A stretch of DNA of 64,000 bases from Methanoregulaceae archaeon (GCA_020850325.1 JADZEW010000008.1:186001-250000), one strand, 5' to 3'. Numbered from the stretch's first letter, positions 1 through 64,000 are shown. Made by a program: numbers and translations. Notes: a model not told the origin generated them from the letters alone.

Positions 1-549
1 CAGGGCATGATCGATATGCTCAATGAGTGCGCGGACCGGCATGTGATCCGGTTGAGAGCATCGTCGGGAGAGCGACTCAATCATGTGCTCGACTATCACC
101 TGCAACCGCGGAGAACTTCGGGGGTGGCAAGCGCGGCGATGATGGCGCTGTTTGTCTGCGACATGCACAACTCGCTCACGGATCAACAGGTCATCTCCGA
201 GCCCATTCAGCGTGCGATCACGTTGATGCAGCAGAACTTAGCCGATCCGCCCCGCCTCGACCACGTCGCCGATGAACTGGGCATGTCGACAAGCCATCTC
301 TCCGCGACCTTCCGTGACGAGGTCGGTGAAACGCCGGGCAAGTGGCTCCTTCACGAGCGGCTCGATGCAGCGTGCCGCCTCCTAGAGAAGGGAGTCTCGA
401 CGCGCGATATCGCTTGGGAGCTCGGCTACTCCACTCCTCAGAACTTCGCGACCAGCTTCCGCCGTGAGCTCGGCATGACTCCCACCGAGTACCGCTCCTA
501 CATCCTCGGCCTTGCCGAAGGCGAGTTGCCCGAGCCGTACTTCGACTAG
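1..549 (+). CDS. AraC-family transcriptional regulator (5' end outside window)
   Basis: The reading frame is open from the left edge, so the N-terminal part of the gene lies outside the window; an internal ATG is at position 7. The visible 180 or so residues end in a typical AraC/XylS double helix-turn-helix domain (about residues 65-165 counted from that ATG): VADELGMSTSHLSATFRDEV forms the first HTH and the FATSFRRELGMTPTEYR signature closes the second. The residues before it look like the tail of a ligand-binding domain. The stop overlaps the stop of the convergent hydrolase gene by three bases. The effector is unknown; control of the neighbouring sugar-hydrolase gene is only a guess. Confidence 0.85.
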   Translation, partial: QGMIDMLNECADRHVIRLRASSGERLNHVLDYHLQPRRTSGVASAAMMALFVCDMHNSLTDQQVISEPIQRAITLMQQNLADPPRLDHVADELGMSTSHLSATFRDEVGETPGKWLLHERLDAACRLLEKGVSTRDIAWELGYSTPQNFATSFRRELGMTPTEYRSYILGLAEGELPEPYFD

Positions 550-2312
550 AAGCCGATACCCGCCGATCCCGCGCTGATCGGCACGGGTGGTTCCTTACCA
601 CCGAACGCATCAACTGACTTGCGCTTCTTTCGGATTTCATCGATGAGCCCCGGGATCTGGTGCGGCGCTGCCGCTGGACGACGGAATGCCTGGGCAAACA
701 CTGGCCACATCGGCTCGATGTCGTGCGAAAGGTCAAACACCATGACGCCCTGGGTCGATGCGCAGGCCGCCTGTAGAGCGTTGGCCAGCCCCTCGGGGTT
801 GTCCTTGAACATGCTCAGCGAGATGCCCGCGTACGCCCAGGTCGTGTCGCGTACGGCTCGGTTGGAAAGCTGGCCCGCGGCCTCGACCGTCGGGCCGATT
901 GGCTTGCCTGCTTGAAGAGCGTCGAAGATCGTCGGGATGCCGTAGTAGCAGCCGGTCATCAGAAGATCCAACTTGGGCGCGAATCCCGTTTTGCGGTACG
1001 CGTTCGTTAGGAACCAGAACCCGGCGTTGAACTCGGGCGACGCCCAGTTGTTGCCGTACTGCTGGTAGTCGCCGTACCAGCTTCCTGCGTAAACGCCGAA
1101 CTTAGCCCCGGAACGGATGGAGCGCACCTTGGACCCGACCACGTCCACCCACCCTTGCATCACTTGAGCACGCCAGGCCATCCAGGACTCGAAGTACGGT
1201 CCCGGGCGGATGCCTCGTTCGAGCCGGGGCGAGATCGTGTAGCGGAACACGTCGTCCGGCCACAGCAGCTTCCTTCCGATATGCTTCTCGAATATGGAAG
1301 TGGTGAGCGGACTGAAGTCGGCGTTCAGACCGCCGTAGCGCAGTCGATCGTCGTAAACAATACCATCGACCGGGTAGTTGCGCATGATTTCCTCGACAAT
1401 GGCGAGTCCGTATGCGCGCACCTCAGGGTGGTTCGGGTTGGTGATGAGCGGGAACTGCTGCTCCGGGCGCTCTGAGATCGGCAGGAACAGCGGTGCCGTC
1501 TCAAAGGTGATGGGACGCCCCGGGATGGCTCTAGAGCGCAAGAATGCCGCTCCCCGGCCTCGGCCGACCAGCGCGACCCCGCCTTGTGGGATCGTGGGGA
1601 CGCCTCTACCGACGCCGCCGAACTCGAAACCGTCGACCACTCGATTGCGGCGGTCCAGCGTCACCGTGAAGATCTGGTCATCTGGATTCTGGATGCGGCT
1701 GGAATCGGTGAACGAGGACACCTCGTCCCCGGTCGGCATCGTGTTGATCTTCGGGTTCAACTGAGCCCAGACTTTGTCGTTCTTGTCGTTGGTATCCGAG
1801 ATGATCAAGCGCGGCTCGTAGATGACGGTCTGCCAATCGAGCTTGTCGTAGCCCGGGCCGCGTTTGAACATCGCGTGCCCTTCGCTGAACGCGTTGAGGC
1901 TGATGAGCAACTCCATCCCGTTGGCCTTTGCGTGCCGGCTCATCGAGGCGAGGGGATCGAACTCCTTGGGCAGATTCTGCCCTCGCCACTCCTCGATCTT
2001 GGGGGCGAGCTTTGATGGGTACAGCAATTGACCCGAGATCGGCTTGACGTCGTAGACGATCGTGTTGAAGCCGACCTCTTTGATACGCTTGACCAGCTGC
2101 TCGATTCGGTCGTTCGAGCTGCACCGCTCAAGGTTCGCCGTCCCGTCGATCCACAGCACCCGGCCCTGGAGTCCCCGCGCCCGCGCCATTTGTTGAGCCA
2201 GGCCGATGCCGCAGTTGAGGGCATCGATCATCACCGGGGGAACCATGAGCGGCGAGGCGAGTTCGAAGCGGGATTGTTGCAGAAGAACGGTTCCGACGAG
2301 CGCGGCGAGCAT
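546..2312 (-). CDS. GHL10/family-10-like glycoside hydrolase, probably exported
   Basis: A protein of 588 aa whose middle resembles the glycosyl-hydrolase-like family 10 (GHL10, DUF187-type) TIM barrel: an early RVLWIDGTANL strand, then RIKEVGFNTIVYDVKPISG, then LASMSRHAKANGMELLISLNAFSEG, and a later YPVDGIVYDDRLRYGG strand with adjacent Asp residues that could be catalytic. Related proteins act on extracellular or cell-wall polysaccharides, but the substrate here cannot be told. The first 12 residues are hydrophobic (MLAALVGTVLL) and may be a short or incomplete signal peptide. The ATG at 2312 is preceded by a TAGAAC box six bases upstream and no Shine-Dalgarno, suggesting a leaderless message. 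The gene is convergent with the AraC gene. Confidence 0.75.
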   Translation of the reverse strand: MLAALVGTVLLQQSRFELASPLMVPPVMIDALNCGIGLAQQMARARGLQGRVLWIDGTANLERCSSNDRIEQLVKRIKEVGFNTIVYDVKPISGQLLYPSKLAPKIEEWRGQNLPKEFDPLASMSRHAKANGMELLISLNAFSEGHAMFKRGPGYDKLDWQTVIYEPRLIISDTNDKNDKVWAQLNPKINTMPTGDEVSSFTDSSRIQNPDDQIFTVTLDRRNRVVDGFEFGGVGRGVPTIPQGGVALVGRGRGAAFLRSRAIPGRPITFETAPLFLPISERPEQQFPLITNPNHPEVRAYGLAIVEEIMRNYPVDGIVYDDRLRYGGLNADFSPLTTSIFEKHIGRKLLWPDDVFRYTISPRLERGIRPGPYFESWMAWRAQVMQGWVDVVGSKVRSIRSGAKFGVYAGSWYGDYQQYGNNWASPEFNAGFWFLTNAYRKTGFAPKLDLLMTGCYYGIPTIFDALQAGKPIGPTVEAAGQLSNRAVRDTTWAYAGISLSMFKDNPEGLANALQAACASTQGVMVFDLSHDIEPMWPVFAQAFRRPAAAPHQIPGLIDEIRKKRKSVDAFGGKEPPVPISAGSAGIGF

Positions 2313-2318
2313 CCTAAG

Positions 2319-2324
2319 GTTCTA
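2319..2324 (-). promoter_or_regulatory. Putative -10 box (TAGAAC), leaderless start of the GHL10-like gene
   Basis: TAGAAC on the minus strand ends six bases before the ATG at 2312. That spacing places the transcription start at or next to the start codon. No convincing -35 or Shine-Dalgarno was seen. Confidence 0.4.
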
Positions 2325-2366
2325 CCCGTTTAGGTAGGCAATGAACGGGGTTCCACGCATGAAGAA

Positions 2367-2394
2367 GCCCCCCGTACAACTCTGTACGGGGGGC
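2367..2394 (-). terminator. Rho-independent terminator downstream of rpsD
   Basis: An 11-bp GC-rich perfect stem (minus strand GCCCCCCGTAC / GTACGGGGGGC) with a 6-base loop starts 14 bases after the rpsD stop and is followed on the minus strand by CTTCTTC. The stem is very stable but the T-tract is imperfect. Confidence 0.75.
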
Positions 2395-2407
2395 CATGAT
2401 TGGAGGA

Positions 2408-3016
2408 TTAACGGGCGTAAAACTCGACGACCGACTGCTCTTTGAAGAACTTCGGGAAATCCTCACGCTCGGGCAGGGCAACGATCTTGCCCGTCATGTT
2501 GGTCACGTCGGCATCCATGTAAGCCGGAATCGCGGCACCTTCGTAGTGGTTGCCGCGAACGAGCGCCTTGCTCTGGTCGCGATCCCGAACGCCGATCACA
2601 TCACCCACGCGGAGCTGGTAGCTGGAGATGTTGACCATGCGGCCGTTGACCGTGATGTGGCCATGCGATACCATCTGGCGGGCCTGGAAAATCGTGCGGG
2701 CATAACCGAGACGCCACACTGCAGTGGAGAGCCGAAGCTCGAGCAACCGCAGGAAGTTCAGACCGCTGTTGCCGTGCATCCGCTGCGCCTTCTTGAAGGT
2801 GTTGTGGAACTGGCGCTCGAGCATGTTGTAGTAGCGGCGGATGACCTGCTTCGCCAGCAGCTGTTCGCCGTACTCCGACTGTCGCCGATCCTTCAGGTTC
2901 GGGCCGTGTTGGCCCATCGGATACGGGCGCTTGCTGCTCGGATCCTTCCCCTGACCCCAAATGTTGAAGCCAACGGTGCGGCAGATGTCGTGCTTTCTTC
3001 CTCGATACGTCGCCAT
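2408..3016 (-). CDS. rpsD: 30S ribosomal protein S4
   Basis: A 202-aa S4 protein, a primary 16S rRNA-binding assembly protein and translational-accuracy component. The N-terminal part carries the conserved GQHG and RRQSEYG segments of the zinc-free (C-minus) form; the zinc-binding cysteines of the other S4 type are absent. The S4 RNA-binding domain (about residues 90-155) includes RLDxxxxR-like [24 protein letters not shown] and YQLRVGDVI. The frame is open upstream, but the family start and homology begin at the ATG at 3016. It is not in the usual rpsM-rpsK-rpsD-rpoA cluster but monocistronic, with its own promoter and terminator. Confidence 0.97.
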
Positions 3017-3047
3017 AGATGTGTCCAAACGCGCGATGCGAAAAGGG

Positions 3048-3076
3048 ATTATACCACGCCGAACCCGATTCGGCAA
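3048..3076 (-). promoter_or_regulatory. Sigma-70-type promoter of rpsD
   Basis: On the minus strand TTGCCG (3076-3071) and TATAAT (3053-3048) are separated by exactly 17 bases, about 31 bases upstream of the rpsD ATG. This is the clearest -35/-10 pair in the window. No strong Shine-Dalgarno lies in the leader. Confidence 0.7.
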
Positions 3077-3153
3077 CCCGGCATGATGTCCAAGAAACGA
3101 GGGACAGCTTTGGCGGCACCAGCATCGGTAGCCTTGCGAATGAGGTGAGGTCA

Positions 3154-4113
3154 ATGCGACTCCGGTTGCTGATTCCAATCGTCATTCTGGCCGCGGCTCT
3201 TGCGGCATCCGTCAGCGGGGTTGCCCAGGGCGGGCAGTCTCAGGAAGCTCAAGCTGAGGCTTGGGCTAAGCGGCTCGCCGAGTATGCGCCCGACACCAAG
3301 CCGGGGTCCAAAGGGGAGTTCGGCATTCCCAGCATGGATGTCGACAAGATCTTGGCCACTCACAAGTTCTATCTTGAAGGCAAGAAGCTCTACGAGGAGT
3401 TTCTCGCCACCAAGATTCCGCCGGATGCGCACTGGACGCTCCGGGAAGCCGAATACAACCTGCGGACCGGACTGGAAACCTACCGACAGAGCATCCAGAA
3501 CGTTGTCAACGATGTGGATCAGGATGTCCGCCAAGGTCAAGCTTGGATAGCTGAGCAGAGAAAGAAAGAAAAACCGCTGATGCACTCTTCGGGGCGGATG
3601 GAGCAGTTCTATCTCTACATGGCTGCTCTGCGGAAGCTCTTGCCGGCCGATGATCCTCGTCGCGCCGATCTGGAAGGGCTTTACTCCAAGTTGCTGACGG
3701 ACCAGGAGGCGGTCGAGCGCGCCGTTTTGAAGTCTCGGAAGATGAAGCCAGACGTTTACAAGGGCGGCGATGCGGCGAGCATCAAGCAGCTTGCATCGAG
3801 GATCCTCGCGGAGGACACCGAGCGCCGCTACGAAGAGGCTCAGGTGAAGCCTCCGGTGAAGCTCCTGAGAACCCATATCACCAGCGCGACATGGGACACC
3901 GAGAGTGCCGTCGAGTGGACCGACACGACGAAGTCGGCGCTTCAGTATCGGGTGTCGAAAGGTGTGTTCGTCCAGGTGGCTGCGATGGTGGGCGACAACT
4001 GCTTTGTCTACACGCTGTACATCCACCGAGATACGATCGGCGGCGCAACCGGCAACCTCGTGGGGCACGTGATGCACCGCGACCGATTCTTGCGAGAGAA
4101 CATCCCGAACTAG
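3154..4113 (+). CDS. Secreted protein of unknown function
   Basis: A 319-aa protein I do not recognise. A signal peptide is clear: [22 protein letters not shown], with likely cleavage near residue 25. The mature part is rich in charged and helical sequence, with Lys/Glu-rich stretches between residues 100 and 230 that could form coiled coils, and then a more beta-like C-terminal region ([15 protein letters not shown], then [18 protein letters not shown]). The start at 3154 has a GAGGTGAGG Shine-Dalgarno just upstream; longer readings of the frame begin before the signal peptide and are unlikely. It diverges from rpsD and its stop overlaps that of the convergent small membrane protein. Confidence 0.75.
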
Positions 4114-4460
4114 GCGCGGGGTTCTTTCTTGGATGTAAGGTGGCCAGCCACCAGCAGAATGAACACGATGGCGGAAGCTCCGACCAAGAGGCCTCCGGGA
4201 TAGAATCCCTTCTCGCTGACGGTCGGGGCGAACCGCCCGATAATCAACAGCGATAGGATCGCGGCCATGATGCGGCCAGCCCGGGGGTTCTTCTTCCAAA
4301 GAGCGATTGAGGCGAGCAGCAGCACGCCGATCGCGCCACCAGCGATAAAGGAGACGAGGGAGGCAGTGTGTCCTTCGCGAGGAGCAAACGAGGCTTGGGC
4401 TCCGAGCGCAATCGAGAGGACACCGAGAATGGCGATCGCGACATTGATCAGCGCAGTCAT
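4110..4460 (-). CDS. Small membrane protein, possibly TMEM14-like
   Basis: A 116-aa protein with about four hydrophobic segments (residues 3-22, 35-54, 63-79 and 90-108) joined by short loops with GG pairs, ending in a basic SKKEPRA tail. Size and the glycine-rich helix pattern recall the TMEM14/UPF0136 family, but no diagnostic motif is conserved strongly enough to be sure. It follows rsmA by 29 bases and may be the last gene of that transcript. The stop overlaps the stop of the convergent secreted-protein gene by four bases. Confidence 0.6.
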   Translation of the reverse strand: MTALINVAIAILGVLSIALGAQASFAPREGHTASLVSFIAGGAIGVLLLASIALWKKNPRAGRIMAAILSLLIIGRFAPTVSEKGFYPGGLLVGASAIVFILLVAGHLTSKKEPRA

Positions 4461-4489
4461 CGAATCAAGAGCCTACCCGTGAACCTGGA

Positions 4490-5281
4490 TTAGTCGCAGA
4501 GTTCATACAGTCTCCGCCAAGCGGAGAGACTAAGCTGATGAGGCCGGATGCTAGGCTCCAAACCCGCTTCCACGATAATCTCTCGAGGGTATCCCGCGGC
4601 TCCGATGTTGTTGGCGAGCGTCTTTCGCGGCTGGGTGAACCCGGAGCGAACCAGCGCCACCATTTCTATGGGCATGCGCTCGCCCGCGGGCTCGAAGGCC
4701 AGCACGATGCTATCCACCTTCGGCGGCGGCATGAAAGCGCCCGCCGGGGCCTCGCACACTCGCCGAATCTCGAACTCGGCCTGCATCCGTACCGATACTG
4801 CCCCCCGCTCGGAGTCGCCGACGGGAGCCAAAATGCGCTTGGCCACTTCGCGCTGCATCATCAGCACCGCGACCTCCCACAGGTCGCTGACTTCGGCGAT
4901 CCGCTCCAAGAGCGGTCCGGTGATGTAGTAGGGCAGGTTCGACACTACGGCTCGCGGCTTCTTCAGCCGCATGAGCAGGTCGCGCAAGTCGGTAGTCAGC
5001 GCGTCGCCGAAGACCACTTCGGCCGCGGGGGCTGATTCGGTAAGTGGGACGCGCATCCGCTCGTCGAGTTCGAGCGCGAGAACGGTTTGGCTCTCGGCCA
5101 GAGCCTGGGTGAGAATGCCCGGCCCGGGTCCGATCTCGAGCACCGAACGCTCGCCCGTCGCGGCCACGATTGCCCGGACCACCCGCTCTGAGCAAAGAAA
5201 ATGCTGCCCGAGTCCCTTTTTGGGACTCAGGCCATGACGATCAAGAAAGACGCGCAACTCTTCGGGGCGCGCGAGATTCAC
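4490..5281 (-). CDS. rsmA: 16S rRNA (adenine1518/1519-N6)-dimethyltransferase
   Basis: RsmA/KsgA dimethylates two adjacent adenosines in the 3' hairpin of 16S rRNA using S-adenosylmethionine. Family motifs are all present: GLSPKKGLGQHFL at the N terminus, the SAM-binding VLEIGPGPGILTQAL, LELDERM, and the NPPY-type catalytic motif as SNLPYYITGP. The C-terminal helical domain ends in LSAWRRLYEL. I chose the GTG at 5281, giving 263 aa, because it forms a GTGA overlap with the stop of the G5/3D gene. An ATG at 5320 would add 13 unusual residues and overlap that gene by 43 bases. Confidence 0.93.
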   Translation of the reverse strand: MNLARPEELRVFLDRHGLSPKKGLGQHFLCSERVVRAIVAATGERSVLEIGPGPGILTQALAESQTVLALELDERMRVPLTESAPAAEVVFGDALTTDLRDLLMRLKKPRAVVSNLPYYITGPLLERIAEVSDLWEVAVLMMQREVAKRILAPVGDSERGAVSVRMQAEFEIRRVCEAPAGAFMPPPKVDSIVLAFEPAGERMPIEMVALVRSGFTQPRKTLANNIGAAGYPREIIVEAGLEPSIRPHQLSLSAWRRLYELCD

Positions 5282-5910
5282 TTGCTGAGGATGTGAACCT
5301 TCACCGGCCGACGTCCCCATCGCAGGGCTTCGGCGCGGCTGCTAAAGCAAAGATCGATCTTGTTGCCCTTGATAGCTCCACCGGTGTCCGCGGCCAAAGC
5401 AAATCCATAGCCCTCGACGTACACGTACGTGCCCAGCGGGATCACTCGCGGATCTACCGCCACGACCCCAAACCGAGCCGGGATGCCGGTTGCAGTTCGA
5501 CCGGTCGATCCGGGAAGCGTTTGCGGGCTGATATCGTATCCGGTCGCGCTCATCGTCAACACCCGCGAACGGGTGAAACCGCTACGACTGGTTCGATAGC
5601 CGCTTGGACCGATCAGCATCACGTGATCGACCGGTGCGACGCGCTGGGTTCGGATCGGTTGCTTGCTGACGACTTTGCCGTTCAGCGTCTTGATCTCGTA
5701 ATACGTGATCAAGTGGCCGTCTTTGCCCTGGGTCTTGAGGGCCGTCTTACCTCGGCCCAGCGTTCTCGAAAACTCTACTTTCACCGAGAACGGAAGCGGC
5801 TTCTTGTGCTCCTTGATCTCGACTTTTTGTTTGGTCGGACCCGCCGCCGCGAATGTGCAAAGTGCAAGCAACATCCCCGGGACCGCAGCCCGTTTGATTT
5901 TCTCGCGCAT
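5278..5910 (-). CDS. Exported G5/3D-domain protein (YabE/Rpf-like lytic transglycosylase)
   Basis: A 210-aa protein with signal peptide (MREKIKRAAVPGMLLALCTFAAAG), a G5-like domain (about residues 40-100; YYEIKTLNGKVVSKQ, then VDHVMLIG) and a C-terminal 3D domain (about 115-205). The 3D domain shows the three conserved aspartates in VVAVDPRVIPLGT, ALAADTGGAIKG and KIDLCF. Such proteins cleave peptidoglycan glycan strands. An AGGAGG Shine-Dalgarno fixes the start at 5910. It is translationally coupled to rsmA, recalling the yabE-rnmV-ksgA order of Bacillus, here without rnmV. Confidence 0.88.
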   Translation of the reverse strand: MREKIKRAAVPGMLLALCTFAAAGPTKQKVEIKEHKKPLPFSVKVEFSRTLGRGKTALKTQGKDGHLITYYEIKTLNGKVVSKQPIRTQRVAPVDHVMLIGPSGYRTSRSGFTRSRVLTMSATGYDISPQTLPGSTGRTATGIPARFGVVAVDPRVIPLGTYVYVEGYGFALAADTGGAIKGNKIDLCFSSRAEALRWGRRPVKVHILSK

Positions 5911-6089
5911 GGAACCTCCTCTTGTATCCAGCGTGGACAAACAAGAAGTTACCCAGCCCGAAGGCACAAAAGGCAACCTGAAGAAATGGCAGTTATCCGC
6001 AGTCTGCCGGGATTATCCTGAGTTAAAGGCGATATCCGCTCGCTTTCTTTCGCGAACAATCTAATGAAATTTCGCAAAATCTCGCAATT

Positions 6090-6341
6090 TTACGCCGGCT
6101 TGGCCTTCTCGTCCGCCGCGGCCTCTTCCTTGCGGGTGATTTCCTCGCGGTAGGAATCCTCAAGTTGGCGCTTGCCCTCGTTGATGCCCTTCTGGAGTTC
6201 GCCGACGCCCTTGCCGACGCCGTGGAGCAACTCAGGGATCTTCTTTCCACCGAAGAGGATGAGGATGATCACCAGAACGATGATCAGTTCCTGACCGCCA
6301 AGGGTCCATGCTAACAACTCACTTACATTTGGGAATCCCAT
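6090..6341 (-). CDS. tatA: Sec-independent protein translocase subunit TatA
   Basis: An 83-aa TatA/E-type protein: one N-terminal membrane helix (ELIIVLVIILILFGG, about residues 17-32), the conserved FGGKKIPEL hinge and an amphipathic helix (GVGKGVGELQKGINEGKR), then a charged tail. TatA oligomers form the pore for folded, twin-arginine substrates. The start at 6341 has an AAGGAG Shine-Dalgarno; the frame extends upstream, but those residues are not TatA-like. No tatC is in the window. A TATAAT box lies about 38 bases upstream. Confidence 0.92.
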   Translation of the reverse strand: MGFPNVSELLAWTLGGQELIIVLVIILILFGGKKIPELLHGVGKGVGELQKGINEGKRQLEDSYREEITRKEEAAADEKAKPA

Positions 6342-6379
6342 GTGGCTCCTTCGTTGCCGGGCGCGCGCCCTCAATCCCT

Positions 6380-6385
6380 ATTATA
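6380..6385 (-). promoter_or_regulatory. Putative -10 box of tatA
   Basis: A perfect TATAAT on the minus strand, about 38 bases before the tatA ATG, leaving a normal leader with a Shine-Dalgarno. A GAACGTTC palindrome sits at 6400-6407 just upstream, where an operator or part of a -35 could lie. No good -35 was found at 16-18 bases. Confidence 0.4.
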
Positions 6386-6425
6386 CGTTCAGAGGATCGG
6401 AACGTTCATTCGCTTGGGCGCAATC

Positions 6426-8021
6426 TTAAGCAAGACCGCCGTGCGGGAACTTGACCTCCGCCACCGCCCATCCCAGGATGTTGCTGATCTTGAACTTTCC
6501 ACCGAGCGCTCGTGCGAGATTCTCGACGATCTGGATTCCTAACCGTCCATCGCGGACCGGCTCGAAGTCCTCGGGAAGCGGATCTCCGGAGTTCGATACC
6601 CACAGCGACACCTCGTGCTCCGACCGCTCCACGGTGACGTGGATCTCTCCTTCCATCGTTTCGTGGAACCCATGCTCAACCGCGTTTTGGATCAACTCGT
6701 TGATCAGCAACGCGACCTGGGTGGCCTGAGCCATGTCCAGCCGGACGTCATCTCCACGCACATCGAAGCGCACGCGCCGGTCGGGGAGGATGAGAGAGTT
6801 CTTCTGGTGCTGAACCAACATCTCCGCGATGCTGCGAATGCCGACGTGGTCGAGGTCTTCGCGGCTGAGCAGATCATGCACCGACGAGATGGCGAGGATG
6901 CGGGCGAGCGAGTCGTTGATCGCTTCTTCGAGCGACTTATAGTGTCCGTGGCGAAGCTGCAGCCGTAGCAGGGAAGCCACTTGCTGCAGGTTGTTCTTGA
7001 CCCGGTGGTGCATCTCTTGCATCAGCGTGCTGCGCACCTGGAGTTTCGCGTGCTCGATGCTTATGGCGGCTTGCTTCGCCAGCGTTTCGAGTGCGGCGAT
7101 CTCTTCCGGCGCGAAGTCGCGGATTTCGTCGGTGTAACAGCTCATTACGCCGACCGCGCGATCTTGGATCGTGAGCGGAACGCAGATCATGCTTCGCATG
7201 CCCTGCTCGATCGCGAGTTCGTGGCCGATGTAGCTCGCTTCGACCTGGACATCGGGAATAACCACCGGTCGGTTCTCGGCAATTGCTTTGCCAGCGATCG
7301 ACTCGCCCAGTTTGATCGCGCGCTTCTTGGCGTACGCCTTGGCCGGGGCTTGGGTGGCGCGGAGCACCAGCTCTTGGTGTTCCTCGTCGAGCAGCCGTAC
7401 GGTAACGACGATGTAGTTGAACCGCTGGGCGGTCAGGTTCACCAGCAGCTGGAGAATTTCCTCGATGTAGGGGCTGCTGGCGATGGTGCGGCTGACGTCG
7501 CTAAGTGCGCCGAGCGTGCCGGTCTGCGTGCCGACCGTATGGGCGTGATCGAAGATCGCCACCGCAGTGGCGGTGCCCGTCGCCCATTCGCCGAGCCGCC
7601 CTTGCATAGACGCTGGCCACTTCTTGGGAAGGCGGTGGCGCAGCATCGCTACTCCGAAGCGCCGACCATCAAACTCGAAGGGAAGGATGGCTGCCGCTTG
7701 CCAGTCGGGGTGGTCGATCCCCGGATAGCGGGCGTAGTCGGGCAGATTCTCGACCCCGCGCTCCACGAACATCGCCTTTCCATTGTCGAAGACCCGGCCG
7801 CAAAGCCCCACGCCCGGACCCAGCCGAACCCGATTTACGAACTCGGGGGCGGTCGTGCTGGAGCGCAGCACCATCATGTCGGCGACCTTCAGGAAGATAT
7901 CGCACGCGTCGATCTCGAACTCGACCAGTGCCGCTTTGGCGATCTCCCGAAGCAGCAGTTCTTCTGACCGCGCCTGGGTGGCCAAGAGGTAAGGCGTCAG
8001 CGATCCATCGTTACGCGGCAT
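6426..8021 (-). CDS. Cytosolic GAF-GAF sensor histidine kinase (HisKA_2 type)
   Basis: A 531-aa soluble kinase without membrane segments. Two GAF domains (about residues 20-155 and 170-325) precede a HisKA_2 dimerisation/phosphoacceptor region with MQEMHHRVKNNLQ near residues 334-346 and an HATPase domain with an N-box (NELIQNAVEHG) and a G-box-like GRLGIQIVENLA. The HHRVKNN signature is typical of the HWE/HisKA_2 family, whose partners are often response regulators with RNA-binding or anti-anti-sigma outputs; none is adjacent. The ATG at 8021 overlaps the end of the M16 gene by 11 bases; an upstream frame start (8066) lies deeper inside that gene and is less likely. The GAF ligands are unknown. 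Confidence 0.9.
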   Translation of the reverse strand: MPRNDGSLTPYLLATQARSEELLLREIAKAALVEFEIDACDIFLKVADMMVLRSSTTAPEFVNRVRLGPGVGLCGRVFDNGKAMFVERGVENLPDYARYPGIDHPDWQAAAILPFEFDGRRFGVAMLRHRLPKKWPASMQGRLGEWATGTATAVAIFDHAHTVGTQTGTLGALSDVSRTIASSPYIEEILQLLVNLTAQRFNYIVVTVRLLDEEHQELVLRATQAPAKAYAKKRAIKLGESIAGKAIAENRPVVIPDVQVEASYIGHELAIEQGMRSMICVPLTIQDRAVGVMSCYTDEIRDFAPEEIAALETLAKQAAISIEHAKLQVRSTLMQEMHHRVKNNLQQVASLLRLQLRHGHYKSLEEAINDSLARILAISSVHDLLSREDLDHVGIRSIAEMLVQHQKNSLILPDRRVRFDVRGDDVRLDMAQATQVALLINELIQNAVEHGFHETMEGEIHVTVERSEHEVSLWVSNSGDPLPEDFEPVRDGRLGIQIVENLARALGGKFKISNILGWAVAEVKFPHGGLA

Positions 8022-9249
8022 GGTCGAACGGTCCGAAAGCGGTCGTGCTGATCTTCTCCTCGGCAAGGATGTCGGCCGCCATGTCGCGCACCTGCTTCTC
8101 GGTGACCGCGTTCAGCTTCTGCAAAGTCTCTTCGACCGTGATCTCACGTCCGAAGATCAACTCGTTGCGGGCCATGCGGTTCATTCGGGCGCTCATGCCT
8201 TCGAGGGCGAGGACAATATGCCCGCTCAGGTTCTTCTTGTTCCGCTCCAGTTCGCCGTCTTCGAGCCCGGTGTGGATGAGCTTGTCGATCTCCGTACGCA
8301 CCAGTTCCTGAACCTGGGGCCAGGTCTTCAAGCTCGTGCCGCCATAGATGGTGAACGCCCCGCCGGCCGAGTAGTTCATGCCGTAGCTGCCCACCGAATA
8401 CGCAAGGCCCCGCTTCTCCCGGATCTCTTGGAACAAGCGGCTGCTCATACCGCCGCCGAGGATCGAGTCCATCAGGCGCAAGGTGTAGATCGCGTCGTCG
8501 TAGATTGAACACGCATCGGTCCCGATGCAAAAGTGAACCTGCTCAACTTCTTTGGCGATCTCCTGACGGCCGGGCTTGCCGACGGGAGTGCTCAATGGCG
8601 TTTCTTCGCTGCCCGCCTGGATACCGCCGAGATAGTGCTCGGCCCAACCGCGGACGTGGTCGATGTCGACTCGCCCGGCAACTGAGAGCAGCACATTGCT
8701 CCCCCGGTAGCGGCGGTCCATATACTTCGTCAGGTGATCGCGGCGAAATCCGGCGACCGACTCGCGGGTGCCGATGATCGGCTTGCCCAGCGGGTGCCCG
8801 GCCCAACGGGTTTCGAGGTGGACGTCGTGGACGTGCGATTCCGGCTCATCTTCGCTCCGGCTGATCTCTTCGAGGACTACGCCCTCTTCCCGCTCGAGTT
8901 CCTCAGGGTCGATCAGCGAGTGGAGCATCATGTCGCTCAGCACGTCGATGCCGTTCTCCACATCGTCAGCCAGGGTGCGGCAGTAATAGCATGTGGCTTC
9001 TTTGTCGGTAAAGGCGTTCAGCGCGCCGCCTCGACCTTCGATGGCCTCGGCGATCTCCTTTGCCGTCCTCCGCTCGGTGCCTTTGAAGAGCATGTGCTCG
9101 ATCAGGTGGGTGATCCCGGCCTCGTCGTCGTGCTCGTGGCGGCTGCCGGTTTGGCACCAAAGACCGATTGCCGCGGACTGAACGTAGTCGACGGGCTCGA
9201 CCAAGACACGGACACCGTTGGCCAGCGTGAACTTCTGGATGGAGGACAT
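8011..9249 (-). CDS. M16 family zinc peptidase (PqqL/YmxG-like)
   Basis: A 412-aa single-chain M16B-type peptidase. The inverted zinc motif HxxEH is at residues 48-52 (ITHLIEHMLFKGT), and a second Glu ligand is expected near ENGIDVLSDMM. The C-terminal half carries the inactive M16 domain with GGGMSSRLFQEIREKRGLAYSVGSY, the family's R/Y signature. No signal peptide is seen, so it is probably cytosolic and degrades short peptides. The start at 9249 is preferred over an upstream ATG at 9270, because CATAAT sits seven bases before it and LANGVRVLVEP then begins at the family position. It is co-directional with the kinase, whose start it overlaps. Confidence 0.93.
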   Translation of the reverse strand: MSSIQKFTLANGVRVLVEPVDYVQSAAIGLWCQTGSRHEHDDEAGITHLIEHMLFKGTERRTAKEIAEAIEGRGGALNAFTDKEATCYYCRTLADDVENGIDVLSDMMLHSLIDPEELEREEGVVLEEISRSEDEPESHVHDVHLETRWAGHPLGKPIIGTRESVAGFRRDHLTKYMDRRYRGSNVLLSVAGRVDIDHVRGWAEHYLGGIQAGSEETPLSTPVGKPGRQEIAKEVEQVHFCIGTDACSIYDDAIYTLRLMDSILGGGMSSRLFQEIREKRGLAYSVGSYGMNYSAGGAFTIYGGTSLKTWPQVQELVRTEIDKLIHTGLEDGELERNKKNLSGHIVLALEGMSARMNRMARNELIFGREITVEETLQKLNAVTEKQVRDMAADILAEEKISTTAFGPFDHAA

Positions 9250-9256
9250 TAGGGAG

Positions 9257-9262
9257 ATTATG
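9257..9262 (-). promoter_or_regulatory. Putative -10 box (CATAAT), leaderless start of the M16 peptidase
   Basis: CATAAT on the minus strand ends seven bases before the ATG at 9249. It lies inside the reading frame if translation began at 9270, which argues for the downstream ATG. Confidence 0.45.
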
Positions 9263-9294
9263 GTGGTCACGGCTCAAATCCCGCCAACGTCCCC

Positions 9295-9300
9295 TATACT
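9295..9300 (+). promoter_or_regulatory. Putative -10 box (TATACT), leaderless start of the first secreted paralog
   Basis: TATACT ends six bases before the ATG at 9307, with no Shine-Dalgarno between. The predicted transcript starts at or beside the ATG. Confidence 0.5.
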
Positions 9301-9306
9301 GGGCTT

Positions 9307-11370
9307 ATGAGCCGCTTGCGCTTCGTCGCCGTCTTCCTGCTTGCCTGGGTTGCCTCTAGCGTTTCCTTAGGGCAGGGTCTGGTTTGGCAGAAGACGCTGC
9401 CTGGCCCTGTTCCGCGAATGGACGTCGCCAGTAATGGGGACATCTACGTATTCTCGCTTCCGCGAGACCGTTTAGGCAGGTTCCTGATCAACATGCGCCG
9501 ATACTCATCTGGCGGTCAACTGATCTCCGAAGCAGACATGCCTGTGTTAAATGTCTATCCCGTACATGCGAGTTTCATGGCGATTCGTGGAGCGACGATA
9601 CACTGCGCTCTGACTGGCGAAGAGTCAGGTGGTTCGTACAGGACATTGTATGCTCGTTACGACATCGCAAGCGCCGCTTGGACTGCCTTTGAGTGGATTG
9701 ACGATTTGAACTACCGCGAAACTAAAAGCGTCGCATTTGGCGATACTCACTTTGTAATCATGGGTAAGGCTAACGCTAACGGTACACTGTGTTTTTATCA
9801 GAAACTGAGGTTGTCCGACGGTGGGTTTGTGTCAGGAAACGTGTATGCGGGTTCCGCCGGGAGTGTTGTGCGAAACGGACCCGACTCTTTTGTCGCTTCT
9901 CGAACTGCGGTTGACGGTGTTAACAGCACATTGTATATCATGAGGATCGGCGCGGTTCTCTTCACCTCGAGTGTGGCGGTGCCTGGACCACTTAATGAGG
10001 TCCAATGCACCCTGAGCGAAGATCGCAGCACCGCGTATATCGCAGGCTGGAAGACTACCTTTGTAACTTACATGCGCTCGTTTAACATGAGCACGAGTTC
10101 TTTCGGAGCCGAAGTGTCGACGAACCTCGGAAGCTTGGTCAGGATACTCGATATTCAGCCCCTGGGCGAGTCGGACGCAGGCGTTGCTGTAGGTGTTATT
10201 GCGGGCACTATATTTTATCGGCTGACGCCGAACGGTTACTCTTCCCAACCAGTCAGTGCGATAAATCAAATCGGGGGAAGACTACGCCGTGAAGCGAGCG
10301 GGAATATGGTCATGGTTCTCGGGTCGATGGAGGCTAGTCAACGCTCCCTGCAGATTGTGCGGATGCATCGTACGACCGCTCAGATCATGAATAGCTACAC
10401 GCATGTGTTTTACTTCGGTGTACGAGATGTGTTCGATACAGTCGTGGATAGTACGGGCTCAGTGCGCACGCTATTTGGTCTTGGAGATGTCCAATATTAT
10501 GAATCCAATGTTGCCCAGTTCAACCTTGCGGCAGTATCGATTCAGGGTCCCTACACGATTGGAGGCCAGGTCGCGCAAGGAACAGTCACACTCGCCCAAG
10601 CGGCCCCTAGCGGCGGCGCTACGTTCTTGCTTTACTCCAACAACGCCGCGGCGACCGTGCCGGTTTCCATGACGATTCCTGCCGGACAGGTCAGCGCGAA
10701 CTTCAATATCACCACCACCCCGGTCGCCGCTAACGCCAAACCGACCATCAATGCCCGCTACGACGGGCTGAACCTGCAGACCAACTTCGACCTCGCGGCT
10801 CCGCTGATCCAGAGCGTGAGTGCGACGCCCCAGGTTCAATACGGCGGACTAACGAGCACCGGAAGCGTCACCCTAACCGGGCAGGCTCCCACGGGAGGCA
10901 AGGTTGTCACTTTGAGTAGCTCCAACACCGCACGTGTCACGGTTCCTGCAAGTGTCACCGTCCTCGCCGGACAGACGAGCCGGACCTTCACGATCACGAA
11001 CATCCCGACCCTCGTTAACGCCAGTTCCGTGATCTCCGCGACCACCGGAGCGGTTACCAAAACCGTGTTTGTGGCCGTCAATGCGCCCTTCCTGACGACC
11101 GCGTCGCTTGCCCAATCCACTCTTCAGGGTGGCCTTAGCACAACGATGACGCTCAACCTGAACGCGCCCGCTCCCGCCAGCTTCACCATCGCCCTGATCT
11201 CCGGAGCGTCGACGCTCGTCACTTTGCCGTCGAGCTTTGCCGTGCCTCAGAACACGACTACCGCCAACGTCCCAGTGCTCACGAGTGCGGTCACGTCTTC
11301 GATCCCGGTTACCCTCGTCGCGCACCGCGGCCCCCATGTCAAGGTCATGACCCTCACCTTGACGCCCTAA
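9307..11370 (+). CDS. Large secreted protein with C-terminal Ig-like repeats (paralog A)
   Basis: A 687-aa protein with a signal peptide (LRFVAVFLLAWVASSVSLG). Residues 20-400 form a beta-rich region with repeated short strands, probably a propeller. Residues 415-687 contain about three tandem beta-sandwich-like repeats of 80-90 residues, each ending in a TVTL or ITNIP strand pattern. It is a paralog of the next gene: the C-terminal 270 residues are roughly 80% identical by eye, with identical runs such as VAANAKPTINARYDGLNLQ, while the N-terminal regions are only about one-third identical. The 5' half is less GC-rich than its neighbours (48% in each of two 60-base blocks counted, at 9541 and 10441). 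Function is unknown; a surface or adhesive role is a guess. Confidence 0.8.
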   Translation: MSRLRFVAVFLLAWVASSVSLGQGLVWQKTLPGPVPRMDVASNGDIYVFSLPRDRLGRFLINMRRYSSGGQLISEADMPVLNVYPVHASFMAIRGATIHCALTGEESGGSYRTLYARYDIASAAWTAFEWIDDLNYRETKSVAFGDTHFVIMGKANANGTLCFYQKLRLSDGGFVSGNVYAGSAGSVVRNGPDSFVASRTAVDGVNSTLYIMRIGAVLFTSSVAVPGPLNEVQCTLSEDRSTAYIAGWKTTFVTYMRSFNMSTSSFGAEVSTNLGSLVRILDIQPLGESDAGVAVGVIAGTIFYRLTPNGYSSQPVSAINQIGGRLRREASGNMVMVLGSMEASQRSLQIVRMHRTTAQIMNSYTHVFYFGVRDVFDTVVDSTGSVRTLFGLGDVQYYESNVAQFNLAAVSIQGPYTIGGQVAQGTVTLAQAAPSGGATFLLYSNNAAATVPVSMTIPAGQVSANFNITTTPVAANAKPTINARYDGLNLQTNFDLAAPLIQSVSATPQVQYGGLTSTGSVTLTGQAPTGGKVVTLSSSNTARVTVPASVTVLAGQTSRTFTITNIPTLVNASSVISATTGAVTKTVFVAVNAPFLTTASLAQSTLQGGLSTTMTLNLNAPAPASFTIALISGASTLVTLPSSFAVPQNTTTANVPVLTSAVTSSIPVTLVAHRGPHVKVMTLTLTP

Positions 11371-11388
11371 AACACCGCGTGCTAGACT
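11359..11388 (+). promoter_or_regulatory. Putative promoter of the second secreted paralog
   Basis: TTGACG (11359-11364), an 18-base spacer and TAGACT (11383-11388) are followed by only five bases and the ATG at 11394. The -35 lies within the end of the preceding coding region, so the paralogs can be transcribed separately. Confidence 0.5.
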
Positions 11389-11393
11389 CTACG

Positions 11394-13469
11394 ATGGGTT
11401 CGCTTAGGCTCATCGTTCTTCTTGCATTGGCGGCTTTCGGAGCACTGGCGACGAGCCAGGGCTTGATGTGGCAGCAGCCCGTCTCTCCCTCGGTCGCCCG
11501 CGCGGTCGTCCACAGCAGCGGAGACATCTTCGTGTTCTCGATGCCGCACAGTCCATCTGGGCTCTTGACCGTCAGGATGCAGCGCTTCTCGTCGGCTGGC
11601 GTGCTGGTGTCCAACGTCGCGTACACCGCATCGGCCTCAGGCAACCCATCGAAGAGCTTCGTTGCCATCCGTGGGGACAAGATCTATTGCCTGATTTCGA
11701 TGTTCGACCCATCTTCCGGCGAGCGGACTCGGATGTACGTTTACGATATCCCTAGCCTAGACTGGGTGGGCGGCGGCCAGTGGCTCGAAGGCACGGGCAT
11801 CTTCATGGAGACAACGACCGCGGCGTTCGGGGATACCCACTACTTCATCATGGGCTTCCGAGAGTACTTCCCAACGGAGCAAGGTTTCTATCAAAAGCGC
11901 CGTCTCTCGGACAATGGGGTCGTTCTTCAGTCCAACTTCGCGGGCTATCCCGGCGAGGTCGAGCGGTCGGGCGACGACACCTTCATCGCCAATCGATCCA
12001 CCTCCGGGACGCCTGGCCAACTCATGGTGATGCGAATCGGAGCCCTCCTGGATACCAAGTCGGTCAACGCCTACGACCCCGGCGGCCTCTTCAACGGGGT
12101 TCTGAGTGCGGATGGCTCAACGTTCTATTCGCTTGCTAGGTCGAGCAGCACGTTTGTTTACGTGCGCCCGTTCAATGTTGCGGCCGGAACCTTTGGCTCG
12201 CCCACGGCTTACAACTTCGGTGGCGCTCCGACCGTGTTCGTGAAAGACCGACAGCCTCACGGATCGAGCGACGCAGGGTTCGTGATTGGAAGCACGGATA
12301 CCAACTGGTTTCTTAGAACCACGCCCACTTCCGTCACGGCCAATGTTCTTGATGTTCCCGGCGGAGGATTCGCTAGGCTTGGTCGAGATGCGAACGGCAA
12401 CTCGGTAGCCATGATGGGCTGGAATCTTAACGATCAGCGCTTCATCCGCTCGGTGCGGCTTTCTCGATCCACGGGGGCGCCGATGAACTCAACCTCCTTT
12501 GCGGTGCCGTTGAATGGCCGCCGTATCGCCGATGTGCTGGTCGATGCGACGGGGAGTCTGCGCTTCGTCTATGAGATCGCCCAGGACTCCTACTACAATG
12601 AAGCCTATCTTGCCCAAGTGAACCCGGCTCGGCTCAGCGTTGCGGGGCCATTTACGATCGGAGGCCAACCCGCGACGGGAACGGTGACGCTCGATCAGCC
12701 CGCTCCTGCGGGCGGAGCGACCTTCTTGCTTTACTCGAACAATGCGGCGGCCGTCGTGCCCGTGTCGATGACCGTCCCCGCGGGGCAGACGAGCGCGAAC
12801 TTCACAATCACCACTAGCACGGTCGCCGCAAACGCCAAGCCGACGATCAATGCGCGATACGACGGTCTGAATCTTCAGACGAACTTCGACCTTGCCGCAC
12901 CGCTAATCCAGAGCGTGAGCGCGACGCCTCAGGTTCAGTACGGCGGATTGACGAGCACGGGAACCGTTACGCTGACCGGGCCGGCCCCCACGGGAGGGAA
13001 GTCGGTCGCGCTGTCGAGTTCGAATACCTCCCGGGTGACCGTCCCCGCCAGCGTCAACGTCCCTGCCGGGCAGGCGAGCGCGAACTTCACGATCACGAAC
13101 ATCCCAACGCTGGCCAACGCCAGCTCTGTCATCTCGGCGACGACCGGCGCAGTGACCCGCACGGTGTTCGTGGCGGTGAATGCGCCGATCTTGCTCAACG
13201 CAAGTCTCGCTCAGACGACGCTCAAGGGCGGACTGAGCACGACGATGGCGCTGACGCTCAACGCCCCGGCACCGAGCGGTTACACCGTCGCACTGGTGGC
13301 GGGTGCGGCTTCGCTGGTTCAGCTTCCATCGAGTTTCGCCATCCCGCAAGGAGCGACCAGCGTGAACGTCCCCGTGAACTCCAGTGCCGTGACGAGCACC
13401 ATCGCCGTGACGCTGGTCGCCTACCGTGGCCCCTATGTGAGAGTGATGACCCTGACCTTGACCCCATAA
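11394..13469 (+). CDS. Large secreted protein with C-terminal Ig-like repeats (paralog B)
   Basis: A 691-aa protein with a signal peptide (LIVLLALAAFGALATSQG) and the same architecture as paralog A: a propeller-like N-terminal region with alternating strands (SGDIFVFSMP, AFGDTHYFIMG, FYQKRRLSD) and three Ig-like repeats ending in VMTLTLTP. The shared C-terminal region differs from A mainly at synonymous codon positions, so it is an old duplication held by selection on the protein and not a recent copy. No LPXTG, PEP-CTERM or Por-type sorting signal was recognised, although the identical last residues could be an export or anchoring signal. GC content is normal for the window, unlike paralog A. 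Confidence 0.8.
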   Translation: MGSLRLIVLLALAAFGALATSQGLMWQQPVSPSVARAVVHSSGDIFVFSMPHSPSGLLTVRMQRFSSAGVLVSNVAYTASASGNPSKSFVAIRGDKIYCLISMFDPSSGERTRMYVYDIPSLDWVGGGQWLEGTGIFMETTTAAFGDTHYFIMGFREYFPTEQGFYQKRRLSDNGVVLQSNFAGYPGEVERSGDDTFIANRSTSGTPGQLMVMRIGALLDTKSVNAYDPGGLFNGVLSADGSTFYSLARSSSTFVYVRPFNVAAGTFGSPTAYNFGGAPTVFVKDRQPHGSSDAGFVIGSTDTNWFLRTTPTSVTANVLDVPGGGFARLGRDANGNSVAMMGWNLNDQRFIRSVRLSRSTGAPMNSTSFAVPLNGRRIADVLVDATGSLRFVYEIAQDSYYNEAYLAQVNPARLSVAGPFTIGGQPATGTVTLDQPAPAGGATFLLYSNNAAAVVPVSMTVPAGQTSANFTITTSTVAANAKPTINARYDGLNLQTNFDLAAPLIQSVSATPQVQYGGLTSTGTVTLTGPAPTGGKSVALSSSNTSRVTVPASVNVPAGQASANFTITNIPTLANASSVISATTGAVTRTVFVAVNAPILLNASLAQTTLKGGLSTTMALTLNAPAPSGYTVALVAGAASLVQLPSSFAIPQGATSVNVPVNSSAVTSTIAVTLVAYRGPYVRVMTLTLTP

Positions 13470-13470
13470 T
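13465..13470 (+). promoter_or_regulatory. Putative -10 box (CATAAT), leaderless start of metH
   Basis: CATAAT ends six bases before the GTG at 13477 and overlaps the stop codon of paralog B. An AGAAGG run directly abuts the GTG and is too close to act as a Shine-Dalgarno. Confidence 0.4.
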
Positions 13471-13476
13471 AGAAGG

Positions 13477-15411
13477 GTGAGCAACTCGCTTCTTGAGGCC
13501 TTGGCCGAGCGCGTCCTCGTGTGGGATGGCGCGATGGGTACGCAGATTCAGGCCGCGAACCTGACCGACGATGCCTTCGTCATGCCTCGCTCGGGTTCTG
13601 CGGCAGTCGAAGCAGCTGCGGCGCGGCTGGGCACCACCCTGCTCGATGGCTGCAATGAGTTGCTCAATCTCACACGTCCCGAGACGATTCAAGCGATCCA
13701 CGAGCGGTATCTCGCTGCGGGAAGCGACCTCATCGAGACCAATACCTTTGGCGCGACCTCGATCGTGCTCGCCGAGTACGACATCCCCGAACTGGTCTAT
13801 GACATCAACCTCGCGGCCGCGCAGATCGCGCGGCGAGCGGCGGACGCCCATTCGGCGTCGAAACCTCGCTGGGTGGTGGGCGCACTCGGTCCCGGCACGA
13901 AGCTGATCACGCTGGGCAACACGACGTGGCAAGAGCTCGAAGACACCTACGCCCTCGGTTTTCGGGGACTCATCGAAGGTGGAGCTGATGCGCTGCTGCT
14001 GGAGACGCTCCAAGACCTGCTGATGGTTAAGGCGGGCATCGTCGCGGCGGAGCGGGCGATGGCCGAGACGGGCCGCAAGCTGCCCCTGTTCGTGCAGGTC
14101 ACCATGGAGCAGACGGGCACGATGCTTCTCGGCAGCGAGATGGGCGCCGCGCTGAACATGCTCGAGGCGTTCCCGTCGGTCGTCGCGGTGGGTTTGAACT
14201 GCGCGACCGGCCCGGTCGAGATGGCTCCCCACGTTCGGTTCCTCGGCCAGAACTCGACCCGCCCCATTACGGTTCAGCCGAACGCAGGTCTGCCGGTGAT
14301 GGAGAAGGGGCAGGCGGTGTACAAGCTTTCGCCCGACGATCTTGCGAAGCACCACGACCACTTCGTGCGCGACTTTGGGGTAGCAATGTGCGGCGGCTGC
14401 TGCGGTACGACTCCCGACCACATCCGCGCGGTTGCCGCAATGGTCGGAGGACGAGCCCACAACGACACCGCCCACTGGCGCAAGGTTCGCCACCTGTTCC
14501 CGGGGTTCGATTTCAACATGAGCACCGACGAGCAGGCGGCGGCGCTCTCGCTCGTGGGATGTTCTTCGCTTTACCAGTTCGTTCCGTATCGTCAGGATGT
14601 TAGCTATCTCATTGTTGGGGAGAAGACGAACGCCAACGGCAGCCGGGCGTTCCGCGAGATGTTGGCGGTGGAGAACTGGGAAGGGCTCACCGAACTCGCT
14701 CGTGAGCTCGAAGCCGAGGGGTCGCACGTGCTCGACGTATGTACGGCGTACGTGGGCCGCGATGAGCGGCGCGACATGGTCACGCTGCTCGCGTCGTACA
14801 ACCGGCAGATCACCGTGCCGATCATGATCGACTCGACCGAGACGCCGGTCATCGAAGCCGCGCTGCAGTGCCTCGCTGGCAAGCCGATCATCAACTCGAT
14901 CAACTACGAGGACGGCGGCGAACGGGTGGATCAGGTGCTGGCGCTGTGCCGCAAATACGGGGCCGGGGTCGTCGCGCTGACCATCGACGAAGACGGCATG
15001 GCCAAGACCGCCGAGAAGAAGATCGAGATCGCCGAGCGGCTCTTGGCGGCGACACGCGCCGCGGGCTTGCCGGATCACGACGTATTCATGGATACCCTCA
15101 CCTTCACGCTGGGATCGGGTGACGAGGAGTTCCGGCGGGCGGGGGTCGAGACGATCGACGCGCTCCGCGAACTGCACCGCCGACATCCCCGTGTGAACTC
15201 GATCCTCGGCGTTTCCAACATCAGCTTCGGCCTGAAGCCCGCGGCGCGGATCGCGCTGAACTCGGCGTTCCTTCACTACGCGCGGGAGGCGGGGCTAACG
15301 AGCGCAATCGTCCACTTCTCGAAGATCCAACCCGAGAACCAGATCGGGGAAGAGACGTGGCAGATCGCGAGTGACTTGGTGTACGACCGCCGCAAGTTTG
15401 CGATGGTGTAG
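13477..15411 (+). CDS. metH: Methionine synthase, homocysteine- and folate-binding halves only
   Basis: A 644-aa protein matching the first two modules of cobalamin-dependent methionine synthase. Residues 1-320 are the homocysteine S-methyltransferase barrel (VWDGAMGTQIQ; the zinc cysteines lie in GLNCATGP and MCGGCCGTTPDH). Residues 345-640 are the pterin-binding barrel (GEKTNANGSRAF, PIMIDSTE, INSINYEDG, LGVSNISFGL). Full MetH is about 1,200 aa and continues into the cobalamin-binding and reactivation domains; here the frame stops right after the pterin barrel, and no such domain follows in any nearby frame. The partner is probably encoded elsewhere. Translation from the GTG at 13477 gives the normal N terminus. 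Confidence 0.93.
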   Translation: MSNSLLEALAERVLVWDGAMGTQIQAANLTDDAFVMPRSGSAAVEAAAARLGTTLLDGCNELLNLTRPETIQAIHERYLAAGSDLIETNTFGATSIVLAEYDIPELVYDINLAAAQIARRAADAHSASKPRWVVGALGPGTKLITLGNTTWQELEDTYALGFRGLIEGGADALLLETLQDLLMVKAGIVAAERAMAETGRKLPLFVQVTMEQTGTMLLGSEMGAALNMLEAFPSVVAVGLNCATGPVEMAPHVRFLGQNSTRPITVQPNAGLPVMEKGQAVYKLSPDDLAKHHDHFVRDFGVAMCGGCCGTTPDHIRAVAAMVGGRAHNDTAHWRKVRHLFPGFDFNMSTDEQAAALSLVGCSSLYQFVPYRQDVSYLIVGEKTNANGSRAFREMLAVENWEGLTELARELEAEGSHVLDVCTAYVGRDERRDMVTLLASYNRQITVPIMIDSTETPVIEAALQCLAGKPIINSINYEDGGERVDQVLALCRKYGAGVVALTIDEDGMAKTAEKKIEIAERLLAATRAAGLPDHDVFMDTLTFTLGSGDEEFRRAGVETIDALRELHRRHPRVNSILGVSNISFGLKPAARIALNSAFLHYAREAGLTSAIVHFSKIQPENQIGEETWQIASDLVYDRRKFAMV

Positions 15412-15508
15412 GTCTTAAGCCGCCGGGCCAATCTGTACTTCCTAGCTCTGGTGTCCCCTCTGCCGCTAACCTGAGCCACCTAGGGAACGGACGGTGGAAT
15501 TCGTGTCT

Positions 15509-15871
15509 CTAGCCTTCAAAGAACTCGATACTGTTGCCGTCCGGATCGCAGACGACGATCTGCGTTCCTCCGGGCCCCTCCAGCGGGCCGTTCGCGATGC
15601 GTCCTCCGTGGATCGCAATGGCATCTGCCTGAGCCTCCCAGTCTTCAATCGGCAACACGATACGGTTGAATCCTCCCGGGGTCGGCACGGTGCCGTCGCT
15701 CCATCGCTTTGCGGCCGAAGTCGCAGGCCCGGACAGCCAAATCTGTAGGTCTCCCCGCTGCACGATAGCAAATGCGGGCCCCCAAGCCTCGATCAGTTCA
15801 AATCCTAGGGCGTGTTCGTAGAACGCGCGCGATCGAGAAAGGTCATTGACGAAGAGCCGCACGGTTGCCAT
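15509..15871 (-). CDS. VOC (glyoxalase/bleomycin-resistance fold) family protein
   Basis: A 120-aa VOC-superfamily protein with two beta-alpha-beta-beta-beta modules. It begins with the usual RLFVNDLSRSRAFYEHALGFEL and ends with IVVCDPDGNSIEFFEG, which supplies the typical C-terminal metal-ligand Glu. The first expected His or Gln ligand is replaced (MATVRLF), so metal binding is uncertain. Relatives include glyoxalases, dioxygenases and drug-binding proteins, and the substrate cannot be read from sequence. A CATAAT box five bases before the ATG suggests its own leaderless promoter, although it follows lepB by only 28 bases. Confidence 0.88.
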   Translation of the reverse strand: MATVRLFVNDLSRSRAFYEHALGFELIEAWGPAFAIVQRGDLQIWLSGPATSAAKRWSDGTVPTPGGFNRIVLPIEDWEAQADAIAIHGGRIANGPLEGPGGTQIVVCDPDGNSIEFFEG

Positions 15872-15876
15872 CGCCC

Positions 15877-15882
15877 ATTATG
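15877..15882 (-). promoter_or_regulatory. Putative -10 box (CATAAT), leaderless start of the VOC gene
   Basis: CATAAT on the minus strand ends five bases before the ATG at 15871. It would uncouple this gene from the lepB transcript. Confidence 0.4.
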
Positions 15883-15899
15883 TGCCCGTGGCCAATGAC

Positions 15900-16781
15900 C
15901 TAGCGCAGGCCGCGCCAGCGCCCGGCGGGGAACCAGATGACCTCGGCGCGGCCGATGATCTCATCCCGAGGCACTAGACCCCAACCGCGTCCATCGAAGG
16001 AGCCCGGTCGGTTGTCGCCCATCATCAGGTAGAAACCGGGCGGAATCGTCGCCGCTGGCAACTCACGGATCCGGTCCATCATCGAGGTGTCTTCCAAAAC
16101 GAACGGCTCGGCGACGCGCCCGGTCGGAAGATTGACCAGGTCGCCCTCGATCGCCAGGGGCCAGAGATTCTGTCCGCTGGGGTTGTTCTGGATCACGTTC
16201 TTGACATCGACGAGCTTGAAATCCCAGTCGGGCTTAGCCTTAAGGTACGGCTCGCTCATCTCCTGGCCATTTCGGTACAGGGTTCCGTTGCGGATTTCGA
16301 CAACATCACCCGGAACCCCGACGCATCGCTTGATGAAATCGATCTTGACCGTGCCGTCGGTGTCGATTTGCTCCGGCCGGCAGGCGTAGGTGGGGGGGCG
16401 GAACACCACGATGTCTCCGACCTTCGGATCGGAGTATCGGTAGATCATCTTGTTGGCGACGATGAAGTCGTTCACCAGCAGGGTGTCGATCATCGACTCG
16501 CTGGGGATGCGGAACGCCTGGACCCCGAACGGGCGAATGACCAAGAACACGAAGACGCCCGCGTAAACGATGGCGTCCATGAACTCATTGAACACCTTGG
16601 CGACCGCATAGAGTCCACTCCTGCGATGGGGCGCAACGTTGGCCAAGTAGGGAGCGATCGCAAGCCGAAGGACGGTGACGATCGCCACCAAAACCATGAC
16701 CTGACTCAGCGGAGTACGAGCGAGACGATCGATCGTCTCGGCGGTAGAACTGACCTCGTGCTGAGCCAGAAGGTCCAGCAC
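15900..16781 (-). CDS. lepB: Signal peptidase I
   Basis: A 293-aa S26 peptidase that removes signal peptides from exported proteins. Two hydrophobic segments (about residues 27-48 and 70-86) anchor it. The catalytic serine is S96 in IPSESM and the general-base lysine is K151 in DFIKRCVGVPGD; the downstream GDNRPGSFDGRGWG box is also present. A longer insert than in E. coli lies between the Lys box and the GDN box (residues 165-240). Translation starts at a GTG three bases after the rplS stop, so the two are co-transcribed, matching the common trmD-rplS-lepB arrangement. Confidence 0.95.
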   Translation of the reverse strand: MLDLLAQHEVSSTAETIDRLARTPLSQVMVLVAIVTVLRLAIAPYLANVAPHRRSGLYAVAKVFNEFMDAIVYAGVFVFLVIRPFGVQAFRIPSESMIDTLLVNDFIVANKMIYRYSDPKVGDIVVFRPPTYACRPEQIDTDGTVKIDFIKRCVGVPGDVVEIRNGTLYRNGQEMSEPYLKAKPDWDFKLVDVKNVIQNNPSGQNLWPLAIEGDLVNLPTGRVAEPFVLEDTSMMDRIRELPAATIPPGFYLMMGDNRPGSFDGRGWGLVPRDEIIGRAEVIWFPAGRWRGLR

Positions 16782-16784
16782 GTG

Positions 16785-17138
16785 TTAGCGACGCTCTTTG
16801 ATGCGGGCGGCCTTGCCGACCTTGTCGCGAATGTAGTAGAGCTTGGCGCGGCGAACGCGACCATGCCGAACAACTTCGAACTTTGCAACGTTCGGCGAGT
16901 GGACCGGGAAGGTGCGCTCGACGCCGACGCCGTTGCTGATCTTGCGCAGCATGATCGTCTTAGCGATGCCGCCGTGCTTGATCGAGATGCAGAGCCCCTC
17001 GAAGATCTGAATTCGCTCTTTGCCGCCCTCACGGACCTTTACGTGCGCCCGAACGGTATCGCCCGGTCGGAACTCAGGCAGGTCACTCTTCAGGTTCCCC
17101 GCAACAACACTTTCTAAAATCGCACCCTTGTTAGCCAT
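16785..17138 (-). CDS. rplS: 50S ribosomal protein L19
   Basis: A 117-aa L19, located at the 30S-50S interface. The core [43 protein letters not shown] and [20 protein letters not shown] motifs are intact. The start at 17138 has a CTGGAG-type Shine-Dalgarno; a start six codons upstream is possible but not conserved. It sits between trmD and lepB in the classic order. Confidence 0.97.
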
Positions 17139-17184
17139 TTGGCGGTCTCCAGGCAAGGCAACTGGCAGTGCCTCGCACGAACGA

Positions 17185-17895
17185 TTATTGTAGCAGATCG
17201 AGGTCGCCCTTTTCCAGCCGGGCGCGGGCGAATAGATCGGGCCGGTGGTCGCGCGTTAAGCGGAGCGCTTGGGCCCGCCGCCACTTAGCGATCTTGCTGT
17301 GATCGCCGGTGGTAAGCACCTCCGGAACGGCGAGTCCATCCCACACCTCGGGCCGGGTGAACTGCGGCGCGCTGAGAAGCCCATCCGAGTGGCTGTCAAT
17401 GCCGAGGCTCTCCTGGTTGCCCAGCACTCCCGGGATCAAGCGTCCGACCGCATCGATGACGATCAGCGCCGCGAGTTCGCCCCCGGTCAGCACGAAGTCC
17501 CCTACGCTCACCGGCTGGGTATTCCACCGCTGACGAATGCGGTCGTCGATGCCTTCATAGTGTCCGCAAACGAGGGTAAGGCAAGGTTCGACGGCGAGGA
17601 GGGTCGCCCAGGATTGATCAAACACGGGGCCCGTCGGATCGGGCATGAGGATGGTCGACGGCTGGGCCAAGTCGAGACTGAGCAAGGCGGCATGGATCGG
17701 CTCAGGCTTCATGACCATGCCCGGACCGCCGCCGTAGGGGCTATCGTCGACCGTTCGGTGGGCGTCGGTCGCGAAGTCGCGGGGATTCACCGTGCGGATG
17801 ACAAGCAATCCTCGGTCCTGCGCCCGCTTCAGGATGCTGTGCCCGAGCGCCTGCTCGATCATCTCGGGAAACAGGGTGAGGATGTTGATCTGCAT
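17185..17895 (-). CDS. trmD: tRNA (guanine37-N1)-methyltransferase
   Basis: A 236-aa SPOUT-class methyltransferase that makes m1G37 in tRNAs reading CNN codons and so prevents frameshifting. Family motifs are clear: ILTLFPEM at the start, [28 protein letters not shown], and the trefoil-knot SAM site [15 protein letters not shown]. Its ATG is two bases after the hicA stop, an unusual neighbour, as trmD usually follows rpsP and rimM. No separate promoter was seen in front of it, so expression probably depends on read-through from hicB or rph. Confidence 0.97.
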
Positions 17896-17897
17896 GG

Positions 17898-18125
17898 CTA
17901 GCCGCGACTTGCCTTTACGAATGTATCCACGTCAACCCCCGCATCCCGGATAATCCGGCGAAGAGTGCCTGCGGGGAGTTCTCTTCTGACCGGTACCGAG
18001 ATGGTCAAGTGTGAGTCATCGCTGGTGAAAATCTGATGGCTCCCGACTTGCCGACGAAACACCCAACCAAGGTTGTAAAGTGCTTTAGCCGCTTCTGCGC
18101 TACTAAGGACGGGCAACTTACCCAC
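17898..18125 (-). CDS. hicA: HicA-family mRNA interferase toxin
   Basis: A 75-aa YcfA/HicA protein with a double-stranded-RNA-binding-like fold. It contains the conserved sequence around the catalytic His in RRQVGSHQIF, followed by LTISVPVRRELPAGTLRRIIRDAGV. HicA toxins cleave mRNA and are neutralised by HicB. The start is two bases after the hicB stop, and the stop is two bases before trmD, so a toxin lies inside a translation-factor gene run. The order hicB-hicA is the reverse of the best-known E. coli pair. Confidence 0.9.
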   Translation of the reverse strand: MGKLPVLSSAEAAKALYNLGWVFRRQVGSHQIFTSDDSHLTISVPVRRELPAGTLRRIIRDAGVDVDTFVKASRG

Positions 18126-18127
18126 GG

Positions 18128-18334
18128 CTAGGCTGCGACGTGCACCGTGACGACTTCGGTCTGCAAAGGCATTCCGAGCTCTCTACGAACATCCAAGCAT
18201 GCCCCGATGGCTTCCTTGATGTTCTCGATGGCCTCGTCGCGGGTCGCGCCGTCGCTACCACACCCCGGAATCGAGGGTGCCTCGGCAATCCAGACGCCAT
18301 TCTCATCCTGATAGAGCCTCACAAGGACATCCAT
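18128..18334 (-). CDS. hicB: HicB-family antitoxin (short form)
   Basis: A 68-aa HicB-like protein: RLYQDENGVWIAEAPSIPGC, then GATRDEAIENIKEAIGACLDV, the partial RNase-H-like fold that caps HicA. It is the short type with no C-terminal DNA-binding HTH or ribbon-helix-helix visible, so autoregulation would need another factor. A TACACT box lies six bases before its ATG, inside the gap next to rph. Confidence 0.9.
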   Translation of the reverse strand: MDVLVRLYQDENGVWIAEAPSIPGCGSDGATRDEAIENIKEAIGACLDVRRELGMPLQTEVVTVHVAA

Positions 18335-18340
18335 TGGATT

Positions 18341-18346
18341 AGTGTA
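18341..18346 (-). promoter_or_regulatory. Putative -10 box (TACACT) of hicB-hicA
   Basis: TACACT on the minus strand ends six bases before the hicB ATG and sits just beyond the rph stop. It would give leaderless transcription of hicBA and possibly read-through into trmD. Confidence 0.45.
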
Positions 18347-18348
18347 CG

Positions 18349-19059
18349 TCAGATTCCCAGAACTCGACGCTGCTCCACGATTAGCTCATCAATCCCCTTC
18401 TTCGCGATTTTCAGCATCGTGCCGAGCGTCTTCGCGTCGAACGGGCGGGCCTCGGCGGTGCCTTGAACCTCGATGAACTTGCCGCTCTCGGTCATGACCA
18501 CATTCATGTCCGTGGAAGCGGTGCTGTCTTCGTCGTAGTTCAGGTCGAGCACTTCCGTGCCGCGAACAATGCCGACCGATACCGCGGCGATCGGCTCATC
18601 CATGAGGATCTCCTTGATCATGCGCTGGCGGATCATCCACTCCATCGCATCGTGGGTCGCCACATACGCGGCGGTAATCGCAGCGCATCGGGTTCCGCCA
18701 TCGGCTTGGATCGCGTCGCAGTCCAGCGTAATCGTCCGTTCGCCCATCGACTCCAAGTTGACCGCCGTTCGCATCGCCCGGCCGATCAGCCGGCTGATCT
18801 CCATCGAGCGTCCGTTGGGCTTCGATGGGTCGCGGTTGTTGCGCTGCCGCCCGCTCCGCGCAAGCATCGTGTACTCGGCGGTCAACCAGCCGCTCCCGCT
18901 GTTCTTCATGAAGGGCGGAACTCGGTCCTCGACCGTCGCCGTTACCAGCATGTGCGTATCGCCGATCTTGATCAAACATGACCCTTCGGCGAACTTCGCC
19001 ACTCCCCGCTCAATCGTCACCGGCCTCAATGCATCGGCTTGTCGCCCATCAACTCGCAT
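18349..19059 (-). CDS. rph: Ribonuclease PH
   Basis: A 236-aa phosphorolytic 3'-5' exoribonuclease that trims tRNA 3' ends. Conserved pieces include MRVDGRQADALRPV at the N terminus, GSCLIKIGDTHML, the phosphate-site RSGRQRNNRD region, ISRLIGRAMRTAV, ITLDCDAIQADGGTRCAAI and the DLNYDEDSTASTDMNVVM active-site block. The frame is open for 98 codons upstream but that part is composition noise; the ATG at 19059 gives the family start and has a TACAAT box six bases before it. Confidence 0.96.
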   Translation of the reverse strand: MRVDGRQADALRPVTIERGVAKFAEGSCLIKIGDTHMLVTATVEDRVPPFMKNSGSGWLTAEYTMLARSGRQRNNRDPSKPNGRSMEISRLIGRAMRTAVNLESMGERTITLDCDAIQADGGTRCAAITAAYVATHDAMEWMIRQRMIKEILMDEPIAAVSVGIVRGTEVLDLNYDEDSTASTDMNVVMTESGKFIEVQGTAEARPFDAKTLGTMLKIAKKGIDELIVEQRRVLGI

Positions 19060-19065
19060 CGTAGG

Positions 19066-19071
19066 ATTGTA
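19066..19071 (-). promoter_or_regulatory. Putative -10 box (TACAAT), leaderless start of rph
   Basis: TACAAT on the minus strand ends six bases before the rph ATG and lies in the 19-base gap after the SDR gene. Confidence 0.5.
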
Positions 19072-19078
19072 CCGGCGG

Positions 19079-19756
19079 CTACAGAATGCCCTTGGGCGGC
19101 ATGATCGTGATCTCGTCGATGTTGAGCGTGGCCGGGGAGTCCACGATGTCGGAGATGCACTTGGCGACCGCGTCGGCGGAGAGCATGTCGGCTCGGTTCG
19201 GCACAAAGTCGCCACCCTCCCAAATCGGAGTATCCGTTGCCCCCGGAATGACCTGGGTGACGCGCAGACCCTGGGTTCGATACTCTGCCGCCAGCGAGCG
19301 ACCCGCGGCAAGCAGGCCCGCCTTCGCTGCGGCGTAGGCGGCAGCGCCGCCAAAGGTGTGCGTCGCGGCGATGCTGAGTACGTTGATCAACTGTCCCGAG
19401 CCACCGAGCAGCCACGGCAGGAGCGCGTGGGTCAGCCGCAGCGGAGCCGTAAGGTTGATCGCGAGTTGGTCGGCGTACTGCTCCCAAGGCATCTCGGCAG
19501 AGTCGCCAAAGTGGGCGATCCCGGCGGCGTTGATGAGGACTCTTTCCGTGGCGTCCGAACCCACCGCATCCGCCACGGCGGCGACGCTCACATCGGTAGT
19601 GAGGTCGGCGATGATGGCCGTTCCGCCGGTCTCGGCGGCGATTTGCGCCAGACGCTCCGCATTACGTCCAACCAAGATCAACTCGTGGTGAGCCAGACTC
19701 CGCGCGGCGGCGGCTCCGATGCCGCTACTTGCACCCGTGATGACGATCTGCTTCAC
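19079..19756 (-). CDS. Short-chain dehydrogenase/reductase, possibly pteridine-reducing
   Basis: A 225-aa classical SDR: the cofactor motif TGASSGIGAAAARSL at the N terminus, NAAGIAHFG, the catalytic Ser in NVLSIAA and YAAAK as YxxxK. R31 after the second strand (LVGRNAERL) suggests NADPH preference. Translation starts at a GTG that overlaps the stop of the PTPS-like gene as GTGA, so the two are made together. A PTPS followed by an NADPH-dependent SDR is the order of reactions in tetrahydrobiopterin synthesis (PTPS, then sepiapterin reductase), but general SDR sequence cannot prove that substrate. Confidence 0.88.
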   Translation of the reverse strand: MKQIVITGASSGIGAAAARSLAHHELILVGRNAERLAQIAAETGGTAIIADLTTDVSVAAVADAVGSDATERVLINAAGIAHFGDSAEMPWEQYADQLAINLTAPLRLTHALLPWLLGGSGQLINVLSIAATHTFGGAAAYAAAKAGLLAAGRSLAAEYRTQGLRVTQVIPGATDTPIWEGGDFVPNRADMLSADAVAKCISDIVDSPATLNIDEITIMPPKGIL

Positions 19757-20583
19757 GAGCGCGTGACCTCAAACGCATTGCGAGCCGTTTCCCAGAGACG
19801 CACGCGATACAACTGCGCGGGCACCTTGCCGTCAAGGCGGTCCCAAATCTCCTGGGCAACGACCTCCGAGGTCGTCACTCGTCCCGCGAACTCGGGCAGA
19901 TCGAGGTTGAGGTGCTTGTGGTCGTAGCGGTCAACAACCTCCTCGTGGACCGTCGAATCGAGGGCGCCGAGGTCGACCATCATGCCCGTCGTCGGGTCAG
20001 GCTTGCCCGCGACCGTCACTTCCAGCACATAGTTGTGGCCGTGCCCAGCGGGGTTGTTGCACTTGCCATAAAGGGCGAGGTTCTCCTCGACGGGCAGGGC
20101 ATCGGCTTGGAGCCGGTGAGCGGCGGCAAACTCATAGGTTCGGGTAAGGGTCATCATGTCGAGTTCCAAATCGAGCTCCGCCCACAGGGTGGGCATCTCT
20201 TCGAGGCGTAGGTGGGTGAGGGAAATGGGTTGTCCCGGCCACTCGGCGGCGAAGGCAGCGGTAAGCGTCTCGGCAAAGTAGTTGAGCAGGTTTTCAAGGG
20301 TCGAGCTCTGGCTCCGAAAGGCGGGAACCTCGTCGTTTATCGACCGCTGATCGAACATCTGGATCACGTCACGCTTCAGCACGTCGTCGATGCGCTTGAT
20401 GTTGACGACCATGCCGTTGACCGGATCGACCGGGCCGCTCGCCGTGACGTCGAGGATGTAGTTGTGGCCATGGTTGTAGGGGTTCGCCCACTGGCCAAAG
20501 ACCTCCCGGTTTTTCGACTCCGACCAGTCAGGAACCCAGTAGCGGTGGCCGCTGGAAAATGTGACCCGTCGGGTGAGCCTCAT
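19753..20583 (-). CDS. Two-domain PTPS/QueD-like protein (6-pyruvoyl/6-carboxy-tetrahydropterin synthase family)
   Basis: A 276-aa fusion of two PTPS domains. Domain 2 (about residues 143-276) keeps the zinc histidines (AAAHRL and GHGHNY), the catalytic Cys in YGKCNNP, the YDHKHLN Asp/His pair and a late Glu (RLWETA). Domain 1 (1-135) keeps the histidines in SSGHRY and NHGHNY but has Trp in place of the catalytic Cys (GQWANP) and lacks the His pair (FDQRSIND). So domain 1 is probably structural or regulatory. It is linked by ATGA to the permease before it and by GTGA to the SDR after it. The true reaction, biopterin or queuosine, is undecided. Confidence 0.9.
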   Translation of the reverse strand: MRLTRRVTFSSGHRYWVPDWSESKNREVFGQWANPYNHGHNYILDVTASGPVDPVNGMVVNIKRIDDVLKRDVIQMFDQRSINDEVPAFRSQSSTLENLLNYFAETLTAAFAAEWPGQPISLTHLRLEEMPTLWAELDLELDMMTLTRTYEFAAAHRLQADALPVEENLALYGKCNNPAGHGHNYVLEVTVAGKPDPTTGMMVDLGALDSTVHEEVVDRYDHKHLNLDLPEFAGRVTTSEVVAQEIWDRLDGKVPAQLYRVRLWETARNAFEVTRS

Positions 20584-21446
20584 GCGTCCCTCTGGAGTGG
20601 TTGACCCAGAGCCGCTGGGCCGCGCGTGCCCTTCGCCCCCACCACCAACACCGCCAACGCGGCCAAGTAGGGAAGGGCGAGCAACAGTTGAAACGGGATC
20701 TGTCCTCCCCCTTGGGCCTGCAACTTAAACTGCAACCACTCGAGGCCGCCCATGAGGAAACCAGCCCCAACGGCCGCGATCGGATGCCAGCGACCAAACG
20801 TCACCAGCGCAATCGCCACAAACCCGCGCCCCTGTGTCATGTTCTCCGCAAACGACCCCACGATTCCTACGGAAAGATACGCGCCCGCGGCTCCGGCCAA
20901 TGCACCGCCGATCGCCATCGCGCCCAAGCGCAGCCGCCGCACCGAGAATCCCTCGGCCTCGACTGCGGTCGGATACTCGCCCGAGGCTCGGGTTAGCAAT
21001 CCCCATCCGGTCCGGCGAAGGCTCGCCGCCGCGAGCACCGCGATGATCGGGGTCGCCAGCATGACGGCATCCAACCCGTCGAACTTCGGCAACGTCGGCA
21101 CGCTCAGCAGTTGTCCGCTCTCGCCAAAGGCCTTGCGGAACAGCGTGCCGGTTACCCCGAGCGCCAACAGGTTGATAGCCGTACCCGCGACCACCTGATC
21201 GGCCGCGCGGACCAGCACAAACCACGCCTGCAACAGACTCGCCAGTAGACCAACGACGATGCCGGCGGTGAGTCCAAGCCACGGCTGGCCGGTGGTGAGT
21301 CCGACATACGCGGCGACGAACGCCCCTCCGAGCATCGTGCCCTCAAGGCCGATGTTGAGGACCCCCGACCGCTGGCTGACGACCTCGCCCACCGCCGCGA
21401 GGGCAATGGGAATCGCGAACTGCCAAATCTGGATGACGTCGTTCAC
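20580..21446 (-). CDS. Nucleoside-type ABC transporter permease (NupQ/YufQ-like)
   Basis: A 288-aa BPD_transp_2 permease with about eight membrane segments. The family signature SGVLNIGLEGTMLGGAF occurs near the N terminus, and GRGFVAIALVTFGRWHP near residue 205 is the cytoplasmic coupling region. It forms the smaller membrane subunit with the preceding permease. Translation begins at a GTG overlapping the stop of that gene (GTGA), and its own stop overlaps the PTPS start (ATGA). Confidence 0.92.
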   Translation of the reverse strand: MNDVIQIWQFAIPIALAAVGEVVSQRSGVLNIGLEGTMLGGAFVAAYVGLTTGQPWLGLTAGIVVGLLASLLQAWFVLVRAADQVVAGTAINLLALGVTGTLFRKAFGESGQLLSVPTLPKFDGLDAVMLATPIIAVLAAASLRRTGWGLLTRASGEYPTAVEAEGFSVRRLRLGAMAIGGALAGAAGAYLSVGIVGSFAENMTQGRGFVAIALVTFGRWHPIAAVGAGFLMGGLEWLQFKLQAQGGGQIPFQLLLALPYLAALAVLVVGAKGTRGPAALGQPLQRDA

Positions 21447-22456
21447 GCGGCCGCCTCCTTGATCTTTGCGGGTTTGGCCCGCGGGGCAAGGGCGACCACC
21501 GCCAGCACCGCCGCTGCCTGAATCACGTAGATGAGCGTCGTGCCGCCGGTCGAAAACCGGGCGAGATTCTCCGAACCGGCGAACAGCGCTCCGAAGTAGA
21601 GTCCGCTAAGTAGGACGCCCAAGGGGTGAAGTCCGCCCAGCAAGGCGACGGGAATCGCGAGGAAGCCCCAGCCCTGCGGGAATCCGGTGCCGAGGGTGCC
21701 GGTGATTCCCGTGTATTCGACGCCTCCGGCAAGGCCACACAGCGCGCCCGAGAGCATCATTGAACCGATCGCAACTCGCTCACTGGGAATCCGATTAGCT
21801 CGCGCTGCCGTCGGCGATGCCCCTACCAGCCGCAGCCGGAAGCCCGACCGCGTGCCGTAAAGAAAAGCGGTCACGAGCAACACCGCGACGACGGCGATCA
21901 CGAGGCCGAAGTGCAGGTCCAACTGCCGATCGAACTTCAGCAGCATCGTATCGGCGGGGAGCGGAACAGTCTGCGGGAGCCCGCCATCAGAGCGGCGCAA
22001 CGGGCCTTGGACGGTCCACGCCAATAGCTGAATCGCGACGAAGTTGAGCAAGATCGTCGAGATCACTGCCGGGACGCCCCGCGCCACTTGGAGCCACCCC
22101 GCGAATCCCGACCACATCGCGCCTGCCGCCATCGCCGCAGCCAAGATCAGCGGATTCAGCACCGGCCCCACGACCTTGCCCATAAGCGCGGCGGCCACCG
22201 CTGCTCCCCCGATGGCGCCAACGATCAGTTGGCCCTCGCCGCCGATGTTGTACATCCCGGCCCGCCAAGCGATGACCATGCCCAGGCCGGTCAACAGCAG
22301 CGGGGTCGCCTTGGCGAGCGTGCGCGAGATGCCGAACTTGTCGCCAAATGCTCCTTCGCCCAGCAGCCGCAAAGAGTCTGCGACCGGTAGCCCGAAGACG
22401 AGGAGCGTGAGCACCAACGCCAGCCCAAGCGCCGCAACGGTTGCCAGCAACCTCAC
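21443..22456 (-). CDS. Nucleoside-type ABC transporter permease (NupP/YufP-like)
   Basis: A 337-aa permease with about nine membrane segments, carrying MYNIGGEGQLIVGAIGGA and GITGTLGTGFPQGWGFLAIPVALLGG-like segments typical of the larger BmpA-system permease. The GTG at 22456 overlaps the ATPase stop (GTGA) and has a GGGAGG Shine-Dalgarno eight to ten bases upstream. A longer frame to 22783 exists but is antiparallel-type noise inside the ATPase gene and is rejected. Confidence 0.93.
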   Translation of the reverse strand: MRLLATVAALGLALVLTLLVFGLPVADSLRLLGEGAFGDKFGISRTLAKATPLLLTGLGMVIAWRAGMYNIGGEGQLIVGAIGGAAVAAALMGKVVGPVLNPLILAAAMAAGAMWSGFAGWLQVARGVPAVISTILLNFVAIQLLAWTVQGPLRRSDGGLPQTVPLPADTMLLKFDRQLDLHFGLVIAVVAVLLVTAFLYGTRSGFRLRLVGASPTAARANRIPSERVAIGSMMLSGALCGLAGGVEYTGITGTLGTGFPQGWGFLAIPVALLGGLHPLGVLLSGLYFGALFAGSENLARFSTGGTTLIYVIQAAAVLAVVALAPRAKPAKIKEAAA

Positions 22457-23889
22457 GCGTCGCCTCCCACCAGGTGATCCGTCAGTTGGCCGCGCGAAAG
22501 AAACACGGTTCGATGCGCGAGCGCCGCGAGTTCGTCCCGGTCGGTTGAGAACAATGCGACGACCGCTCCCGCATCCGCGGCAGCCACGATTTGTGAGTGG
22601 ACGTAGTCGGTCGCACGCACATCGAGCCCCCGCGTCGGGTTGACTGCGATCAGCAAATCGGGAATCTGATCGAGCGAGCGGGCGACGACGACCTTTTGCT
22701 GGTTGCCGCCGCTTAGGCTGGAAACCGGGTCGCGCACCGAGCCGACCTTGATCTGGAATCGGTCGACCAGGTCTCCGGTCCACCGCTCGATCGCTCTACG
22801 GCGAAGGAACGGGCCCCTGGTCAGCTCTCGGCGTCGATGGCCCGTGATGAGCAGATTGTCGCGGATGCTCATGCTCAAGGCGAGCCCGTCGCTTTGCCGA
22901 TCCTGAGGGATGTAAGCGAGGTTTGCTTCTTCGAGATCACATCCGGTCAGATAAATCGACCCCGCCGCCGTTGGGCGAACCCTCGCCAGCGCTTCGGCGA
23001 GTTCGACCTGGCCGTTGCCATCCACCCCGCCAATGCCGAGGATCTCCCCCTTGCCGATGGCAAACGAGACTCCGCGGACCGCGTGCTCGCCGCGACTTCC
23101 GCGCACGTGGAGATCGGTGACTCGGAGGCCAGGCTCGAACGACGCGGAAACCGGAGTTCGCGTACCTGGAACTTCGCCGACCATCCACGTCGCGAGCTGA
23201 TCGGCATCCACATCCGTGATCGGCGCGGTAGCCACAAACGCGCCGCGCCGCAGAACCGTCACCCGGTCGGCGATCGCCATGACTTCACTGAGCTTGTGGG
23301 CGATGAGGATGATGGTCCTCCCTCGATCCTTGAGCTCGCGGATGACGCGGAACAAGTCCTCGACCTCGTCGGGCGTGAGGACCGCTGTAGGTTCATCGAA
23401 GATGACGACCTCGGCATCACTGCTGAGCGCCTTGAGAATCTCCAGCCGTTGTTGAACGCCGACGGGAAGGTCCTGGGTAAGTCGGTCGGGCTCGACCTTC
23501 CAGCCCAGTTGCTCGGCCAAGGCGAGCGAATGACCGGCATCTCGGACGGGCCGATGTGTCTGCCAGGGGGAACGCAAGTTCGCAAGCGAGAGATTCTCGG
23601 CGGCGGAGAACGCCGGGACCAAAGCGAAGTGCTGATGCACCATCGCGATGCCTCGCCGACGCGCCTCGAACGGGCGTCCGAAGGGAAGAGGCAGGTCCCG
23701 AAGCGTTCCTTCACCCGAATCCGGGGCGACAAATCCCGCGATGATGTTCATCAGCGTGGACTTGCCAGCTCCATTCTCACCGAGAACGGCATGCACCTCG
23801 TTCGGGGCAAAGTCGATCGACACCCGATCCAGCGCTACGGTGGGGCCGTACGCCTTTGAAACCTCGCGCAACCTGAGGATCGGGGTCAA
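22453..23889 (-). CDS. Nucleoside-type ABC transporter ATPase, duplicated ATP-binding domains (NupO/YufO-like)
   Basis: A 478-aa double ATPase. Domain 1 has Walker A GENGAGKST, a signature-like LPVGVQQRLEI and Walker B VVIFDEPTAVLTP. Domain 2 has a degenerate Walker A (GVDGNGQVEL), an intact LSGGNQQK signature and NPTRGLDV in place of a full Walker B with Glu. This asymmetry is the family rule for RbsA/YufO-type importers. It follows the lipoprotein gene by seven bases and is coupled to the permeases. It energises import of nucleoside-like solutes. Confidence 0.94.
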   Translation of the reverse strand: MTPILRLREVSKAYGPTVALDRVSIDFAPNEVHAVLGENGAGKSTLMNIIAGFVAPDSGEGTLRDLPLPFGRPFEARRRGIAMVHQHFALVPAFSAAENLSLANLRSPWQTHRPVRDAGHSLALAEQLGWKVEPDRLTQDLPVGVQQRLEILKALSSDAEVVIFDEPTAVLTPDEVEDLFRVIRELKDRGRTIILIAHKLSEVMAIADRVTVLRRGAFVATAPITDVDADQLATWMVGEVPGTRTPVSASFEPGLRVTDLHVRGSRGEHAVRGVSFAIGKGEILGIGGVDGNGQVELAEALARVRPTAAGSIYLTGCDLEEANLAYIPQDRQSDGLALSMSIRDNLLITGHRRRELTRGPFLRRRAIERWTGDLVDRFQIKVGSVRDPVSSLSGGNQQKVVVARSLDQIPDLLIAVNPTRGLDVRATDYVHSQIVAAADAGAVVALFSTDRDELAALAHRTVFLSRGQLTDHLVGGDA

Positions 23890-23896
23890 CGTCGTC

Positions 23897-24907
23897 TCAG
23901 AACTCGTCTTTGGCGACGGTCAGTTCGCCGGAGAGAATCTTCGCGCGGGTTTCTTCCACTGCGGTCACGACTTCGGGGGACAACTTGTCTTGCAAAGCCG
24001 GATTGACCACGAAGTCGATCGCGCCCTGATCCATGCCCATCAGCGCGATACCGCCCTTGAAGGTTCCGTCCTTCACACTCTTCGCGAGGTTCAGGAAAGC
24101 CGGACCCGCGACGATGGTGGCTGATGCCACGACGACTCCACTCGGGTTGTCATTCTGATTCAGATTCGCGCCGAACGCCCAAACTCCGCGCTCCTTGCAG
24201 GCATCGAAGACGCCCTGGGCGGCGGCGTTGGCCTGGTGGATGACGAAGTCAGCTCCTTCGGAGATCGCGCCGAGGGTGGCTTGCTTCGCCTTGGCGATGT
24301 CTTGGCCGCTGCCGGTAAAGACTTCAATCACCGTGATGCCCGGCTTGGCGGCTTCGGCTCCTGCCTTGAACGCCTTGAACGTCGAGCGGATGCTGGGCAC
24401 GTCGTCGCCGCCAATCGTCGCGACCTTGCCTGACTTCGAGGAAAGTCCTGCCATGTAGCCGGCAAGGTAGAAGCCCTGCTCGAGGTAGAAACGGAACGCG
24501 CCGACGTTGTCCGCGGTTTGGCCACCGGAACTGCTCACGAAGATGGTGTTGGGGAAGTCCTTGGCGACCTCGATCGCGGGCTCGTTGTACTCAAACCCGT
24601 GGCCGAACACCAGCCGGTAGCCCTTCTGAGCGTAGCTCCTCATGGCGTCCTTGATCTGGGTGTCCTTGGCTTCTTGGTTGTTGATTTCGGCCCCCATGTC
24701 GCGCTCGATCGCCTTGAGGCCGTCGTAGGCCATCGCGGACCAGCCGGCATCACTCACCGGACCAGGGGTCAGCAGGGCAACTTTGAAATCAGCGGTTTGC
24801 CCCGTTGTCGGGGTTTCGGTGGTCGAAGTGGGCTCCTTGGCTCCGCCGGTGCAACCGGCAAGGATCAGGGCGGCCATCGCCGTGCCGATCAATGTGAAGG
24901 CTCTCAT
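23897..24907 (-). CDS. BmpA/PnrA-type substrate-binding lipoprotein
   Basis: A 336-aa lipoprotein: signal peptide with lipobox LAGC (Cys at residue 19), a Thr-rich linker and a BMP domain. Family landmarks include ALLTPGPVSDAGWSAMAYDGL, LVFGHGFEYNEPA, FVSSSGG, AGYMAGLSSKSGKVATIGG and GADFVIHQANAAAQGVFDA. Characterised members bind purine nucleosides (PnrA, BmpA), so purine nucleoside or a related pterin/deazapurine is the expected ligand here. A TAGACT box six bases before the ATG marks the operon promoter. Downstream follow the ATPase, two permeases, the PTPS-like fusion and the SDR. Confidence 0.93.
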   Translation of the reverse strand: MRAFTLIGTAMAALILAGCTGGAKEPTSTTETPTTGQTADFKVALLTPGPVSDAGWSAMAYDGLKAIERDMGAEINNQEAKDTQIKDAMRSYAQKGYRLVFGHGFEYNEPAIEVAKDFPNTIFVSSSGGQTADNVGAFRFYLEQGFYLAGYMAGLSSKSGKVATIGGDDVPSIRSTFKAFKAGAEAAKPGITVIEVFTGSGQDIAKAKQATLGAISEGADFVIHQANAAAQGVFDACKERGVWAFGANLNQNDNPSGVVVASATIVAGPAFLNLAKSVKDGTFKGGIALMGMDQGAIDFVVNPALQDKLSPEVVTAVEETRAKILSGELTVAKDEF

Positions 24908-24913
24908 GCCCGT

Positions 24914-24919
24914 AGTCTA
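24914..24919 (-). promoter_or_regulatory. Putative -10 box (TAGACT), leaderless start of the bmpA-like operon
   Basis: TAGACT on the minus strand ends six bases before the ATG at 24907. It is divergent from and close to a similar box for the gene at 24963, so a shared regulator could act in the 31 bases between them. No riboswitch fits in this short spacer. Confidence 0.5.
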
Positions 24920-24950
24920 CGCGCTCCGACGCCCCAAAGTTGGGACTTGG

Positions 24951-24956
24951 TAACAT
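24951..24956 (+). promoter_or_regulatory. Putative -10 box (TAACAT), leaderless start of the beta-barrel-like protein
   Basis: TAACAT ends six bases before the ATG at 24963, with no Shine-Dalgarno. Confidence 0.45.
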
Positions 24957-24962
24957 CGCACG

Positions 24963-25775
24963 ATGCGTTGGATGTCGGTTGCGCTCGTTGTTGCGGGCTT
25001 GGTGACTCTGGGATCGGCCCAGAAGGAGCTTTCGGGGCGGCGACAGTACCCGCAGTTCCGGAGCATGAGTGGACTCTCGGGCTCGGCATTTCCGGTCGGA
25101 AGCGACGGGTTGCCCAGCTACAACGGCGCCATGGCTTTGTCGACGCCGATTGCCTACTCGATGACCGGTTGGTCCTTTGTGGCCGGTATCGGCAGCCTCA
25201 GCTTTGACACCAACCTCCGTTGGCCCAGCGGCCGCGAGGGGCAGCGGAGCAACAACGGAACCGCCCAGTTCATGGTTGGTATCCCCCTGGGCAGCGCCGG
25301 CGACCTCACCGCTTCATTTATGGTCCTCAGCACGATTCTCGATAGCGCTCTGAACCTCCAGTGGACGCCGGGAAGGCAGGAAGGGAAGTTTCGCTACTCG
25401 GTCGGGGTTCAAGACCTCGGCGGCGGCGGCGGATCAGCCGGCGAAAAGCTGGCTTCGGACGGCGAATCGAGCCGGAGTTTCTTCGGCGTCGCAACCTATG
25501 CGGTCGACGAGCGCACCCACGTTTCGTTGAGCACTGGCACGAACCGCTTCCGCAACCTGCAGGGCAACGTATCAACGACCGTCGCGCCGAACCTGAAGGC
25601 GACGCTCGAGTACGATGCGTACAACTGGAACTTCGGCGTCGCCTACCGTCTGGGTGCCCTGAAGCGGATCAGCGATGAAACCTACGACAAGCCCGCGCGA
25701 ACCGCGGACGCGCATGCGTTCATCGGTCTGGTTCGGGGCAAGCTCCTCTTCTGGGGCCTAAACATCTCGTTTTGA
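24963..25775 (+). CDS. Secreted protein, probably an outer-membrane beta-barrel
   Basis: A 270-aa protein with a signal peptide (RWMSVALVVAGLVTLGSA). The mature part is Gly, Ser and aromatic rich with alternating beta-strand patterns (WSFVAGIGSLSFDTNL, KFRYSVGVQDLGG, YNWNFGVAYRLG) and ends in LLFWGLNISF with a C-terminal Phe, the usual recognition residue for outer-membrane barrel assembly. No family was recognised. The stop overlaps the convergent DUF423 gene by 18 bases. Its presence supports a diderm envelope. It diverges from the nucleoside transporter operon, so a role in passage of the same solute is possible but not shown. Confidence 0.72.
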   Translation: MRWMSVALVVAGLVTLGSAQKELSGRRQYPQFRSMSGLSGSAFPVGSDGLPSYNGAMALSTPIAYSMTGWSFVAGIGSLSFDTNLRWPSGREGQRSNNGTAQFMVGIPLGSAGDLTASFMVLSTILDSALNLQWTPGRQEGKFRYSVGVQDLGGGGGSAGEKLASDGESSRSFFGVATYAVDERTHVSLSTGTNRFRNLQGNVSTTVAPNLKATLEYDAYNWNFGVAYRLGALKRISDETYDKPARTADAHAFIGLVRGKLLFWGLNISF

Positions 25776-26141
25776 GCTTGTTACGCTGGCCCACACGAGG
25801 GAGGCCCAGCCAGCGATGAACGCCACGCCGCCGATCGGCGTGATCATGCCGAGTCGGGGCATGTCCAGTACGACCAGCGCGTAAAGGCTGCCCGAGAAAA
25901 GAAAGACCCCTATCGTAAAGCACCAGCCGGCGGCATTCAGGCCGCGGCTCTCTCCGGCAACCCGCATCCAAACCGCCACGATCAGCAGAGCCAAGGCATG
26001 GATCGCCTGATACTGAACTCCAGTTTGGAATACGGCCAGCCGGTCGGGCGTGGCCTGCTCGCGCAGGGCGTGGGCACCAAACGCACCGAGCGCGACGGCG
26101 AGCATGCCGAAGACCGATCCGAGCGTGGCCCAACCGTTCAC
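25758..26141 (-). CDS. DUF423 (YgdD-like) membrane protein
   Basis: A 127-aa protein with four membrane segments. It carries the DUF423 features ALGAFGAHALRE near residue 17, FQTGVQYQAIHALALL, LFSGSLYALVL-like and a TPIGGVAFIAGWA segment. Function is unknown across the family. It starts at a GTG overlapping the terC stop (GTGA), so it is in the same transcript. Confidence 0.92.
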   Translation of the reverse strand: MNGWATLGSVFGMLAVALGAFGAHALREQATPDRLAVFQTGVQYQAIHALALLIVAVWMRVAGESRGLNAAGWCFTIGVFLFSGSLYALVVLDMPRLGMITPIGGVAFIAGWASLVWASVTSSKRDV

Positions 26142-26911
26142 GGCTTAGCTTCCTCGGGCGGCGCGGGGTAGTTGTGCTTAAGCACGACAGGCGGCTCGGC
26201 ACTTTTCCGCTTCATGCGCAGGTTAAGCATCTCGACCAACAGCGAGAACGCCATGGCAAAGTACGTGTAGCCCTTGGGAATATGATGCCCGGCGCCTTCG
26301 GCGATCAGATTTGCACCAATGAGAACAAGGAAGGCGAGCGCGAGCATTTTGACCGTCGGGTGCTTTTCGACGAACTCGCTTAACTTTCCCACGAAGATCA
26401 GCATAAAGATCACCGACACGATCACCGCCGCCACCATGATTTCGATGTACTTCACCATGCCGACCGCCGTAATCACCGAGTCGATGGAAAACACCAGGTC
26501 GATCACAAGAATCTGGGCGACCACCGCAGACATCGTCACCGTCTTGCCGATATTCGCGGTGGCATGATGCTCGACACCTTCCAGTTTGTTGTGGATTTCC
26601 ATCGTCGCCTTGCCGATCAGAAAGGCGCCGCCGAGCAGCAGCACAAGATCGCGGCCCGAGACCCCATTGCCCATCACGGAGAAGAGGTCCGTGCTCATCT
26701 TCATGATCAGGCCGATCGAGAAAAGGAAGAGAATCCGCGTGATGACCGCCAAGCCCAAGCCGAGCTGCCGGGCCTTGGCCCGCTGGTCGGGCGGAAGCTT
26801 CCCGGCGAGGATGGAGATGAAGACGATGTTGTCGATGCCGAGCACGATTTCGAGCGCGGCAAGGCTTAGAAAGCCGATCCAAACTTGCGGGTCGCGCAGG
26901 AGTTCCATCAT
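26138..26911 (-). CDS. TerC family integral membrane protein
   Basis: A 257-aa TerC/Alx-type protein with about seven membrane segments. The conserved acidic motifs in the first and fifth helices are present (LEIVLGIDNIVFIS and DLVFSIDSVITAVG), as expected for metal-ion handling; homologs export manganese or assist loading of secreted metalloproteins. The insert between helices (SGRDLVLLLGG, HHATANIG) is as in the YkoY/YceF branch. A TATTCT box ten bases before the ATG may be its promoter. Confidence 0.93.
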   Translation of the reverse strand: MMELLRDPQVWIGFLSLAALEIVLGIDNIVFISILAGKLPPDQRAKARQLGLGLAVITRILFLFSIGLIMKMSTDLFSVMGNGVSGRDLVLLLGGAFLIGKATMEIHNKLEGVEHHATANIGKTVTMSAVVAQILVIDLVFSIDSVITAVGMVKYIEIMVAAVIVSVIFMLIFVGKLSEFVEKHPTVKMLALAFLVLIGANLIAEGAGHHIPKGYTYFAMAFSLLVEMLNLRMKRKSAEPPVVLKHNYPAPPEEAKP

Positions 26912-27082
26912 GTCGGCGCGAAGAATACCGAGAAGCCGAGAATCTCAACCTGAGGCGGATTCGACGGGTAGGCTATCGGGCCCAGACACGTTCGGCGTGC
27001 AACAGACGTCGTAACGATAGGGAAGTGGCGGCGTCAGATGGGTGAACTCCAAAGAAACAACACTGAGGAGGGAGAAAGCCGA

Positions 27083-27694
27083 ATGGTATCTGCAACCACT
27101 GCCCGCGCAACGATCAACCCCGGGATGACCTTAGATTCCAGCGATTTCGCCCTGGTGCGGCGCGCCCGGGATGGTGACTACGAAGCGTTCGAGCAGCTCT
27201 TCGATCGCCATCGCCTTCTGGTTTATCGTTTTGCCTACCAGATGGTGCATCGTCGTGACGATGCCGAAGACATGGTGCAGGAAGCTTTCGTCCGCGCCTA
27301 TCAGAATTTGCACAAGTATCGCGACGAGGCCAAGTTCACCACATGGCTCCTCCGGATCGTCACCAACCTCTGCACCGATCAGGCCCGCATGCGTAACCGA
27401 CGCGACGCGCTGGAACAGCAAGAAGCCGCTGGGTCGCTGACGTGGATGACGCAGATCGAGGGCCCCGATCCCGTCGAGGAACTGGAAGCCGATCGGCGAA
27501 AGATTGCGCTTCGCAAGGCGCTCAATGCCTTGCCCGTCCATCACCGAACGATGATTATCCTGCGCGATCTGGAAGAAAGAGAGTATCCGGAGATCGCAGA
27601 GATTTTGGGTTGCACCGTTGGAGGAGCCAAGCTGCGCGTGTTGCGCGCTCGGCGTGCCCTGAAAGAACGAATTGCGCCGTTACTCGGCGAGTAA
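27083..27694 (+). CDS. ECF RNA polymerase sigma factor (module 1)
   Basis: A 203-aa sigma-70 family ECF protein. Region 2 (about residues 20-95) has FEQLFDRHRLLVYRFAYQM, DAEDMVQEAFVRAYQN and FTTWLLRIVTNLC; region 4 (about 140-200) has LNALPVHHRTMIILRDLE and YPEIAEILGCTVGGAKLRVLRARRAL. The ATG at 27083 follows an AGGAGG Shine-Dalgarno by 11 bases; a start 15 codons upstream (27038) lacks one. It heads a module with an anti-sigma candidate and an HtrA-like protein, suggesting envelope-stress control. Confidence 0.94.
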   Translation: MVSATTARATINPGMTLDSSDFALVRRARDGDYEAFEQLFDRHRLLVYRFAYQMVHRRDDAEDMVQEAFVRAYQNLHKYRDEAKFTTWLLRIVTNLCTDQARMRNRRDALEQQEAAGSLTWMTQIEGPDPVEELEADRRKIALRKALNALPVHHRTMIILRDLEEREYPEIAEILGCTVGGAKLRVLRARRALKERIAPLLGE

Positions 27695-27698
27695 TGCC

Positions 27699-28466
27699 AT
27701 GAAGCGAAAGAACGAAGAACTATTGATCGAGTTGGCCTTCGGGGACTTGGATGCCGCCGAAGCGGAGAGGTTGCGCTCTGAGTTGTCGAGCGACCCTACG
27801 CAGCAGGCTACGCTGCGATCCTATGAGGAGCTGCGGGCTTCCATTGGCGGGCTCCGAGATGTGCCCGAAATGCAGTTGAGCCGCGAGCGGCTTCGCGATG
27901 CCATCCTCGCTGGCGGCCTGCGTGAGACGCGTCGTTATGATCGATGGGCTTGGCTTGGTGCGCCGGTAGCCATCGCCGCTGTTGCTTTCGCCTTCACGAT
28001 GATCGTCCGCCAGCCGGCCGTGCCTTTGCCCAGCGGCGTTGCCCTGGCCACGAACGCGGCAGAGGAACCGTTCGCTTCGATGGACCCAACCTTGGAGCGG
28101 AACCCCAACTCCGTTGCCGGGCTGTTTGGGAACGAAGAACTGAAGCCTTACGCGTTCTCCGAGCGCGCCGAGCCGACGGTTGAGAAGCAGAAGATCACCG
28201 CTCCTGCCGAGAAGCGAATGCGCGTGGTGCGAGCCGAGCCGAAGACTCAAGTCGAACCCGCGCCGGTCGTGACCGAGCCTGGACCTACCGCGGCGACCTT
28301 GGCATCGGCGAGTGCGCCTCCGGCCACGGATGCGGGCATGACGACCGCGGGTGTCGTAGAAGAATCGACCGAGATCATCGTGCTTACTTCCGAAACCGAC
28401 ATCGACACAGGAGCCCGCAGAGCAACCTCAATGGAGTCATCTTCGAATGTGGTCATTGGCGGCTAG
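27699..28466 (+). CDS. Putative membrane anti-sigma factor of module 1
   Basis: A 255-aa protein starting four bases after the sigma stop. The N-terminal 90 residues are acidic and helical (LLIELAFGDLDAAEAERLRSEL), the form of a zinc-less anti-sigma domain. A single membrane helix follows (about residues 89-104, APVAIAAVAFAFTMIV), then a long Pro/Ala/Thr-rich, presumably periplasmic tail. No Cys-based ZAS motif (HxxxCxxC) is present, so assignment rests on position and topology. The 3' end overlaps the next gene by 20 bases. Confidence 0.7.
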   Translation: MKRKNEELLIELAFGDLDAAEAERLRSELSSDPTQQATLRSYEELRASIGGLRDVPEMQLSRERLRDAILAGGLRETRRYDRWAWLGAPVAIAAVAFAFTMIVRQPAVPLPSGVALATNAAEEPFASMDPTLERNPNSVAGLFGNEELKPYAFSERAEPTVEKQKITAPAEKRMRVVRAEPKTQVEPAPVVTEPGPTAATLASASAPPATDAGMTTAGVVEESTEIIVLTSETDIDTGARRATSMESSSNVVIGG

Positions 28467-29472
28467 TCTTCCCTTACTTGCGATCGCTTGGTCGGGCCAA
28501 CAACTCGACACGAGCGAAGCTTCGGTGCTGAAGCGCATCGAAGGCGCGCTCGTGAAGTTGCTCCAGAACAACCAGGTCGTTGGGACCGGCGTGCTGATCG
28601 ATACCCACGGCCACTTCATGGCTCATCGCTCGGCAACGGGCGGACCCATGATGTTCGGACGGCTTTCCTCGGGTGAGATCATCCAGCTCAGCCTCGTTTC
28701 CGTCGACGACGTCACCCAGCTTGCGTTGCTCAAGGCGAGCGGCTGGATTCCCGTGGGCCGAACGCCGATATCGGTGGCGAGTTCAACTCCAAATGTCGCC
28801 CTTCCGGGGGCCGCCTTTGCGCCTGCGCGACGTGCACAAGGCTCGGAGAACAGCCGTTTGATCATCGTTTTGCCCGATCGGGCCGTACCTGGTGAACTCG
28901 TGCGCACCGACTTGGTCGGTGTTCTGTCGCCTTCGAGGCGAGGCATGACGCTCAGTGAGATTCGGTTCGAAGCCGGTCCTTCGACTCTCGGTGGGGCGCT
29001 CGCATTTACCTACGACGGCCGGCTGATCGGCGTGCTTGGGGCAACGCTCGAGGCTCCGCCCTCTGCATCGGCCCAGCAATACGTCCGTAACAAGATGGCG
29101 GAGTTTGGGGCGGCGCGCATTTTTGGTCCGAACTCGCTCACGATCGGTTACTCCGTATCGCCCGTGGTTGTGAATCGTGTCGTTGATGGGTTCCGTAGTC
29201 CCCAGCGCATGGTCGAACATCCGGCATTGGGCCTGATGTGCCGCGACGCGACCACGGGCGGGGCCCTGATCGACTCTGTCGTGCCGAACTCTCCTGCCGC
29301 GCTTGCCGGCCTGAGGCCCGGAGATACGATTGTCGAGTTCTCGGGAGTCACGCTGGGCGACCAGTTGGATTACACCCGGGCGCTCCAGCAGAGCAACGTC
29401 GGCGAGGTCGTCACCCTCAAGGTGCGACGAGGCAACGAACTCCTCACGGTTACGGTTAAGGTCGGACGCTGA
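28447..29472 (+). CDS. Degenerate HtrA/DegP-like PDZ protein, probably protease-inactive
   Basis: A 341-aa exported protein: signal peptide (SLPLLAIAWSG), a trypsin-fold domain (about 25-240) and a C-terminal PDZ domain (about 255-340; LIDSVVPNSPAALAGLRPGDTIVEFSG). The fold aligns with HtrA at GTGVLIDTHGHF, QLALLK and GGALAF. At the three catalytic positions I read Ser for His (AHRS), Gln for Asp (TQLALLK) and Leu for Ser (STLGGAL), so the triad is lost. It may sense or bind misfolded envelope proteins without cutting them, fitting its place behind a sigma/anti-sigma pair. The alignment was made by eye. Confidence 0.78.
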   Translation: MWSLAASLPLLAIAWSGQQLDTSEASVLKRIEGALVKLLQNNQVVGTGVLIDTHGHFMAHRSATGGPMMFGRLSSGEIIQLSLVSVDDVTQLALLKASGWIPVGRTPISVASSTPNVALPGAAFAPARRAQGSENSRLIIVLPDRAVPGELVRTDLVGVLSPSRRGMTLSEIRFEAGPSTLGGALAFTYDGRLIGVLGATLEAPPSASAQQYVRNKMAEFGAARIFGPNSLTIGYSVSPVVVNRVVDGFRSPQRMVEHPALGLMCRDATTGGALIDSVVPNSPAALAGLRPGDTIVEFSGVTLGDQLDYTRALQQSNVGEVVTLKVRRGNELLTVTVKVGR

Positions 29473-29525
29473 CGCGCGGGTAAACTGCACGTTCCGCCAC
29501 AGTTGGTGTGGCGTTGAGATGCCCC

Positions 29526-30875
29526 ATGACCGTCACTCGTGAAGATCTGAACCCATGCACTGTCAAGCTCAACGTCGTCTGCTCGGTCGAGCAGGTGAAG
29601 GAGGGCTTCGATCGCGCCTACAAGGAAGCCTCCAAGCGCGTTAAGATCCCCGGATTCCGTCCGGGTACCGCCCCCCGCGCCGTCGTTGAAAAGAACGTCG
29701 ACATCGAATGGGTGCACGAGGCGGCCGCTGATCAGATCGTGCGATCGACTCTGAAGAAGGCGCTGAAGGACGAGTCGATCGAGCCGTTCGTCACCCCGCA
29801 GGTGTCGCTCGAGAAGCTTGAGAAAGACACCAGCGAGTGCGTTTACACCGCTCAGATTGGTTTGCGCCCAGTCGTCGAACTCGGCGACTATCGTGCCCTG
29901 CAGGCTCAACGGCCGGTTCAAGTGACGACGGATGAGGAAGTCGAGCAGTACGTCGATGAGCTGCGTCAGAAGAAGTCCACACGCGAAGCGGTGACCGACC
30001 GCGGCGTTGCCGAGGGCGATGTGGCCGTCGTCAACATCAAGGTGGACGGCGAAGAAGGGGACGGCCGCACGTTCATGACGATTGCGGGCAAGACCTTCGA
30101 GGGTCTTGATCACATGTTGCTCGGTATGCGCGCCGAAGACATGAAGTCGGCTGATCTCGAGTTCCCGGAATCATTCCAGGAGAAGGACTGGGCGGGCAAG
30201 AAGTTTCATTGCCAGGTGACCGTCCGCTCGGTGAGCGCCGTGAAGATGCCGTCGCTGGATGACAACTTCGCGCAGGAGTATGGGCAGATGAACATCGACG
30301 AACTCCGCGGACGCATCCGCGAGCTTTTCGATCGCGCCAAGAACGAGCAGGCTCAACAGCTGGTGAACGAGCAGCTGATGGATAACCTGCTCAGCGTCAG
30401 CAAGATTCATGTTCCGGACTCGATGTGGGAGCAAGTTGCCCAGCAGCGCCTTGAGGATGTGTTCAAGGAGCAGAAGGAAGCCGGCAAGACGATGGAGCAG
30501 TTCGCAACCGAGAACGGGATGACCGTCGAACAGTTCGTCGATGCCGTTCGCCGAGAGGCCAAGCTTTACGTGGAGCGCGCCCAGGCCATCCAGACCATCT
30601 TTGTCACCGAGAAGATGAAGCTCACGAACGATGATGTCAAGGCTGAGTTGCTCTCGATGTCCGCTGAGTTCCGCACGACGCCCGACGAACTCCTGACGCT
30701 GTTGAAGAAGAACGATGCGATGCAGGAACTGACCCACCGGGCGATCAACACCCGCGTGATGGACTTCTTGAACAGCCACGCTACAATCAGCAGCGAAGCG
30801 GCGCCCGCCGCCGCCGCGACGGCTCCGAAGCCCAAGGCTCCGGCGAAGAAGAAGGCTGCCAAGAAGGCCGAGTAG
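29526..30875 (+). CDS. tig: Trigger factor (ribosome-bound chaperone)
   Basis: A 449-aa trigger factor. The N-terminal ribosome-binding domain carries the signature IPGFRPGTAPR around residue 40; the FKBP-type PPIase domain spans about 150-245 (VAEGDVAVVNIKVDG, FEGLDHMLLGM, a GKKFHCQVTVRSV strand); the C-terminal helical chaperone domain follows. It ends in an Ala/Pro/Lys-rich tail (AKKKAAKKAE) that is longer than usual and may bind RNA or ribosomes. The ATG at 29526 is six codons inside the longest frame and gives the family start TVTRED. It is not next to clpP or clpX here. Confidence 0.95.
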   Translation: MTVTREDLNPCTVKLNVVCSVEQVKEGFDRAYKEASKRVKIPGFRPGTAPRAVVEKNVDIEWVHEAAADQIVRSTLKKALKDESIEPFVTPQVSLEKLEKDTSECVYTAQIGLRPVVELGDYRALQAQRPVQVTTDEEVEQYVDELRQKKSTREAVTDRGVAEGDVAVVNIKVDGEEGDGRTFMTIAGKTFEGLDHMLLGMRAEDMKSADLEFPESFQEKDWAGKKFHCQVTVRSVSAVKMPSLDDNFAQEYGQMNIDELRGRIRELFDRAKNEQAQQLVNEQLMDNLLSVSKIHVPDSMWEQVAQQRLEDVFKEQKEAGKTMEQFATENGMTVEQFVDAVRREAKLYVERAQAIQTIFVTEKMKLTNDDVKAELLSMSAEFRTTPDELLTLLKKNDAMQELTHRAINTRVMDFLNSHATISSEAAPAAAATAPKPKAPAKKKAAKKAE

Positions 30876-30884
30876 GTCTACACG

Positions 30885-31781
30885 ATGGCCATGTGGGATG
30901 CCGATATCGAAATCGACGTCGGCATCGCCCACACGGCCATCATTGGTCAGTTCCCCGAGTTCGCCGTCGAGCAACCGACGGTTCTCGGTGAAGGTTGGGA
31001 CAACCTCTGCGTCGTCTATCCGAGCGGTATTGCCTTTCGGTTTCCGCGACGAAAGACCGCGATTGCTCTCATCGGGGTTGAAGTCGCGGTACTTCCGCTG
31101 ATTGCCCCGCGATTGCCCCTACCGATTCCCGTGCCCGTCTATTCGGGTGCACCCGGGCCGGCCTACCCTCATCCCTTCTCGGGCTACCGCCTGTTGCCTG
31201 GCGAGACCATGGACCGCGCGCCGATCCGTGATCCAGCTGACGGGGCTGAAGTCCTCGGTGCATTCCTGGGATGCCTGCATCGCCTCGATCCTCGTACCTT
31301 GCCCTTGCCCGGAGATCACATCCACCGAAAGGATCCGGAGCGGATCCGGGAACGCTTCGTCGATCGTTGGAACGCGATTCCTAGCGTCGAGCAAGCGCGG
31401 TGGGGAACAGTGCTTCCCGCGTGGGTACACGAGACGGCGACCACCGTGAAACCGACTGAGAAAGCGTGCGTTGTTCATGGCGACCTCTACCCGCGGCATG
31501 TGCTGGTGCAAGAAGGGGTTGTGGCTGGTGTGATCGACTGGGGTGACGTGCATCTTGGCCACCCGGCGATGGATCTGTCGCTCATGGTGACGGGGTTCGA
31601 CGCGGAGCATTGGCCCGGGTTTCTGCGTGCCTACGGGCAGCCGATCTCGGAGGAGGACTTGCGCCATGCAAGGCTGCGGGCGTCGATGTACGGGGCGGCA
31701 TTGCTGGCGTACGGACTGGATACGTCGGACGATGCGATTGCCGCGTGTGGGCGGAAGATTTTGGATCGGGTCGTCAGGTGA
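30885..31781 (+). CDS. APH-fold kinase resembling macrolide 2'-phosphotransferases
   Basis: A 298-aa protein of the aminoglycoside/macrolide phosphotransferase superfamily. It shows an N-lobe with FRFPRRKTA (ATP-site Arg/Lys region), the catalytic loop CVVHGDLYPRHVLV and the metal site VIDWGDVHLGHPAMDL. His in place of Asn at the end of the catalytic motif (HGDxxxxH) is a feature I associate with Mph macrolide kinases. The first 30 residues (IAHTAIIGQFPEF) also follow that family. It might confer intrinsic macrolide resistance, or phosphorylate another small molecule. It starts nine bases after tig and probably shares its transcript. Confidence 0.8.
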   Translation: MAMWDADIEIDVGIAHTAIIGQFPEFAVEQPTVLGEGWDNLCVVYPSGIAFRFPRRKTAIALIGVEVAVLPLIAPRLPLPIPVPVYSGAPGPAYPHPFSGYRLLPGETMDRAPIRDPADGAEVLGAFLGCLHRLDPRTLPLPGDHIHRKDPERIRERFVDRWNAIPSVEQARWGTVLPAWVHETATTVKPTEKACVVHGDLYPRHVLVQEGVVAGVIDWGDVHLGHPAMDLSLMVTGFDAEHWPGFLRAYGQPISEEDLRHARLRASMYGAALLAYGLDTSDDAIAACGRKILDRVVR

Positions 31782-31783
31782 TG

Positions 31784-31789
31784 GATAAT
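31784..31789 (+). promoter_or_regulatory. Putative -10 box (GATAAT) of the second hicB-hicA pair
   Basis: GATAAT ends six bases before the hicB ATG at 31796 and overlaps the end of the kinase gene. A TTGGAT lies 17 bases upstream (31761-31766), a weak -35. Confidence 0.5.
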
Positions 31790-31795
31790 GGTGGT

Positions 31796-31996
31796 ATGAA
31801 GTGGCGTGTCGTACTAGAAGAAGACGCCGAGACGCACGAGTGGGCGATCTGGTGTCCAGAGTTGCCGGGATGTACGTCCGCGGGTGAAACTCGCGAGCAG
31901 GCGCTGGAGAACATTCGCGAGGCCATAATTCTTTACTTGACCCCGGATGATCTCGAACTTGAACCAGGTGCCGAGATTCTCGAAATCGCAGTATAG
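31796..31996 (+). CDS. hicB: HicB-family antitoxin (second locus)
   Basis: A 66-aa HicB domain: WRVVLEEDAETHEWAIWCPELPGC, then GETREQALENIREAIILYL, the conserved strand-helix pattern of the RNase-H-like antitoxin. Like the copy at 18128 it lacks a C-terminal DNA-binding segment. A longer frame upstream (from 31610) overlaps the kinase gene and is not real. The gene precedes hicA by two bases. Confidence 0.88.
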   Translation: MKWRVVLEEDAETHEWAIWCPELPGCTSAGETREQALENIREAIILYLTPDDLELEPGAEILEIAV

Positions 31997-31998
31997 CG

Positions 31999-32223
31999 AT
32001 GTCAAAGAGGACTAGGCGGCTGACGGCTAGTGAGGTTGAGGCTCTGCTTCTGGCGCATGGCTTCGAAATGGTCTCTCAGAGAGGCAGCCACAGAAAGTGG
32101 CGATGTGAAGCTAGGCGACTCCTAGTGATTGTTCCCGAGCATGGCAGTAGAGTTCTGCCGCTTGGAACGCAGATGTCCATTTTACGGACGGCGGAGATAG
32201 CTGATGACGAGTGGCGTGCCTAA
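31999..32223 (+). CDS. hicA: HicA-family mRNA interferase toxin (second locus)
   Basis: A 74-aa YcfA/HicA protein with LTASEVEALLLAHGFEMVSQRGSHRKWR, the catalytic His being in GSHRKW. The C-terminal half (VIVPEHGSRVLPLGTQMSILRTAEI) matches the family's PGTLRSIL-type helix. It is not a close copy of the other HicA. The stop overlaps the stop of the convergent galE by four bases. Confidence 0.88.
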   Translation: MSKRTRRLTASEVEALLLAHGFEMVSQRGSHRKWRCEARRLLVIVPEHGSRVLPLGTQMSILRTAEIADDEWRA

Positions 32224-33215
32224 GGATCGAGCACGTCTCCGTAACCCTGCGGGTGCGCCTCGTGCCAACGCCACGCATCCCCCACAATCGTCGCCAGCTC
32301 CGGATATCGCGGTATCCACCCCAGTTCCGACCGAGCCCGATCCGAGGAAGCAATAAGCTGTGCCGGGTCGCCCGGGCGTCGATCCGTCTCATGAAACGGG
32401 ACCGGGCGACCGACCACGCGGGACACCGCGTCGATCACTTGGCGCACCGAGAACCCGTGGCCGTTGCCCAAGTTGAACTCCCGCGACCCGCCGCCGTCGC
32501 GCAAGTATGCAGCCGCTCGGAGGTGGGCATCGGCCAGATCCTCGACGTGCACAAAGTCGCGAACGCAGGTGCCGTCGGGCGTCGGATAGTCGGTGCCAAA
32601 CACCTTTAGCTCGCCCCGCCGACCCGTCGCCGCCGCGATGGCAAGCGGGATCAGATGCTCCTCCGGGTGGTGATCTTCTCCGATCGTCCCATCGCGGGCG
32701 GCGCCGGCCGCATTGAAGTAGCGAAGCACTACGGCCCGCAAGCCGTAGGCGTGGTCGAATGCGCTCAACATCTGCTCCACCATCAGCTTGCTGGTCCCGT
32801 AGGGACTGGAGGGGTGCTTGGAATGCTCCTCCTCGATCGGCAAGTGCTCCGGCTCGCCGAACACCGCCGCTGTGGAGGAGAAGACAAACTGCTTGACCTT
32901 GTATGCTCGCATCGACTCCAGCAGGGTCAAAACGCCGACGGTATTGTTCTCGAAGTACTTGGCGGGTTCACGAACACTCTCGCCGACCGAGATGTGAGCC
33001 GCGAAGTGCATGACGACGTCGATTGGATGCGTGTCGAACACTTCGTCCAGATCGGACCGCGAGCGCAAGTCGCCGATGACGAAGGGGCTTTCGCCAACGC
33101 TCGCCCGGTGTCCGCTCGACAGGTTGTCGAAGACCAAGTGGGGAAGTTGCGCCTCTCGGAGCTGCTTGACCACGTGCGACCCGATGTATCCGGCTCCACC
33201 TACGACGAGAATCAT
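32220..33215 (-). CDS. galE: UDP-glucose 4-epimerase
   Basis: A 331-aa extended SDR that interconverts UDP-glucose and UDP-galactose. Motifs: GGAGYIGSHVV for NAD, AAHISVGESV, SSTAAVFGEP with the catalytic Ser/Thr, SPYGTSKLMVEQ with YxxxK, RYFNAAGA, and PTPDGTCVRDFVHVEDLADAH. The start at 33215 is the natural one; the frame continues 120 codons upstream through a neighbouring gene without similarity. A TACGCT hexamer seven bases before the ATG may be a leaderless -10. Alternatively it is read through from the membrane protein gene 23 bases upstream. Confidence 0.95.
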   Translation of the reverse strand: MILVVGGAGYIGSHVVKQLREAQLPHLVFDNLSSGHRASVGESPFVIGDLRSRSDLDEVFDTHPIDVVMHFAAHISVGESVREPAKYFENNTVGVLTLLESMRAYKVKQFVFSSTAAVFGEPEHLPIEEEHSKHPSSPYGTSKLMVEQMLSAFDHAYGLRAVVLRYFNAAGAARDGTIGEDHHPEEHLIPLAIAAATGRRGELKVFGTDYPTPDGTCVRDFVHVEDLADAHLRAAAYLRDGGGSREFNLGNGHGFSVRQVIDAVSRVVGRPVPFHETDRRPGDPAQLIASSDRARSELGWIPRYPELATIVGDAWRWHEAHPQGYGDVLDP

Positions 33216-33238
33216 GCTGGCGAGCGTACCCGTTGAAC

Positions 33239-33769
33239 CTAAGACGGACGATCGTGATCCATGGGAGGCTCGGCTAATCGCTCCGCACGAAGCTCGTCTA
33301 TGCGCAGCTGGACATGCTTCCGTGTCGTGAGTAGCCCTATGCGAAGCTTGTAGACTTGAGCCATGTGTCGCGATGCGATGGACTGCATGATCGCGTAGCC
33401 GAGCACCCCGCAACAGAACACGGAGTTCACGCCCATGAGGACCGACGAAGCCACCGCGACTCCCAGCGGCCACCCCATCCCCTCGCCGATCCGACGAATC
33501 GGGCGGTAACTGAGCAGGGCAATCGCCGTGCACATGATGATCAGCCACAGAAAGCCGAAGAACTCCAGTGCAAGCCAACCCGACCTACTTGTGGGGTGGG
33601 CCGTCGATAAGATGCCAAGGGGCAGCATGATCAAGATGTTCGCGACAAACACGTACGACAGGCCGAAGTAGCCGTCAGCAAGCGCCTGCAGGAGGTCGGG
33701 GTCCAGTTGCTCGTCGCCGGGCCGGTGATACCGCGCGTATCGAACTCCGTCGGGCGGTGTGTCGCTCAT
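33239..33769 (-). CDS. Hypothetical membrane protein
   Basis: A 176-aa protein I do not recognise. It has an acidic N terminus and three hydrophobic segments (about residues 35-56, 68-86 and 100-128), the last with CCG in NSVFCCGVLGYAIMQ, then a basic soluble tail of 45 residues (LTTRKHVQLRIDELRAERL). A TAGAAT box lies seven bases before the ATG. It sits between hflX and galE on the same strand, but the pairing gives no functional clue. Confidence 0.68.
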   Translation of the reverse strand: MSDTPPDGVRYARYHRPGDEQLDPDLLQALADGYFGLSYVFVANILIMLPLGILSTAHPTSRSGWLALEFFGFLWLIIMCTAIALLSYRPIRRIGEGMGWPLGVAVASSVLMGVNSVFCCGVLGYAIMQSIASRHMAQVYKLRIGLLTTRKHVQLRIDELRAERLAEPPMDHDRPS

Positions 33770-33776
33770 GATCGGG

Positions 33777-33782
33777 ATTCTA
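33777..33782 (-). promoter_or_regulatory. Putative -10 box (TAGAAT), leaderless start of the hypothetical membrane protein
   Basis: TAGAAT on the minus strand ends seven bases before the ATG at 33769 and lies in the gap after the hflX stop. Confidence 0.45.
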
Positions 33783-33784
33783 GC

Positions 33785-35032
33785 CTAAGCCTGTGAAGAC
33801 TCGGCGGGTACCGGCCACCGCTCGAACTTCTGCCGCATCTCGTGCACCAGTTCCGCCTCAATGTAGATGCCGTCTTCGCGGTATTCCAGCTTGAGCACTC
33901 GGCCAAAGTCGTAGCACTCCTGGATCGTATTCGACTCGGAGTAGGGGACCAACGCGACCACGCGTCCAAGGAGCGATTGCACTTGATCGACGATCGCCTG
34001 GATGAGCCCGTCCATGCCCTCACCGGTGTGCGCGCTCATCGCAATCGACCCCGGCCAAATCCGCATCGACTCCTCCATCACGGTTCTTGCGACGTTGTCG
34101 AGAAGGTCGATCTTGTTGAAGACGAGGATCGTCGGCTTGTCGCCGGCTCCTAGGGCCTCGAGGGTCTCGAGGACTGAGCCGTGCTGCAAATCCCAAGCCG
34201 GATGGCTCGCATCGATGAGCAGAATCAAGAAGTCCGCGAAGACAACCTCTTCCAGCGTGGATCGGAACGCGGCAACGAGGTTGGTCGGCAAGTTTCGGAT
34301 GAAGCCAACGGTATCGGTCAGGAATAGGGCATAGCCTTCGGGAAGATCGACCTTCCGGGTCGTTGGGTCGAGGGTCGCAAACGGCATCGCGTCGGCGAGC
34401 AGCTCGGTCCCAGACATCCGATTCATCAGCGTGGATTTGCCCGCGCTGGTGTATCCGACAATCGAAGCGAAGGGAAACGGGTGCTTCCGCCGGCTCGCGC
34501 GTTGCTGTCCGCGATGTCGTCCGACTTCCTCGATCTCTTCGTTCAGCCTTGCGATCCGGTCGCGCACCATGCGGCGGTCGGTTTCCAGCTTGGTTTCACC
34601 GGGACCGCGCATGCCGATACCACCCTTCTGGCGTTCGAACTTGGTGTAAACCGCCATCAGCTTGGGCATCATGTAGCTCAGCTGGGCGAGCTCGACCTGG
34701 AGCATGCCCTCCCGAGTCCGCGCTCGGCGGGCAAAGATGTCGAGAATCAACTGGGTGCGATCGACGACTCGCTTCTGAAGCGCCTCTTCGAGGTTGCGCT
34801 GCTGCATGCCGCTGATTTCGGCGTCGATGAGCACCAAATCGGCACCCGTTTCGGCAGCAAGAAGCGCGACCTCTTGGACTTTGCCCTTCCCTAGATACGT
34901 GCCTTTGTAGGGTCGGTCGAGACGTTGACGGATGCTGGCGACGGGCTCAACGCCCGCCGCTTCGCACAATCCCTCAAGTTCGGCTTCGACATGAGGATCT
35001 TCGGAGTCATCCTCATTGATGTACACGAGCAC
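33785..35032 (-). CDS. hflX: GTPase HflX
   Basis: A 415-aa ribosome-associated TRAFAC GTPase that splits stalled 70S ribosomes. The N-terminal HflX domain (1-200) has the family stretch RLDRPYKGTYLGKGKVQE, LVLIDAEISGMQQRNLEEAL and KGGIGMRGPGETKLETDRR. The G domain has GYTSAGKSTLMN (G1), ATLDPTTRKV (G2), LTDTVGFIRNLP (G3) and NKIDLL (G4). The start codon is uncertain: GTG at 35032 is used, but the upstream codons (EVPIERA) look like natural HflX sequence, so a non-standard start such as CTG at 35077 is possible. The WD40 gene ends 47 bases upstream. Confidence 0.95.
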   Translation of the reverse strand: MLVYINEDDSEDPHVEAELEGLCEAAGVEPVASIRQRLDRPYKGTYLGKGKVQEVALLAAETGADLVLIDAEISGMQQRNLEEALQKRVVDRTQLILDIFARRARTREGMLQVELAQLSYMMPKLMAVYTKFERQKGGIGMRGPGETKLETDRRMVRDRIARLNEEIEEVGRHRGQQRASRRKHPFPFASIVGYTSAGKSTLMNRMSGTELLADAMPFATLDPTTRKVDLPEGYALFLTDTVGFIRNLPTNLVAAFRSTLEEVVFADFLILLIDASHPAWDLQHGSVLETLEALGAGDKPTILVFNKIDLLDNVARTVMEESMRIWPGSIAMSAHTGEGMDGLIQAIVDQVQSLLGRVVALVPYSESNTIQECYDFGRVLKLEYREDGIYIEAELVHEMRQKFERWPVPAESSQA

Positions 35033-35078
35033 GGCGCGCTCGATCGGAACCTCGTGACTGACCGTGCCCTTGGCCAGT

Positions 35079-36110
35079 TCAGCCTCCCCGCTTCTTGACC
35101 GACTTCTTGGCCTTGGCTTTGGCTGGCGCGGTCGTAACCGGTGCCTGCACCGGATTCATCACGTGAACCACAACGTTGTCGGCGATGTCCACGGTCAGCA
35201 GGTACTTGCCGTCAGCGGTGAACACCAGGGGTGAACCCACTGACTTCTGCTCTGGGATCGTGGCCACCGGCTGGTAGTTGAACGGATTCCAGACTTTGAC
35301 CGTGCGATCGCTTGAGGAGGTTACGACCCACCTACCGTTCGGCGAGAAGATCGCATTGACGACCCAATCTTCGTGGCCCTTGAAGTTGCCGAGTCGTTGC
35401 ATCGACTTCATGTCGAAGAGCGAGGCGTTGTTATCGCGCCCAGCGCTGAGCGCGCGGGTGGCAGCAGGGTTGAAATCGACGGCGAGCGCGCCTTGTCCAC
35501 CATGTGCCGTCAGCCAGCCCCGCATCGTCTTCTGAGCGGTGTACAGCCGGCTACCTTGCTGCAGGGTCGCGATGCCGACATCGTTGGTCTTGCCGATGAA
35601 CTTGGCACCATAGTAGTTTGCACCGTTCCCGGGAAGGATGATCCGCTCTCGCTTGAGGTCCTTTAGATCCCAGATCTTGACCACATCGTCTTGGCCCGTG
35701 CTCACCAACTGGTTCGAAGCTGCGTTGAAGTCCAGGTTCTGGATGGGGCGTGTATGCCCGGAAATCTCGGCCGTGCGAGCCCAGGTCTTGGTATTCCACA
35801 GATAAATCTTGGCTCGCTCGTCTCCGCTCGCGATGCGCGTGCCGTCCCGACTCCATGCGATGGCCTGGACCGGGCGGGTGTGCCCTTGCAGGACCTTGAC
35901 CGTTTGGCGGGTGGCGGCGTCGATGATGCGGATGGTGTTGTCCTCCATCCCAAGCGCCACTCGGCTACCCGTCGGAGCCGCCGCCATGCTGACCGCGCGA
36001 ACCCCCAACATCGGTCGGCTGGCGGCCATTCCAAACCCAACCGCGACCGGAGCCGGAGTTTGCGCAACCCCACTGAATGCCAATACAACTAATGATCCAA
36101 GCATAAACAA
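35079..36110 (-). CDS. Exported WD40-repeat protein
   Basis: A 343-aa protein with a signal peptide (MLGSLVVLAFSGVAQ) and about seven WD40-type blades. Recognisable units include VKVLQGHTRPVQAIAWSRDG, AEISGHTRPIQNLDF ending KIWDLKD, and FKGHEDWVVNAIFSPNG ending KVWNPFN. The C-terminal tail is Lys/Ala rich (KAKAKKSVKKRGG). Such propellers are usually protein-interaction scaffolds; no partner is evident. A weak GGAGGG Shine-Dalgarno precedes the ATG. It follows dnaN by 61 bases. Confidence 0.86.
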   Translation of the reverse strand: MFMLGSLVVLAFSGVAQTPAPVAVGFGMAASRPMLGVRAVSMAAAPTGSRVALGMEDNTIRIIDAATRQTVKVLQGHTRPVQAIAWSRDGTRIASGDERAKIYLWNTKTWARTAEISGHTRPIQNLDFNAASNQLVSTGQDDVVKIWDLKDLKRERIILPGNGANYYGAKFIGKTNDVGIATLQQGSRLYTAQKTMRGWLTAHGGQGALAVDFNPAATRALSAGRDNNASLFDMKSMQRLGNFKGHEDWVVNAIFSPNGRWVVTSSSDRTVKVWNPFNYQPVATIPEQKSVGSPLVFTADGKYLLTVDIADNVVVHVMNPVQAPVTTAPAKAKAKKSVKKRGG

Positions 36111-36171
36111 CAGCCCTCCATGACCAGCCTTTCTACGGCCAATCGTAGGACGTCCGCTCCCTTTTCGGGTT

Positions 36172-37272
36172 TCAGAAAAGCGCCATCGGCATAATCACGC
36201 ACAGATACGATTCATCGTCGGTTGGGCGGAATACAGCAGCTCGCGAATTCTCCGTCATTTCGATGCGCACCCCGGGGCCCTTCACGACGCCAAGCGCGTC
36301 GCGGATGAACGTGCCGTTGAACGCAATCTCGATGTCCCCGTTCTGAGGCAGCATCGTGACCTGCTCCTTCGCCTCGCCTCGCTCGTCCGACCGTGCGGTC
36401 AGCAGCAGCTGATCGCCGTTGCCGCTCATCCGGATGCGGAAGGCATTGTCCCGAGCCAGAATGAGCACGCGCTTGACGCGCTCTTGAAGCTGATCAACCT
36501 CGACGCGCCAGGCGCGGGTGAATTCGCTCGGAACCACGCGTTCCCAGTTGGGATACGTGCCCGCCAAGAGCTGGGACACAATACGCGCGCCCGAGGACTC
36601 AACGCCGAGGCGCCCGCCGCCGAAGCGAATCGTGACTTCCTCATCGTCGCCGATTGGCAAGTTCTTGATCGCGCGCAACGCGCGCTCCGGCACCACTGCG
36701 GTGATGTTCGAACCGATGCCTTCCTGAGCGACCCGTTTTACGGCGAGTCGGTGAGTATCGGTCGCGACCAAGGTGAGGGTCGCGCCGTCGTACTGGAAGA
36801 GCACGCCGGTAAGAATCGGTCGGTGCGAATCGGTCGATACGGCAAACAGGACGCTATCGACCGCATCCTTGAACATGCCCATTTTGAGCGTGAGTTCACC
36901 CTCGCCGCCAAAGCTGGGCGCCTCGGGGAAGTCGCTGGGCTCGTGCGTGAGCACTCGGTACTCCGAGGCTCCTTGCTTCAGAAGCATGCCTTGCGTATCC
37001 GAGGTTTGCAGCTGGATGTCGCCGTCCGGGAGGTTGCTGACGAGATCGTTGATCAACTTTGCGGGCACGCAGATGGCGCCCTCCTCATCGGTCATGCACG
37101 GCAACCGCCGCTCGACCCACATTTCACCATCGCAGCCGAGAACGCGCATGCCGGTCGCATCAGCCTCCAGCTTCAGGTTCTGAAGGATCGCGATCGGCGA
37201 GCGGCCGCTCGCCGCGGCATTGGCGGCGCTTACCGCCTCAAACAACTCCTTGCGGGGACAATCAACTCTCAT
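36172..37272 (-). CDS. dnaN: DNA polymerase III beta subunit (sliding clamp)
   Basis: A 366-aa clamp of three topologically similar domains. Matches include an N-terminal MRVDCPRKELFEAVSAAN, AGTYPNWERVVP (domain 2/3 region), STDSHRPILTGVLF, TDTHRLAVKR and a C terminus ending VIMPMAL. It encircles DNA and tethers polymerase III. The gene starts two bases after the stop of a small ECF-partner gene, so it is co-transcribed with an ECF sigma factor. dnaA, recF and gyrB, the usual neighbours, are absent. This could be the only dnaN of the genome or a second copy; the window cannot tell. Confidence 0.96.
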   Translation of the reverse strand: MRVDCPRKELFEAVSAANAAASGRSPIAILQNLKLEADATGMRVLGCDGEMWVERRLPCMTDEEGAICVPAKLINDLVSNLPDGDIQLQTSDTQGMLLKQGASEYRVLTHEPSDFPEAPSFGGEGELTLKMGMFKDAVDSVLFAVSTDSHRPILTGVLFQYDGATLTLVATDTHRLAVKRVAQEGIGSNITAVVPERALRAIKNLPIGDDEEVTIRFGGGRLGVESSGARIVSQLLAGTYPNWERVVPSEFTRAWRVEVDQLQERVKRVLILARDNAFRIRMSGNGDQLLLTARSDERGEAKEQVTMLPQNGDIEIAFNGTFIRDALGVVKGPGVRIEMTENSRAAVFRPTDDESYLCVIMPMALF

Positions 37273-37274
37273 AT

Positions 37275-37556
37275 TCAGCCTTGAATGGGTAGGTACAGCT
37301 GCAGGTGCGTCGGGTCGGGCGAGCGTTGCGCCTCGACTCCCTTCGCGTACAGCCGCATCAGAACCCGTTGATAGGATTCTTCGGTGAACTCAGGAGCGGG
37401 TTCTGATCGAAGGGCTTCGACCGTCGCTCGCATCGTCAGCATATCCGTCTTCAGTTCCGGATCGGTCAGTGCGACCGATTCCAGTTCGGCTTCGAGTTCT
37501 TCCGTGAGCTCTTGTCCGGCGTACAGGTCAACCAGTTTTCGATAAACGTCGTTCAT
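37275..37556 (-). CDS. Small soluble partner of ECF sigma factor (module 2), possible anti-sigma factor
   Basis: A 93-aa acidic helical protein (MNDVYRKLVDLYAGQELTE, then LESVALTDPELKTDMLTM) without cysteines or membrane segment. Its ATG overlaps the sigma stop as ATGA, so it is translationally coupled. The first 40 residues resemble the helical anti-sigma domain seen in module 1 (ELAFGDLDAAEAERL), but it lacks the membrane anchor. No family was recognised; the anti-sigma role is inferred from position. The upstream extension of the frame runs antisense-like through the sigma gene and is discarded. Confidence 0.65.
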   Translation of the reverse strand: MNDVYRKLVDLYAGQELTEELEAELESVALTDPELKTDMLTMRATVEALRSEPAPEFTEESYQRVLMRLYAKGVEAQRSPDPTHLQLYLPIQG

Positions 37557-38098
37557 CTCCGTATCTCCATTGCGGCACCGAGCTTGTCTTTGAGCGCTCG
37601 GCGGCCGCGGTAAAGCCGTGATTTCAGGGCCGGGACGCTGATCTTCAGCACCTCGGCCGCTTCTCTCGCGGGCATGTCCTCCAAATCGCAGAGGACCAAG
37701 GGGTCGCGGTACTCGATCGGCAGGTCTTGGAGAGCCTGCTGCACCGTAACGCGCAAAGTGGTCCGCTCCTCCGATCCGCTGTATTGAGCGTCGGCTGGGA
37801 GTTCGAGCAACTTGTGCTGGCGCAACTTGTCGATACACAGATTGCGGGCGATGCGGAATAGCCACGTCCTGAAGGCTCCGTCCGCTCGCAGCTCAGAGGA
37901 ACGCCGTAAGACCCTGAGAAAGGTCTCCGACGTCGCATCCTCCGCGTCGCTGCGATTCCCCAACATCCGATAGGTGTATCGGAAGATTCGATCACCGTAC
38001 ATCTCATAGATGCCGCCCAACGCGTTGGGATCGCCCTTAGCAAGGGCGTCCAACCAGCGCTTCTCCGCTTGTGAGTCTTGCAAGGCGTCATTCGGCAT
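37553..38098 (-). CDS. ECF RNA polymerase sigma factor (module 2)
   Basis: A 181-aa ECF sigma factor from the ATG at 38098 (an ATG six codons upstream is the alternative). Region 2: IYEMYGDRIFRYTYRMLGN, SDAEDATSETFLRVLRR, FRTWLFRIARNLCIDKLR. Region 4: LQDLPIEYRDPLVLCDLE, AREAAEVLKISVPALKSRLYRGRRALK. It heads the unit sigma, small partner, dnaN, with the WD40 gene and hflX further on. A GTAAAAT-like element about 40 bases upstream (near 38140) may belong to its promoter. Confidence 0.93.
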   Translation of the reverse strand: MPNDALQDSQAEKRWLDALAKGDPNALGGIYEMYGDRIFRYTYRMLGNRSDAEDATSETFLRVLRRSSELRADGAFRTWLFRIARNLCIDKLRQHKLLELPADAQYSGSEERTTLRVTVQQALQDLPIEYRDPLVLCDLEDMPAREAAEVLKISVPALKSRLYRGRRALKDKLGAAMEIRR

Positions 38099-38220
38099 AG
38101 GGAAAGACGGACGCACCCTTCCGATGGATGCGCGGGCCGTATTTTACACACGTGGGGCGCCCTCGGTTCTCCAGATGAGCGCGATTCTCGCGAATCTGTC
38201 AAACCTGACGCCGCGAATGC

Positions 38221-38691
38221 TCAGAACTTGCCCGATCGCAAGCGTTCGACCTCGCGCCGAGCATCGTCTTTGGCGAGTTGCTGTCGCTTGTCGTATTGCT
38301 TCTTACCGCGAGCGAGGGCGATCTCGACCTTAACCCGGCCATTCTTAAAGTAGATCCGGGTCGGCACGATCGTCAGGCCCTTTTCCAAAGCCCGCCGGTC
38401 GATCAGTGCAATCTCTTTGGCGTGAAGCAGGAGCTTGCGATCGCGGCGCCTCTCCGGCTTGTACGCGGTGGCGTGCTCATAGGGCTCGATGTCGAGTTCC
38501 ATCAGCCACGCCTCGCCGTTGTGGAAGCGCACGAACGCATCGACCATGTTCACGCGGCCGAGCCAGATGCTCTTCACTTCCGAACCGACAAGGGCGATGC
38601 CCGCCTCCCAGGTATCCAGCAGTTCGTAATCGTGCCGCGCTTTGCGGTTCACGATCGAGCGAGGTTCGTTGCTGGACTTCGAGTTTGCCAT
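38221..38691 (-). CDS. smpB: SsrA-binding protein
   Basis: A 156-aa SmpB that brings tmRNA to stalled ribosomes. Conserved segments: VNRKARHDYELLDTWEAGIALVG, SEVKSIWLGRVNMVDAFV, the basic RRRDRKLLLHAKEI loop, KGLTIVPTRIYFKNGRVKVEIALARGKKQYDKR and the basic C-terminal tail. No ssrA gene was recognised nearby. A TAGAAT box lies nine bases before the ATG. Confidence 0.97.
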   Translation of the reverse strand: MANSKSSNEPRSIVNRKARHDYELLDTWEAGIALVGSEVKSIWLGRVNMVDAFVRFHNGEAWLMELDIEPYEHATAYKPERRRDRKLLLHAKEIALIDRRALEKGLTIVPTRIYFKNGRVKVEIALARGKKQYDKRQQLAKDDARREVERLRSGKF

Positions 38692-38700
38692 GGGCGGAAC

Positions 38701-38741
38701 ATTCTACCGTTCGGGGGTGTTTACTCCCGCGTAGGTAGAAT
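38701..38741. promoter_or_regulatory. Divergent promoter region, smpB and FKBP lipoprotein
   Basis: Two TAGAAT hexamers point away from each other: one on the minus strand at 38706-38701, nine bases before smpB, and one on the plus strand at 38736-38741, eight bases before the FKBP gene. Both imply very short or absent leaders. The CGTAGGTAGAATTTACG stretch carries the plus-strand box. Confidence 0.4.
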
Positions 38742-38749
38742 TTACGCTT

Positions 38750-39571
38750 ATGAACCGCATTTCCTTCATTCTTGCCGCGATCGGATTCGCGGCTGTGCTC
38801 TCCGGATGCAAAGGCGGTGAGGAAAAGACCCCCGAGCAGGGTGGCCAAACCACGAGCAGCGACAAGCCGCCGACCGATGGATTGAAGGAACTCATCAAGG
38901 AAGACGTCAAGGTCGGCAAGGGAACGCGGTTCCATCCGAACGTGAAACCCATCGCGGCGGGTGACTTGGTGTGGGTCGTTTACACCGGCAAGTTCAAGGA
39001 TGGCAAGGTTTTCGATACGAACGACCCCAAGCAGAAGGAAGGAGCCAAACCGTTCGCATTTACGGTGGGCGTCGGCCAGGTGATCAAGGGTTGGGATGAA
39101 GGCATCGTCGGCATGTTGCCCGGCGGCGAGCGCAAGTTGTCTGTCCCGTTTGCGCTGGGCTACAACGAGCGCGAGTTGCCCAACATCCCGAAATACACCG
39201 ATCTCTACTTCGACGTCAAGGTGCTCGACTACGTGAAGGCGGGCGAAGAGCGCACCTACGGGGTGTACGACCAGAAGAAGGGCACCGGCAAGACGGTGAC
39301 GGAGAACAGCGTGGTCCATCTTCACACGGTGATCAGCGACTGCGCAGGCAACTTGATCGAGGACAGCCGAAAGGCCGGCGATGCGATCAAGGTGACATTG
39401 GGCAAAGAAGAGACCTTCCCGGTCATCGAGGATGGTCTGTTGGGCATGAAGGCTGGTGGTATCCGTGAACTGGCCGTGCCTCCGATCCTCGGATTCCGAA
39501 CGGACCCCGGGTCGGGCATGGACGCGCAGACGCTGTTTTACGTGACGCTGATTCTCGAGAAGGTCGAATAG
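38750..39571 (+). CDS. FKBP-type peptidyl-prolyl isomerase lipoprotein, two domains
   Basis: A 273-aa lipoprotein: signal peptide with lipobox LSGC (Cys at residue 20), a short acidic linker, then two FKBP domains. Domain 1 (about 45-163) is intact: GDLVWVVYTGKFKDGKVFDTN, FTVGVGQVIKGWDEGIVGM, GGERKLSVPFALGY. Domain 2 (about 165-273) keeps EDSRKAGDAIKVTLG and LLGMKAGGIRELAVPPILGF but has fewer active-site aromatics. It probably folds proline-containing envelope proteins. Confidence 0.92.
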   Translation: MNRISFILAAIGFAAVLSGCKGGEEKTPEQGGQTTSSDKPPTDGLKELIKEDVKVGKGTRFHPNVKPIAAGDLVWVVYTGKFKDGKVFDTNDPKQKEGAKPFAFTVGVGQVIKGWDEGIVGMLPGGERKLSVPFALGYNERELPNIPKYTDLYFDVKVLDYVKAGEERTYGVYDQKKGTGKTVTENSVVHLHTVISDCAGNLIEDSRKAGDAIKVTLGKEETFPVIEDGLLGMKAGGIRELAVPPILGFRTDPGSGMDAQTLFYVTLILEKVE

Positions 39572-39588
39572 GGCGAGTTTCCCTCGCC
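39572..39588 (+). terminator. Weak hairpin after the FKBP gene
   Basis: A 6-bp GGCGAG/CTCGCC stem with a 5-base loop begins right after the stop codon. No T-run follows, so termination is uncertain. The remaining roughly 215 bases to 39805 hold no gene I can support; one open frame there lacks a start signal and any protein-like features. Confidence 0.25.
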
Positions 39589-39805
39589 TGGTCGCACTTG
39601 AGGCGGTCTGATTTGGCGAGGGCACTATGCGCGAGTTCTCAATCACCTCTTCAGGGTGCAGCATGATCCGATGCAGCTTCCAGGGCTTCGCCTTGTCGAT
39701 TTCCTTTCGCGCCCATGGCGCTAGGCAAAATGGTCGGCCGCCGCAAGTTCTCCCTGAACCGTGTTCAGGCGAGTTGCCGTTGACCTTCTTGCGGAATCGA
39801 CCATC

Positions 39806-40903
39806 TCAACTCACCCTCAGCCGAGCGATCCGCGCTTCCAGCGCCGGGTGCGAGATGAACGGTTCTTCCCAGGGTAGCCAGCGATCGGGGATGCCTCCGC
39901 GCAGGTGCAGCTTGGTGAGCCCGTCCGAGATGGCGTCGGCGGAGGTCAACTCCGCGGCGTATCGATCGGCCCGATGCTCGATCTCCTTCTTGCGGCCCGA
40001 ACTGATGAAGCCGCCGACCAAGAGGCCGATTCGCCCGGCGAGCACCGCCGTCATGAGTTGAGCGAACGTCAGATCGGGGCCGGAGACCATCACCACCCCC
40101 ACCAACCCCAGCCAGGCCAATCCGCCGGTCAAGCGGCTGAGGTTCTGATAGCGGGGAACATCGTTGTGTTTCAGATGGGCCAACTCATGACTGACGACGG
40201 CCAAAACTTCGTGCTCCTCGAGACTGGAAATCGGCCCGAACAACACCACACGATTGCCCGATATGGCCATCGCATTGAAAATCGTTCCGGGAGACCAACC
40301 GACCCAGCTCACCTTGATCCCCGATCTCTCGATCAGCGACTCGATGGCGGGGAACTTGTCGATCGCGCTGGGTTTGCGAAAAATGTATGCGTAGGCCGCG
40401 GTGTTCGCGGCGGACCAAGAGAGGGCCACAAGCGCCATCACGACGGCGATCTTAAGCTGGAACATCGGCACGACGATGGCGGCGGCAACCGCCGCGGCAA
40501 GCACCACACTCATGGCCCCCAAGACAACCCAACCTAACTTCGGGTCATCTTTGACCTCCGCATCGGCTCCAGCAAAAGGAGCGATCTTGATGAACCGTAT
40601 CTGCCGGACCTTGTCGGCAATGACCATTGCTAGGACGGATGTTCCAACGGAGAGCATCAGCAGTGACTTGCCAAGAGGGTCGATGATGCGATGGGGAGGG
40701 GCAAGCAACAGCGCGCCGAGCGTGAACACGGCCAAGCCCACTTCGAACGCCAGCCGAATCGTACCGACCTTCGACCAGGTTAGCCATATTCGCTTGAACC
40801 CATCTTCGGGATCGGTGTCCGCGGCTACGGGATACTGGCGTAGATAAATGCAGGCCACGATGCCGGCGAGGCAAACCGCCGCGAGCAACTCCCAGACAAT
40901 CAT
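39806..40903 (-). CDS. M48 family membrane metalloprotease
   Basis: A 365-aa HtpX-like protein with several membrane helices (about residues 3-20, 50-66, 79-95, 120-160) before the catalytic domain. The zinc site is VVSHELAHLKH (HExxH) with the third ligand Glu in KEIEHRADRYAAEL. A further hydrophobic pair lies between them (LAWLGLVGVVMVSG, LLVGGFISSG). Such proteases remove damaged membrane proteins. The ATG at 40903 has a perfect TATAAT six bases upstream; an upstream start would run through that box and is rejected. Confidence 0.92.
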   Translation of the reverse strand: MIVWELLAAVCLAGIVACIYLRQYPVAADTDPEDGFKRIWLTWSKVGTIRLAFEVGLAVFTLGALLLAPPHRIIDPLGKSLLMLSVGTSVLAMVIADKVRQIRFIKIAPFAGADAEVKDDPKLGWVVLGAMSVVLAAAVAAAIVVPMFQLKIAVVMALVALSWSAANTAAYAYIFRKPSAIDKFPAIESLIERSGIKVSWVGWSPGTIFNAMAISGNRVVLFGPISSLEEHEVLAVVSHELAHLKHNDVPRYQNLSRLTGGLAWLGLVGVVMVSGPDLTFAQLMTAVLAGRIGLLVGGFISSGRKKEIEHRADRYAAELTSADAISDGLTKLHLRGGIPDRWLPWEEPFISHPALEARIARLRVS

Positions 40904-40909
40904 CCCGCC

Positions 40910-40915
40910 ATTATA
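40910..40915 (-). promoter_or_regulatory. -10 box (TATAAT), leaderless start of the M48 protease
   Basis: A consensus TATAAT on the minus strand ends six bases before the ATG at 40903. This is the best single example of the leaderless pattern in the window. Confidence 0.6.
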
Positions 40916-41003
40916 GGTCTCCGGGGGGCAACGTTGACGATCCGTGTCGGCCAAAAGTCGCAGGGAAATGTGGAAAACGTCGAAATCCGGGGCCCCGACG
41001 GAC

Positions 41004-41009
41004 TATAAT
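41004..41009 (+). promoter_or_regulatory. Putative -10 box (TATAAT) of ftsZ
   Basis: TATAAT lies 32 bases before the chosen GTG start of ftsZ and leaves a normal leader that includes a GAGAGG Shine-Dalgarno. No good -35 is seen at 16-18 bases upstream. Confidence 0.5.
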
Positions 41010-41041
41010 CCAGATTCGCGCCCGGCGTGAGAGGTTTATTT

Positions 41042-42265
41042 GTGAGCAATCAGAATGCAGTGATCAAGGTCGTCGGCGTAGGCGGCGGTGGTTCGAATGC
41101 GGTCAATCGAATGATCGAGGCCGCCATTCAAGGCGTCGAGTTCATCGCGATGAACACCGACATCCAGGTGCTCGATCTGAGCACCGCGGCGAAGAAGGTC
41201 CAGCTTGGTCTGAACCTTACCCGCGGGCTTGGCGCGGGCGGCAATCCTGAGATCGGCAAGTCGGCCGCTGAGGAGAGCAAGAACGAGATCCGCAAAGTTC
41301 TCGAGGGCGCAGACATGGTGTTCATCACCGCCGGTATGGGCGGTGGCACGGGCACGGGTGCGGCCCCGGTCGTCGCCGACCTCGCTCGCGAGATCGGCGC
41401 GCTGACGGTTGCGGTCATCACGCGTCCCTTCGGCTTCGAAGGTCCGAAGCGCTCCCGCATGGCCGAGAACGGCGTGACCAGCCTGATGGGCCGCGTTGAC
41501 ACCATCATCACGATTCCCAACGACAAGCTGCTTCACGTGGTCGAGCGCCGCACGACGCTGAAGGAGGCCTTCCGCGTTGCGGACGACGTCCTTCGCCAGG
41601 GCGTGCAGGGCATCAGCGACATCATCACGATTCCCGGCCAGATCAACGTCGACTTCGCCGACGTCCGCGCGGTTATGTCGAGCGCCGGTCCGGCGTTGAT
41701 GGGCATCGGCTACGGCGTGGGCGATCAGCGCGCGCTCCAGGCCGCTCAGGGTGCGACGAACAGCCCGCTCCTCGAGCAGACCATTCACGGCGCGAAGGGC
41801 TTGCTCGTGAACATCACGAGCAGCGAGGACTTGACACTCACCGAGACTTCGGAAGCCATGGCTTATATCCAGAGCCTCTGCGACGTCGACGACGCGAACA
41901 TCTTCTTCGGCACCGTCGTGGACCCCGAGATGGACGGTTCGGTGCGCATCACCGTTCTGGCTACGGGCTTCAACCCCTATTCGAGTGAAGGCCGACGTGT
42001 GGCGGAAGCCACCTACTCGGCCCCGGTCGAGACGCCGACGCCGATGGTGACGTCCGAGCCGGGTGCGCCGACTCAGGTCACTCCTCCGGGACCGTTGCCT
42101 CGGGTCGAGGCTCGCAAGCCGTTCGTGTTCCCGCCGGTGAATATCGCGGGCAGCGATCGGGCCGCCAACCGCACGGGCCAGCAAGACCCGAGCGAGGTTT
42201 ACGACGAGAGCGAGATCGACATCCCCGCGTTCATCCGAGAGCACCGCAAGCGCCAAGGTTCATAA
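41042..42265 (+). CDS. ftsZ: Cell division protein FtsZ
   Basis: A 407-aa tubulin-like GTPase that forms the division ring. The GTPase domain has [20 protein letters not shown], the tubulin signature [12 protein letters not shown], and the T7 loop region [11 protein letters not shown] with the catalytic aspartates. A Pro/Thr/Glu-rich linker (about residues 320-390) leads to the conserved C-terminal peptide [12 protein letters not shown] that binds FtsA or ZipA-like anchors. The GTG at 41042 is placed seven bases after GAGAGG; a GTG five codons upstream overlaps that site. No ftsA, ftsQ or mur gene is adjacent. Confidence 0.97.
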
Positions 42266-42280
42266 AGCACGCTGAAAGGA

Positions 42281-42310
42281 GCCCCACGACGATGGTCGTG
42301 GGGCTTCTTT
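42281..42310. terminator. Bidirectional Rho-independent terminator between ftsZ and the Clp-N gene
   Basis: A perfect 10-bp stem GCCCCACGAC/GTCGTGGGGC with a GATG loop is followed by TTCTTTATT on the plus strand and by TCCTTTC on the minus strand. It serves both convergent genes; the Clp-N stop codon lies inside the downstream tail. Confidence 0.85.
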
Positions 42311-43106
42311 ATTGATCCATCGCGGCTTCGATCACGTCGTACGTGAGGCCCAAGCTCTCCAGGATGTAAGCAGCGAGCGACTGCCCGCGGAGGAGGATCG
42401 CGAGCACGAAATGGTCGCCGGTCAGAACCGCATCCTTTCGATCGGCGGCGATGCCCTGGGCATCGACCAGCAACTCGGCAAAGGTGACCTGGCTGTCAAA
42501 CGGGTCATTGGCTTCCAGAAGCGAGTCGATTGCCCACGGGTTGATGCCGCGCTGTTCGAGGACCAGGGTGAGCCCCGGCGGCATATCTCCGAGGATGAGC
42601 TCGAGCAGCAGCTCAGTCGCGTTTGCCGCGTAATCGTCGTCAAGCGGCTCATACGAGGCTTCGGGGGGCGCCTCTAGGCTCGGCATCGTGGTGGCCAGCT
42701 GGCGCACATCGTCGAGGTGGATGCCGGTCCGGCCGAGAACGCGGGCGGCGAATCCAGCTTCCTCGCGCAACAAACCAATCAAGATGTGCTCGGTACCGAT
42801 GTAGGGCTGGGTCAGCCCCTCCGATTCCTCGAATGCGTACTCCAAGACGCCCGTCGCTCGGGGCGTGAGGCTGAGTTCCCTGGGAGCTACCGGTTCGCCG
42901 CCGCCCGCCGCTTCCTCGATCCTATCCCGGATGTTCTGAGGATCAATGCCGAGCGCGAGGATCATGTGGAAAGCGTTGCTGTCCTCTTGACTGAGGAGCC
43001 CGAGCAACAGATGCTCCGTACTCACATAGGCCGATCCGAGCCGGTGCGCTTCGTCTTGGGCTCCGAGCACCGCTTGCTCCGCCTGCTCGCTGAACTGTTG
43101 CCACAT
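42309..43106 (-). CDS. Clp N-domain (Clp-R repeat) protein without ATPase domains
   Basis: A 265-aa protein made only of Clp-R repeats. Residues 1-145 form a full ClpC/ClpA-type N domain of two repeats (FSEQAEQAVLGAQDEA, STEHLLLGLLSQEDSNA, then LTPRATGVLEYAFEE, GTEHILIGLLREEAGFAARVL). Residues 155-265 look like a second, more divergent pair (ELLLELILGDMP, then GDHFVLAILLRGQSLAAYIL). No Walker motifs follow. In Clp ATPases this domain binds adaptors and substrates, so the protein may be an adaptor or decoy. A TATACT box lies seven bases before its ATG. Confidence 0.88.
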   Translation of the reverse strand: MWQQFSEQAEQAVLGAQDEAHRLGSAYVSTEHLLLGLLSQEDSNAFHMILALGIDPQNIRDRIEEAAGGGEPVAPRELSLTPRATGVLEYAFEESEGLTQPYIGTEHILIGLLREEAGFAARVLGRTGIHLDDVRQLATTMPSLEAPPEASYEPLDDDYAANATELLLELILGDMPPGLTLVLEQRGINPWAIDSLLEANDPFDSQVTFAELLVDAQGIAADRKDAVLTGDHFVLAILLRGQSLAAYILESLGLTYDVIEAAMDQ

Positions 43107-43113
43107 GCTGGCT

Positions 43114-43119
43114 AGTATA
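43114..43119 (-). promoter_or_regulatory. Putative -10 box (TATACT), leaderless start of the Clp-N gene
   Basis: TATACT on the minus strand ends seven bases before the ATG at 43106. No Shine-Dalgarno is present. Confidence 0.5.
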
Positions 43120-43237
43120 GGTTGCGCGACGTGGCTTTGGCATCAAAGTTGGCACTCCGGGAGTTTTCCACACGTGCCCAAGAGGGCCAGGCTCAAATCG
43201 CCAAATCCTTTGGGTCGTTCGGCACGTCTACGCCATC

Positions 43238-43255
43238 AGAGAGTGTATGCTCTCT
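43238..43255 (+). promoter_or_regulatory. Palindrome over a possible -10 box, upstream of the beta-barrel gene
   Basis: A perfect 6-bp inverted repeat AGAGAG-TGTATG-CTCTCT encloses TATGCT (43246-43251), a reasonable -10 about 53 bases before the ATG at 43304. It may be an operator or a hairpin at the 5' end of the mRNA. Confidence 0.3.
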
Positions 43256-43303
43256 ATGGCGGGCCTACGGGTCCGACCTTTTTCAAGGAGGAACCGAAAG
43301 AGA

Positions 43304-43822
43304 ATGAATCGAAAGATTCTCGCAACCGTAATGGGATTCGCAGCTGTCATGATGGCTGTTCCCGCGGCCGCGCAGACGACGAAGCCCATGGGCCTCTCCA
43401 TCCGCGCCGGTCTCGTGTTTCCCACCAGCGGCTACGGCCGGAGCATTGGCAAGAACTGGTTCGGTGTAGGCGGCGAGTTCAAGATCCAAGATGCGAACTT
43501 CGGAACAATGGATAGAAGTTCGACGGGCATGATCACGATCTCAGCTGACTACTACGGCAAGGGTGAAGCTAGTGCGGTCCCGGTCCTCGTCAACTACGTG
43601 GGTACCAGCAAGGAGATCTACTACTCGCTGGGTGCTGGTCTCGCGATCACCCGTGATCGCAATGCGGGCAACAGCCGCAACAAGACCAACTTCGCCTACT
43701 CGTTCGCACTGGGATACAATTTCCAGTCGGGCACCAACCCGCTGTTCGTCGAAGGACGATTCTTCGGCAATAGCAACAGCAACCTGAACGGCATCGGCGT
43801 CTACGTGGGCGTTCGACTGTAA
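43304..43822 (+). CDS. Small outer-membrane beta-barrel-like protein
   Basis: A 172-aa protein with a signal peptide (KILATVMGFAAVMMAVPAAAQ) and a mature part of alternating strands (LSIRAGLVFPTSG, KEIYYSLGAGLAITRD, FAYSFALGYNFQSG, LFVEGRFFG) ending in GVYVGVRL. The strand count of about eight and the hydrophobic C terminus fit a small OmpA/OmpW-like barrel. AAGGAGG lies 12 bases before the ATG. A strong terminator follows, so it is monocistronic. The function is unknown; expression may be high. Confidence 0.78.
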   Translation: MNRKILATVMGFAAVMMAVPAAAQTTKPMGLSIRAGLVFPTSGYGRSIGKNWFGVGGEFKIQDANFGTMDRSSTGMITISADYYGKGEASAVPVLVNYVGTSKEIYYSLGAGLAITRDRNAGNSRNKTNFAYSFALGYNFQSGTNPLFVEGRFFGNSNSNLNGIGVYVGVRL

Positions 43823-43835
43823 GGACAGGAATTCT

Positions 43836-43879
43836 GGCCGTCATCGCCTGTGCCTAGCGGGTGATGGCGGCCTCTTTTT
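43836..43879 (+). terminator. Rho-independent terminator after the beta-barrel gene
   Basis: A 13-bp stem (GGCCGTCATCGCC with GGTGATGGCGGCC, two G-T pairs) is followed by TCTTTTTC. It starts 14 bases after the stop codon. Confidence 0.85.
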
Positions 43880-43883
43880 CGTT

Positions 43884-43953
43884 GTGGGATGTCGTATGAC
43901 GAATGTGGAGGACACGGTCTCGCTCCATCAGCATTCGACATCCGACATCCCAC
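43884..43953. repeat. Imperfect 23-bp inverted repeat with GACATCC heptamers
   Basis: Positions 43884-43906 pair with 43931-43953: 20 Watson-Crick pairs and one G-T in 23, around a 24-base centre. The 3' arm and its flank contain three adjacent heptamers, GACATCC, GACATCC and CACATCC (43937-43957). It is intergenic, between a terminator and an ECF sigma gene, and matches no coding feature. It looks like a REP- or MITE-type element, or a structured leader. No second copy was noticed in the window. Confidence 0.7.
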
Positions 43954-44004
43954 ATCCGACCGCTACTGAACTTTCCACCCGGCCTTGCGTCCTAACGCAC
44001 AGAT

Positions 44005-44631
44005 ATGGCAATGTCCATCGGAGCACCGGTCCTGAGCATGAAACGCACCGATCCGGCCACCGAACTCGCGTTGATCGAACGGTGTCGCCGGCAGGATGCA
44101 GAAGCGTTCGCGCGAATCGTCGATGCCTATCAGGCTCGAGTCTTCGGTTTTGTGCGCCGGATGGTCATCGACGCCGACGAAGCGGCGGATATCGCCCAAG
44201 AGGTGTTCATTCGTGCTTACCAGTCCTTCGGCCGCTTTGACGGCCGCTCGTCGCTTCGCACCTGGCTCTTCCGTATCGCCCACAACCTCTGTGTCGATCG
44301 CGCCCGCCGATTAGGTCGAGCGCCGGAACGAACGAGCCTCGACGCTGGCGGAGCCGACGAAGAGGCAGCCATGGACATTCCAGATCAGCGCTGGGATCCT
44401 CAGACGATCGTTCTCAACGACGAACTGATCTCCGTCATCGAGTCCGCCCTCTCCACGATGAGCGAGAAACTGCGAAGCGTCTTGCTCCTGCATGACAAAG
44501 AGGATTTTGCCTATGACGAGATCGCTCAAGCGCTCGATGTGCCGATCGGCACGGTGAAGAGCCGGCTTTTTCTGGCTCGAGCCCACCTGCAGAAGGCCGT
44601 GGGCACCTATTTGGATGGAGAAACGCTATGA
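44005..44631 (+). CDS. ECF RNA polymerase sigma factor, RpoE/SigE-like (module 3)
   Basis: A 208-aa ECF factor. Region 2: FARIVDAYQARVFGFVRRM, ADEAADIAQEVFIRAYQSF, LRTWLFRIAHNLCVDRARR. Region 4: LSTMSEKLRSVLLLHDKEDF, YDEIAQALDVPIGTVKSRLFLARAHL. A start at 44041 (MKRTDPATE) is an alternative. It is joined by ATGA to an anti-sigma candidate, which is joined by ATGA to an RseB-like gene, the order of E. coli rpoE-rseA-rseB. An imperfect inverted repeat lies 50-120 bases upstream. Confidence 0.94.
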   Translation: MAMSIGAPVLSMKRTDPATELALIERCRRQDAEAFARIVDAYQARVFGFVRRMVIDADEAADIAQEVFIRAYQSFGRFDGRSSLRTWLFRIAHNLCVDRARRLGRAPERTSLDAGGADEEAAMDIPDQRWDPQTIVLNDELISVIESALSTMSEKLRSVLLLHDKEDFAYDEIAQALDVPIGTVKSRLFLARAHLQKAVGTYLDGETL

Positions 44632-45050
44632 AGAAGCACGACCCAACTCCCGATCCACTAGACCGCGAGGATTTGAACCAGATCGGCGGATGGATTAAGG
44701 ATCTGCCTGAGGAAGAGCCGAGCTTGGCATGGCGCGCCGAGCTGAACGCGCGCCTTGAAGCCCTTACTCCCGCTCCCAAGCGCGCGCCCTGGTGGCGAAG
44801 CCGGCTCGTGTGGAGTTCGACGGCCAGCCTCGCTGCGATGGGTGCCTTGGCGTTGTTCGTCTTGCGCCCGAGTCCGACGCCCGAACGGGCCGACTTGGGT
44901 GGACTGACCGCGACCGCGATCGTCAACGCGCATGTCGAGTCGGTCACGCGCCACGATCTGGGGCTAGCCACTGCCACCGACCTCAAGGCGGACCAGGGTG
45001 CGCCCGAACTGCACTACGACTGGGACGTCGTCGATTTGGACTTGTTATGA
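44628..45050 (+). CDS. Putative RseA-like membrane anti-sigma factor
   Basis: A 140-aa protein with an acidic N-terminal domain (about 1-55; DREDLNQIGGWIKDLPEEEPS), one membrane helix (about 66-83; WSSTASLAAMGALALFVL) and a short extracytoplasmic C-terminal part. There is no cysteine-type zinc motif. Position between the sigma gene and the RseB-like gene, both by 4-base overlaps, is the main evidence. In E. coli such a protein is cut under envelope stress to release the sigma factor. Confidence 0.75.
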   Translation: MKKHDPTPDPLDREDLNQIGGWIKDLPEEEPSLAWRAELNARLEALTPAPKRAPWWRSRLVWSSTASLAAMGALALFVLRPSPTPERADLGGLTATAIVNAHVESVTRHDLGLATATDLKADQGAPELHYDWDVVDLDLL

Positions 45051-46009
45051 ACCGTCTATTGACCCTCTCGATCTTGCTCGCGGTTGCCCCGCTCTCGGTT
45101 GCCCAGCGCACCGTTGAAAGCCGGCCGGGTGTCGATCAGATACCCCCGATCCTCCGTCAGGCGATTCGCAAGATGGCCTCCGTGAGATTCAGCGGAACGC
45201 GTACCGTCGAGGTGTTGGAAGGTTCGAATCGGGAGCGGCACGTCGAGTACGTGCTTCGCGACGGTCCTCGCACTCGCACCTGGTTCCCGAGCGCTTCACC
45301 CTACGCGGGTCAGGTGATCGTCGAGACGCCCCGCGAGCGACGGCACTACTACCCCGGGCGCAACGAAATTTTCGTGACCCCGCCCCGTCGTGAAGAAGCA
45401 GTTGCGCGGCTCATGAGCCTCGGCCGCCGCAGCGGCATCCGGGTGACCGTGAAGGACGGGCCAGCCATCTCCGGGCGCCCCACGGTTCAGGTCTCGCTTC
45501 TCGAAGGATCAGGAAACCCGATCCAGCACCTGTGGATCGATCGCGAGCAGGCCGTGATCCTCAAGCGTGAGCTGTTCGACGCCGTCGGCACGAGAGTCGG
45601 CTCTTTTGAGTTCACCGATATCGACTACCGACCTCGGATCAACCCTGGAGACTTCGAGCTGGACCGGAAGGGAGCCAAGGTTGTGACTCCTGTGGATCAA
45701 CTGGCGCGGCTCGCCAAGCAAGGGGGCCTTACTGCCGTTCGCCTTCCGGATTCCGAGGGCTACCGACTCGAGTGGGTACGACGTCTTCCCGGCGGGCGCG
45801 TGACGGTGATTCAGCAAGCCTATTCGAAGGGCGACGTCAGCCTGTCGTTCTTTCAGGCCGGAGCCGAAGTGAACTTGCCGATGCTCCGCCGCACACAGAA
45901 GGGATTTGAGTCGTTCTCGTGGACGCAGCAAGGGAATACCTACGCCTTGTTAGGCAATGTCGGAGCCGATGAACTTCGCCGTCTGGCCCGGCTTTTGGGC
46001 TATCGCTGA
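45047..46009 (+). CDS. RseB/MucB-like periplasmic regulator
   Basis: A 320-aa exported protein: signal peptide (LLTLSILLAVAPLSVAQ), then an LolA/LolB-like beta half-barrel (about 35-200; SVRFSGTRTVEVLEGSNRERHVEYV, YYPGRNEIFVTPP, VQVSLLEGSGNPIQHLWIDREQAVILKRELFD, GSFEFTDIDYRPRI), and a second smaller domain (about 215-315; YRLEWVRRLPGGRVTVIQQAYS). This is the RseB two-domain plan; RseB protects the anti-sigma factor from cleavage until lipids or misfolded porins displace it. It is coupled to the anti-sigma gene by ATGA. Confidence 0.85.
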   Translation: MNRLLTLSILLAVAPLSVAQRTVESRPGVDQIPPILRQAIRKMASVRFSGTRTVEVLEGSNRERHVEYVLRDGPRTRTWFPSASPYAGQVIVETPRERRHYYPGRNEIFVTPPRREEAVARLMSLGRRSGIRVTVKDGPAISGRPTVQVSLLEGSGNPIQHLWIDREQAVILKRELFDAVGTRVGSFEFTDIDYRPRINPGDFELDRKGAKVVTPVDQLARLAKQGGLTAVRLPDSEGYRLEWVRRLPGGRVTVIQQAYSKGDVSLSFFQAGAEVNLPMLRRTQKGFESFSWTQQGNTYALLGNVGADELRRLARLLGYR

Positions 46010-46040
46010 AACGGTGCCCCTAGGTTCCGCGTCTTACTGA

Positions 46041-48353
46041 TTGCGCGTGGCGGTCAAATCGAGTGCTAAGGCGGGTACGGGCGGTCGCCAGAAGAGCCGC
46101 AAGCGAAAGTCGAGTCCTCTTTGGTGGCGTTGGACCAAACGATTCGGCGCGCTGACCTTACTGATCCTCCTGATGGGATCGGTCGTCGCAGGCGTCTTCT
46201 TCATGATCGCTTTCCGGAAGGCGGGCGACAAGATTGATGCGCTCGCCACCAAGCTCGATCAAATCGAGACTCCCGCAACCGTGATGTACGCCCGTGACGG
46301 GCAGACGCTTCTGTATCGCGCCAGCAGCCAATACCGCAAGCTCATCAATACCTACGATGAGGTTCCGAAGCTGGTCATCGATGCCACCCTCGCCGCGGAA
46401 GACAAGCGGTTCTTTGACCATCGGGGCGTGGACCCCATCGCGGTTGGCCGGTCTCTTTTCCGGAACGTCGCCGAAGGTCGGCAGGCCCAAGGCGGCTCGA
46501 CGATCACGATGCAGCTGAGCAAGCGACTCTTTACCAGCACCGAGAAGTCGTTTGAACGCAAGCTGGAAGACGCCGCGCTGGCCATGCAGATCGAGCGGAA
46601 GCTCACCAAGAAGGAGATTCTGCGCGCTTATCTGAATCAAGTTTATTACGGTCAGGGTGCCTACGGGATCCGTGCCGCCGCCGACGTGTACTTCGGAAAG
46701 AAGGATCTTGGAAAGCTAACGCCGAGCGAGGCGGCCATGCTTGCGCGTATGGTTCGGCGACCGAGCCAGGAGAATCCATTTTCGAATCTGAAGGTCGCGG
46801 TTCGGAATCGCGACGTGGTCCTGAGGATCATGCGCGACGAGGAGATGCTCACTTCGGCAGAGTACGAGAAGGCGATCGCAGAGGAGCCCAAGCTGCGCCC
46901 GAAGTCGTTCGGCTCGGGCGAGCGAATCTATGCGGCGCCGTATTTTACGCGCTACGTGCTCGACACGATTGCTGCCCAATACCCCGATGTCGATCTCGGC
47001 ACGGCTGGCTGGACGATCATAACGACGCTCGATCCCGACATGCAGAACGCCGCCGAGAAGGCGGTTCAGGATCTCGTCAAGAAGTATCAGCGCCGCAAAG
47101 TCACGGCCGGCGCATTCGTCTTGCTCGACGACAAGGGTCAGATCTTGGCCATGCAGGGCAATACCAACTGGGAGCGCGACGAGTACAACGTGATCGCGCA
47201 GGGTCGTCGCCAGCCTGGATCGGCGTTCAAGCCGTTCATCTACGCGGCTGCGCTCTCGACCGGCGCCATCAGCCCTGGAGATCGGGTTTCGAATGAAGCG
47301 ATCGAGTGGCGAGACCCAGGGAGTGGCAAGGTCTGGCGGCCCAAGAACTCGGGTGGTGGCTCGGGTGGCACCTTCAGCATTCCCGCGGCAATCGCGAACT
47401 CCAAGAACCTTCCTGCGATCCACGTGTCCTTCGAGGCAGGTCTCGACACCTGCGCGCGCTATGCTCGCGACGTCTTTGGCTTCAAGTCGCCCATCCAGCC
47501 CTTCCGCTCCATGGCCCTCGGCGTGAACGAGGTATCCCCGCTCGAGATGGCGCAGGGCTACTCGGTCTTCATGCTGCGCGGCGACCGCGTAACTCCTTAC
47601 GGAATCGCCCAAATCGTGGGCGCGGACAAGTCGATTGTGCGCACGTACGAGCCGCGGATCGTCAAGCACATCCTGGACGAGCGCGTCGCGGCTTACCTGG
47701 ATGCGTGTCTCCGTGGCGTCGTCACCGGGGGCACGGGTCGAGCTGCGGGCAGCATCAAAGACGCGCGAGGAAAAACCGGAACGACTCAGGAAGCTCGAGA
47801 CGCATGGTTCTGCGGCTACACGAACAACTTGATCGGAATCGGTTGGATTGCTAACGTCATCTACGACAAGGACGGGAACGCGAGGTACCAGGAGATGAGC
47901 GACAGCGTCTTCGGCGGTACGGTGACCGTCGAGATGTGGCGTGACGTGATGAAGGTTGCCCAGAAGAAGCGGGGAACCGGTACGGCCCGCGAGGTGACCC
48001 CGCTCATGCGCGATCTACCCGTCGAGGGCGAGGGCGCGGTGAAGCCGCCCGAGACGGTTACTCCGCCGACCGTTGTCCCCGATGACGCGGTTCCAGACCC
48101 GCCGACCGGTACCGATACCGATCAGCGCGGCACCGACACGTCGGGTTCGGGCACGGCTGCCAACCCGCCGACCCAGTCAGAACCGCCTCGCACCGATCCG
48201 CCCACGCGGACGGAGTCCGAAGGTGAGATGGTCAGCGTGGAGATTTGCGCCGATTCGGGACAGAAGGCCACGATTTACTGCCCTGAGACGGTGACGCGCA
48301 GGTACAAGAGCGCCGATGCCCCGCGCCGTTGGTGCCGAAAACACAGCCCGTAG
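46041..48353 (+). CDS. Class A penicillin-binding protein (PBP1A-like)
   Basis: A 770-aa bifunctional peptidoglycan synthase. A basic cytoplasmic tail and one membrane helix (about 35-58) precede the glycosyltransferase domain (ATLAAEDKRFFDHRGVDPIAV, GGSTITMQLSKRLF, RKLTKKEILRAYLNQVYYGQGAYGI) and the transpeptidase domain (GSAFKPFIYAAAL as SxxK, SNSKNLP-like region, KTGTT). A Pro/Thr/Asp-rich linker leads to a terminal segment with three cysteines (ICADSG, IYCPE, RWCRK), a tail form known from several bacterial PBPs. The start is TTG at 46041 or GTG at 46047. It lies 31 bases after the rseB-like gene and may be in the stress operon. Confidence 0.94.
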   Translation: MRVAVKSSAKAGTGGRQKSRKRKSSPLWWRWTKRFGALTLLILLMGSVVAGVFFMIAFRKAGDKIDALATKLDQIETPATVMYARDGQTLLYRASSQYRKLINTYDEVPKLVIDATLAAEDKRFFDHRGVDPIAVGRSLFRNVAEGRQAQGGSTITMQLSKRLFTSTEKSFERKLEDAALAMQIERKLTKKEILRAYLNQVYYGQGAYGIRAAADVYFGKKDLGKLTPSEAAMLARMVRRPSQENPFSNLKVAVRNRDVVLRIMRDEEMLTSAEYEKAIAEEPKLRPKSFGSGERIYAAPYFTRYVLDTIAAQYPDVDLGTAGWTIITTLDPDMQNAAEKAVQDLVKKYQRRKVTAGAFVLLDDKGQILAMQGNTNWERDEYNVIAQGRRQPGSAFKPFIYAAALSTGAISPGDRVSNEAIEWRDPGSGKVWRPKNSGGGSGGTFSIPAAIANSKNLPAIHVSFEAGLDTCARYARDVFGFKSPIQPFRSMALGVNEVSPLEMAQGYSVFMLRGDRVTPYGIAQIVGADKSIVRTYEPRIVKHILDERVAAYLDACLRGVVTGGTGRAAGSIKDARGKTGTTQEARDAWFCGYTNNLIGIGWIANVIYDKDGNARYQEMSDSVFGGTVTVEMWRDVMKVAQKKRGTGTAREVTPLMRDLPVEGEGAVKPPETVTPPTVVPDDAVPDPPTGTDTDQRGTDTSGSGTAANPPTQSEPPRTDPPTRTESEGEMVSVEICADSGQKATIYCPETVTRRYKSADAPRRWCRKHSP

Positions 48354-48404
48354 GGCGTCTCCTCAAGCGCCTTCGGGGTCTACGCACGGAGGGCAGGCTC
48401 GATC

Positions 48405-48818
48405 CTAGGTGCCTTCGGCAATTCGCTGGAGCGCCCGCGTCAGCACCACCGCGCGTTCTGGCTTCATTTGGCTCAGCAACTCGACGACCTTCTCGGTATC
48501 CATCTTCGCGAGGATCGGTGCAAGTTCCGCTTCACGCCACTTCTCAGTCAGCGGCAGCAGTGCCTTCAGGTCCATCTCGTTCCAAAGCTCCGCCACGGCC
48601 ACATGGCCCTTCTCTGGGTCACCCGTCTTTGGTGCCGGCTCGGACTTGGGCTCCTTCTTGGCAACCGGTTTCTTCTCAGCGACCGCCTCGACGACCGGTG
48701 CTGGTGCCTTCTTCTTGGGTGACAGCCCCGGAATCTGCACGACGCCCGCCATCCCCAATCCGACCACCGCTCCCCCCATGACGAGCAATGAAACAACGAT
48801 CATGATGACTTTATTCAA
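48405..48818 (-). CDS. MotE/FlbB-like flagellar protein
   Basis: A 137-aa protein with one N-terminal membrane helix (VIMIVVSLLVMGGAVVGL), a Lys/Ala/Pro-rich linker and a C-terminal helical domain of MgtE-N type (KALLPLTEKWREAELAPILAKMDTEKVVELLSQM with the typical LxxM-PER-A pattern). MotE/FlbB proteins stabilise or position MotP/MotS or chaperone stator placement near the flagellar base. It is the last gene of the flagellar operon and overlaps the transglycosylase gene by four bases (ATGA). Confidence 0.78.
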   Translation of the reverse strand: MNKVIMIVVSLLVMGGAVVGLGMAGVVQIPGLSPKKKAPAPVVEAVAEKKPVAKKEPKSEPAPKTGDPEKGHVAVAELWNEMDLKALLPLTEKWREAELAPILAKMDTEKVVELLSQMKPERAVVLTRALQRIAEGT

Positions 48819-49441
48819 CTTGCGGCTCCTTGGTAGTAGGCCATGACCTTGCGCACGTACGCTTGCGTCTCGGTGATGTTAGGAATCTGGTTGCCTGATT
48901 GTTCGACCCGGCCCGGGCCCGCGTTGTAGGCGGCAAGAGCCAGTTCCGTCGAGCCGAAACGGCCGAGCATCTGAGCCAGGTACTTCGCCCCGCCGTTCAG
49001 GTTCTGAACGGGATCGAACGGATCAGTAACGCCGAGCGATCGCGCAGTGTCAGGCATCAACTGGGTGAGGCCCATCGCCCCGGCCCGGGAGCGGGCCCGC
49101 GGGTCGAATCCACTCTCGGCTGAAACGACGGCCTCCAACAGCTTGGCGTCGATGCCCGCATCGCCCGCAGCGCGCTCGATCAGCGACTTGAGGTGGCTTG
49201 ACTGTAGCGCCGCCCCGCCGCCAAAGGGATTGAACGGCCGCGCTCCACCGATTTCGCCGCTCATCTCGTTCGGACGCCACTCGGCAAGCAACTGCTCGAA
49301 CTCCGCTGCCGGGGCTCCGGTTGAGCCGCCAGGCTTAAGCTGGCCGATCCGCGCTTGGAGTTCTTCCATGCGTCGTCGGGCGCCTTCGGGACCGAGCAGT
49401 TCCAGACGCGTCCTCAAGCGGCTCGCCTCCCGTTCGTCCAT
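48815..49441 (-). CDS. Lytic transglycosylase (SLT domain) of the flagellar operon
   Basis: A 208-aa protein with a C-terminal SLT domain (about 85-205): the catalytic Glu in VVSAESGFDPRARSRAGAMGLTQLMPDTA, then NLNGGAKYLAQML and LALAAYNAGPGRVE. The N-terminal 80 residues are helical and Gly/Pro-rich (a RRRMEELQARIGQLKPGG stretch). In other bacteria an SLT or FlgJ opens peptidoglycan for the flagellar rod. The ATG at 49441 overlaps the end of fliJ by 28 bases. No signal peptide is visible, so export may go through the flagellar type III system. Confidence 0.88.
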   Translation of the reverse strand: MDEREASRLRTRLELLGPEGARRRMEELQARIGQLKPGGSTGAPAAEFEQLLAEWRPNEMSGEIGGARPFNPFGGGAALQSSHLKSLIERAAGDAGIDAKLLEAVVSAESGFDPRARSRAGAMGLTQLMPDTARSLGVTDPFDPVQNLNGGAKYLAQMLGRFGSTELALAAYNAGPGRVEQSGNQIPNITETQAYVRKVMAYYQGAAS

Positions 49442-49833
49442 TCGTCGAGGAATGCCTGTTCTTCCCGGTTCACTTCGTACATCCACTCGGAGAACGCTTT
49501 GTCGTGGAGCTTCTCTAGCGCCTGGACGTCCTGCTTGCGTGCGTTCCACTCCGCGAGAGCCCGCGCCTCATCCTCGATAAGTACCTCGATGACGATGGAC
49601 TGCTCACGATGCCGGGCTTGCAGCAGTTCCAGCCGCTGCTCGCGGGAAAGGAGTTCGTTGATCGTCCGCGGAGTGTTGTTAAAGAGATCGTAACGCTCCT
49701 TCTCGATGACCATACGCGCGATCTCGGCCTCAAGCCGGGCGGACCGTGCCTCAAGGTACGCCTCCTTCGCCCACTCCTCGGTGAGCCGGCGGTATTCCAG
49801 CACCTTCTTGAGTCGAAAGTCGAACTGCTTCAC
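49414..49833 (-). CDS. fliJ: Flagellar export protein FliJ
   Basis: A 139-aa coiled-coil protein: FDFRLKKVLEYRRLTEEWAKEAYLEARS at the start, long charged helices and an acidic/basic end, as expected for FliJ, the ATPase-associated stalk. The start is a GTG overlapping the fliI stop (GTGA). Sequence alone is weakly diagnostic, but position directly after fliI makes it secure. The frame upstream of the GTG is not conserved-looking. Confidence 0.86.
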   Translation of the reverse strand: MKQFDFRLKKVLEYRRLTEEWAKEAYLEARSARLEAEIARMVIEKERYDLFNNTPRTINELLSREQRLELLQARHREQSIVIEVLIEDEARALAEWNARKQDVQALEKLHDKAFSEWMYEVNREEQAFLDEWTNGRRAA

Positions 49834-51140
49834 GATACGATGTTCCTCATCTGATGCACGGTGTCGGTAAACGACGTGGCTTGGTCCTTGGTTTGGCGAA
49901 GGAAGCCGTTGATCGCATCCCACTTCTCAAGCGCACGGTCGGCGATCGGCTTCGTGCCGGGCTTGTACGCGCCGATGCTGACCAGGTCCTCGACGTCGCT
50001 GTATGCGGCGAGCAACTCGCGGATGTCTCGAGTCATTTCTTGTTGGCCCGGTTCGGTCACCATCGGGGCGACACGGCTGAGCGACTGCATCACATCGATG
50101 GGCGGATAGTGGCCCTTGCTTGTCAGCTTTCGGTTCAGCACGATGTGGCCGTCGAGAATGGACCTCGCGGCGTCAGCAATTGGCTCGTTGGTGTCGTCGC
50201 CTTCCACGAGAACGGTGTACAGGGCGGTAATCGCCCCGCGGTCGCTGGTTCCCGCTCGCTCCATGAGTTTGGGTAGCAGGGCGAAGACGCTGGGCGTGTA
50301 GCCCTTGGTGCTCGGGGGTTCGCCGATGGCCAAGCCGACTTCGCGTTGCGCCATGCAGAACCGGGTCACCGAGTCCATCATCAGCAGCACGTTGGCACCC
50401 TGATCGCGGAAGTACTCGGCGATCGCGGTTGCGGTGAGAGCGGCCTTGATACGCACGAGCGCCGGCTGTTCCGAGGTGGCGCACACGATGATGGAGCGGC
50501 GGAGACCTTCGGGTCCAAGGTCATGCTCGATGAACTCGCGGACTTCACGGCCACGCTCCCCGACCAGCGCAATCACATTGACGTCGGCCGTGCAGTTTCG
50601 GGCGATCATGCCCAGCAGAGTGCTTTTACCGACGCCCGACCCGGCGAAGATGCCCATGCGCTGTCCCTCGGCGAGGGTCAGCATGCCGTCGATCGCCCGC
50701 ACGCCGGTCTCAAGCGGTCGGTTGATCATACGGCGATTCAGCGCGTTGGGCGGAGTCGCAAAGATCGGATAGTAGCGCGAGCAGGGAAGCGGTCCCATGC
50801 CGTCCATTGGCTCGCCGAGGCCGTCGAGGGTGCGCCCGAGCAGCTCCGGCCCGACCGGAACTCGGAGGCAGTGGCCCGAGCTTAGAACGGCACAGCCCGC
50901 GCGGACACCGGACAGTTCTCCGAGCGGCATCAACAGCGTCCGATCGCCCCGGAAGCCAACGACTTCAGCGCGGATCGGTTCGCTGTGGCCCGTCTCGATG
51001 AAGCAGAGATCACCTACCCGAGCGTTGGGGCCGTGCGATTCCACCACGAGGCCCACAACTTGGGTGACGCGGCCGCTCACTCGGTGAAGGGTGGCGGCAT
51101 CGATGCGCGCTCGGGCGGGCTGCAGGTTGGGGAGAATCAA
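49830..51140 (-). CDS. fliI: Flagellum-specific ATPase FliI
   Basis: A 436-aa ATPase of the flagellar type III export apparatus. It has Walker A in GIFAGSGVGKSTLLGM, the DCCD-type ERGREVREFIE, VVCATSEQPALVR-type motif as IIVCATSEQPALVR, Walker B LLMMDSVTRF, REVGLAIGEPPSTKGYTPSVFALLPKL and GDDTNEPIADAARSILDGHIVL. It is joined to fliH and fliJ by 4-base overlaps. Confidence 0.97.
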   Translation of the reverse strand: MILPNLQPARARIDAATLHRVSGRVTQVVGLVVESHGPNARVGDLCFIETGHSEPIRAEVVGFRGDRTLLMPLGELSGVRAGCAVLSSGHCLRVPVGPELLGRTLDGLGEPMDGMGPLPCSRYYPIFATPPNALNRRMINRPLETGVRAIDGMLTLAEGQRMGIFAGSGVGKSTLLGMIARNCTADVNVIALVGERGREVREFIEHDLGPEGLRRSIIVCATSEQPALVRIKAALTATAIAEYFRDQGANVLLMMDSVTRFCMAQREVGLAIGEPPSTKGYTPSVFALLPKLMERAGTSDRGAITALYTVLVEGDDTNEPIADAARSILDGHIVLNRKLTSKGHYPPIDVMQSLSRVAPMVTEPGQQEMTRDIRELLAAYSDVEDLVSIGAYKPGTKPIADRALEKWDAINGFLRQTKDQATSFTDTVHQMRNIVS

Positions 51141-51790
51141 GCCTCATCCTCCAAGCGGATCGCGCGCCGAGCCTGCTCGATCATCGATTCGATTGTCGCG
51201 TCGACGTTACCGCCGTCCGTCTCGATCCGGCATCCTGCGGCAATCGAACGCTCCTCGATGAGGTCGATGCTGCGCAAGGATAGGGAACCGTTCAGGAGTT
51301 CTGGCATCGCTTGTCGAAGTACCGGGGCATCCGCGGGATTGACTTTTAGGCGCGCGTCCATCGCGTGCGTGACCTCGCGGAGCGCGTCCTTCGCCATCGA
51401 GACGGCAAGCTCGGGGTTGGATCGTAGTTCGGCACCGACGAGTCTGATCGCCACCACTAGTGCGAGTTCGGCAACGGGATCGGCCATCTTGACGCTCCAC
51501 TCATCCAGCGCGGCCTGCAGCTCATCATCCAGCCGGTGAAGCAACCCTTGCACAGCGGCTATGTGGTCGGCGAGGCTCATCGTCAGCGCCTCTTGTTGGT
51601 TGTGGACGTCGCGGGTGGCTTGCTCGAAGCCGGCCTGATAGCCCCGGTCGAAGCCCTCGAGGCGGGCAGCCTCGCGCACCTCGTGGGGGGTGAGTGCCTT
51701 CGCCTTGCCGACCCCGGCGGGGATCGGCTGCAACAGGTCGGCGAACGCGTGAATCGTCCCCTGCGGGTTCAGCGCACTAGACAAGGACAT
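51137..51790 (-). CDS. fliH: Flagellar assembly protein FliH
   Basis: A 217-aa FliH: a GFDRGYQAGFEQ helix with GxxxG repeats typical of FliH, and a C-terminal ATPase-binding domain (AELALVVAIRLVGAEL, VNPADAPVLRQ, IAAGCRIETDGGNVDATIESMIEQARRAI, matching the family's GGcVieTd-G-iDas block). The ATG at 51790 overlaps the fliG end by 14 bases; a longer frame to 51883 is possible but has less typical sequence. Confidence 0.9.
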   Translation of the reverse strand: MSLSSALNPQGTIHAFADLLQPIPAGVGKAKALTPHEVREAARLEGFDRGYQAGFEQATRDVHNQQEALTMSLADHIAAVQGLLHRLDDELQAALDEWSVKMADPVAELALVVAIRLVGAELRSNPELAVSMAKDALREVTHAMDARLKVNPADAPVLRQAMPELLNGSLSLRSIDLIEERSIAAGCRIETDGGNVDATIESMIEQARRAIRLEDEA

Positions 51791-52787
51791 CTTCCTCACT
51801 GCCTCGTCCGACGGTGATTTCGCCAGCTTCCTCGAGGCGTCGGATAACGCCGACGATCTTCTGTTGGGATTCCTCAACGACACGGAGCCGCACCGGACCC
51901 ATGAACTCCATGTCTTCCTTCAGCATGCCGACCGCACGCTCCGACATGTTGCGGAAGATCTTGCCGGAAACTTCCTGGTTCACGCCCTTCAGCGCGGTGG
52001 CCAGTTCCTTCATGTCGACTTCCTTCAGCACCGACTGGATCGCCCGGTCGTCAAGCTGGACGATGTCCTCGAAGACGAACATCATGTTCTTCACGGTCTC
52101 GGCAAGGTCGGGATTGGATTCGGTGAGCGATTCGATGATCAGCCGCTCGGTGGTGCGGTCCACGCGGTTGAGCAGATCGACGAGGGCCTTCGGGCCGCCT
52201 GCCTGGGTCATCTCCTGGGCGAGCATGCTGGACATCTTCTTCTCGAGCACCTGCTCGACCCGGCGGATGACCTCCGGAGGCGTCTGGTCCATCTGGGCAA
52301 TTCGGCCCGCTACGTCGGCGCGAAGCTCGCCGGCAAGCCGCGAGAGCACATCCGCCGCCGCGTTGAGCGGCATGTAGCTGAGGATCAGCGCGATGGTTTG
52401 CGGGTGCTCGTCCTGGATAAAGCTGTACAGCTGAGCGGGGTCGGCCTTCTTTAAGAACTCGAAGGGCACAACCTGCATGGCCTGAACGACCTTTCCGATC
52501 ATGTTTCCCGCCCGTTCGGGACCGTACGCCTGTTCGAGCAGCTGCCGGGCTCGCTCCACGCCGCCCTCGGCAATGAAGTCCTGGGCGACCGCCAGCTCAT
52601 AGAACTCATTGATGACGGCCTCGCGCTGGTCGGCGGTGACCCGATCGAGGCGGGCAACCTCTAAGGAGAGAGCTTCGACCTCTTGCTCGTTCAGTGACTT
52701 GATGACTGAGCTTGCGACTTCCGGGCCGAGACACATCAACATGACTGCCGCCTTCTGCCGGCTTGAGAGTGCTTCTACCTTTCTCAT
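51777..52787 (-). CDS. fliG: Flagellar motor switch protein FliG
   Basis: A 336-aa FliG. The N-terminal domain binds FliF (KAAVMLMCLGPEVASSVIKSL). The middle domain has DEHPQTIALILSYMP, the EHPQ motif, and ends in GGPKALVDLLNRVDR. The C-terminal torque domain has MMFVFEDIVQLDDRAIQSVLKEVDMKELATALKG with the conserved charged residues that meet the stator. The start overlaps the fliF stop by four bases. Confidence 0.97.
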   Translation of the reverse strand: MRKVEALSSRQKAAVMLMCLGPEVASSVIKSLNEQEVEALSLEVARLDRVTADQREAVINEFYELAVAQDFIAEGGVERARQLLEQAYGPERAGNMIGKVVQAMQVVPFEFLKKADPAQLYSFIQDEHPQTIALILSYMPLNAAADVLSRLAGELRADVAGRIAQMDQTPPEVIRRVEQVLEKKMSSMLAQEMTQAGGPKALVDLLNRVDRTTERLIIESLTESNPDLAETVKNMMFVFEDIVQLDDRAIQSVLKEVDMKELATALKGVNQEVSGKIFRNMSERAVGMLKEDMEFMGPVRLRVVEESQQKIVGVIRRLEEAGEITVGRGSEEDVLV

Positions 52788-54421
52788 CGTCGTTCCTCCA
52801 ACATCCAGCTCTTGATGAGCAGGCCTACGCTCTCGGGTCGGTCATGCGCCATGCGCTTCAGTTGCTCAAGTGGTCGGTTCATCCGCTCCTCGATATCGCC
52901 CACATCCTCGGTTTCGCCGATGTTGCGGCGAACGAGCGGGCGTGCCGATTCGCCTTCGCCACCGGTGTGCTCGTGGTGGTTGCCCGCATGATGCTCCTGA
53001 GCAGCGACGATGGCTTCGCCCAGACCTGAGGGTGTTGAGACCAGCGTGCCATTGGGCAGAGCGTGAATCATCACCGTTTGCGCCTTGGCCGCCTTGGCGA
53101 TAGCCTTGAGCACGACGAAAGCGACGATGAGAAGGGCCGCAACCGGTAGAAGGCTGACCATCTGTTGCATGCGCTCCTGGCCGGCAACGGCGGCCGCCGT
53201 CTTCTTGGCCTCCTCTTGAAGCGTCGTGTCGAACTTCATGCTCGTCACGCTGGCCGTGAATCCGGCGTTCTCGCCGATATAGCTCTGCAGGTATTCCTCG
53301 ACGGGAGTAGGGTCAGCGACGTTCTCCTCGTTGACCATCACCGCGACGGCCAGGGTCTTGATGCCGCCAATCGCTTTCTCGGTCTTGGCGTCGGTCTTGG
53401 TGTACGGATACTCGGCCATCTTCTTGGTGCCGGTGTATCCGTTGGAGTTGGGTGTCGAGGGGGCGGCGGTTTCGGTCGGAGCCGTAGGATCGTTGGCCCC
53501 AACGCCGGACGCGATGGGCGTAGTCGAGGTGCCGCCACCGACTTGCTCGGTGGCTTCCTCGACGTAAAGCGGGTTCTTGTTCGGCTTCAGTTCGGAGACT
53601 TCCTTCGTCTCGCGGTCGAAGTCCATCTCGACGTTCACCGTAACGACCGAGTTGCCGCGGCCGATGACCGCGTCGAGCTTGGCCTGGATGTCTCGCTCGC
53701 GGCGGAGGGCTTCGGCGCGCTCGGCTTCGAGCTTCTGAGTCGCCATGCCGCCAAGGCTGGCGTGCTCGCTGCCGTCGTATAGGGCGCGACCGGCGTTGTC
53801 GACGACGAACACTTTGGCGGGTTCGAGGCCAGGGACGCCGTTGGAGACCATCATGGCAATGGCCCGAGCCGAAGACTGGTCGATGCCGCCGGACTTCTCG
53901 TGGATCACGACGCTCGCGGTGGCGGGCTTCTTCTCGGCGGCGAAGGCGGTGCGCTCGCCGAGGGTGATGTGGACGCGCGCGCTCTCGACCCCCTCGATCT
54001 GCTCGATCGAGCGGGACAGCTCGCCCTCGAGGATCGACTTGATCCGCTCCCGCTCGACGGCCGGCGTGTTCATCATGCCGAGCTTGCCGAGCTCCTCATT
54101 GCCGATGTGGGCCGTCGCCGGAAGCTTGCCGGCAACCGCCAACTTTGCACGGACTTCGGCAAGCTGACTTGAAGGCACGAGCACGTTGCCCTGGGTGTCG
54201 AACTCGACGGGGATGCCGAGCTTCTGGATTTCGGCGGTGACCGAGCCGACTTCGCTCGGCGACAAGCCGCCGAAGGCCATTGTCATCTTCGGCCGCGAGG
54301 CGAAGAAGAAAGTGCCTCCCAGCAAGACGACAAGGAAGATGCCACCGAAGAGCGTTACCGCTCGTTGGGTTCGGTCGGCAGTCTCCCACCAAGTTCTTAG
54401 TTTTAGCAACAGTGCGCCCAT
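52784..54421 (-). CDS. fliF: Flagellar MS-ring protein FliF
   Basis: A 545-aa MS-ring subunit with two membrane helices (about 23-42 and 430-452) bounding a periplasmic part with ring-building motifs (GGLSPSEVGSVTAEIQKLGIPVEF, VERERIKSILEGELSRSIEQIEGVESARVHI, VTVNVEMDFDRETKEVSEL). The C-terminal cytoplasmic tail (about residues 510-545) binds FliG. A Gly/Thr/Pro-rich insert (about 285-325) is typical of length variation in the family. Confidence 0.97.
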   Translation of the reverse strand: MGALLLKLRTWWETADRTQRAVTLFGGIFLVVLLGGTFFFASRPKMTMAFGGLSPSEVGSVTAEIQKLGIPVEFDTQGNVLVPSSQLAEVRAKLAVAGKLPATAHIGNEELGKLGMMNTPAVERERIKSILEGELSRSIEQIEGVESARVHITLGERTAFAAEKKPATASVVIHEKSGGIDQSSARAIAMMVSNGVPGLEPAKVFVVDNAGRALYDGSEHASLGGMATQKLEAERAEALRRERDIQAKLDAVIGRGNSVVTVNVEMDFDRETKEVSELKPNKNPLYVEEATEQVGGGTSTTPIASGVGANDPTAPTETAAPSTPNSNGYTGTKKMAEYPYTKTDAKTEKAIGGIKTLAVAVMVNEENVADPTPVEEYLQSYIGENAGFTASVTSMKFDTTLQEEAKKTAAAVAGQERMQQMVSLLPVAALLIVAFVVLKAIAKAAKAQTVMIHALPNGTLVSTPSGLGEAIVAAQEHHAGNHHEHTGGEGESARPLVRRNIGETEDVGDIEERMNRPLEQLKRMAHDRPESVGLLIKSWMLEERR

Positions 54422-54449
54422 GGTCTATTCCAGACCCTGGGGAGCTTCC

Positions 54450-54743
54450 TTAGACTTGCATGCGATTGATCTCTTGGTACGCTTCCAGCAGCTTGTTTCG
54501 AACCTGCAGCGTTAGCTGCATGCTCATGCCGGCGCGTTCCATCGCGATCATCACGTCGTGAGGCTCCACAGGTTGACCCGCAATCGCCGAGTTCTGCAGG
54601 TTGCGGGAGTCCGCTTGAGCCTGGTTAACCTCTTTGATTACGTCCATCAACGTTTGGGCGAAGTCATCGCCGTTTGCCCCGGCTGCGCCCTTGGCCTTAT
54701 CGAGGCCAGGAGTCAGGTTCTGTCCGAGGTTGTGGATTCTCAT
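54450..54743 (-). CDS. fliE: Flagellar hook-basal body complex protein FliE
   Basis: A 97-aa FliE joining the MS ring to the rod. The family helix QADSRNLQNSAIAGQPVEPHDVMIAMERAGMSMQLTLQVRNKLLEAYQEINRMQ is complete in its conserved positions (HDVMIA, LQVRNKL, AYQEIMRM-like end). It lies five bases after flgC and 28 before fliF. Confidence 0.95.
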   Translation of the reverse strand: MRIHNLGQNLTPGLDKAKGAAGANGDDFAQTLMDVIKEVNQAQADSRNLQNSAIAGQPVEPHDVMIAMERAGMSMQLTLQVRNKLLEAYQEINRMQV

Positions 54744-54748
54744 GGTGA

Positions 54749-55141
54749 TTACCGTCCGATGTTCAAGGCGCTGCGGAACATCGACTTGGCCGAGTTGAAG
54801 GCCGCGACGTTCGCTTCGTAGGCGCGAGACGCGCCCATCATGTTCACCATCTCGAAGATGGGCTCGACATTGGTGTAGGTGACGTACCCCTCGACGGCAT
54901 TTGGATTGCCGGGGTCGTACACGCGACGGAAAGGCCTCTGCTCCGTGGGTTCCTGGATCACTCCGCGGATCTCCACTCCATCCTTGCCCGATTGGAGGAT
55001 GACGTCGCGGCGTCGGTAGGGCTCGGCGCCACCCTTGATCTGCATCGAGTTCGCGTTGGCGATGTTCGACGAGATGACGTCCATGCGGAACCGCTCGGCG
55101 GTCATGCCGGAAGCGGCGATGCGCATCGCTTTACCGATCAA
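54749..55141 (-). CDS. flgC: Flagellar proximal rod protein FlgC
   Basis: A 130-aa rod protein with the FlgC N terminus (MRIAASGMTAERFRMDVISSNIANANSM) and C terminus (VEPIFEMVNMMGASRAYEANVAAFNSAKSMFRSALNIG). The first codon is TTG at 55141, directly after the flgB stop; an ATG five codons later (55126) is the alternative. Confidence 0.95.
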   Translation of the reverse strand: MIGKAMRIAASGMTAERFRMDVISSNIANANSMQIKGGAEPYRRRDVILQSGKDGVEIRGVIQEPTEQRPFRRVYDPGNPNAVEGYVTYTNVEPIFEMVNMMGASRAYEANVAAFNSAKSMFRSALNIGR

Positions 55142-55504
55142 CTAGCGGCCCTCCCGGATCACGTTCTCGAGGCCGCGGAAGTAGCGGGCGCTGAGTTCGG
55201 TGAGCATCTGGTAGCGGAGTTCGGTTTCGGCGAGCGCGGCGACTTCGGTTTCGAGATCGACTGAGGAACCATCCACGCGGATCGAGCCGCGATCGGTCTT
55301 GTGGGCCCCCGAGGTGTCGCCCGATCGCCCGCGGCCCATCTCTTGCTCCAGCGTCATGCCGAAGTCGATGTCTTGCCGCTTGTAGCCGGGCGTGTTGACG
55401 TTCGCCAGATTCTCACTTAGCAGGGTGTGCCGCGTGGTGGTCCGGTCGAGCGCTCGCTCTAGGTTCCGCGAATGGGGTCCGAATAAGTTGTCCAGTATGC
55501 GCAC
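55142..55504 (-). CDS. flgB: Flagellar proximal rod protein FlgB
   Basis: A 120-aa FlgB, the first gene of the flagellar operon. Conserved pieces are RHTLLSENLANVNTPGYKRQDIDF and the C-terminal ALAETELRYQMLTELSARYFRGLENVIREG. It starts at GTG with CGGAG upstream. The order flgB-flgC-fliE-fliF-fliG-fliH-fliI-fliJ follows the common fla/che plan. Confidence 0.94.
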   Translation of the reverse strand: MRILDNLFGPHSRNLERALDRTTTRHTLLSENLANVNTPGYKRQDIDFGMTLEQEMGRGRSGDTSGAHKTDRGSIRVDGSSVDLETEVAALAETELRYQMLTELSARYFRGLENVIREGR

Positions 55505-55587
55505 GGTGGTTCTCCGTCGCGCTTCCTTGTGCCGATGCGATCACCGATCCTTGGCGATCCAACCGGGTGTTCTCCGGCCTATCAGTG

Positions 55588-55615
55588 GTATCGGCACGCA
55601 TCCCGGTAATCCTAA
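55588..55615 (-). promoter_or_regulatory. Possible sigma-28-like promoter of the flagellar operon
   Basis: On the minus strand GCCGATAC (55595-55588) is preceded, 12 bases upstream, by TTAGGATT (55615-55608). This resembles the FliA consensus TAAAGTTT-N11-GCCGATAA in the -10 part and only weakly in the -35 part. It lies about 85 bases before flgB, in a 200-base gap with no other recognised feature. Confidence 0.25.
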
Positions 55616-55705
55616 GGGGACAAGTGAGATTCGTGAAAGTTGTCGTGCGGCACGTTGTTTTGACGTATGTGGTGATTCTCCGCCATTGCCAATCGTTATG
55701 AGACT

Positions 55706-56122
55706 ATGAATGGATTAGACGTCAAGTGGCGGCTTCCGCAGACGATCAGCTACACCTTGCTGCGCACCGTGTCGGGCTTGATCTTGCTCCAGGCAGGAGG
55801 GATGAAGATTCTCGGCTGGCTGGGCGGAATGCCCGATGGCCGGACGCTGGCAGTGGGCAGCCAGACCTGGATCGGCGGTTGGCTCGAACTCATCGGCGGC
55901 GCGTTGCTGATGGTTGGCCTGTTCACGCGGTGGACGGCGTTCGTAATGTCGGGCATGATGGCGGTCGCGTACTTCCAATTCCACCAGCCGAACGGCACTT
56001 GGCCGGCTCAGAACGGGGGCGTTGCTGCCGTGATGGTTTGTTTCGCGTGCTTGGTGATCTGGGCGTTTGGCTCGGGGCCGTGGAGCGTGGATGCTCGGTT
56101 CTCCAAGCGCGGCGAACTCTAA
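55706..56122 (+). CDS. DoxX family membrane protein
   Basis: A 138-aa four-helix membrane protein of the DoxX/DoxD type: TLLRTVSGLILLQAGGMKILGWLGG in helix 1, WIGGWLELIGGALLMVGLFTRWTAFVMSGMMAVAYFQFH, and NGGVAAVMVCFACLVIWAFG in the last helix. Relatives take part in thiosulfate or quinone-linked redox reactions or have no known role. It diverges from the flagellar operon; a spaced GAGACT/TTATGA sequence just upstream may contain the -10. Confidence 0.9.
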   Translation: MNGLDVKWRLPQTISYTLLRTVSGLILLQAGGMKILGWLGGMPDGRTLAVGSQTWIGGWLELIGGALLMVGLFTRWTAFVMSGMMAVAYFQFHQPNGTWPAQNGGVAAVMVCFACLVIWAFGSGPWSVDARFSKRGEL

Positions 56123-56180
56123 GAATTTGCAGCGCCACGTGGGGCAGGGATGTCTCGTGCCCTGCTCAGAGTCCAGCCGG

Positions 56181-56186
56181 TATTCT
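56181..56186 (+). promoter_or_regulatory. Putative -10 box (TATTCT), leaderless start of the FadN-like gene
   Basis: TATTCT ends seven bases before the ATG at 56194, with no Shine-Dalgarno. Confidence 0.45.
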
Positions 56187-56193
56187 CTAGCCG

Positions 56194-58356
56194 ATGGCAT
56201 ACGAGGGCTGGAGTCAGGCGAAAAACGTCTGTGTGATCGGAGCGGGGACCATGGGAAGCGGCATCGCCGCGCATCTCGCGAACTTGGGTTTCGAGGTCAC
56301 CCTGCTCGACCTCACCGAGGAGAGCGTCCAAGCTGCCTTTGCCCGCGCGAGGGCCGCAAAGCCGCCCCACTTCTTTGTTCCTGAGACCGCCGAAAAGATC
56401 CGCCTTGGCGGCATCGACAAGAACCTCGCCTGGGCGGCCGAGGCCGACTGGGTCTGCGAAGCGATCATCGAGAAGATGGACGCCAAGCGCGCGCTCTTCG
56501 AGAAGCTCGATGAACTCCTGCCCGAGACGACCGCGATCACGACGAACACGAGCGGCCTGCAGATCGCCCTTCTCAGTGAGGGCCGCAGCGAGAGTTTTCG
56601 CAAGCGGTTCCTAGGCACCCACTTCTTCAACCCGCCCCGCTATCTGAAGCTGCTCGAGCTGATTCCCACGCCGGAGACCGACCCAGAGGCCGTTCGAGCC
56701 ATGACTCAGTTCCTCGAGGACAAGGTGGCCCGCAGAGTGGTCGTGGCCAAGGACACGCCTGGCTTCATCGCCAACCGGTTTGGCATGTGGGCGATGATCC
56801 ACGCCATCCACGTGACTGAGAAGCTCGGACTGAGCATCGAGCAGGTGGATGCCATCACCGGACCGTTCCTGGGCCGTCCGCGCTCGGGGAGCTTCCGCCT
56901 GAACGACATCGTCGGTCTCGACATCATGCAGGACATTGCGAACAACCTCTATGAGCGATGCCCGCACGACCCCCACCGTGATCTGCTCGCTACTCCGAAC
57001 TCGATGAGTGTGCTCCTGGAGCGGGGATGGATCGGCGAGAAGGCCGGTCAAGGCTACTACCGACGCGAAGGGAAGGAGTTCATGGCGTTCGACCTCTTGA
57101 CCCACGCCTACCGTCAACGCCAAGAAGCCTCGTTCCCTGAGCTGGACGCGATCGCTAAGGAGCCGTTGGGCGCCCGCGTTGCGAAAGCTCTTGACATGAG
57201 AAACGAAGTGGGCGAGTTCTTGCGCCACCACTTGGTGCCTGTGCTGCAATACGCCGAATCGCTGAAGGAAGAGATCAGCCACAACGTGCTCGACTTCGAC
57301 CGCGTGATGATGTGGGGCTTCGGCTGGGAGATGGGACCGTTCGCCATGCTCGACGCCATCGGCGGCTCAGCAGAACCGTATTACCGAGACGGAACCCAGC
57401 GCGACTTCAGCGGTGCTTACGTTGCGCTTCCCAGCGAGCCACAGTATCGGCAGATCAAGGACTACCCGGTCGTCGAGAAGGGGGAGAACTTCAACGTGCG
57501 CGATCTCGGCGAGGGCGTCGTTGCCTTGGCGATCACCACGAAGATGGGCACGATCACACCCGCCTTGGTCGAGGAACTCCACGCGAAGCTCGACTCGCTC
57601 GACCGGTTTGTGCTGTGCAGCGAAGCGCGCCACTTCTCACTCGGGTTCGATTTGACCCAGTTCCTGGCCAAGATCGACGCCGAGGATTGGGATGGGATTC
57701 TGCACGACCTCGATCGCCTGCAGCAGCTTGCGGTGCGGCTTTCGGGCAAGCGGGCGGTGTCCGCGATTCACGGATACGCCTTGGGTGCAGGGTTGGAGCT
57801 TGCGTTCCAGTGTCCACGGGCGGTTGCGCTGGCCGACGCGATGATGGGTTTCCCCGAGTCGAAGGTAGGCCTGTATCCGGGCGGCGGCGGAACCGCTGAG
57901 ATGGCGCTCCGAAGCCAGGCGGATGGCGCGAAGTCGGTGGTGGACACCGCTGTCCGGCTCTCGCTAGGCGAGGTCTCCGCGAACGCAGACCATGCGCGAC
58001 ACTTGGGCTATCTGCGGCCAACCGACATCACCGAGTATCACCCGGAGCGGTTGATCACCACCGCCCGAGCCCTGGCGCTCGCGGTTGAGCCGACCCTGCG
58101 ACCCGAGTGGCATCTCCCCGAGGGCCCGCTGACCGGCATGATCGACCGAGCACAGGATGAACTGGTGAGCAAAGGCACGATCAGCGATTACGACCGGCAG
58201 ATCGCGGATCGTATCAAGGCGGTGTTCACCAAGTCGACCTCGTACGACGATGCACTGATCAAGGAGCGGACACACTTTATCGAGTTGACTCAAAAGGCCC
58301 TGACCCATGCGCGCATCAAGCACATGATGGAGACGGGCAAGCCGTTGCGCAACTAG
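56194..58356 (+). CDS. 3-hydroxyacyl-CoA dehydrogenase/enoyl-CoA hydratase fusion (FadN type)
   Basis: A 720-aa enzyme with the dehydrogenase first and the hydratase last, as in B. subtilis FadN and opposite to E. coli FadB. The NAD fold begins with VCVIGAGTMGSGIAAHLANLG; the dehydrogenase region continues through FLGTHFFNPPRYLKLLELIPT, KDTPGFIANRFG and a duplicated C-terminal helical domain (residues 190-400). The crotonase region (about 440-650) has KRAVSAIHGYALGAGLELAFQCPRAVALADAMMGFPE and VGLYPGGGGTAEMA with the two catalytic-region Glu residues. It performs steps two and three of fatty-acid beta-oxidation. No thiolase or acyl-CoA dehydrogenase is adjacent. Confidence 0.95.
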   Translation: MAYEGWSQAKNVCVIGAGTMGSGIAAHLANLGFEVTLLDLTEESVQAAFARARAAKPPHFFVPETAEKIRLGGIDKNLAWAAEADWVCEAIIEKMDAKRALFEKLDELLPETTAITTNTSGLQIALLSEGRSESFRKRFLGTHFFNPPRYLKLLELIPTPETDPEAVRAMTQFLEDKVARRVVVAKDTPGFIANRFGMWAMIHAIHVTEKLGLSIEQVDAITGPFLGRPRSGSFRLNDIVGLDIMQDIANNLYERCPHDPHRDLLATPNSMSVLLERGWIGEKAGQGYYRREGKEFMAFDLLTHAYRQRQEASFPELDAIAKEPLGARVAKALDMRNEVGEFLRHHLVPVLQYAESLKEEISHNVLDFDRVMMWGFGWEMGPFAMLDAIGGSAEPYYRDGTQRDFSGAYVALPSEPQYRQIKDYPVVEKGENFNVRDLGEGVVALAITTKMGTITPALVEELHAKLDSLDRFVLCSEARHFSLGFDLTQFLAKIDAEDWDGILHDLDRLQQLAVRLSGKRAVSAIHGYALGAGLELAFQCPRAVALADAMMGFPESKVGLYPGGGGTAEMALRSQADGAKSVVDTAVRLSLGEVSANADHARHLGYLRPTDITEYHPERLITTARALALAVEPTLRPEWHLPEGPLTGMIDRAQDELVSKGTISDYDRQIADRIKAVFTKSTSYDDALIKERTHFIELTQKALTHARIKHMMETGKPLRN

Positions 58357-58442
58357 GGGCTCGGGCCTGAGGAATGATCACGAAGGGCGAGGATGGTTCG
58401 TGCCTCGCAAGCTTCCGACCGTTAACCGCTGGGCTCCTCCGT

Positions 58443-58482
58443 GCCAACCCGGGCCAACCCGAGCTGAACCGAGCCAGCCGAG
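58443..58482. repeat. Degenerate 10-bp tandem repeat
   Basis: About four units of ten bases, CCAACCCGGG, CCAACCCGAG, CTGAACCGAG and CCAGCCGAG(C), stand between the FadN-like gene and the DUF3298 gene. Each unit differs from the next at one to four positions. No palindrome or protein frame explains it. Confidence 0.5.
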
Positions 58483-58510
58483 CAAATGAGCGGAACCGTC
58501 TTCCCTCCTG

Positions 58511-58516
58511 CATAAT
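58511..58516 (+). promoter_or_regulatory. Putative -10 box (CATAAT), leaderless start of the DUF3298 gene
   Basis: CATAAT ends six bases before the ATG at 58523, with no Shine-Dalgarno. Confidence 0.5.
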
Positions 58517-58522
58517 CAGGTC

Positions 58523-59200
58523 ATGCCCCTCACCAGCGCGATCGCACTGACCCTCCTGATCGGCCAAGTCAATCCGGATGTCCGGGTCTACAAGAAAGGC
58601 AAGATCGAAGCGGAGATGAAGTTAGGGCGGGTGCCGGGTTCGAGCGCGCTCGCCAATCTTGCGCGAAACACGGTGCGACGCGCCGAGACGAAAGACTACG
58701 ACGAGTTTATGAAGCAGGCACGCGAAGTCGAGCGCGACTTCGGCTATGATTGGCCCGGATGCAGTTTTGAGTCCTCGTCGAAAGTTGCCTTCCAAGACGC
58801 CCGAGCGATCAGCATCGTGGTCGACTGTTATCAGTATCTGGGAGGCGCGCACGGACTCGGCGTTACGCGGACGTACAACTTCGGGCTGGTTCAGGGCAAG
58901 CCCAAGGTACTGAGCCTGAAAGATGTGGTCGGCGCGGGCAACGTAGAGAAGGTCCAGATCCTGCTCATCGAAAAGATCGTCAAGCACCCGCGCACCGCCT
59001 GGAAGGACATGGGCTGGCTGACCGAACTTAGCGAGCAGCAACTCAACCGGTTTTGGGTGAACAAGAAGGGCTTGACGTGGGAGTTCGATCCGTACGAACT
59101 CGCTTCCTATGCGGTCGGCCCCTTCACCTTTTCGCTGTCTTGGGCCGAGATGAAGGGGTTGATCTCGAAGACCTCGCCGCTCGGCCATCTGGCGCGGTAG
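58523..59200 (+). CDS. Exported DUF3298/RsiV-C-like protein
   Basis: A 225-aa protein with a short signal-like N terminus (SAIALTLLIGQ). Its C-terminal half has the DUF3298 hallmarks: YLGGAHGLGVTRTYNFGL, LSLKDVV, and GLTWEFDPYELASYAVGPFTFSLSW near the end. This domain occurs in RsiV (lysozyme-binding anti-sigma factor) and PdaC-type peptidoglycan deacetylases; here there is no anti-sigma helix or catalytic domain, so it may bind lysozyme or peptidoglycan. It is followed by glmU on the same strand. Confidence 0.82.
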   Translation: MPLTSAIALTLLIGQVNPDVRVYKKGKIEAEMKLGRVPGSSALANLARNTVRRAETKDYDEFMKQAREVERDFGYDWPGCSFESSSKVAFQDARAISIVVDCYQYLGGAHGLGVTRTYNFGLVQGKPKVLSLKDVVGAGNVEKVQILLIEKIVKHPRTAWKDMGWLTELSEQQLNRFWVNKKGLTWEFDPYELASYAVGPFTFSLSWAEMKGLISKTSPLGHLAR

Positions 59201-59236
59201 GCTCGCGCTAAGCCAGAATCAGAAGCTCGGGTTAAC

Positions 59237-60634
59237 ATGAGGATAACGGGGATCATCCTAGCGGCGGGGAAGGGAACTCGAATGAAGTCGGAGTTGCCTA
59301 AGGGGTTGCACCGTGTATGCGGCATCCCGATGGCGGCTTTGGTCGGGCGCGCAATGATGGATGCGGGTCTGGAGCGTCCGATCGTGGTCGTCGGCCACGG
59401 GGGCGACTTGCTCATCGAAGCCCTGGGCCCAGCCTATGACTACGCATGGCAGCACGAACAGCACGGCACCGGCCACGCGGCAATGATGGCTACCGACGCG
59501 CTAAGAGCCTCAGGCGCGAATCTTGTGGTGATTGCGCCTGGCGACACCCCGTTGCTTTCGGCGGCGGTGTTTGAGGCGCTTGTCGGCCACCATATCGATT
59601 CCGGAGCGAAGGCGACGGTCGCGACCGCAGTTCTCGCGGACGCCACCGGGTATGGCCGAATCGTCCGCGACGATCATGGTCCAACGCGGATCGTCGAACA
59701 CAAGGACGCAACGCCGACGGAGCGCGAGATCAAGGAAGTCAACGCCGCGATCTACGTCTTCGACGTGCCAACGCTCCTCGAGATCCTTCCCACGCTCAGC
59801 AACGAGAACGAGCAGCACGAGTACTACTTGACCGACGCCATTGCCGCGATCCGTGCCCGAGGCGGCAAGGTCGAGGGCTTGGCATTCGACGACCCCGACA
59901 TCATGCGCGGGGTCAATGACCGGTGGCAGCTCGCTGAAGCGGCCAAGGTGCTTCGCCAGCGGGTGCTGAAGAAGCATGCGCTGAACGGAGTCACGATTGT
60001 CGATCCCGACACGACCTACATCGAGCCAGACGTGGTGATCGGCACCGACTCGACGCTCGAGCCCGGCACCATCCTGGAAGGCAATACGACCATCGGCAGT
60101 CGGTGTCACATCGGCCCCAACACCAAGATTCTCGATTCGACCATCGGTGATGGCTGCGTCGTGCTGATGAGCCACCTCAACGGGGCGACTATGCTGAGCA
60201 GCTCTCGCTGTGGCCCCTACGCAAACCTCCGCCCGGGAGCGGTGCTGGGTGAGCAGACCAAGATCGGCAACTTCGTCGAGGTCAAGAACGCACAGCTCGG
60301 TGCGCGTGTCGCCGTGTCGCATCTCAGCTACCTGGGTGATGGCGAGGTTGGCGACGATACCAACATTGGTGCGGGCACGATCTTCTGCAACTACGACGGA
60401 TTCTTGAAGCATCGTACGGTGGTCGGCGAAGGCGTCTTCGTCGGCTCGAACTCGACTTTGGTAGCGCCGATCAACATCGGCGACGGGTCGATGATCGCGG
60501 CGGGTAGCGTGGTGACGAAAGATGTGCCAGCGGACGCGCTGGCAATGGGCAGGGCACGGCAAGAGGTGAAGGACGGATGGGTAGTGGAATGGCGTCGGCG
60601 ACAGCAGGCCGAGAAGGACCGGAGGAAATCATGA
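59237..60634 (+). CDS. glmU: Bifunctional GlcNAc-1-P uridyltransferase/GlcN-1-P acetyltransferase
   Basis: A 465-aa GlmU that makes UDP-GlcNAc for peptidoglycan and LPS. The N-terminal nucleotidyltransferase has LAAGKGTRMKSELPKGLH, HEQHGTGHAAM, IAPGDTPLL and a NAAIYVFD block. The C-terminal left-handed beta helix (about 250-450) shows hexapeptide repeats and the acetyltransferase residues in RCGPYANLRPG, VEVKNA, LSYLGDGEVGDDTNIGAGTIFCNYDG. The stop overlaps the prs start (ATGA). Confidence 0.97.
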   Translation: MRITGIILAAGKGTRMKSELPKGLHRVCGIPMAALVGRAMMDAGLERPIVVVGHGGDLLIEALGPAYDYAWQHEQHGTGHAAMMATDALRASGANLVVIAPGDTPLLSAAVFEALVGHHIDSGAKATVATAVLADATGYGRIVRDDHGPTRIVEHKDATPTEREIKEVNAAIYVFDVPTLLEILPTLSNENEQHEYYLTDAIAAIRARGGKVEGLAFDDPDIMRGVNDRWQLAEAAKVLRQRVLKKHALNGVTIVDPDTTYIEPDVVIGTDSTLEPGTILEGNTTIGSRCHIGPNTKILDSTIGDGCVVLMSHLNGATMLSSSRCGPYANLRPGAVLGEQTKIGNFVEVKNAQLGARVAVSHLSYLGDGEVGDDTNIGAGTIFCNYDGFLKHRTVVGEGVFVGSNSTLVAPINIGDGSMIAAGSVVTKDVPADALAMGRARQEVKDGWVVEWRRRQQAEKDRRKS

Positions 60635-61596
60635 GCGGGAGCATGTCGGACATGAAGCTCTTTGCCGGCAACGCGAATCCCGAGCTAGCCTCGCGAGTCG
60701 CCGAGTATCTGGGAGTGAGCCTGGGCAGCATGACCGCTACCCGGTTCGCGGATGGCGAGATTCGCATCATGATCGAGGAGAGCGCCCGCGGTAGCGACGT
60801 GTTCATTCTCCAGCCGACCTGTGCACCCGCCAACGACAACCTGATGGAACTCATGATCATGCTCGATGCGTTCCGCCGGGCTTCGGCGAGGCGTATCACG
60901 GTGGTCATGCCCTATTACGGCTATGCGCGGCAGGATAAGAAGATCAAGCCCCGCGAACCGATTGCCGCCCGGTTGATTGCGGACATGATCACCATGGCCG
61001 GGGCGCACCGTGTGCTGGCGATCGACCTCCACGCCGATCAGATTCAAGGTTTCTTCAACATGCCGGTGGACCACCTCTATGGTGGTCCGCTGATCGGGCG
61101 CTATCTTGCCGACGAGGGTTACCGAGAACGCGACGACGTCGTTATCGTCGCCCCCGATGTTGGTTCCGTCGGCCGCTGTAAGGCGCTCGCCGAAATGCTT
61201 GGTTGCCCCTTCGTGGTTATTGCCAAGCGCCGTCCGGAGCCCAACAAGGTGGAGGTCGTCGAGATCATCGGCGAGTTCCAGGACAAGGTCTGTATCATCC
61301 TCGACGACATGATCGACACCGGTGGCTCGATCATCTCAGGCGCGGAGGCGCTGCTGTCTCGAGGTGCTCGTGAAGTGATCGCGACCTGCACCCACCCGGT
61401 GTTCTCGGGCACGGCCCTGCATCGTCTGCAGGATTCGGTGATCTCGCGGATCATCTGCCTTGACACGATTCCCATCGCGCGGGAAAAGCGCGTGGCCAAG
61501 CTCACCATTCTGGAGTCGGCGCCCTTGATCGGTGAGGCGATCCGGCGGATTCACCAGAACGAGTCGGTGAGTGTGCTTTTCAAAGAGTGGAACTGA
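60631..61596 (+). CDS. prs: Ribose-phosphate pyrophosphokinase
   Basis: A 321-aa PRPP synthase with MKLFAGNANPELASRVAEYLG, FADGEIRIMIEESARG, the ATP-site VVMPYYGYARQDKK, IDLHADQIQGFF, PDVGSVGR and the PRPP-binding IILDDMIDTGGSI. The ATG at 60631 has GGAGG five bases upstream and overlaps the glmU stop; a frame start at 60577 lies inside glmU and is unlikely. The glmU-prs order is common in Gram-positive and related bacteria. Confidence 0.97.
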   Translation: MSGSMSDMKLFAGNANPELASRVAEYLGVSLGSMTATRFADGEIRIMIEESARGSDVFILQPTCAPANDNLMELMIMLDAFRRASARRITVVMPYYGYARQDKKIKPREPIAARLIADMITMAGAHRVLAIDLHADQIQGFFNMPVDHLYGGPLIGRYLADEGYRERDDVVIVAPDVGSVGRCKALAEMLGCPFVVIAKRRPEPNKVEVVEIIGEFQDKVCIILDDMIDTGGSIISGAEALLSRGAREVIATCTHPVFSGTALHRLQDSVISRIICLDTIPIAREKRVAKLTILESAPLIGEAIRRIHQNESVSVLFKEWN

Positions 61597-61605
61597 TGAG
61601 CACCG

Positions 61606-62082
61606 ATGGACGAACTCCGCGAACCAGAATCCGTTGCGCAATCGTCTGAAGGTGAAACTTACGAGTGGACTGTTCGCCTATGGAAAGAGAATCCGAAACG
61701 GCTTGGGGCCATCGCGCTGACTGCGCTGATTGCAGGCATCTTCGGGTTCTGGGCGTTGCGCCATCCGGTCGGATTTCTCGTCGGCGTCGCGATGATCGGG
61801 CTATCCTCGGCAGACTTCTGGATGCCCATTCACTTTCAGCTCACGGCGAAGGATGCGAGGCGTCGGGTGGGTCCAAGTTTGAGTTCGATCGCGTGGGCGG
61901 ATGTGCAGCAGGTGCGGGAGGACGATCTTGGTGCTAAACTATCCCCTCTACGCGATCCGTCGAGCCGGCTTGAATCCTTTCGAGGAATCTATTTGCGATA
62001 CGGCGGGAACCGCGAGGCGGTCATTGAGCGAATCCGAAGTCAAGTAGGGGAGTCATGCAAGATCTCTGGGCCGAAGAACTGA
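61606..62082 (+). CDS. Hypothetical membrane protein
   Basis: A 158-aa protein I do not recognise: an acidic cytoplasmic start, a two-helix hairpin (about 34-50 and 54-70; LGAIALTALIAGIFGFWAL, GFLVGVAMIGLSS), then a soluble domain with FQLTAKDARRRVGPSLSSIAWADVQQVRED and a basic end. The arrangement recalls small PH-like membrane proteins (bPH), in which two helices precede one beta domain, but that is weak. The 3' end overlaps the next gene by 28 bases. Ten bases separate it from prs, so it is likely co-transcribed. Confidence 0.7.
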   Translation: MDELREPESVAQSSEGETYEWTVRLWKENPKRLGAIALTALIAGIFGFWALRHPVGFLVGVAMIGLSSADFWMPIHFQLTAKDARRRVGPSLSSIAWADVQQVREDDLGAKLSPLRDPSSRLESFRGIYLRYGGNREAVIERIRSQVGESCKISGPKN

Positions 62083-62357
62083 CGGAAGACGAGACCGCTG
62101 CTCTGATCGAAAAGGCAGCGGCGGCGATCGAGAAGCGTGGCATGGTCACGCCAGCTGTCCTCATGTTTGAGATGCACAAGCCTCTGGCGTTCATTGGCGC
62201 CCAGACGGCGATCACATTTTCTCCCTTTATCGTGCCCTTTCTGGGGTTCGATAACGTCAACGACTATACTCGCCTGTTTTCCAAACGGGAGAACATCGAG
62301 CGACTGCTCGCGCGGCTGGATCGAGGTGTGGCGATCCAAGGGGCTACGGAGGGTTAA
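62055..62357 (+). CDS. Small hypothetical protein
   Basis: A 100-aa soluble protein: an acidic helical start (DLWAEELTEDETAALIEKAAAAIEK), VTPAVLMFEMHKPLAFIGAQ, an hydrophobic middle (FSPFIVPFLGF) and a basic helical end (LFSKRENIERLLARLDRG). AGGGGAG precedes the ATG. The LFSKRENIERLLARL end looks like a known small-protein type often beside DUF6754 genes, but I cannot name it. The TAA stop shares its last A with the next ATG. Confidence 0.65.
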   Translation: MQDLWAEELTEDETAALIEKAAAAIEKRGMVTPAVLMFEMHKPLAFIGAQTAITFSPFIVPFLGFDNVNDYTRLFSKRENIERLLARLDRGVAIQGATEG

Positions 62358-63226
62358 TGCAATACTTTGACACCGGAAAATATCAGGTGCTCTTTGTGTT
62401 GGTCATGGTGGCTTTCATCCTGATCAATATCTTCAGAGCCCAGAACAAAGACATCTTCATCCGGCGTATCGCCGGCTTGAATGCGATCGAAGACGCGGTA
62501 GGCCGCGCCACCGAAATGGGCAAGCCCGTTCTGATGGTGCCGGGCTTGGGCGCGTTGAACGCGATCTCCGTTCAAGCGTTGAACATCTTCGCGCACATCA
62601 CGCGAACCGCGGCACGATTCGCCAGCCCCATCCGCCTTTGTTGCGGTGAGGCGGCGGTCTTCGCTGTGGCGCAAGAGGTCATCCGCGACGTCTACCAGTC
62701 TGAAGGCGTGCCAGAGCGGATGGATGGCGACAGCGTCCGCTTCGTCAGCGACCGACAGTTTGCCTTCGCGGCGGGCGTGTCGGGCATCATGCTCCGCGAG
62801 CAGACGGCGGCTACGTTCTTCATGGGTGAGTTCTTCGCCGAGTCGCTGATCTTTGCCGAGACGGCGAACTCGATCGGTGCGATTCAGGTCGCCTCATCCA
62901 CGGAAAACACGCAGACCCCCTTCTTTATCGCTGCGTGCGACTACGTGCTCATCGGTGAAGAGTTTTACGCCGCGAGTGCCTACCTCACCCGCAAGCCGGT
63001 TCTCGTCGGAAGTTTGGTCGGTCAGGACTGGGGCAAGATGCTCATCGCGAGCCTGGTCGTCCTCGGTATTGCGATGGAGTCCTCGCAGCGGAAGGGTTGG
63101 ATCGAGCAGATGGAGAACGATCCCGCCGCCAAGACTTCGATGATGCGGCTGTTCTCGCCCGAACCGCCGGATCCCGCAACGAAGCCGGTTCGCCAGAAGC
63201 ACCCGGAGGAAGGTGAAGCACAGTGA
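62357..63226 (+). CDS. DUF6754-domain membrane protein
   Basis: A 289-aa protein that I recognise as the DUF6754 type. It has an N-terminal membrane helix (about 9-28; YQVLFVLVMVAFILINIF), a central domain of about 190 residues (FIRRIAGLNAIEDAVGRATEMGKPVLMVPGLG, then EFFAESLIFAETANSIGAIQVASS) and a second hydrophobic segment near residue 230 (LIASLVVLGIAMES), followed by a Pro/Glu-rich tail. Function is not known. It starts on the stop of the preceding gene (TAATG) and is coupled to the next by GTGA. Confidence 0.78.
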   Translation: MQYFDTGKYQVLFVLVMVAFILINIFRAQNKDIFIRRIAGLNAIEDAVGRATEMGKPVLMVPGLGALNAISVQALNIFAHITRTAARFASPIRLCCGEAAVFAVAQEVIRDVYQSEGVPERMDGDSVRFVSDRQFAFAAGVSGIMLREQTAATFFMGEFFAESLIFAETANSIGAIQVASSTENTQTPFFIAACDYVLIGEEFYAASAYLTRKPVLVGSLVGQDWGKMLIASLVVLGIAMESSQRKGWIEQMENDPAAKTSMMRLFSPEPPDPATKPVRQKHPEEGEAQ

Positions 63227-64000
63227 TCCCCTGGTCTTTTGAAAGTGGCAGTACCCAACTCAAGATCGCGATCTTCGTGACGCTTGCGCTGGGCTTCGGC
63301 CTGTTCTTCGCCTTGATGAAGACGCCGCCTAGGCTCCGGCCAAAAATCGCGGCGACCTTCACCTTCCTTGCCGGCCTGCTCTATGTAGGCATTTGGCTGT
63401 GGCCCACCGCCCACGGACGCGAGGCAGGTGACATTCCTGCGAACTTCACCGAAGGCGTGGCCTTCTGGCTGGAGGACACGCAGAGCCAGTTCCAGAACCT
63501 GAGCAACATCCTTACCTCGTTCCTCCTACTCATGGGTGTGTTCTCGCTGGTGCGGCTTCACGCCACCCGAGTATCCAAGAAGCAGCGAGACTGGCCCTTC
63601 AGCTTGGTGCTTCTGATCTGCGTCGCCATCATGACGTTCATCGGCTACTGGGATTGGCTGACCGTCATGAACATGAAGCCCGAAGAGCTCGAGGCGATGA
63701 GGGACGTGACGAATCAGCCGTTCGCGGTCTGGATGAAGGATCTGTTATTCGACGGCCTGCTGCAGACCATGGAAGCGGCGATGTTCTCGATCATCGCGTT
63801 CTATATTCTCTCGGCCGCTTATCGAGCGTTCCGCGTTCGATCGGTCGAGGCGACGATCTTGCTCGCTTCGGCGATCATCGTCATGCTGGGCCTGCTCGGT
63901 ATGGCTGAGAACTACTGGTCGATCATGATCGACAACATGGGCGGGCTCGAGGATCCGAACGCCTTGGTCAACAACTTGCGGCTGGAAGCGATCACGCAGT
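63223..64000 (+). CDS. Multi-pass membrane protein of the DUF6754 operon (3' end outside window)
   Basis: The frame from the GTG at 63223 (GTGA overlap) is open to the right edge, 259 codons so far. It shows at least six membrane segments: about residues 13-32 (KIAIFVTLALGFGLFFALM), 44-63, 98-115, 124-146, 184-206 and 212-232 (ILLASAIIVMLGLLG). A soluble, acidic loop (MKPEELEAMRDVTNQP) lies between segments four and five. The family is not recognised. It is probably a partner of the DUF6754 protein in the envelope. Confidence 0.75.
   Translation, partial: MIPWSFESGSTQLKIAIFVTLALGFGLFFALMKTPPRLRPKIAATFTFLAGLLYVGIWLWPTAHGREAGDIPANFTEGVAFWLEDTQSQFQNLSNILTSFLLLMGVFSLVRLHATRVSKKQRDWPFSLVLLICVAIMTFIGYWDWLTVMNMKPEELEAMRDVTNQPFAVWMKDLLFDGLLQTMEAAMFSIIAFYILSAAYRAFRVRSVEATILLASAIIVMLGLLGMAENYWSIMIDNMGGLEDPNALVNNLRLEAITQ

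Follow-up and report, generated by a model that had tools for sequence, protein, structure and literature searches.

Gene organization of the locus

The window, the whole stretch of 64,000 nucleotides that was analysed, carries on its minus strand a run of six genes, read from 24907 to 19079, that code for a BMP lipoprotein, a two-domain ABC ATPase, two permeases (A and B), a tandem PTPS and an SDR. The lipoprotein that opens the run (23897..24907, minus strand) is a substrate-binding protein of the BMP type (PF02608; Pfam Bmp E-value 2.9e-49), in agreement with a structural model showing the BMP fold (pLDDT 87). A putative -10-like box, TAGACT (24914..24919, minus strand), recognized from the sequence, stops 6 nt short of the ATG of the BMP gene, a leaderless-type spacing. 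The ABC ATPase (22453..23889, minus strand), of the RbsA/BMP-system type, has two nucleotide-binding domains (Pfam ABC_tran twice) and a TTG start 7 nt past the BMP stop. Permease A (21443..22456, minus strand) begins with a GTG within a GTGA overlap with the ATPase stop, its start being placed at 22456 as opposed to 22783 for the long mechanical ORF, and permease B (20580..21446, minus strand) is likewise entered through a GTGA overlap; both match Pfam BPD_transp_2. The tandem, or dual-domain, PTPS (276 amino acids; 19753..20583, minus strand) matches PF01242 twice, and the last gene (19079..19756, minus strand) codes for an SDR (Pfam adh_short), for which we propose a sepiapterin-reductase step. 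Four-base GTGA or ATGA overlaps occur at four junctions (ATPase/permease A, permease A/permease B, permease B/PTPS and PTPS/SDR). Gene calls, Pfam domains and junction sequences thereby agree with the original prediction of a BmpA-type lipoprotein with a -10 box followed by five genes joined by ATGA or GTGA overlaps.

The gene after the SDR, encoding RNase PH, has its own TACAAT box with the same spacing as TAGACT before the BMP gene, so the operon plausibly, and indeed probably, ends at the SDR. The gene set of a BMP (PF02608) ABC importer is complete, with the Bmp lipoprotein, the two-domain ATPase and two BPD_transp_2 permeases, and the fold matches too. NCBIfam models for sugar/BMP-type ATPases match the ATPase, all under their cut-offs, and naming the system a B6 transporter was rejected because the corresponding NCBIfam scores are far under cut-off. 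No riboswitch that would name a ligand was found at Rfam gathering scores in the window and nine related loci.

Class of the tandem PTPS

The signature CxxxxxHGH distinguishes PTPS-II, the biopterin-type enzyme, from QueD, with CxxxHGH (PMC5041015). Domain 2 of the window protein (19756..20163, minus strand) reads CNNPAGHGH and fits the PTPS-II signature. Its alignment shows a full catalytic and zinc set, with C175, D221, H222 and E265 on the one hand and H156, H181 and H183 on the other. We take these catalytic Cys, Asp, His and Glu residues and the three zinc His to have the same roles as in rat PTPS. Domain 1 (20170..20583, minus strand), also delimited by alignment, retains H13, H38, H40 and E129 but has W32 in place of the catalytic Cys and D78-Q79 in place of Asp-His; given these two substitutions, at the Cys and at the His, it is probably non-catalytic. 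The best PDB matches of the whole protein are rat and human PTPS, with E-values of about 1e-32 versus 1e-9 for QueD, and its model (pLDDT 96) agrees with a biopterin-type PTPS.

A two-domain PTPS is in itself an already described kind of protein, the dual-domain bacterial PTPS of Kong et al. 2006 (PMID 16920111), whose title, as given in PMC5041015 and PMC3546692, holds it responsible for bacterial BH4 synthesis, and PTPS-II from Synechococcus has PTPS activity in vitro (PMC5041015). Tandem members are present in many cyanobacteria. The window protein resembles this cyanobacterial dual-domain PTPS (bPTPS-II) in having two PTPS domains per chain and the PTPS-II motif in domain 2. By contrast, its domain 1 has lost the Cys (W32), which is still present in domain 1 of most cyanobacterial members, and the His (Q79), and its gene sits with an importer and an SDR.

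An alternative reading would have the tandem PTPS as a QueD-like enzyme, in a unit serving queuosine or another deazapurine. It draws on the presence of QueC in the window genome and on the NCBIfam QueD model TIGR03367, which scores 107 on the tandem PTPS, above its cut-off of 89.25. That match looks like the known QueD over-annotation of the PTPS family, an annotation trap in which an automatic model would label this PTPS-II as QueD. We regard the reading as very improbable: the motif is CxxxxxHGH and not CxxxHGH, the mammalian enzymes are far closer than QueD, and the genome codes for a separate, stand-alone CxxxHGH protein. Moreover, about ten relatives have the tandem PTPS and no QueC above cut-off (G073, G077, G079, G083, G089, G091, G092, G094, G095 and G112), one of them, G077, being a single-contig genome; QueC is present in members G081, G085 and G087 of family f2. 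The deazapurine role considered in the original prediction is thus largely refuted by the motif, by the genome having its own QueD-type gene and QueC, and by the relatives that keep the tandem PTPS without QueC. The search for folE, queC and a stand-alone queD that had been suggested alongside it yielded FolE2, QueC and the QueD-type gene in the window genome, and no match for FolE1, the pathway genes being searched one gene family after another.

Gene context of the probable tetrahydrobiopterin branch

With the PTPS assigned to the biopterin type, the enzymes of the operon very probably belong to the tetrahydrobiopterin (BH4) branch and not to queuosine. FolE2, phenylalanine hydroxylase (PAH) and pterin-4a-carbinolamine dehydratase are all encoded in the window genome, outside the operon. 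A scan for the tandem PTPS over 84,980 species genomes gave at least 80 loci and, among the matches listed, the protein occurs in Armatimonadota, Chloroflexota, Poribacteria, Bacillales, Acidobacteria, Cyanobacteria and others. In the 80 loci listed, the neighbours of PTPS include FolE1 (42 loci), FolE2 (3) and an SDR (31), with FolE1 and SDR together in 27; clusters of FolE1, tandem PTPS and SDR occur in Bacillales, Chloroflexota, Poribacteria and others. BMP or permease genes adjoin PTPS in 10 of these 80 loci, all from Armatimonadota or its groups, so that among the matches listed the coupling of an importer to the tandem PTPS is seen in Armatimonadota only.

The linkage of GTP cyclohydrolase I and SDR to PTPS is found in relatives of the window genome and in other phyla, while the window itself links the SDR only. 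Compared with the three-gene BH4 cluster of FolE, PTPS and sepiapterin-reductase-like SDR, the window has the same enzyme families but no FolE1, its FolE2 lying elsewhere and an ABC importer occupying the upstream place. A relative, G080, combines both arrangements (locus L060), with consecutive genes for BMP, ATPase, permease A, permease B, PTPS, FolE1 and SDR and four-base overlaps among the last three. In another genome (G074), the PAH gene adjoins PTPS and FolE1. One genome, G010, has no match for FolE or FolE2, which would favour pterin import but may be a gap in its 9-contig assembly; this genome was left out of the evidence.

Across genomes, PTPS and PAH are both present in 85, both absent in 19, and found alone in 12 (PTPS) and 5 (PAH), a co-occurrence with a Fisher p of 5e-10 that ignores kinship and leaves 17 discordant genomes. 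The reduced 1.5 Mb genomes G029 and G047 are without PTPS, PAH, FolE1, FolE2 and the operon BMP, all together. No PAH match was found in G009, G037, G104, G111 and G116, which have both importer and PTPS. The SDR has an invariant Ser-Tyr-Lys set and glycine motif (S128, Y141, K145, G8, G12, G14). Sepiapterin reductase 2bd0 ranks third against its family profile, with 173.9 bits, tied with other SDRs at 174.6 and 174.1, and the profile lies just as near to clavaldehyde dehydrogenase; the identity that we propose for it, sepiapterin reductase, comes from gene context. The suggestion that the operon makes a biopterin-type pterin finds good support in the PTPS-II motif, mammalian PTPS as closest match, the FolE/PTPS/SDR clusters elsewhere, the PAH, pterin-4a-carbinolamine dehydratase and FolE2 of the genome itself, and the conserved gene order.

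Conservation of the operon

The order of the operon is conserved across the family of the window genome (3.5 Mb), which we take to be the Fimbriimonadaceae, phylum Armatimonadota. Of 121 genomes, 97 gave strong matches to the tandem PTPS, and 67 of these 97 belong to the window's own family; the operon BMP has matches in 75 genomes, 70 of which also have the tandem PTPS. In 51 of these 70, related genomes that do not count as independent, the BMP gene lies in the same direction 3.19-3.78 kb upstream of the PTPS gene, a spacing that leaves room for the other three ABC genes; the remainder are in part contig breaks and in part real displacements. At least one transporter gene adjoins the tandem PTPS in 29 of 40 extracted loci and, as the flanking genes vary, this linkage goes beyond chance. 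The same gene order that was to be expected in relatives is thus conserved (51/70 genomes, 29/40 loci) among differing flanks.

The linkage of importer and PTPS extends to family f5 and to other Armatimonadota families (loci L063, L064, L149, L151 and L172). A further genome, G107, lacks the tandem PTPS and has the importer linked to FolE1, GTP cyclohydrolase I. Most members of family f2 and the genome G011 have the tandem PTPS, FolE2 and PAH without the importer, which implies that the importer is dispensable and not required.

Pocket of the BMP lipoprotein

In BmpA, the nucleoside is held by an aromatic cradle of Phe27 and Phe176 and by the polar residues Asp225 and Lys242 (PMC13325309). The window BMP shares with the nucleoside importers PnrA, BmpA and BmpD the BMP lipoprotein, the double ATPase, the two permeases and the fold (Z about 29-31). 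Its residues at the nucleoside-site positions, mapped through alignments with about 25% sequence identity, are P48, W56, S172, T176, G201, Q225, N248 and I265. Unlike BmpA, it has W56 for Phe27, G201 for Phe176, N248 for Asp225 and I265 for Lys242, as well as a proline for Asp19. Among aligned orthologs of the operon BMP, Asn occupies the 225 position in 15/15 and Ile the 242 position in 14/15. In a second BMP of the window genome (G000:C13) and in four other BMPs from relatives, Phe27, Asp225 and Lys242 are conserved and Phe176 is replaced by Trp. The import of nucleosides by the operon system, as originally predicted, is disfavoured by this comparison, in which the operon BMP is without the nucleoside-contact residues that the second BMP of the same genome largely keeps.

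The best single-sequence PDB match of the window BMP (5.6e-33) is AtzT, a binder of guanine and 2-hydroxyatrazine, whose guanine contacts are Tyr45, Ser97, Glu165, Trp194, Asn218 and Asn220 (PMC6834077). Of the AtzT side-chain contacts, only the equivalent of Asn220 is retained, as N227, whereas those of Ser97, Glu165, Asn169, Trp194 and Asn218 are changed and Tyr45 is replaced by Trp. With the BmpA contacts replaced and those of AtzT mostly changed, a nucleoside or guanine bound in one of the established modes is probably not the ligand, as far as the alignments indicate. Orthologs outside the family (L116, L151, L064) diverge at several pocket positions, so that the ligand may vary among them.

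Proposed function and importer ligand

Starting from the enzyme families, the conservation of the operon and the loss of nucleoside contacts, all read from sequence, we infer each catalytic step and the importer ligand as follows. The FolE2 encoded elsewhere in the genome would convert GTP to 7,8-dihydroneopterin triphosphate, from which PTPS domain 2 would make 6-pyruvoyltetrahydropterin, domain 1 probably being a structural, pterin-holding half, and the SDR would reduce the side chain in the sepiapterin-reductase step. The cofactor produced may then be used by phenylalanine hydroxylase and recycled via pterin-4a-carbinolamine dehydratase. A pterin (biopterin-, sepiapterin- or neopterin-like) would be the most likely substrate of the BMP-type ABC importer, which would add outside pterin to the cell's own. 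That the operon as a whole supplies a tetrahydrobiopterin-type cofactor with a coupled pterin importer is a tentative proposal, one that we hold to be possible and somewhat more doubtful than not.

The ligand is the part of this proposal on which readings diverge. The importer accompanies PTPS or, in G107, FolE1, a linkage that a pterin would suit, and on these grounds of gene linkage we put a pterin forward as the ligand with a confidence falling just short of the balance point. The closest relatives of the BMP with a defined ligand bind guanine (AtzT) or nucleosides, none of them a pterin. In a second reading, the same BH4 operon would have an importer for an unrelated nutrient, such as a flavin, a vitamin B6-like compound or another small ring, sharing the operon through regulation or history. 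The varied ligands of the BMP family, the riboflavin binder RfuA among the structural matches and the occurrence of the same enzymes in other phyla with no importer beside them would all suit it, yet the linkage holds across the family, f5 and several more families of the phylum while the flanks change, and the B6-transporter models remain far under cut-off; we consider it unlikely.

Somewhat less likely still is a reading in which the importer, in the same BH4 operon, would supply the GTP pool for the pterin with a purine base or with a nucleoside (guanine, guanosine or xanthine). AtzT, the closest solved relative by single-sequence search, binds guanine and 2-hydroxyatrazine and its contact Asn220 survives as N227, the BMP matches guanosine- and adenosine-binding proteins structurally, and the importer of G107 is joined to GTP cyclohydrolase I. 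Against these points stand the loss of the AtzT contacts Ser97, Glu165 and Trp194 and of the nucleoside contacts Asp19, Phe176, Asp225 and Lys242, another BMP in the genome that keeps most nucleoside residues, and PurC, a marker of de novo purine synthesis, in 21/21 genomes tested. Linkage to PTPS alone would also be odd for a purine importer, because GTP is a general pool.

Returning to the pterin importer, a bacterial ABC importer for biopterin-type pterins was not found in the part of the literature covered, nor did the literature searched contain a report of the BH4 branch in Armatimonadota. On our tentative and slightly sceptical estimate, the BMP system might be an ABC importer dedicated to unconjugated pterins that arose within Armatimonadota from the family of nucleoside importers and became part of a BH4 operon, where synthesis and salvage would be combined. 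What survives of the original prediction overall is its biopterin-type pterin half; the deazapurine half is unsupported and import of nucleosides is disfavoured. The analysis places in the Armatimonadota a complete BH4 branch, whose likely user is PAH, and singles out the importer of the operon as a specific candidate for pterin import in bacteria. In these little-studied bacteria, the BH4 genes and the importer, a candidate pterin importer, lie together in one operon.

Pterin genes in related genomes

Across phyla, the catalytic Cys of domain 1 of the tandem 6-pyruvoyltetrahydropterin synthase (PTPS) is replaced variously, by Trp in Armatimonadota, Ala in Poribacteria and Tyr in some Chloroflexota, and the HGH zinc motif of this domain is mostly kept. 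Five relatives (G009, G037, G104, G111 and G116) encode both the tandem PTPS and an operon-type BMP lipoprotein and had no match to phenylalanine hydroxylase; they may therefore possess a different pterin user. Another relative, G010 (9 contigs), has the tandem PTPS, phenylalanine hydroxylase, QueC and the importer, with neither FolE nor FolE2 matched, for which a gap, an unknown cyclohydrolase or reliance on import are alternative explanations. G107 lacks the tandem PTPS and has the same ABC set, which at locus L116 (contig C12, 4857-11182) is directly joined to GTP cyclohydrolase I, with a MurQ-like gene next in line; the distance from this unit to QueC is about 5 kb.

Putative promoters and the divergent gene

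Three genes of the window (those for the BMP lipoprotein and RNase PH, and the divergent gene starting at 24963) carry a putative TANNNT promoter box ending 6 nt 5' of the ATG (24907-24963 and 19059-19071), a distance that, judging from the sequence, is the spacing of leaderless transcripts; the remaining gene starts of the same stretch have no TANNNT box at this spacing. The divergent gene (24963-25775, forward strand; 270 aa), without matches in Pfam and NCBIfam, is conserved in the sister genome and has a 55-base putative promoter region in common with the operon.
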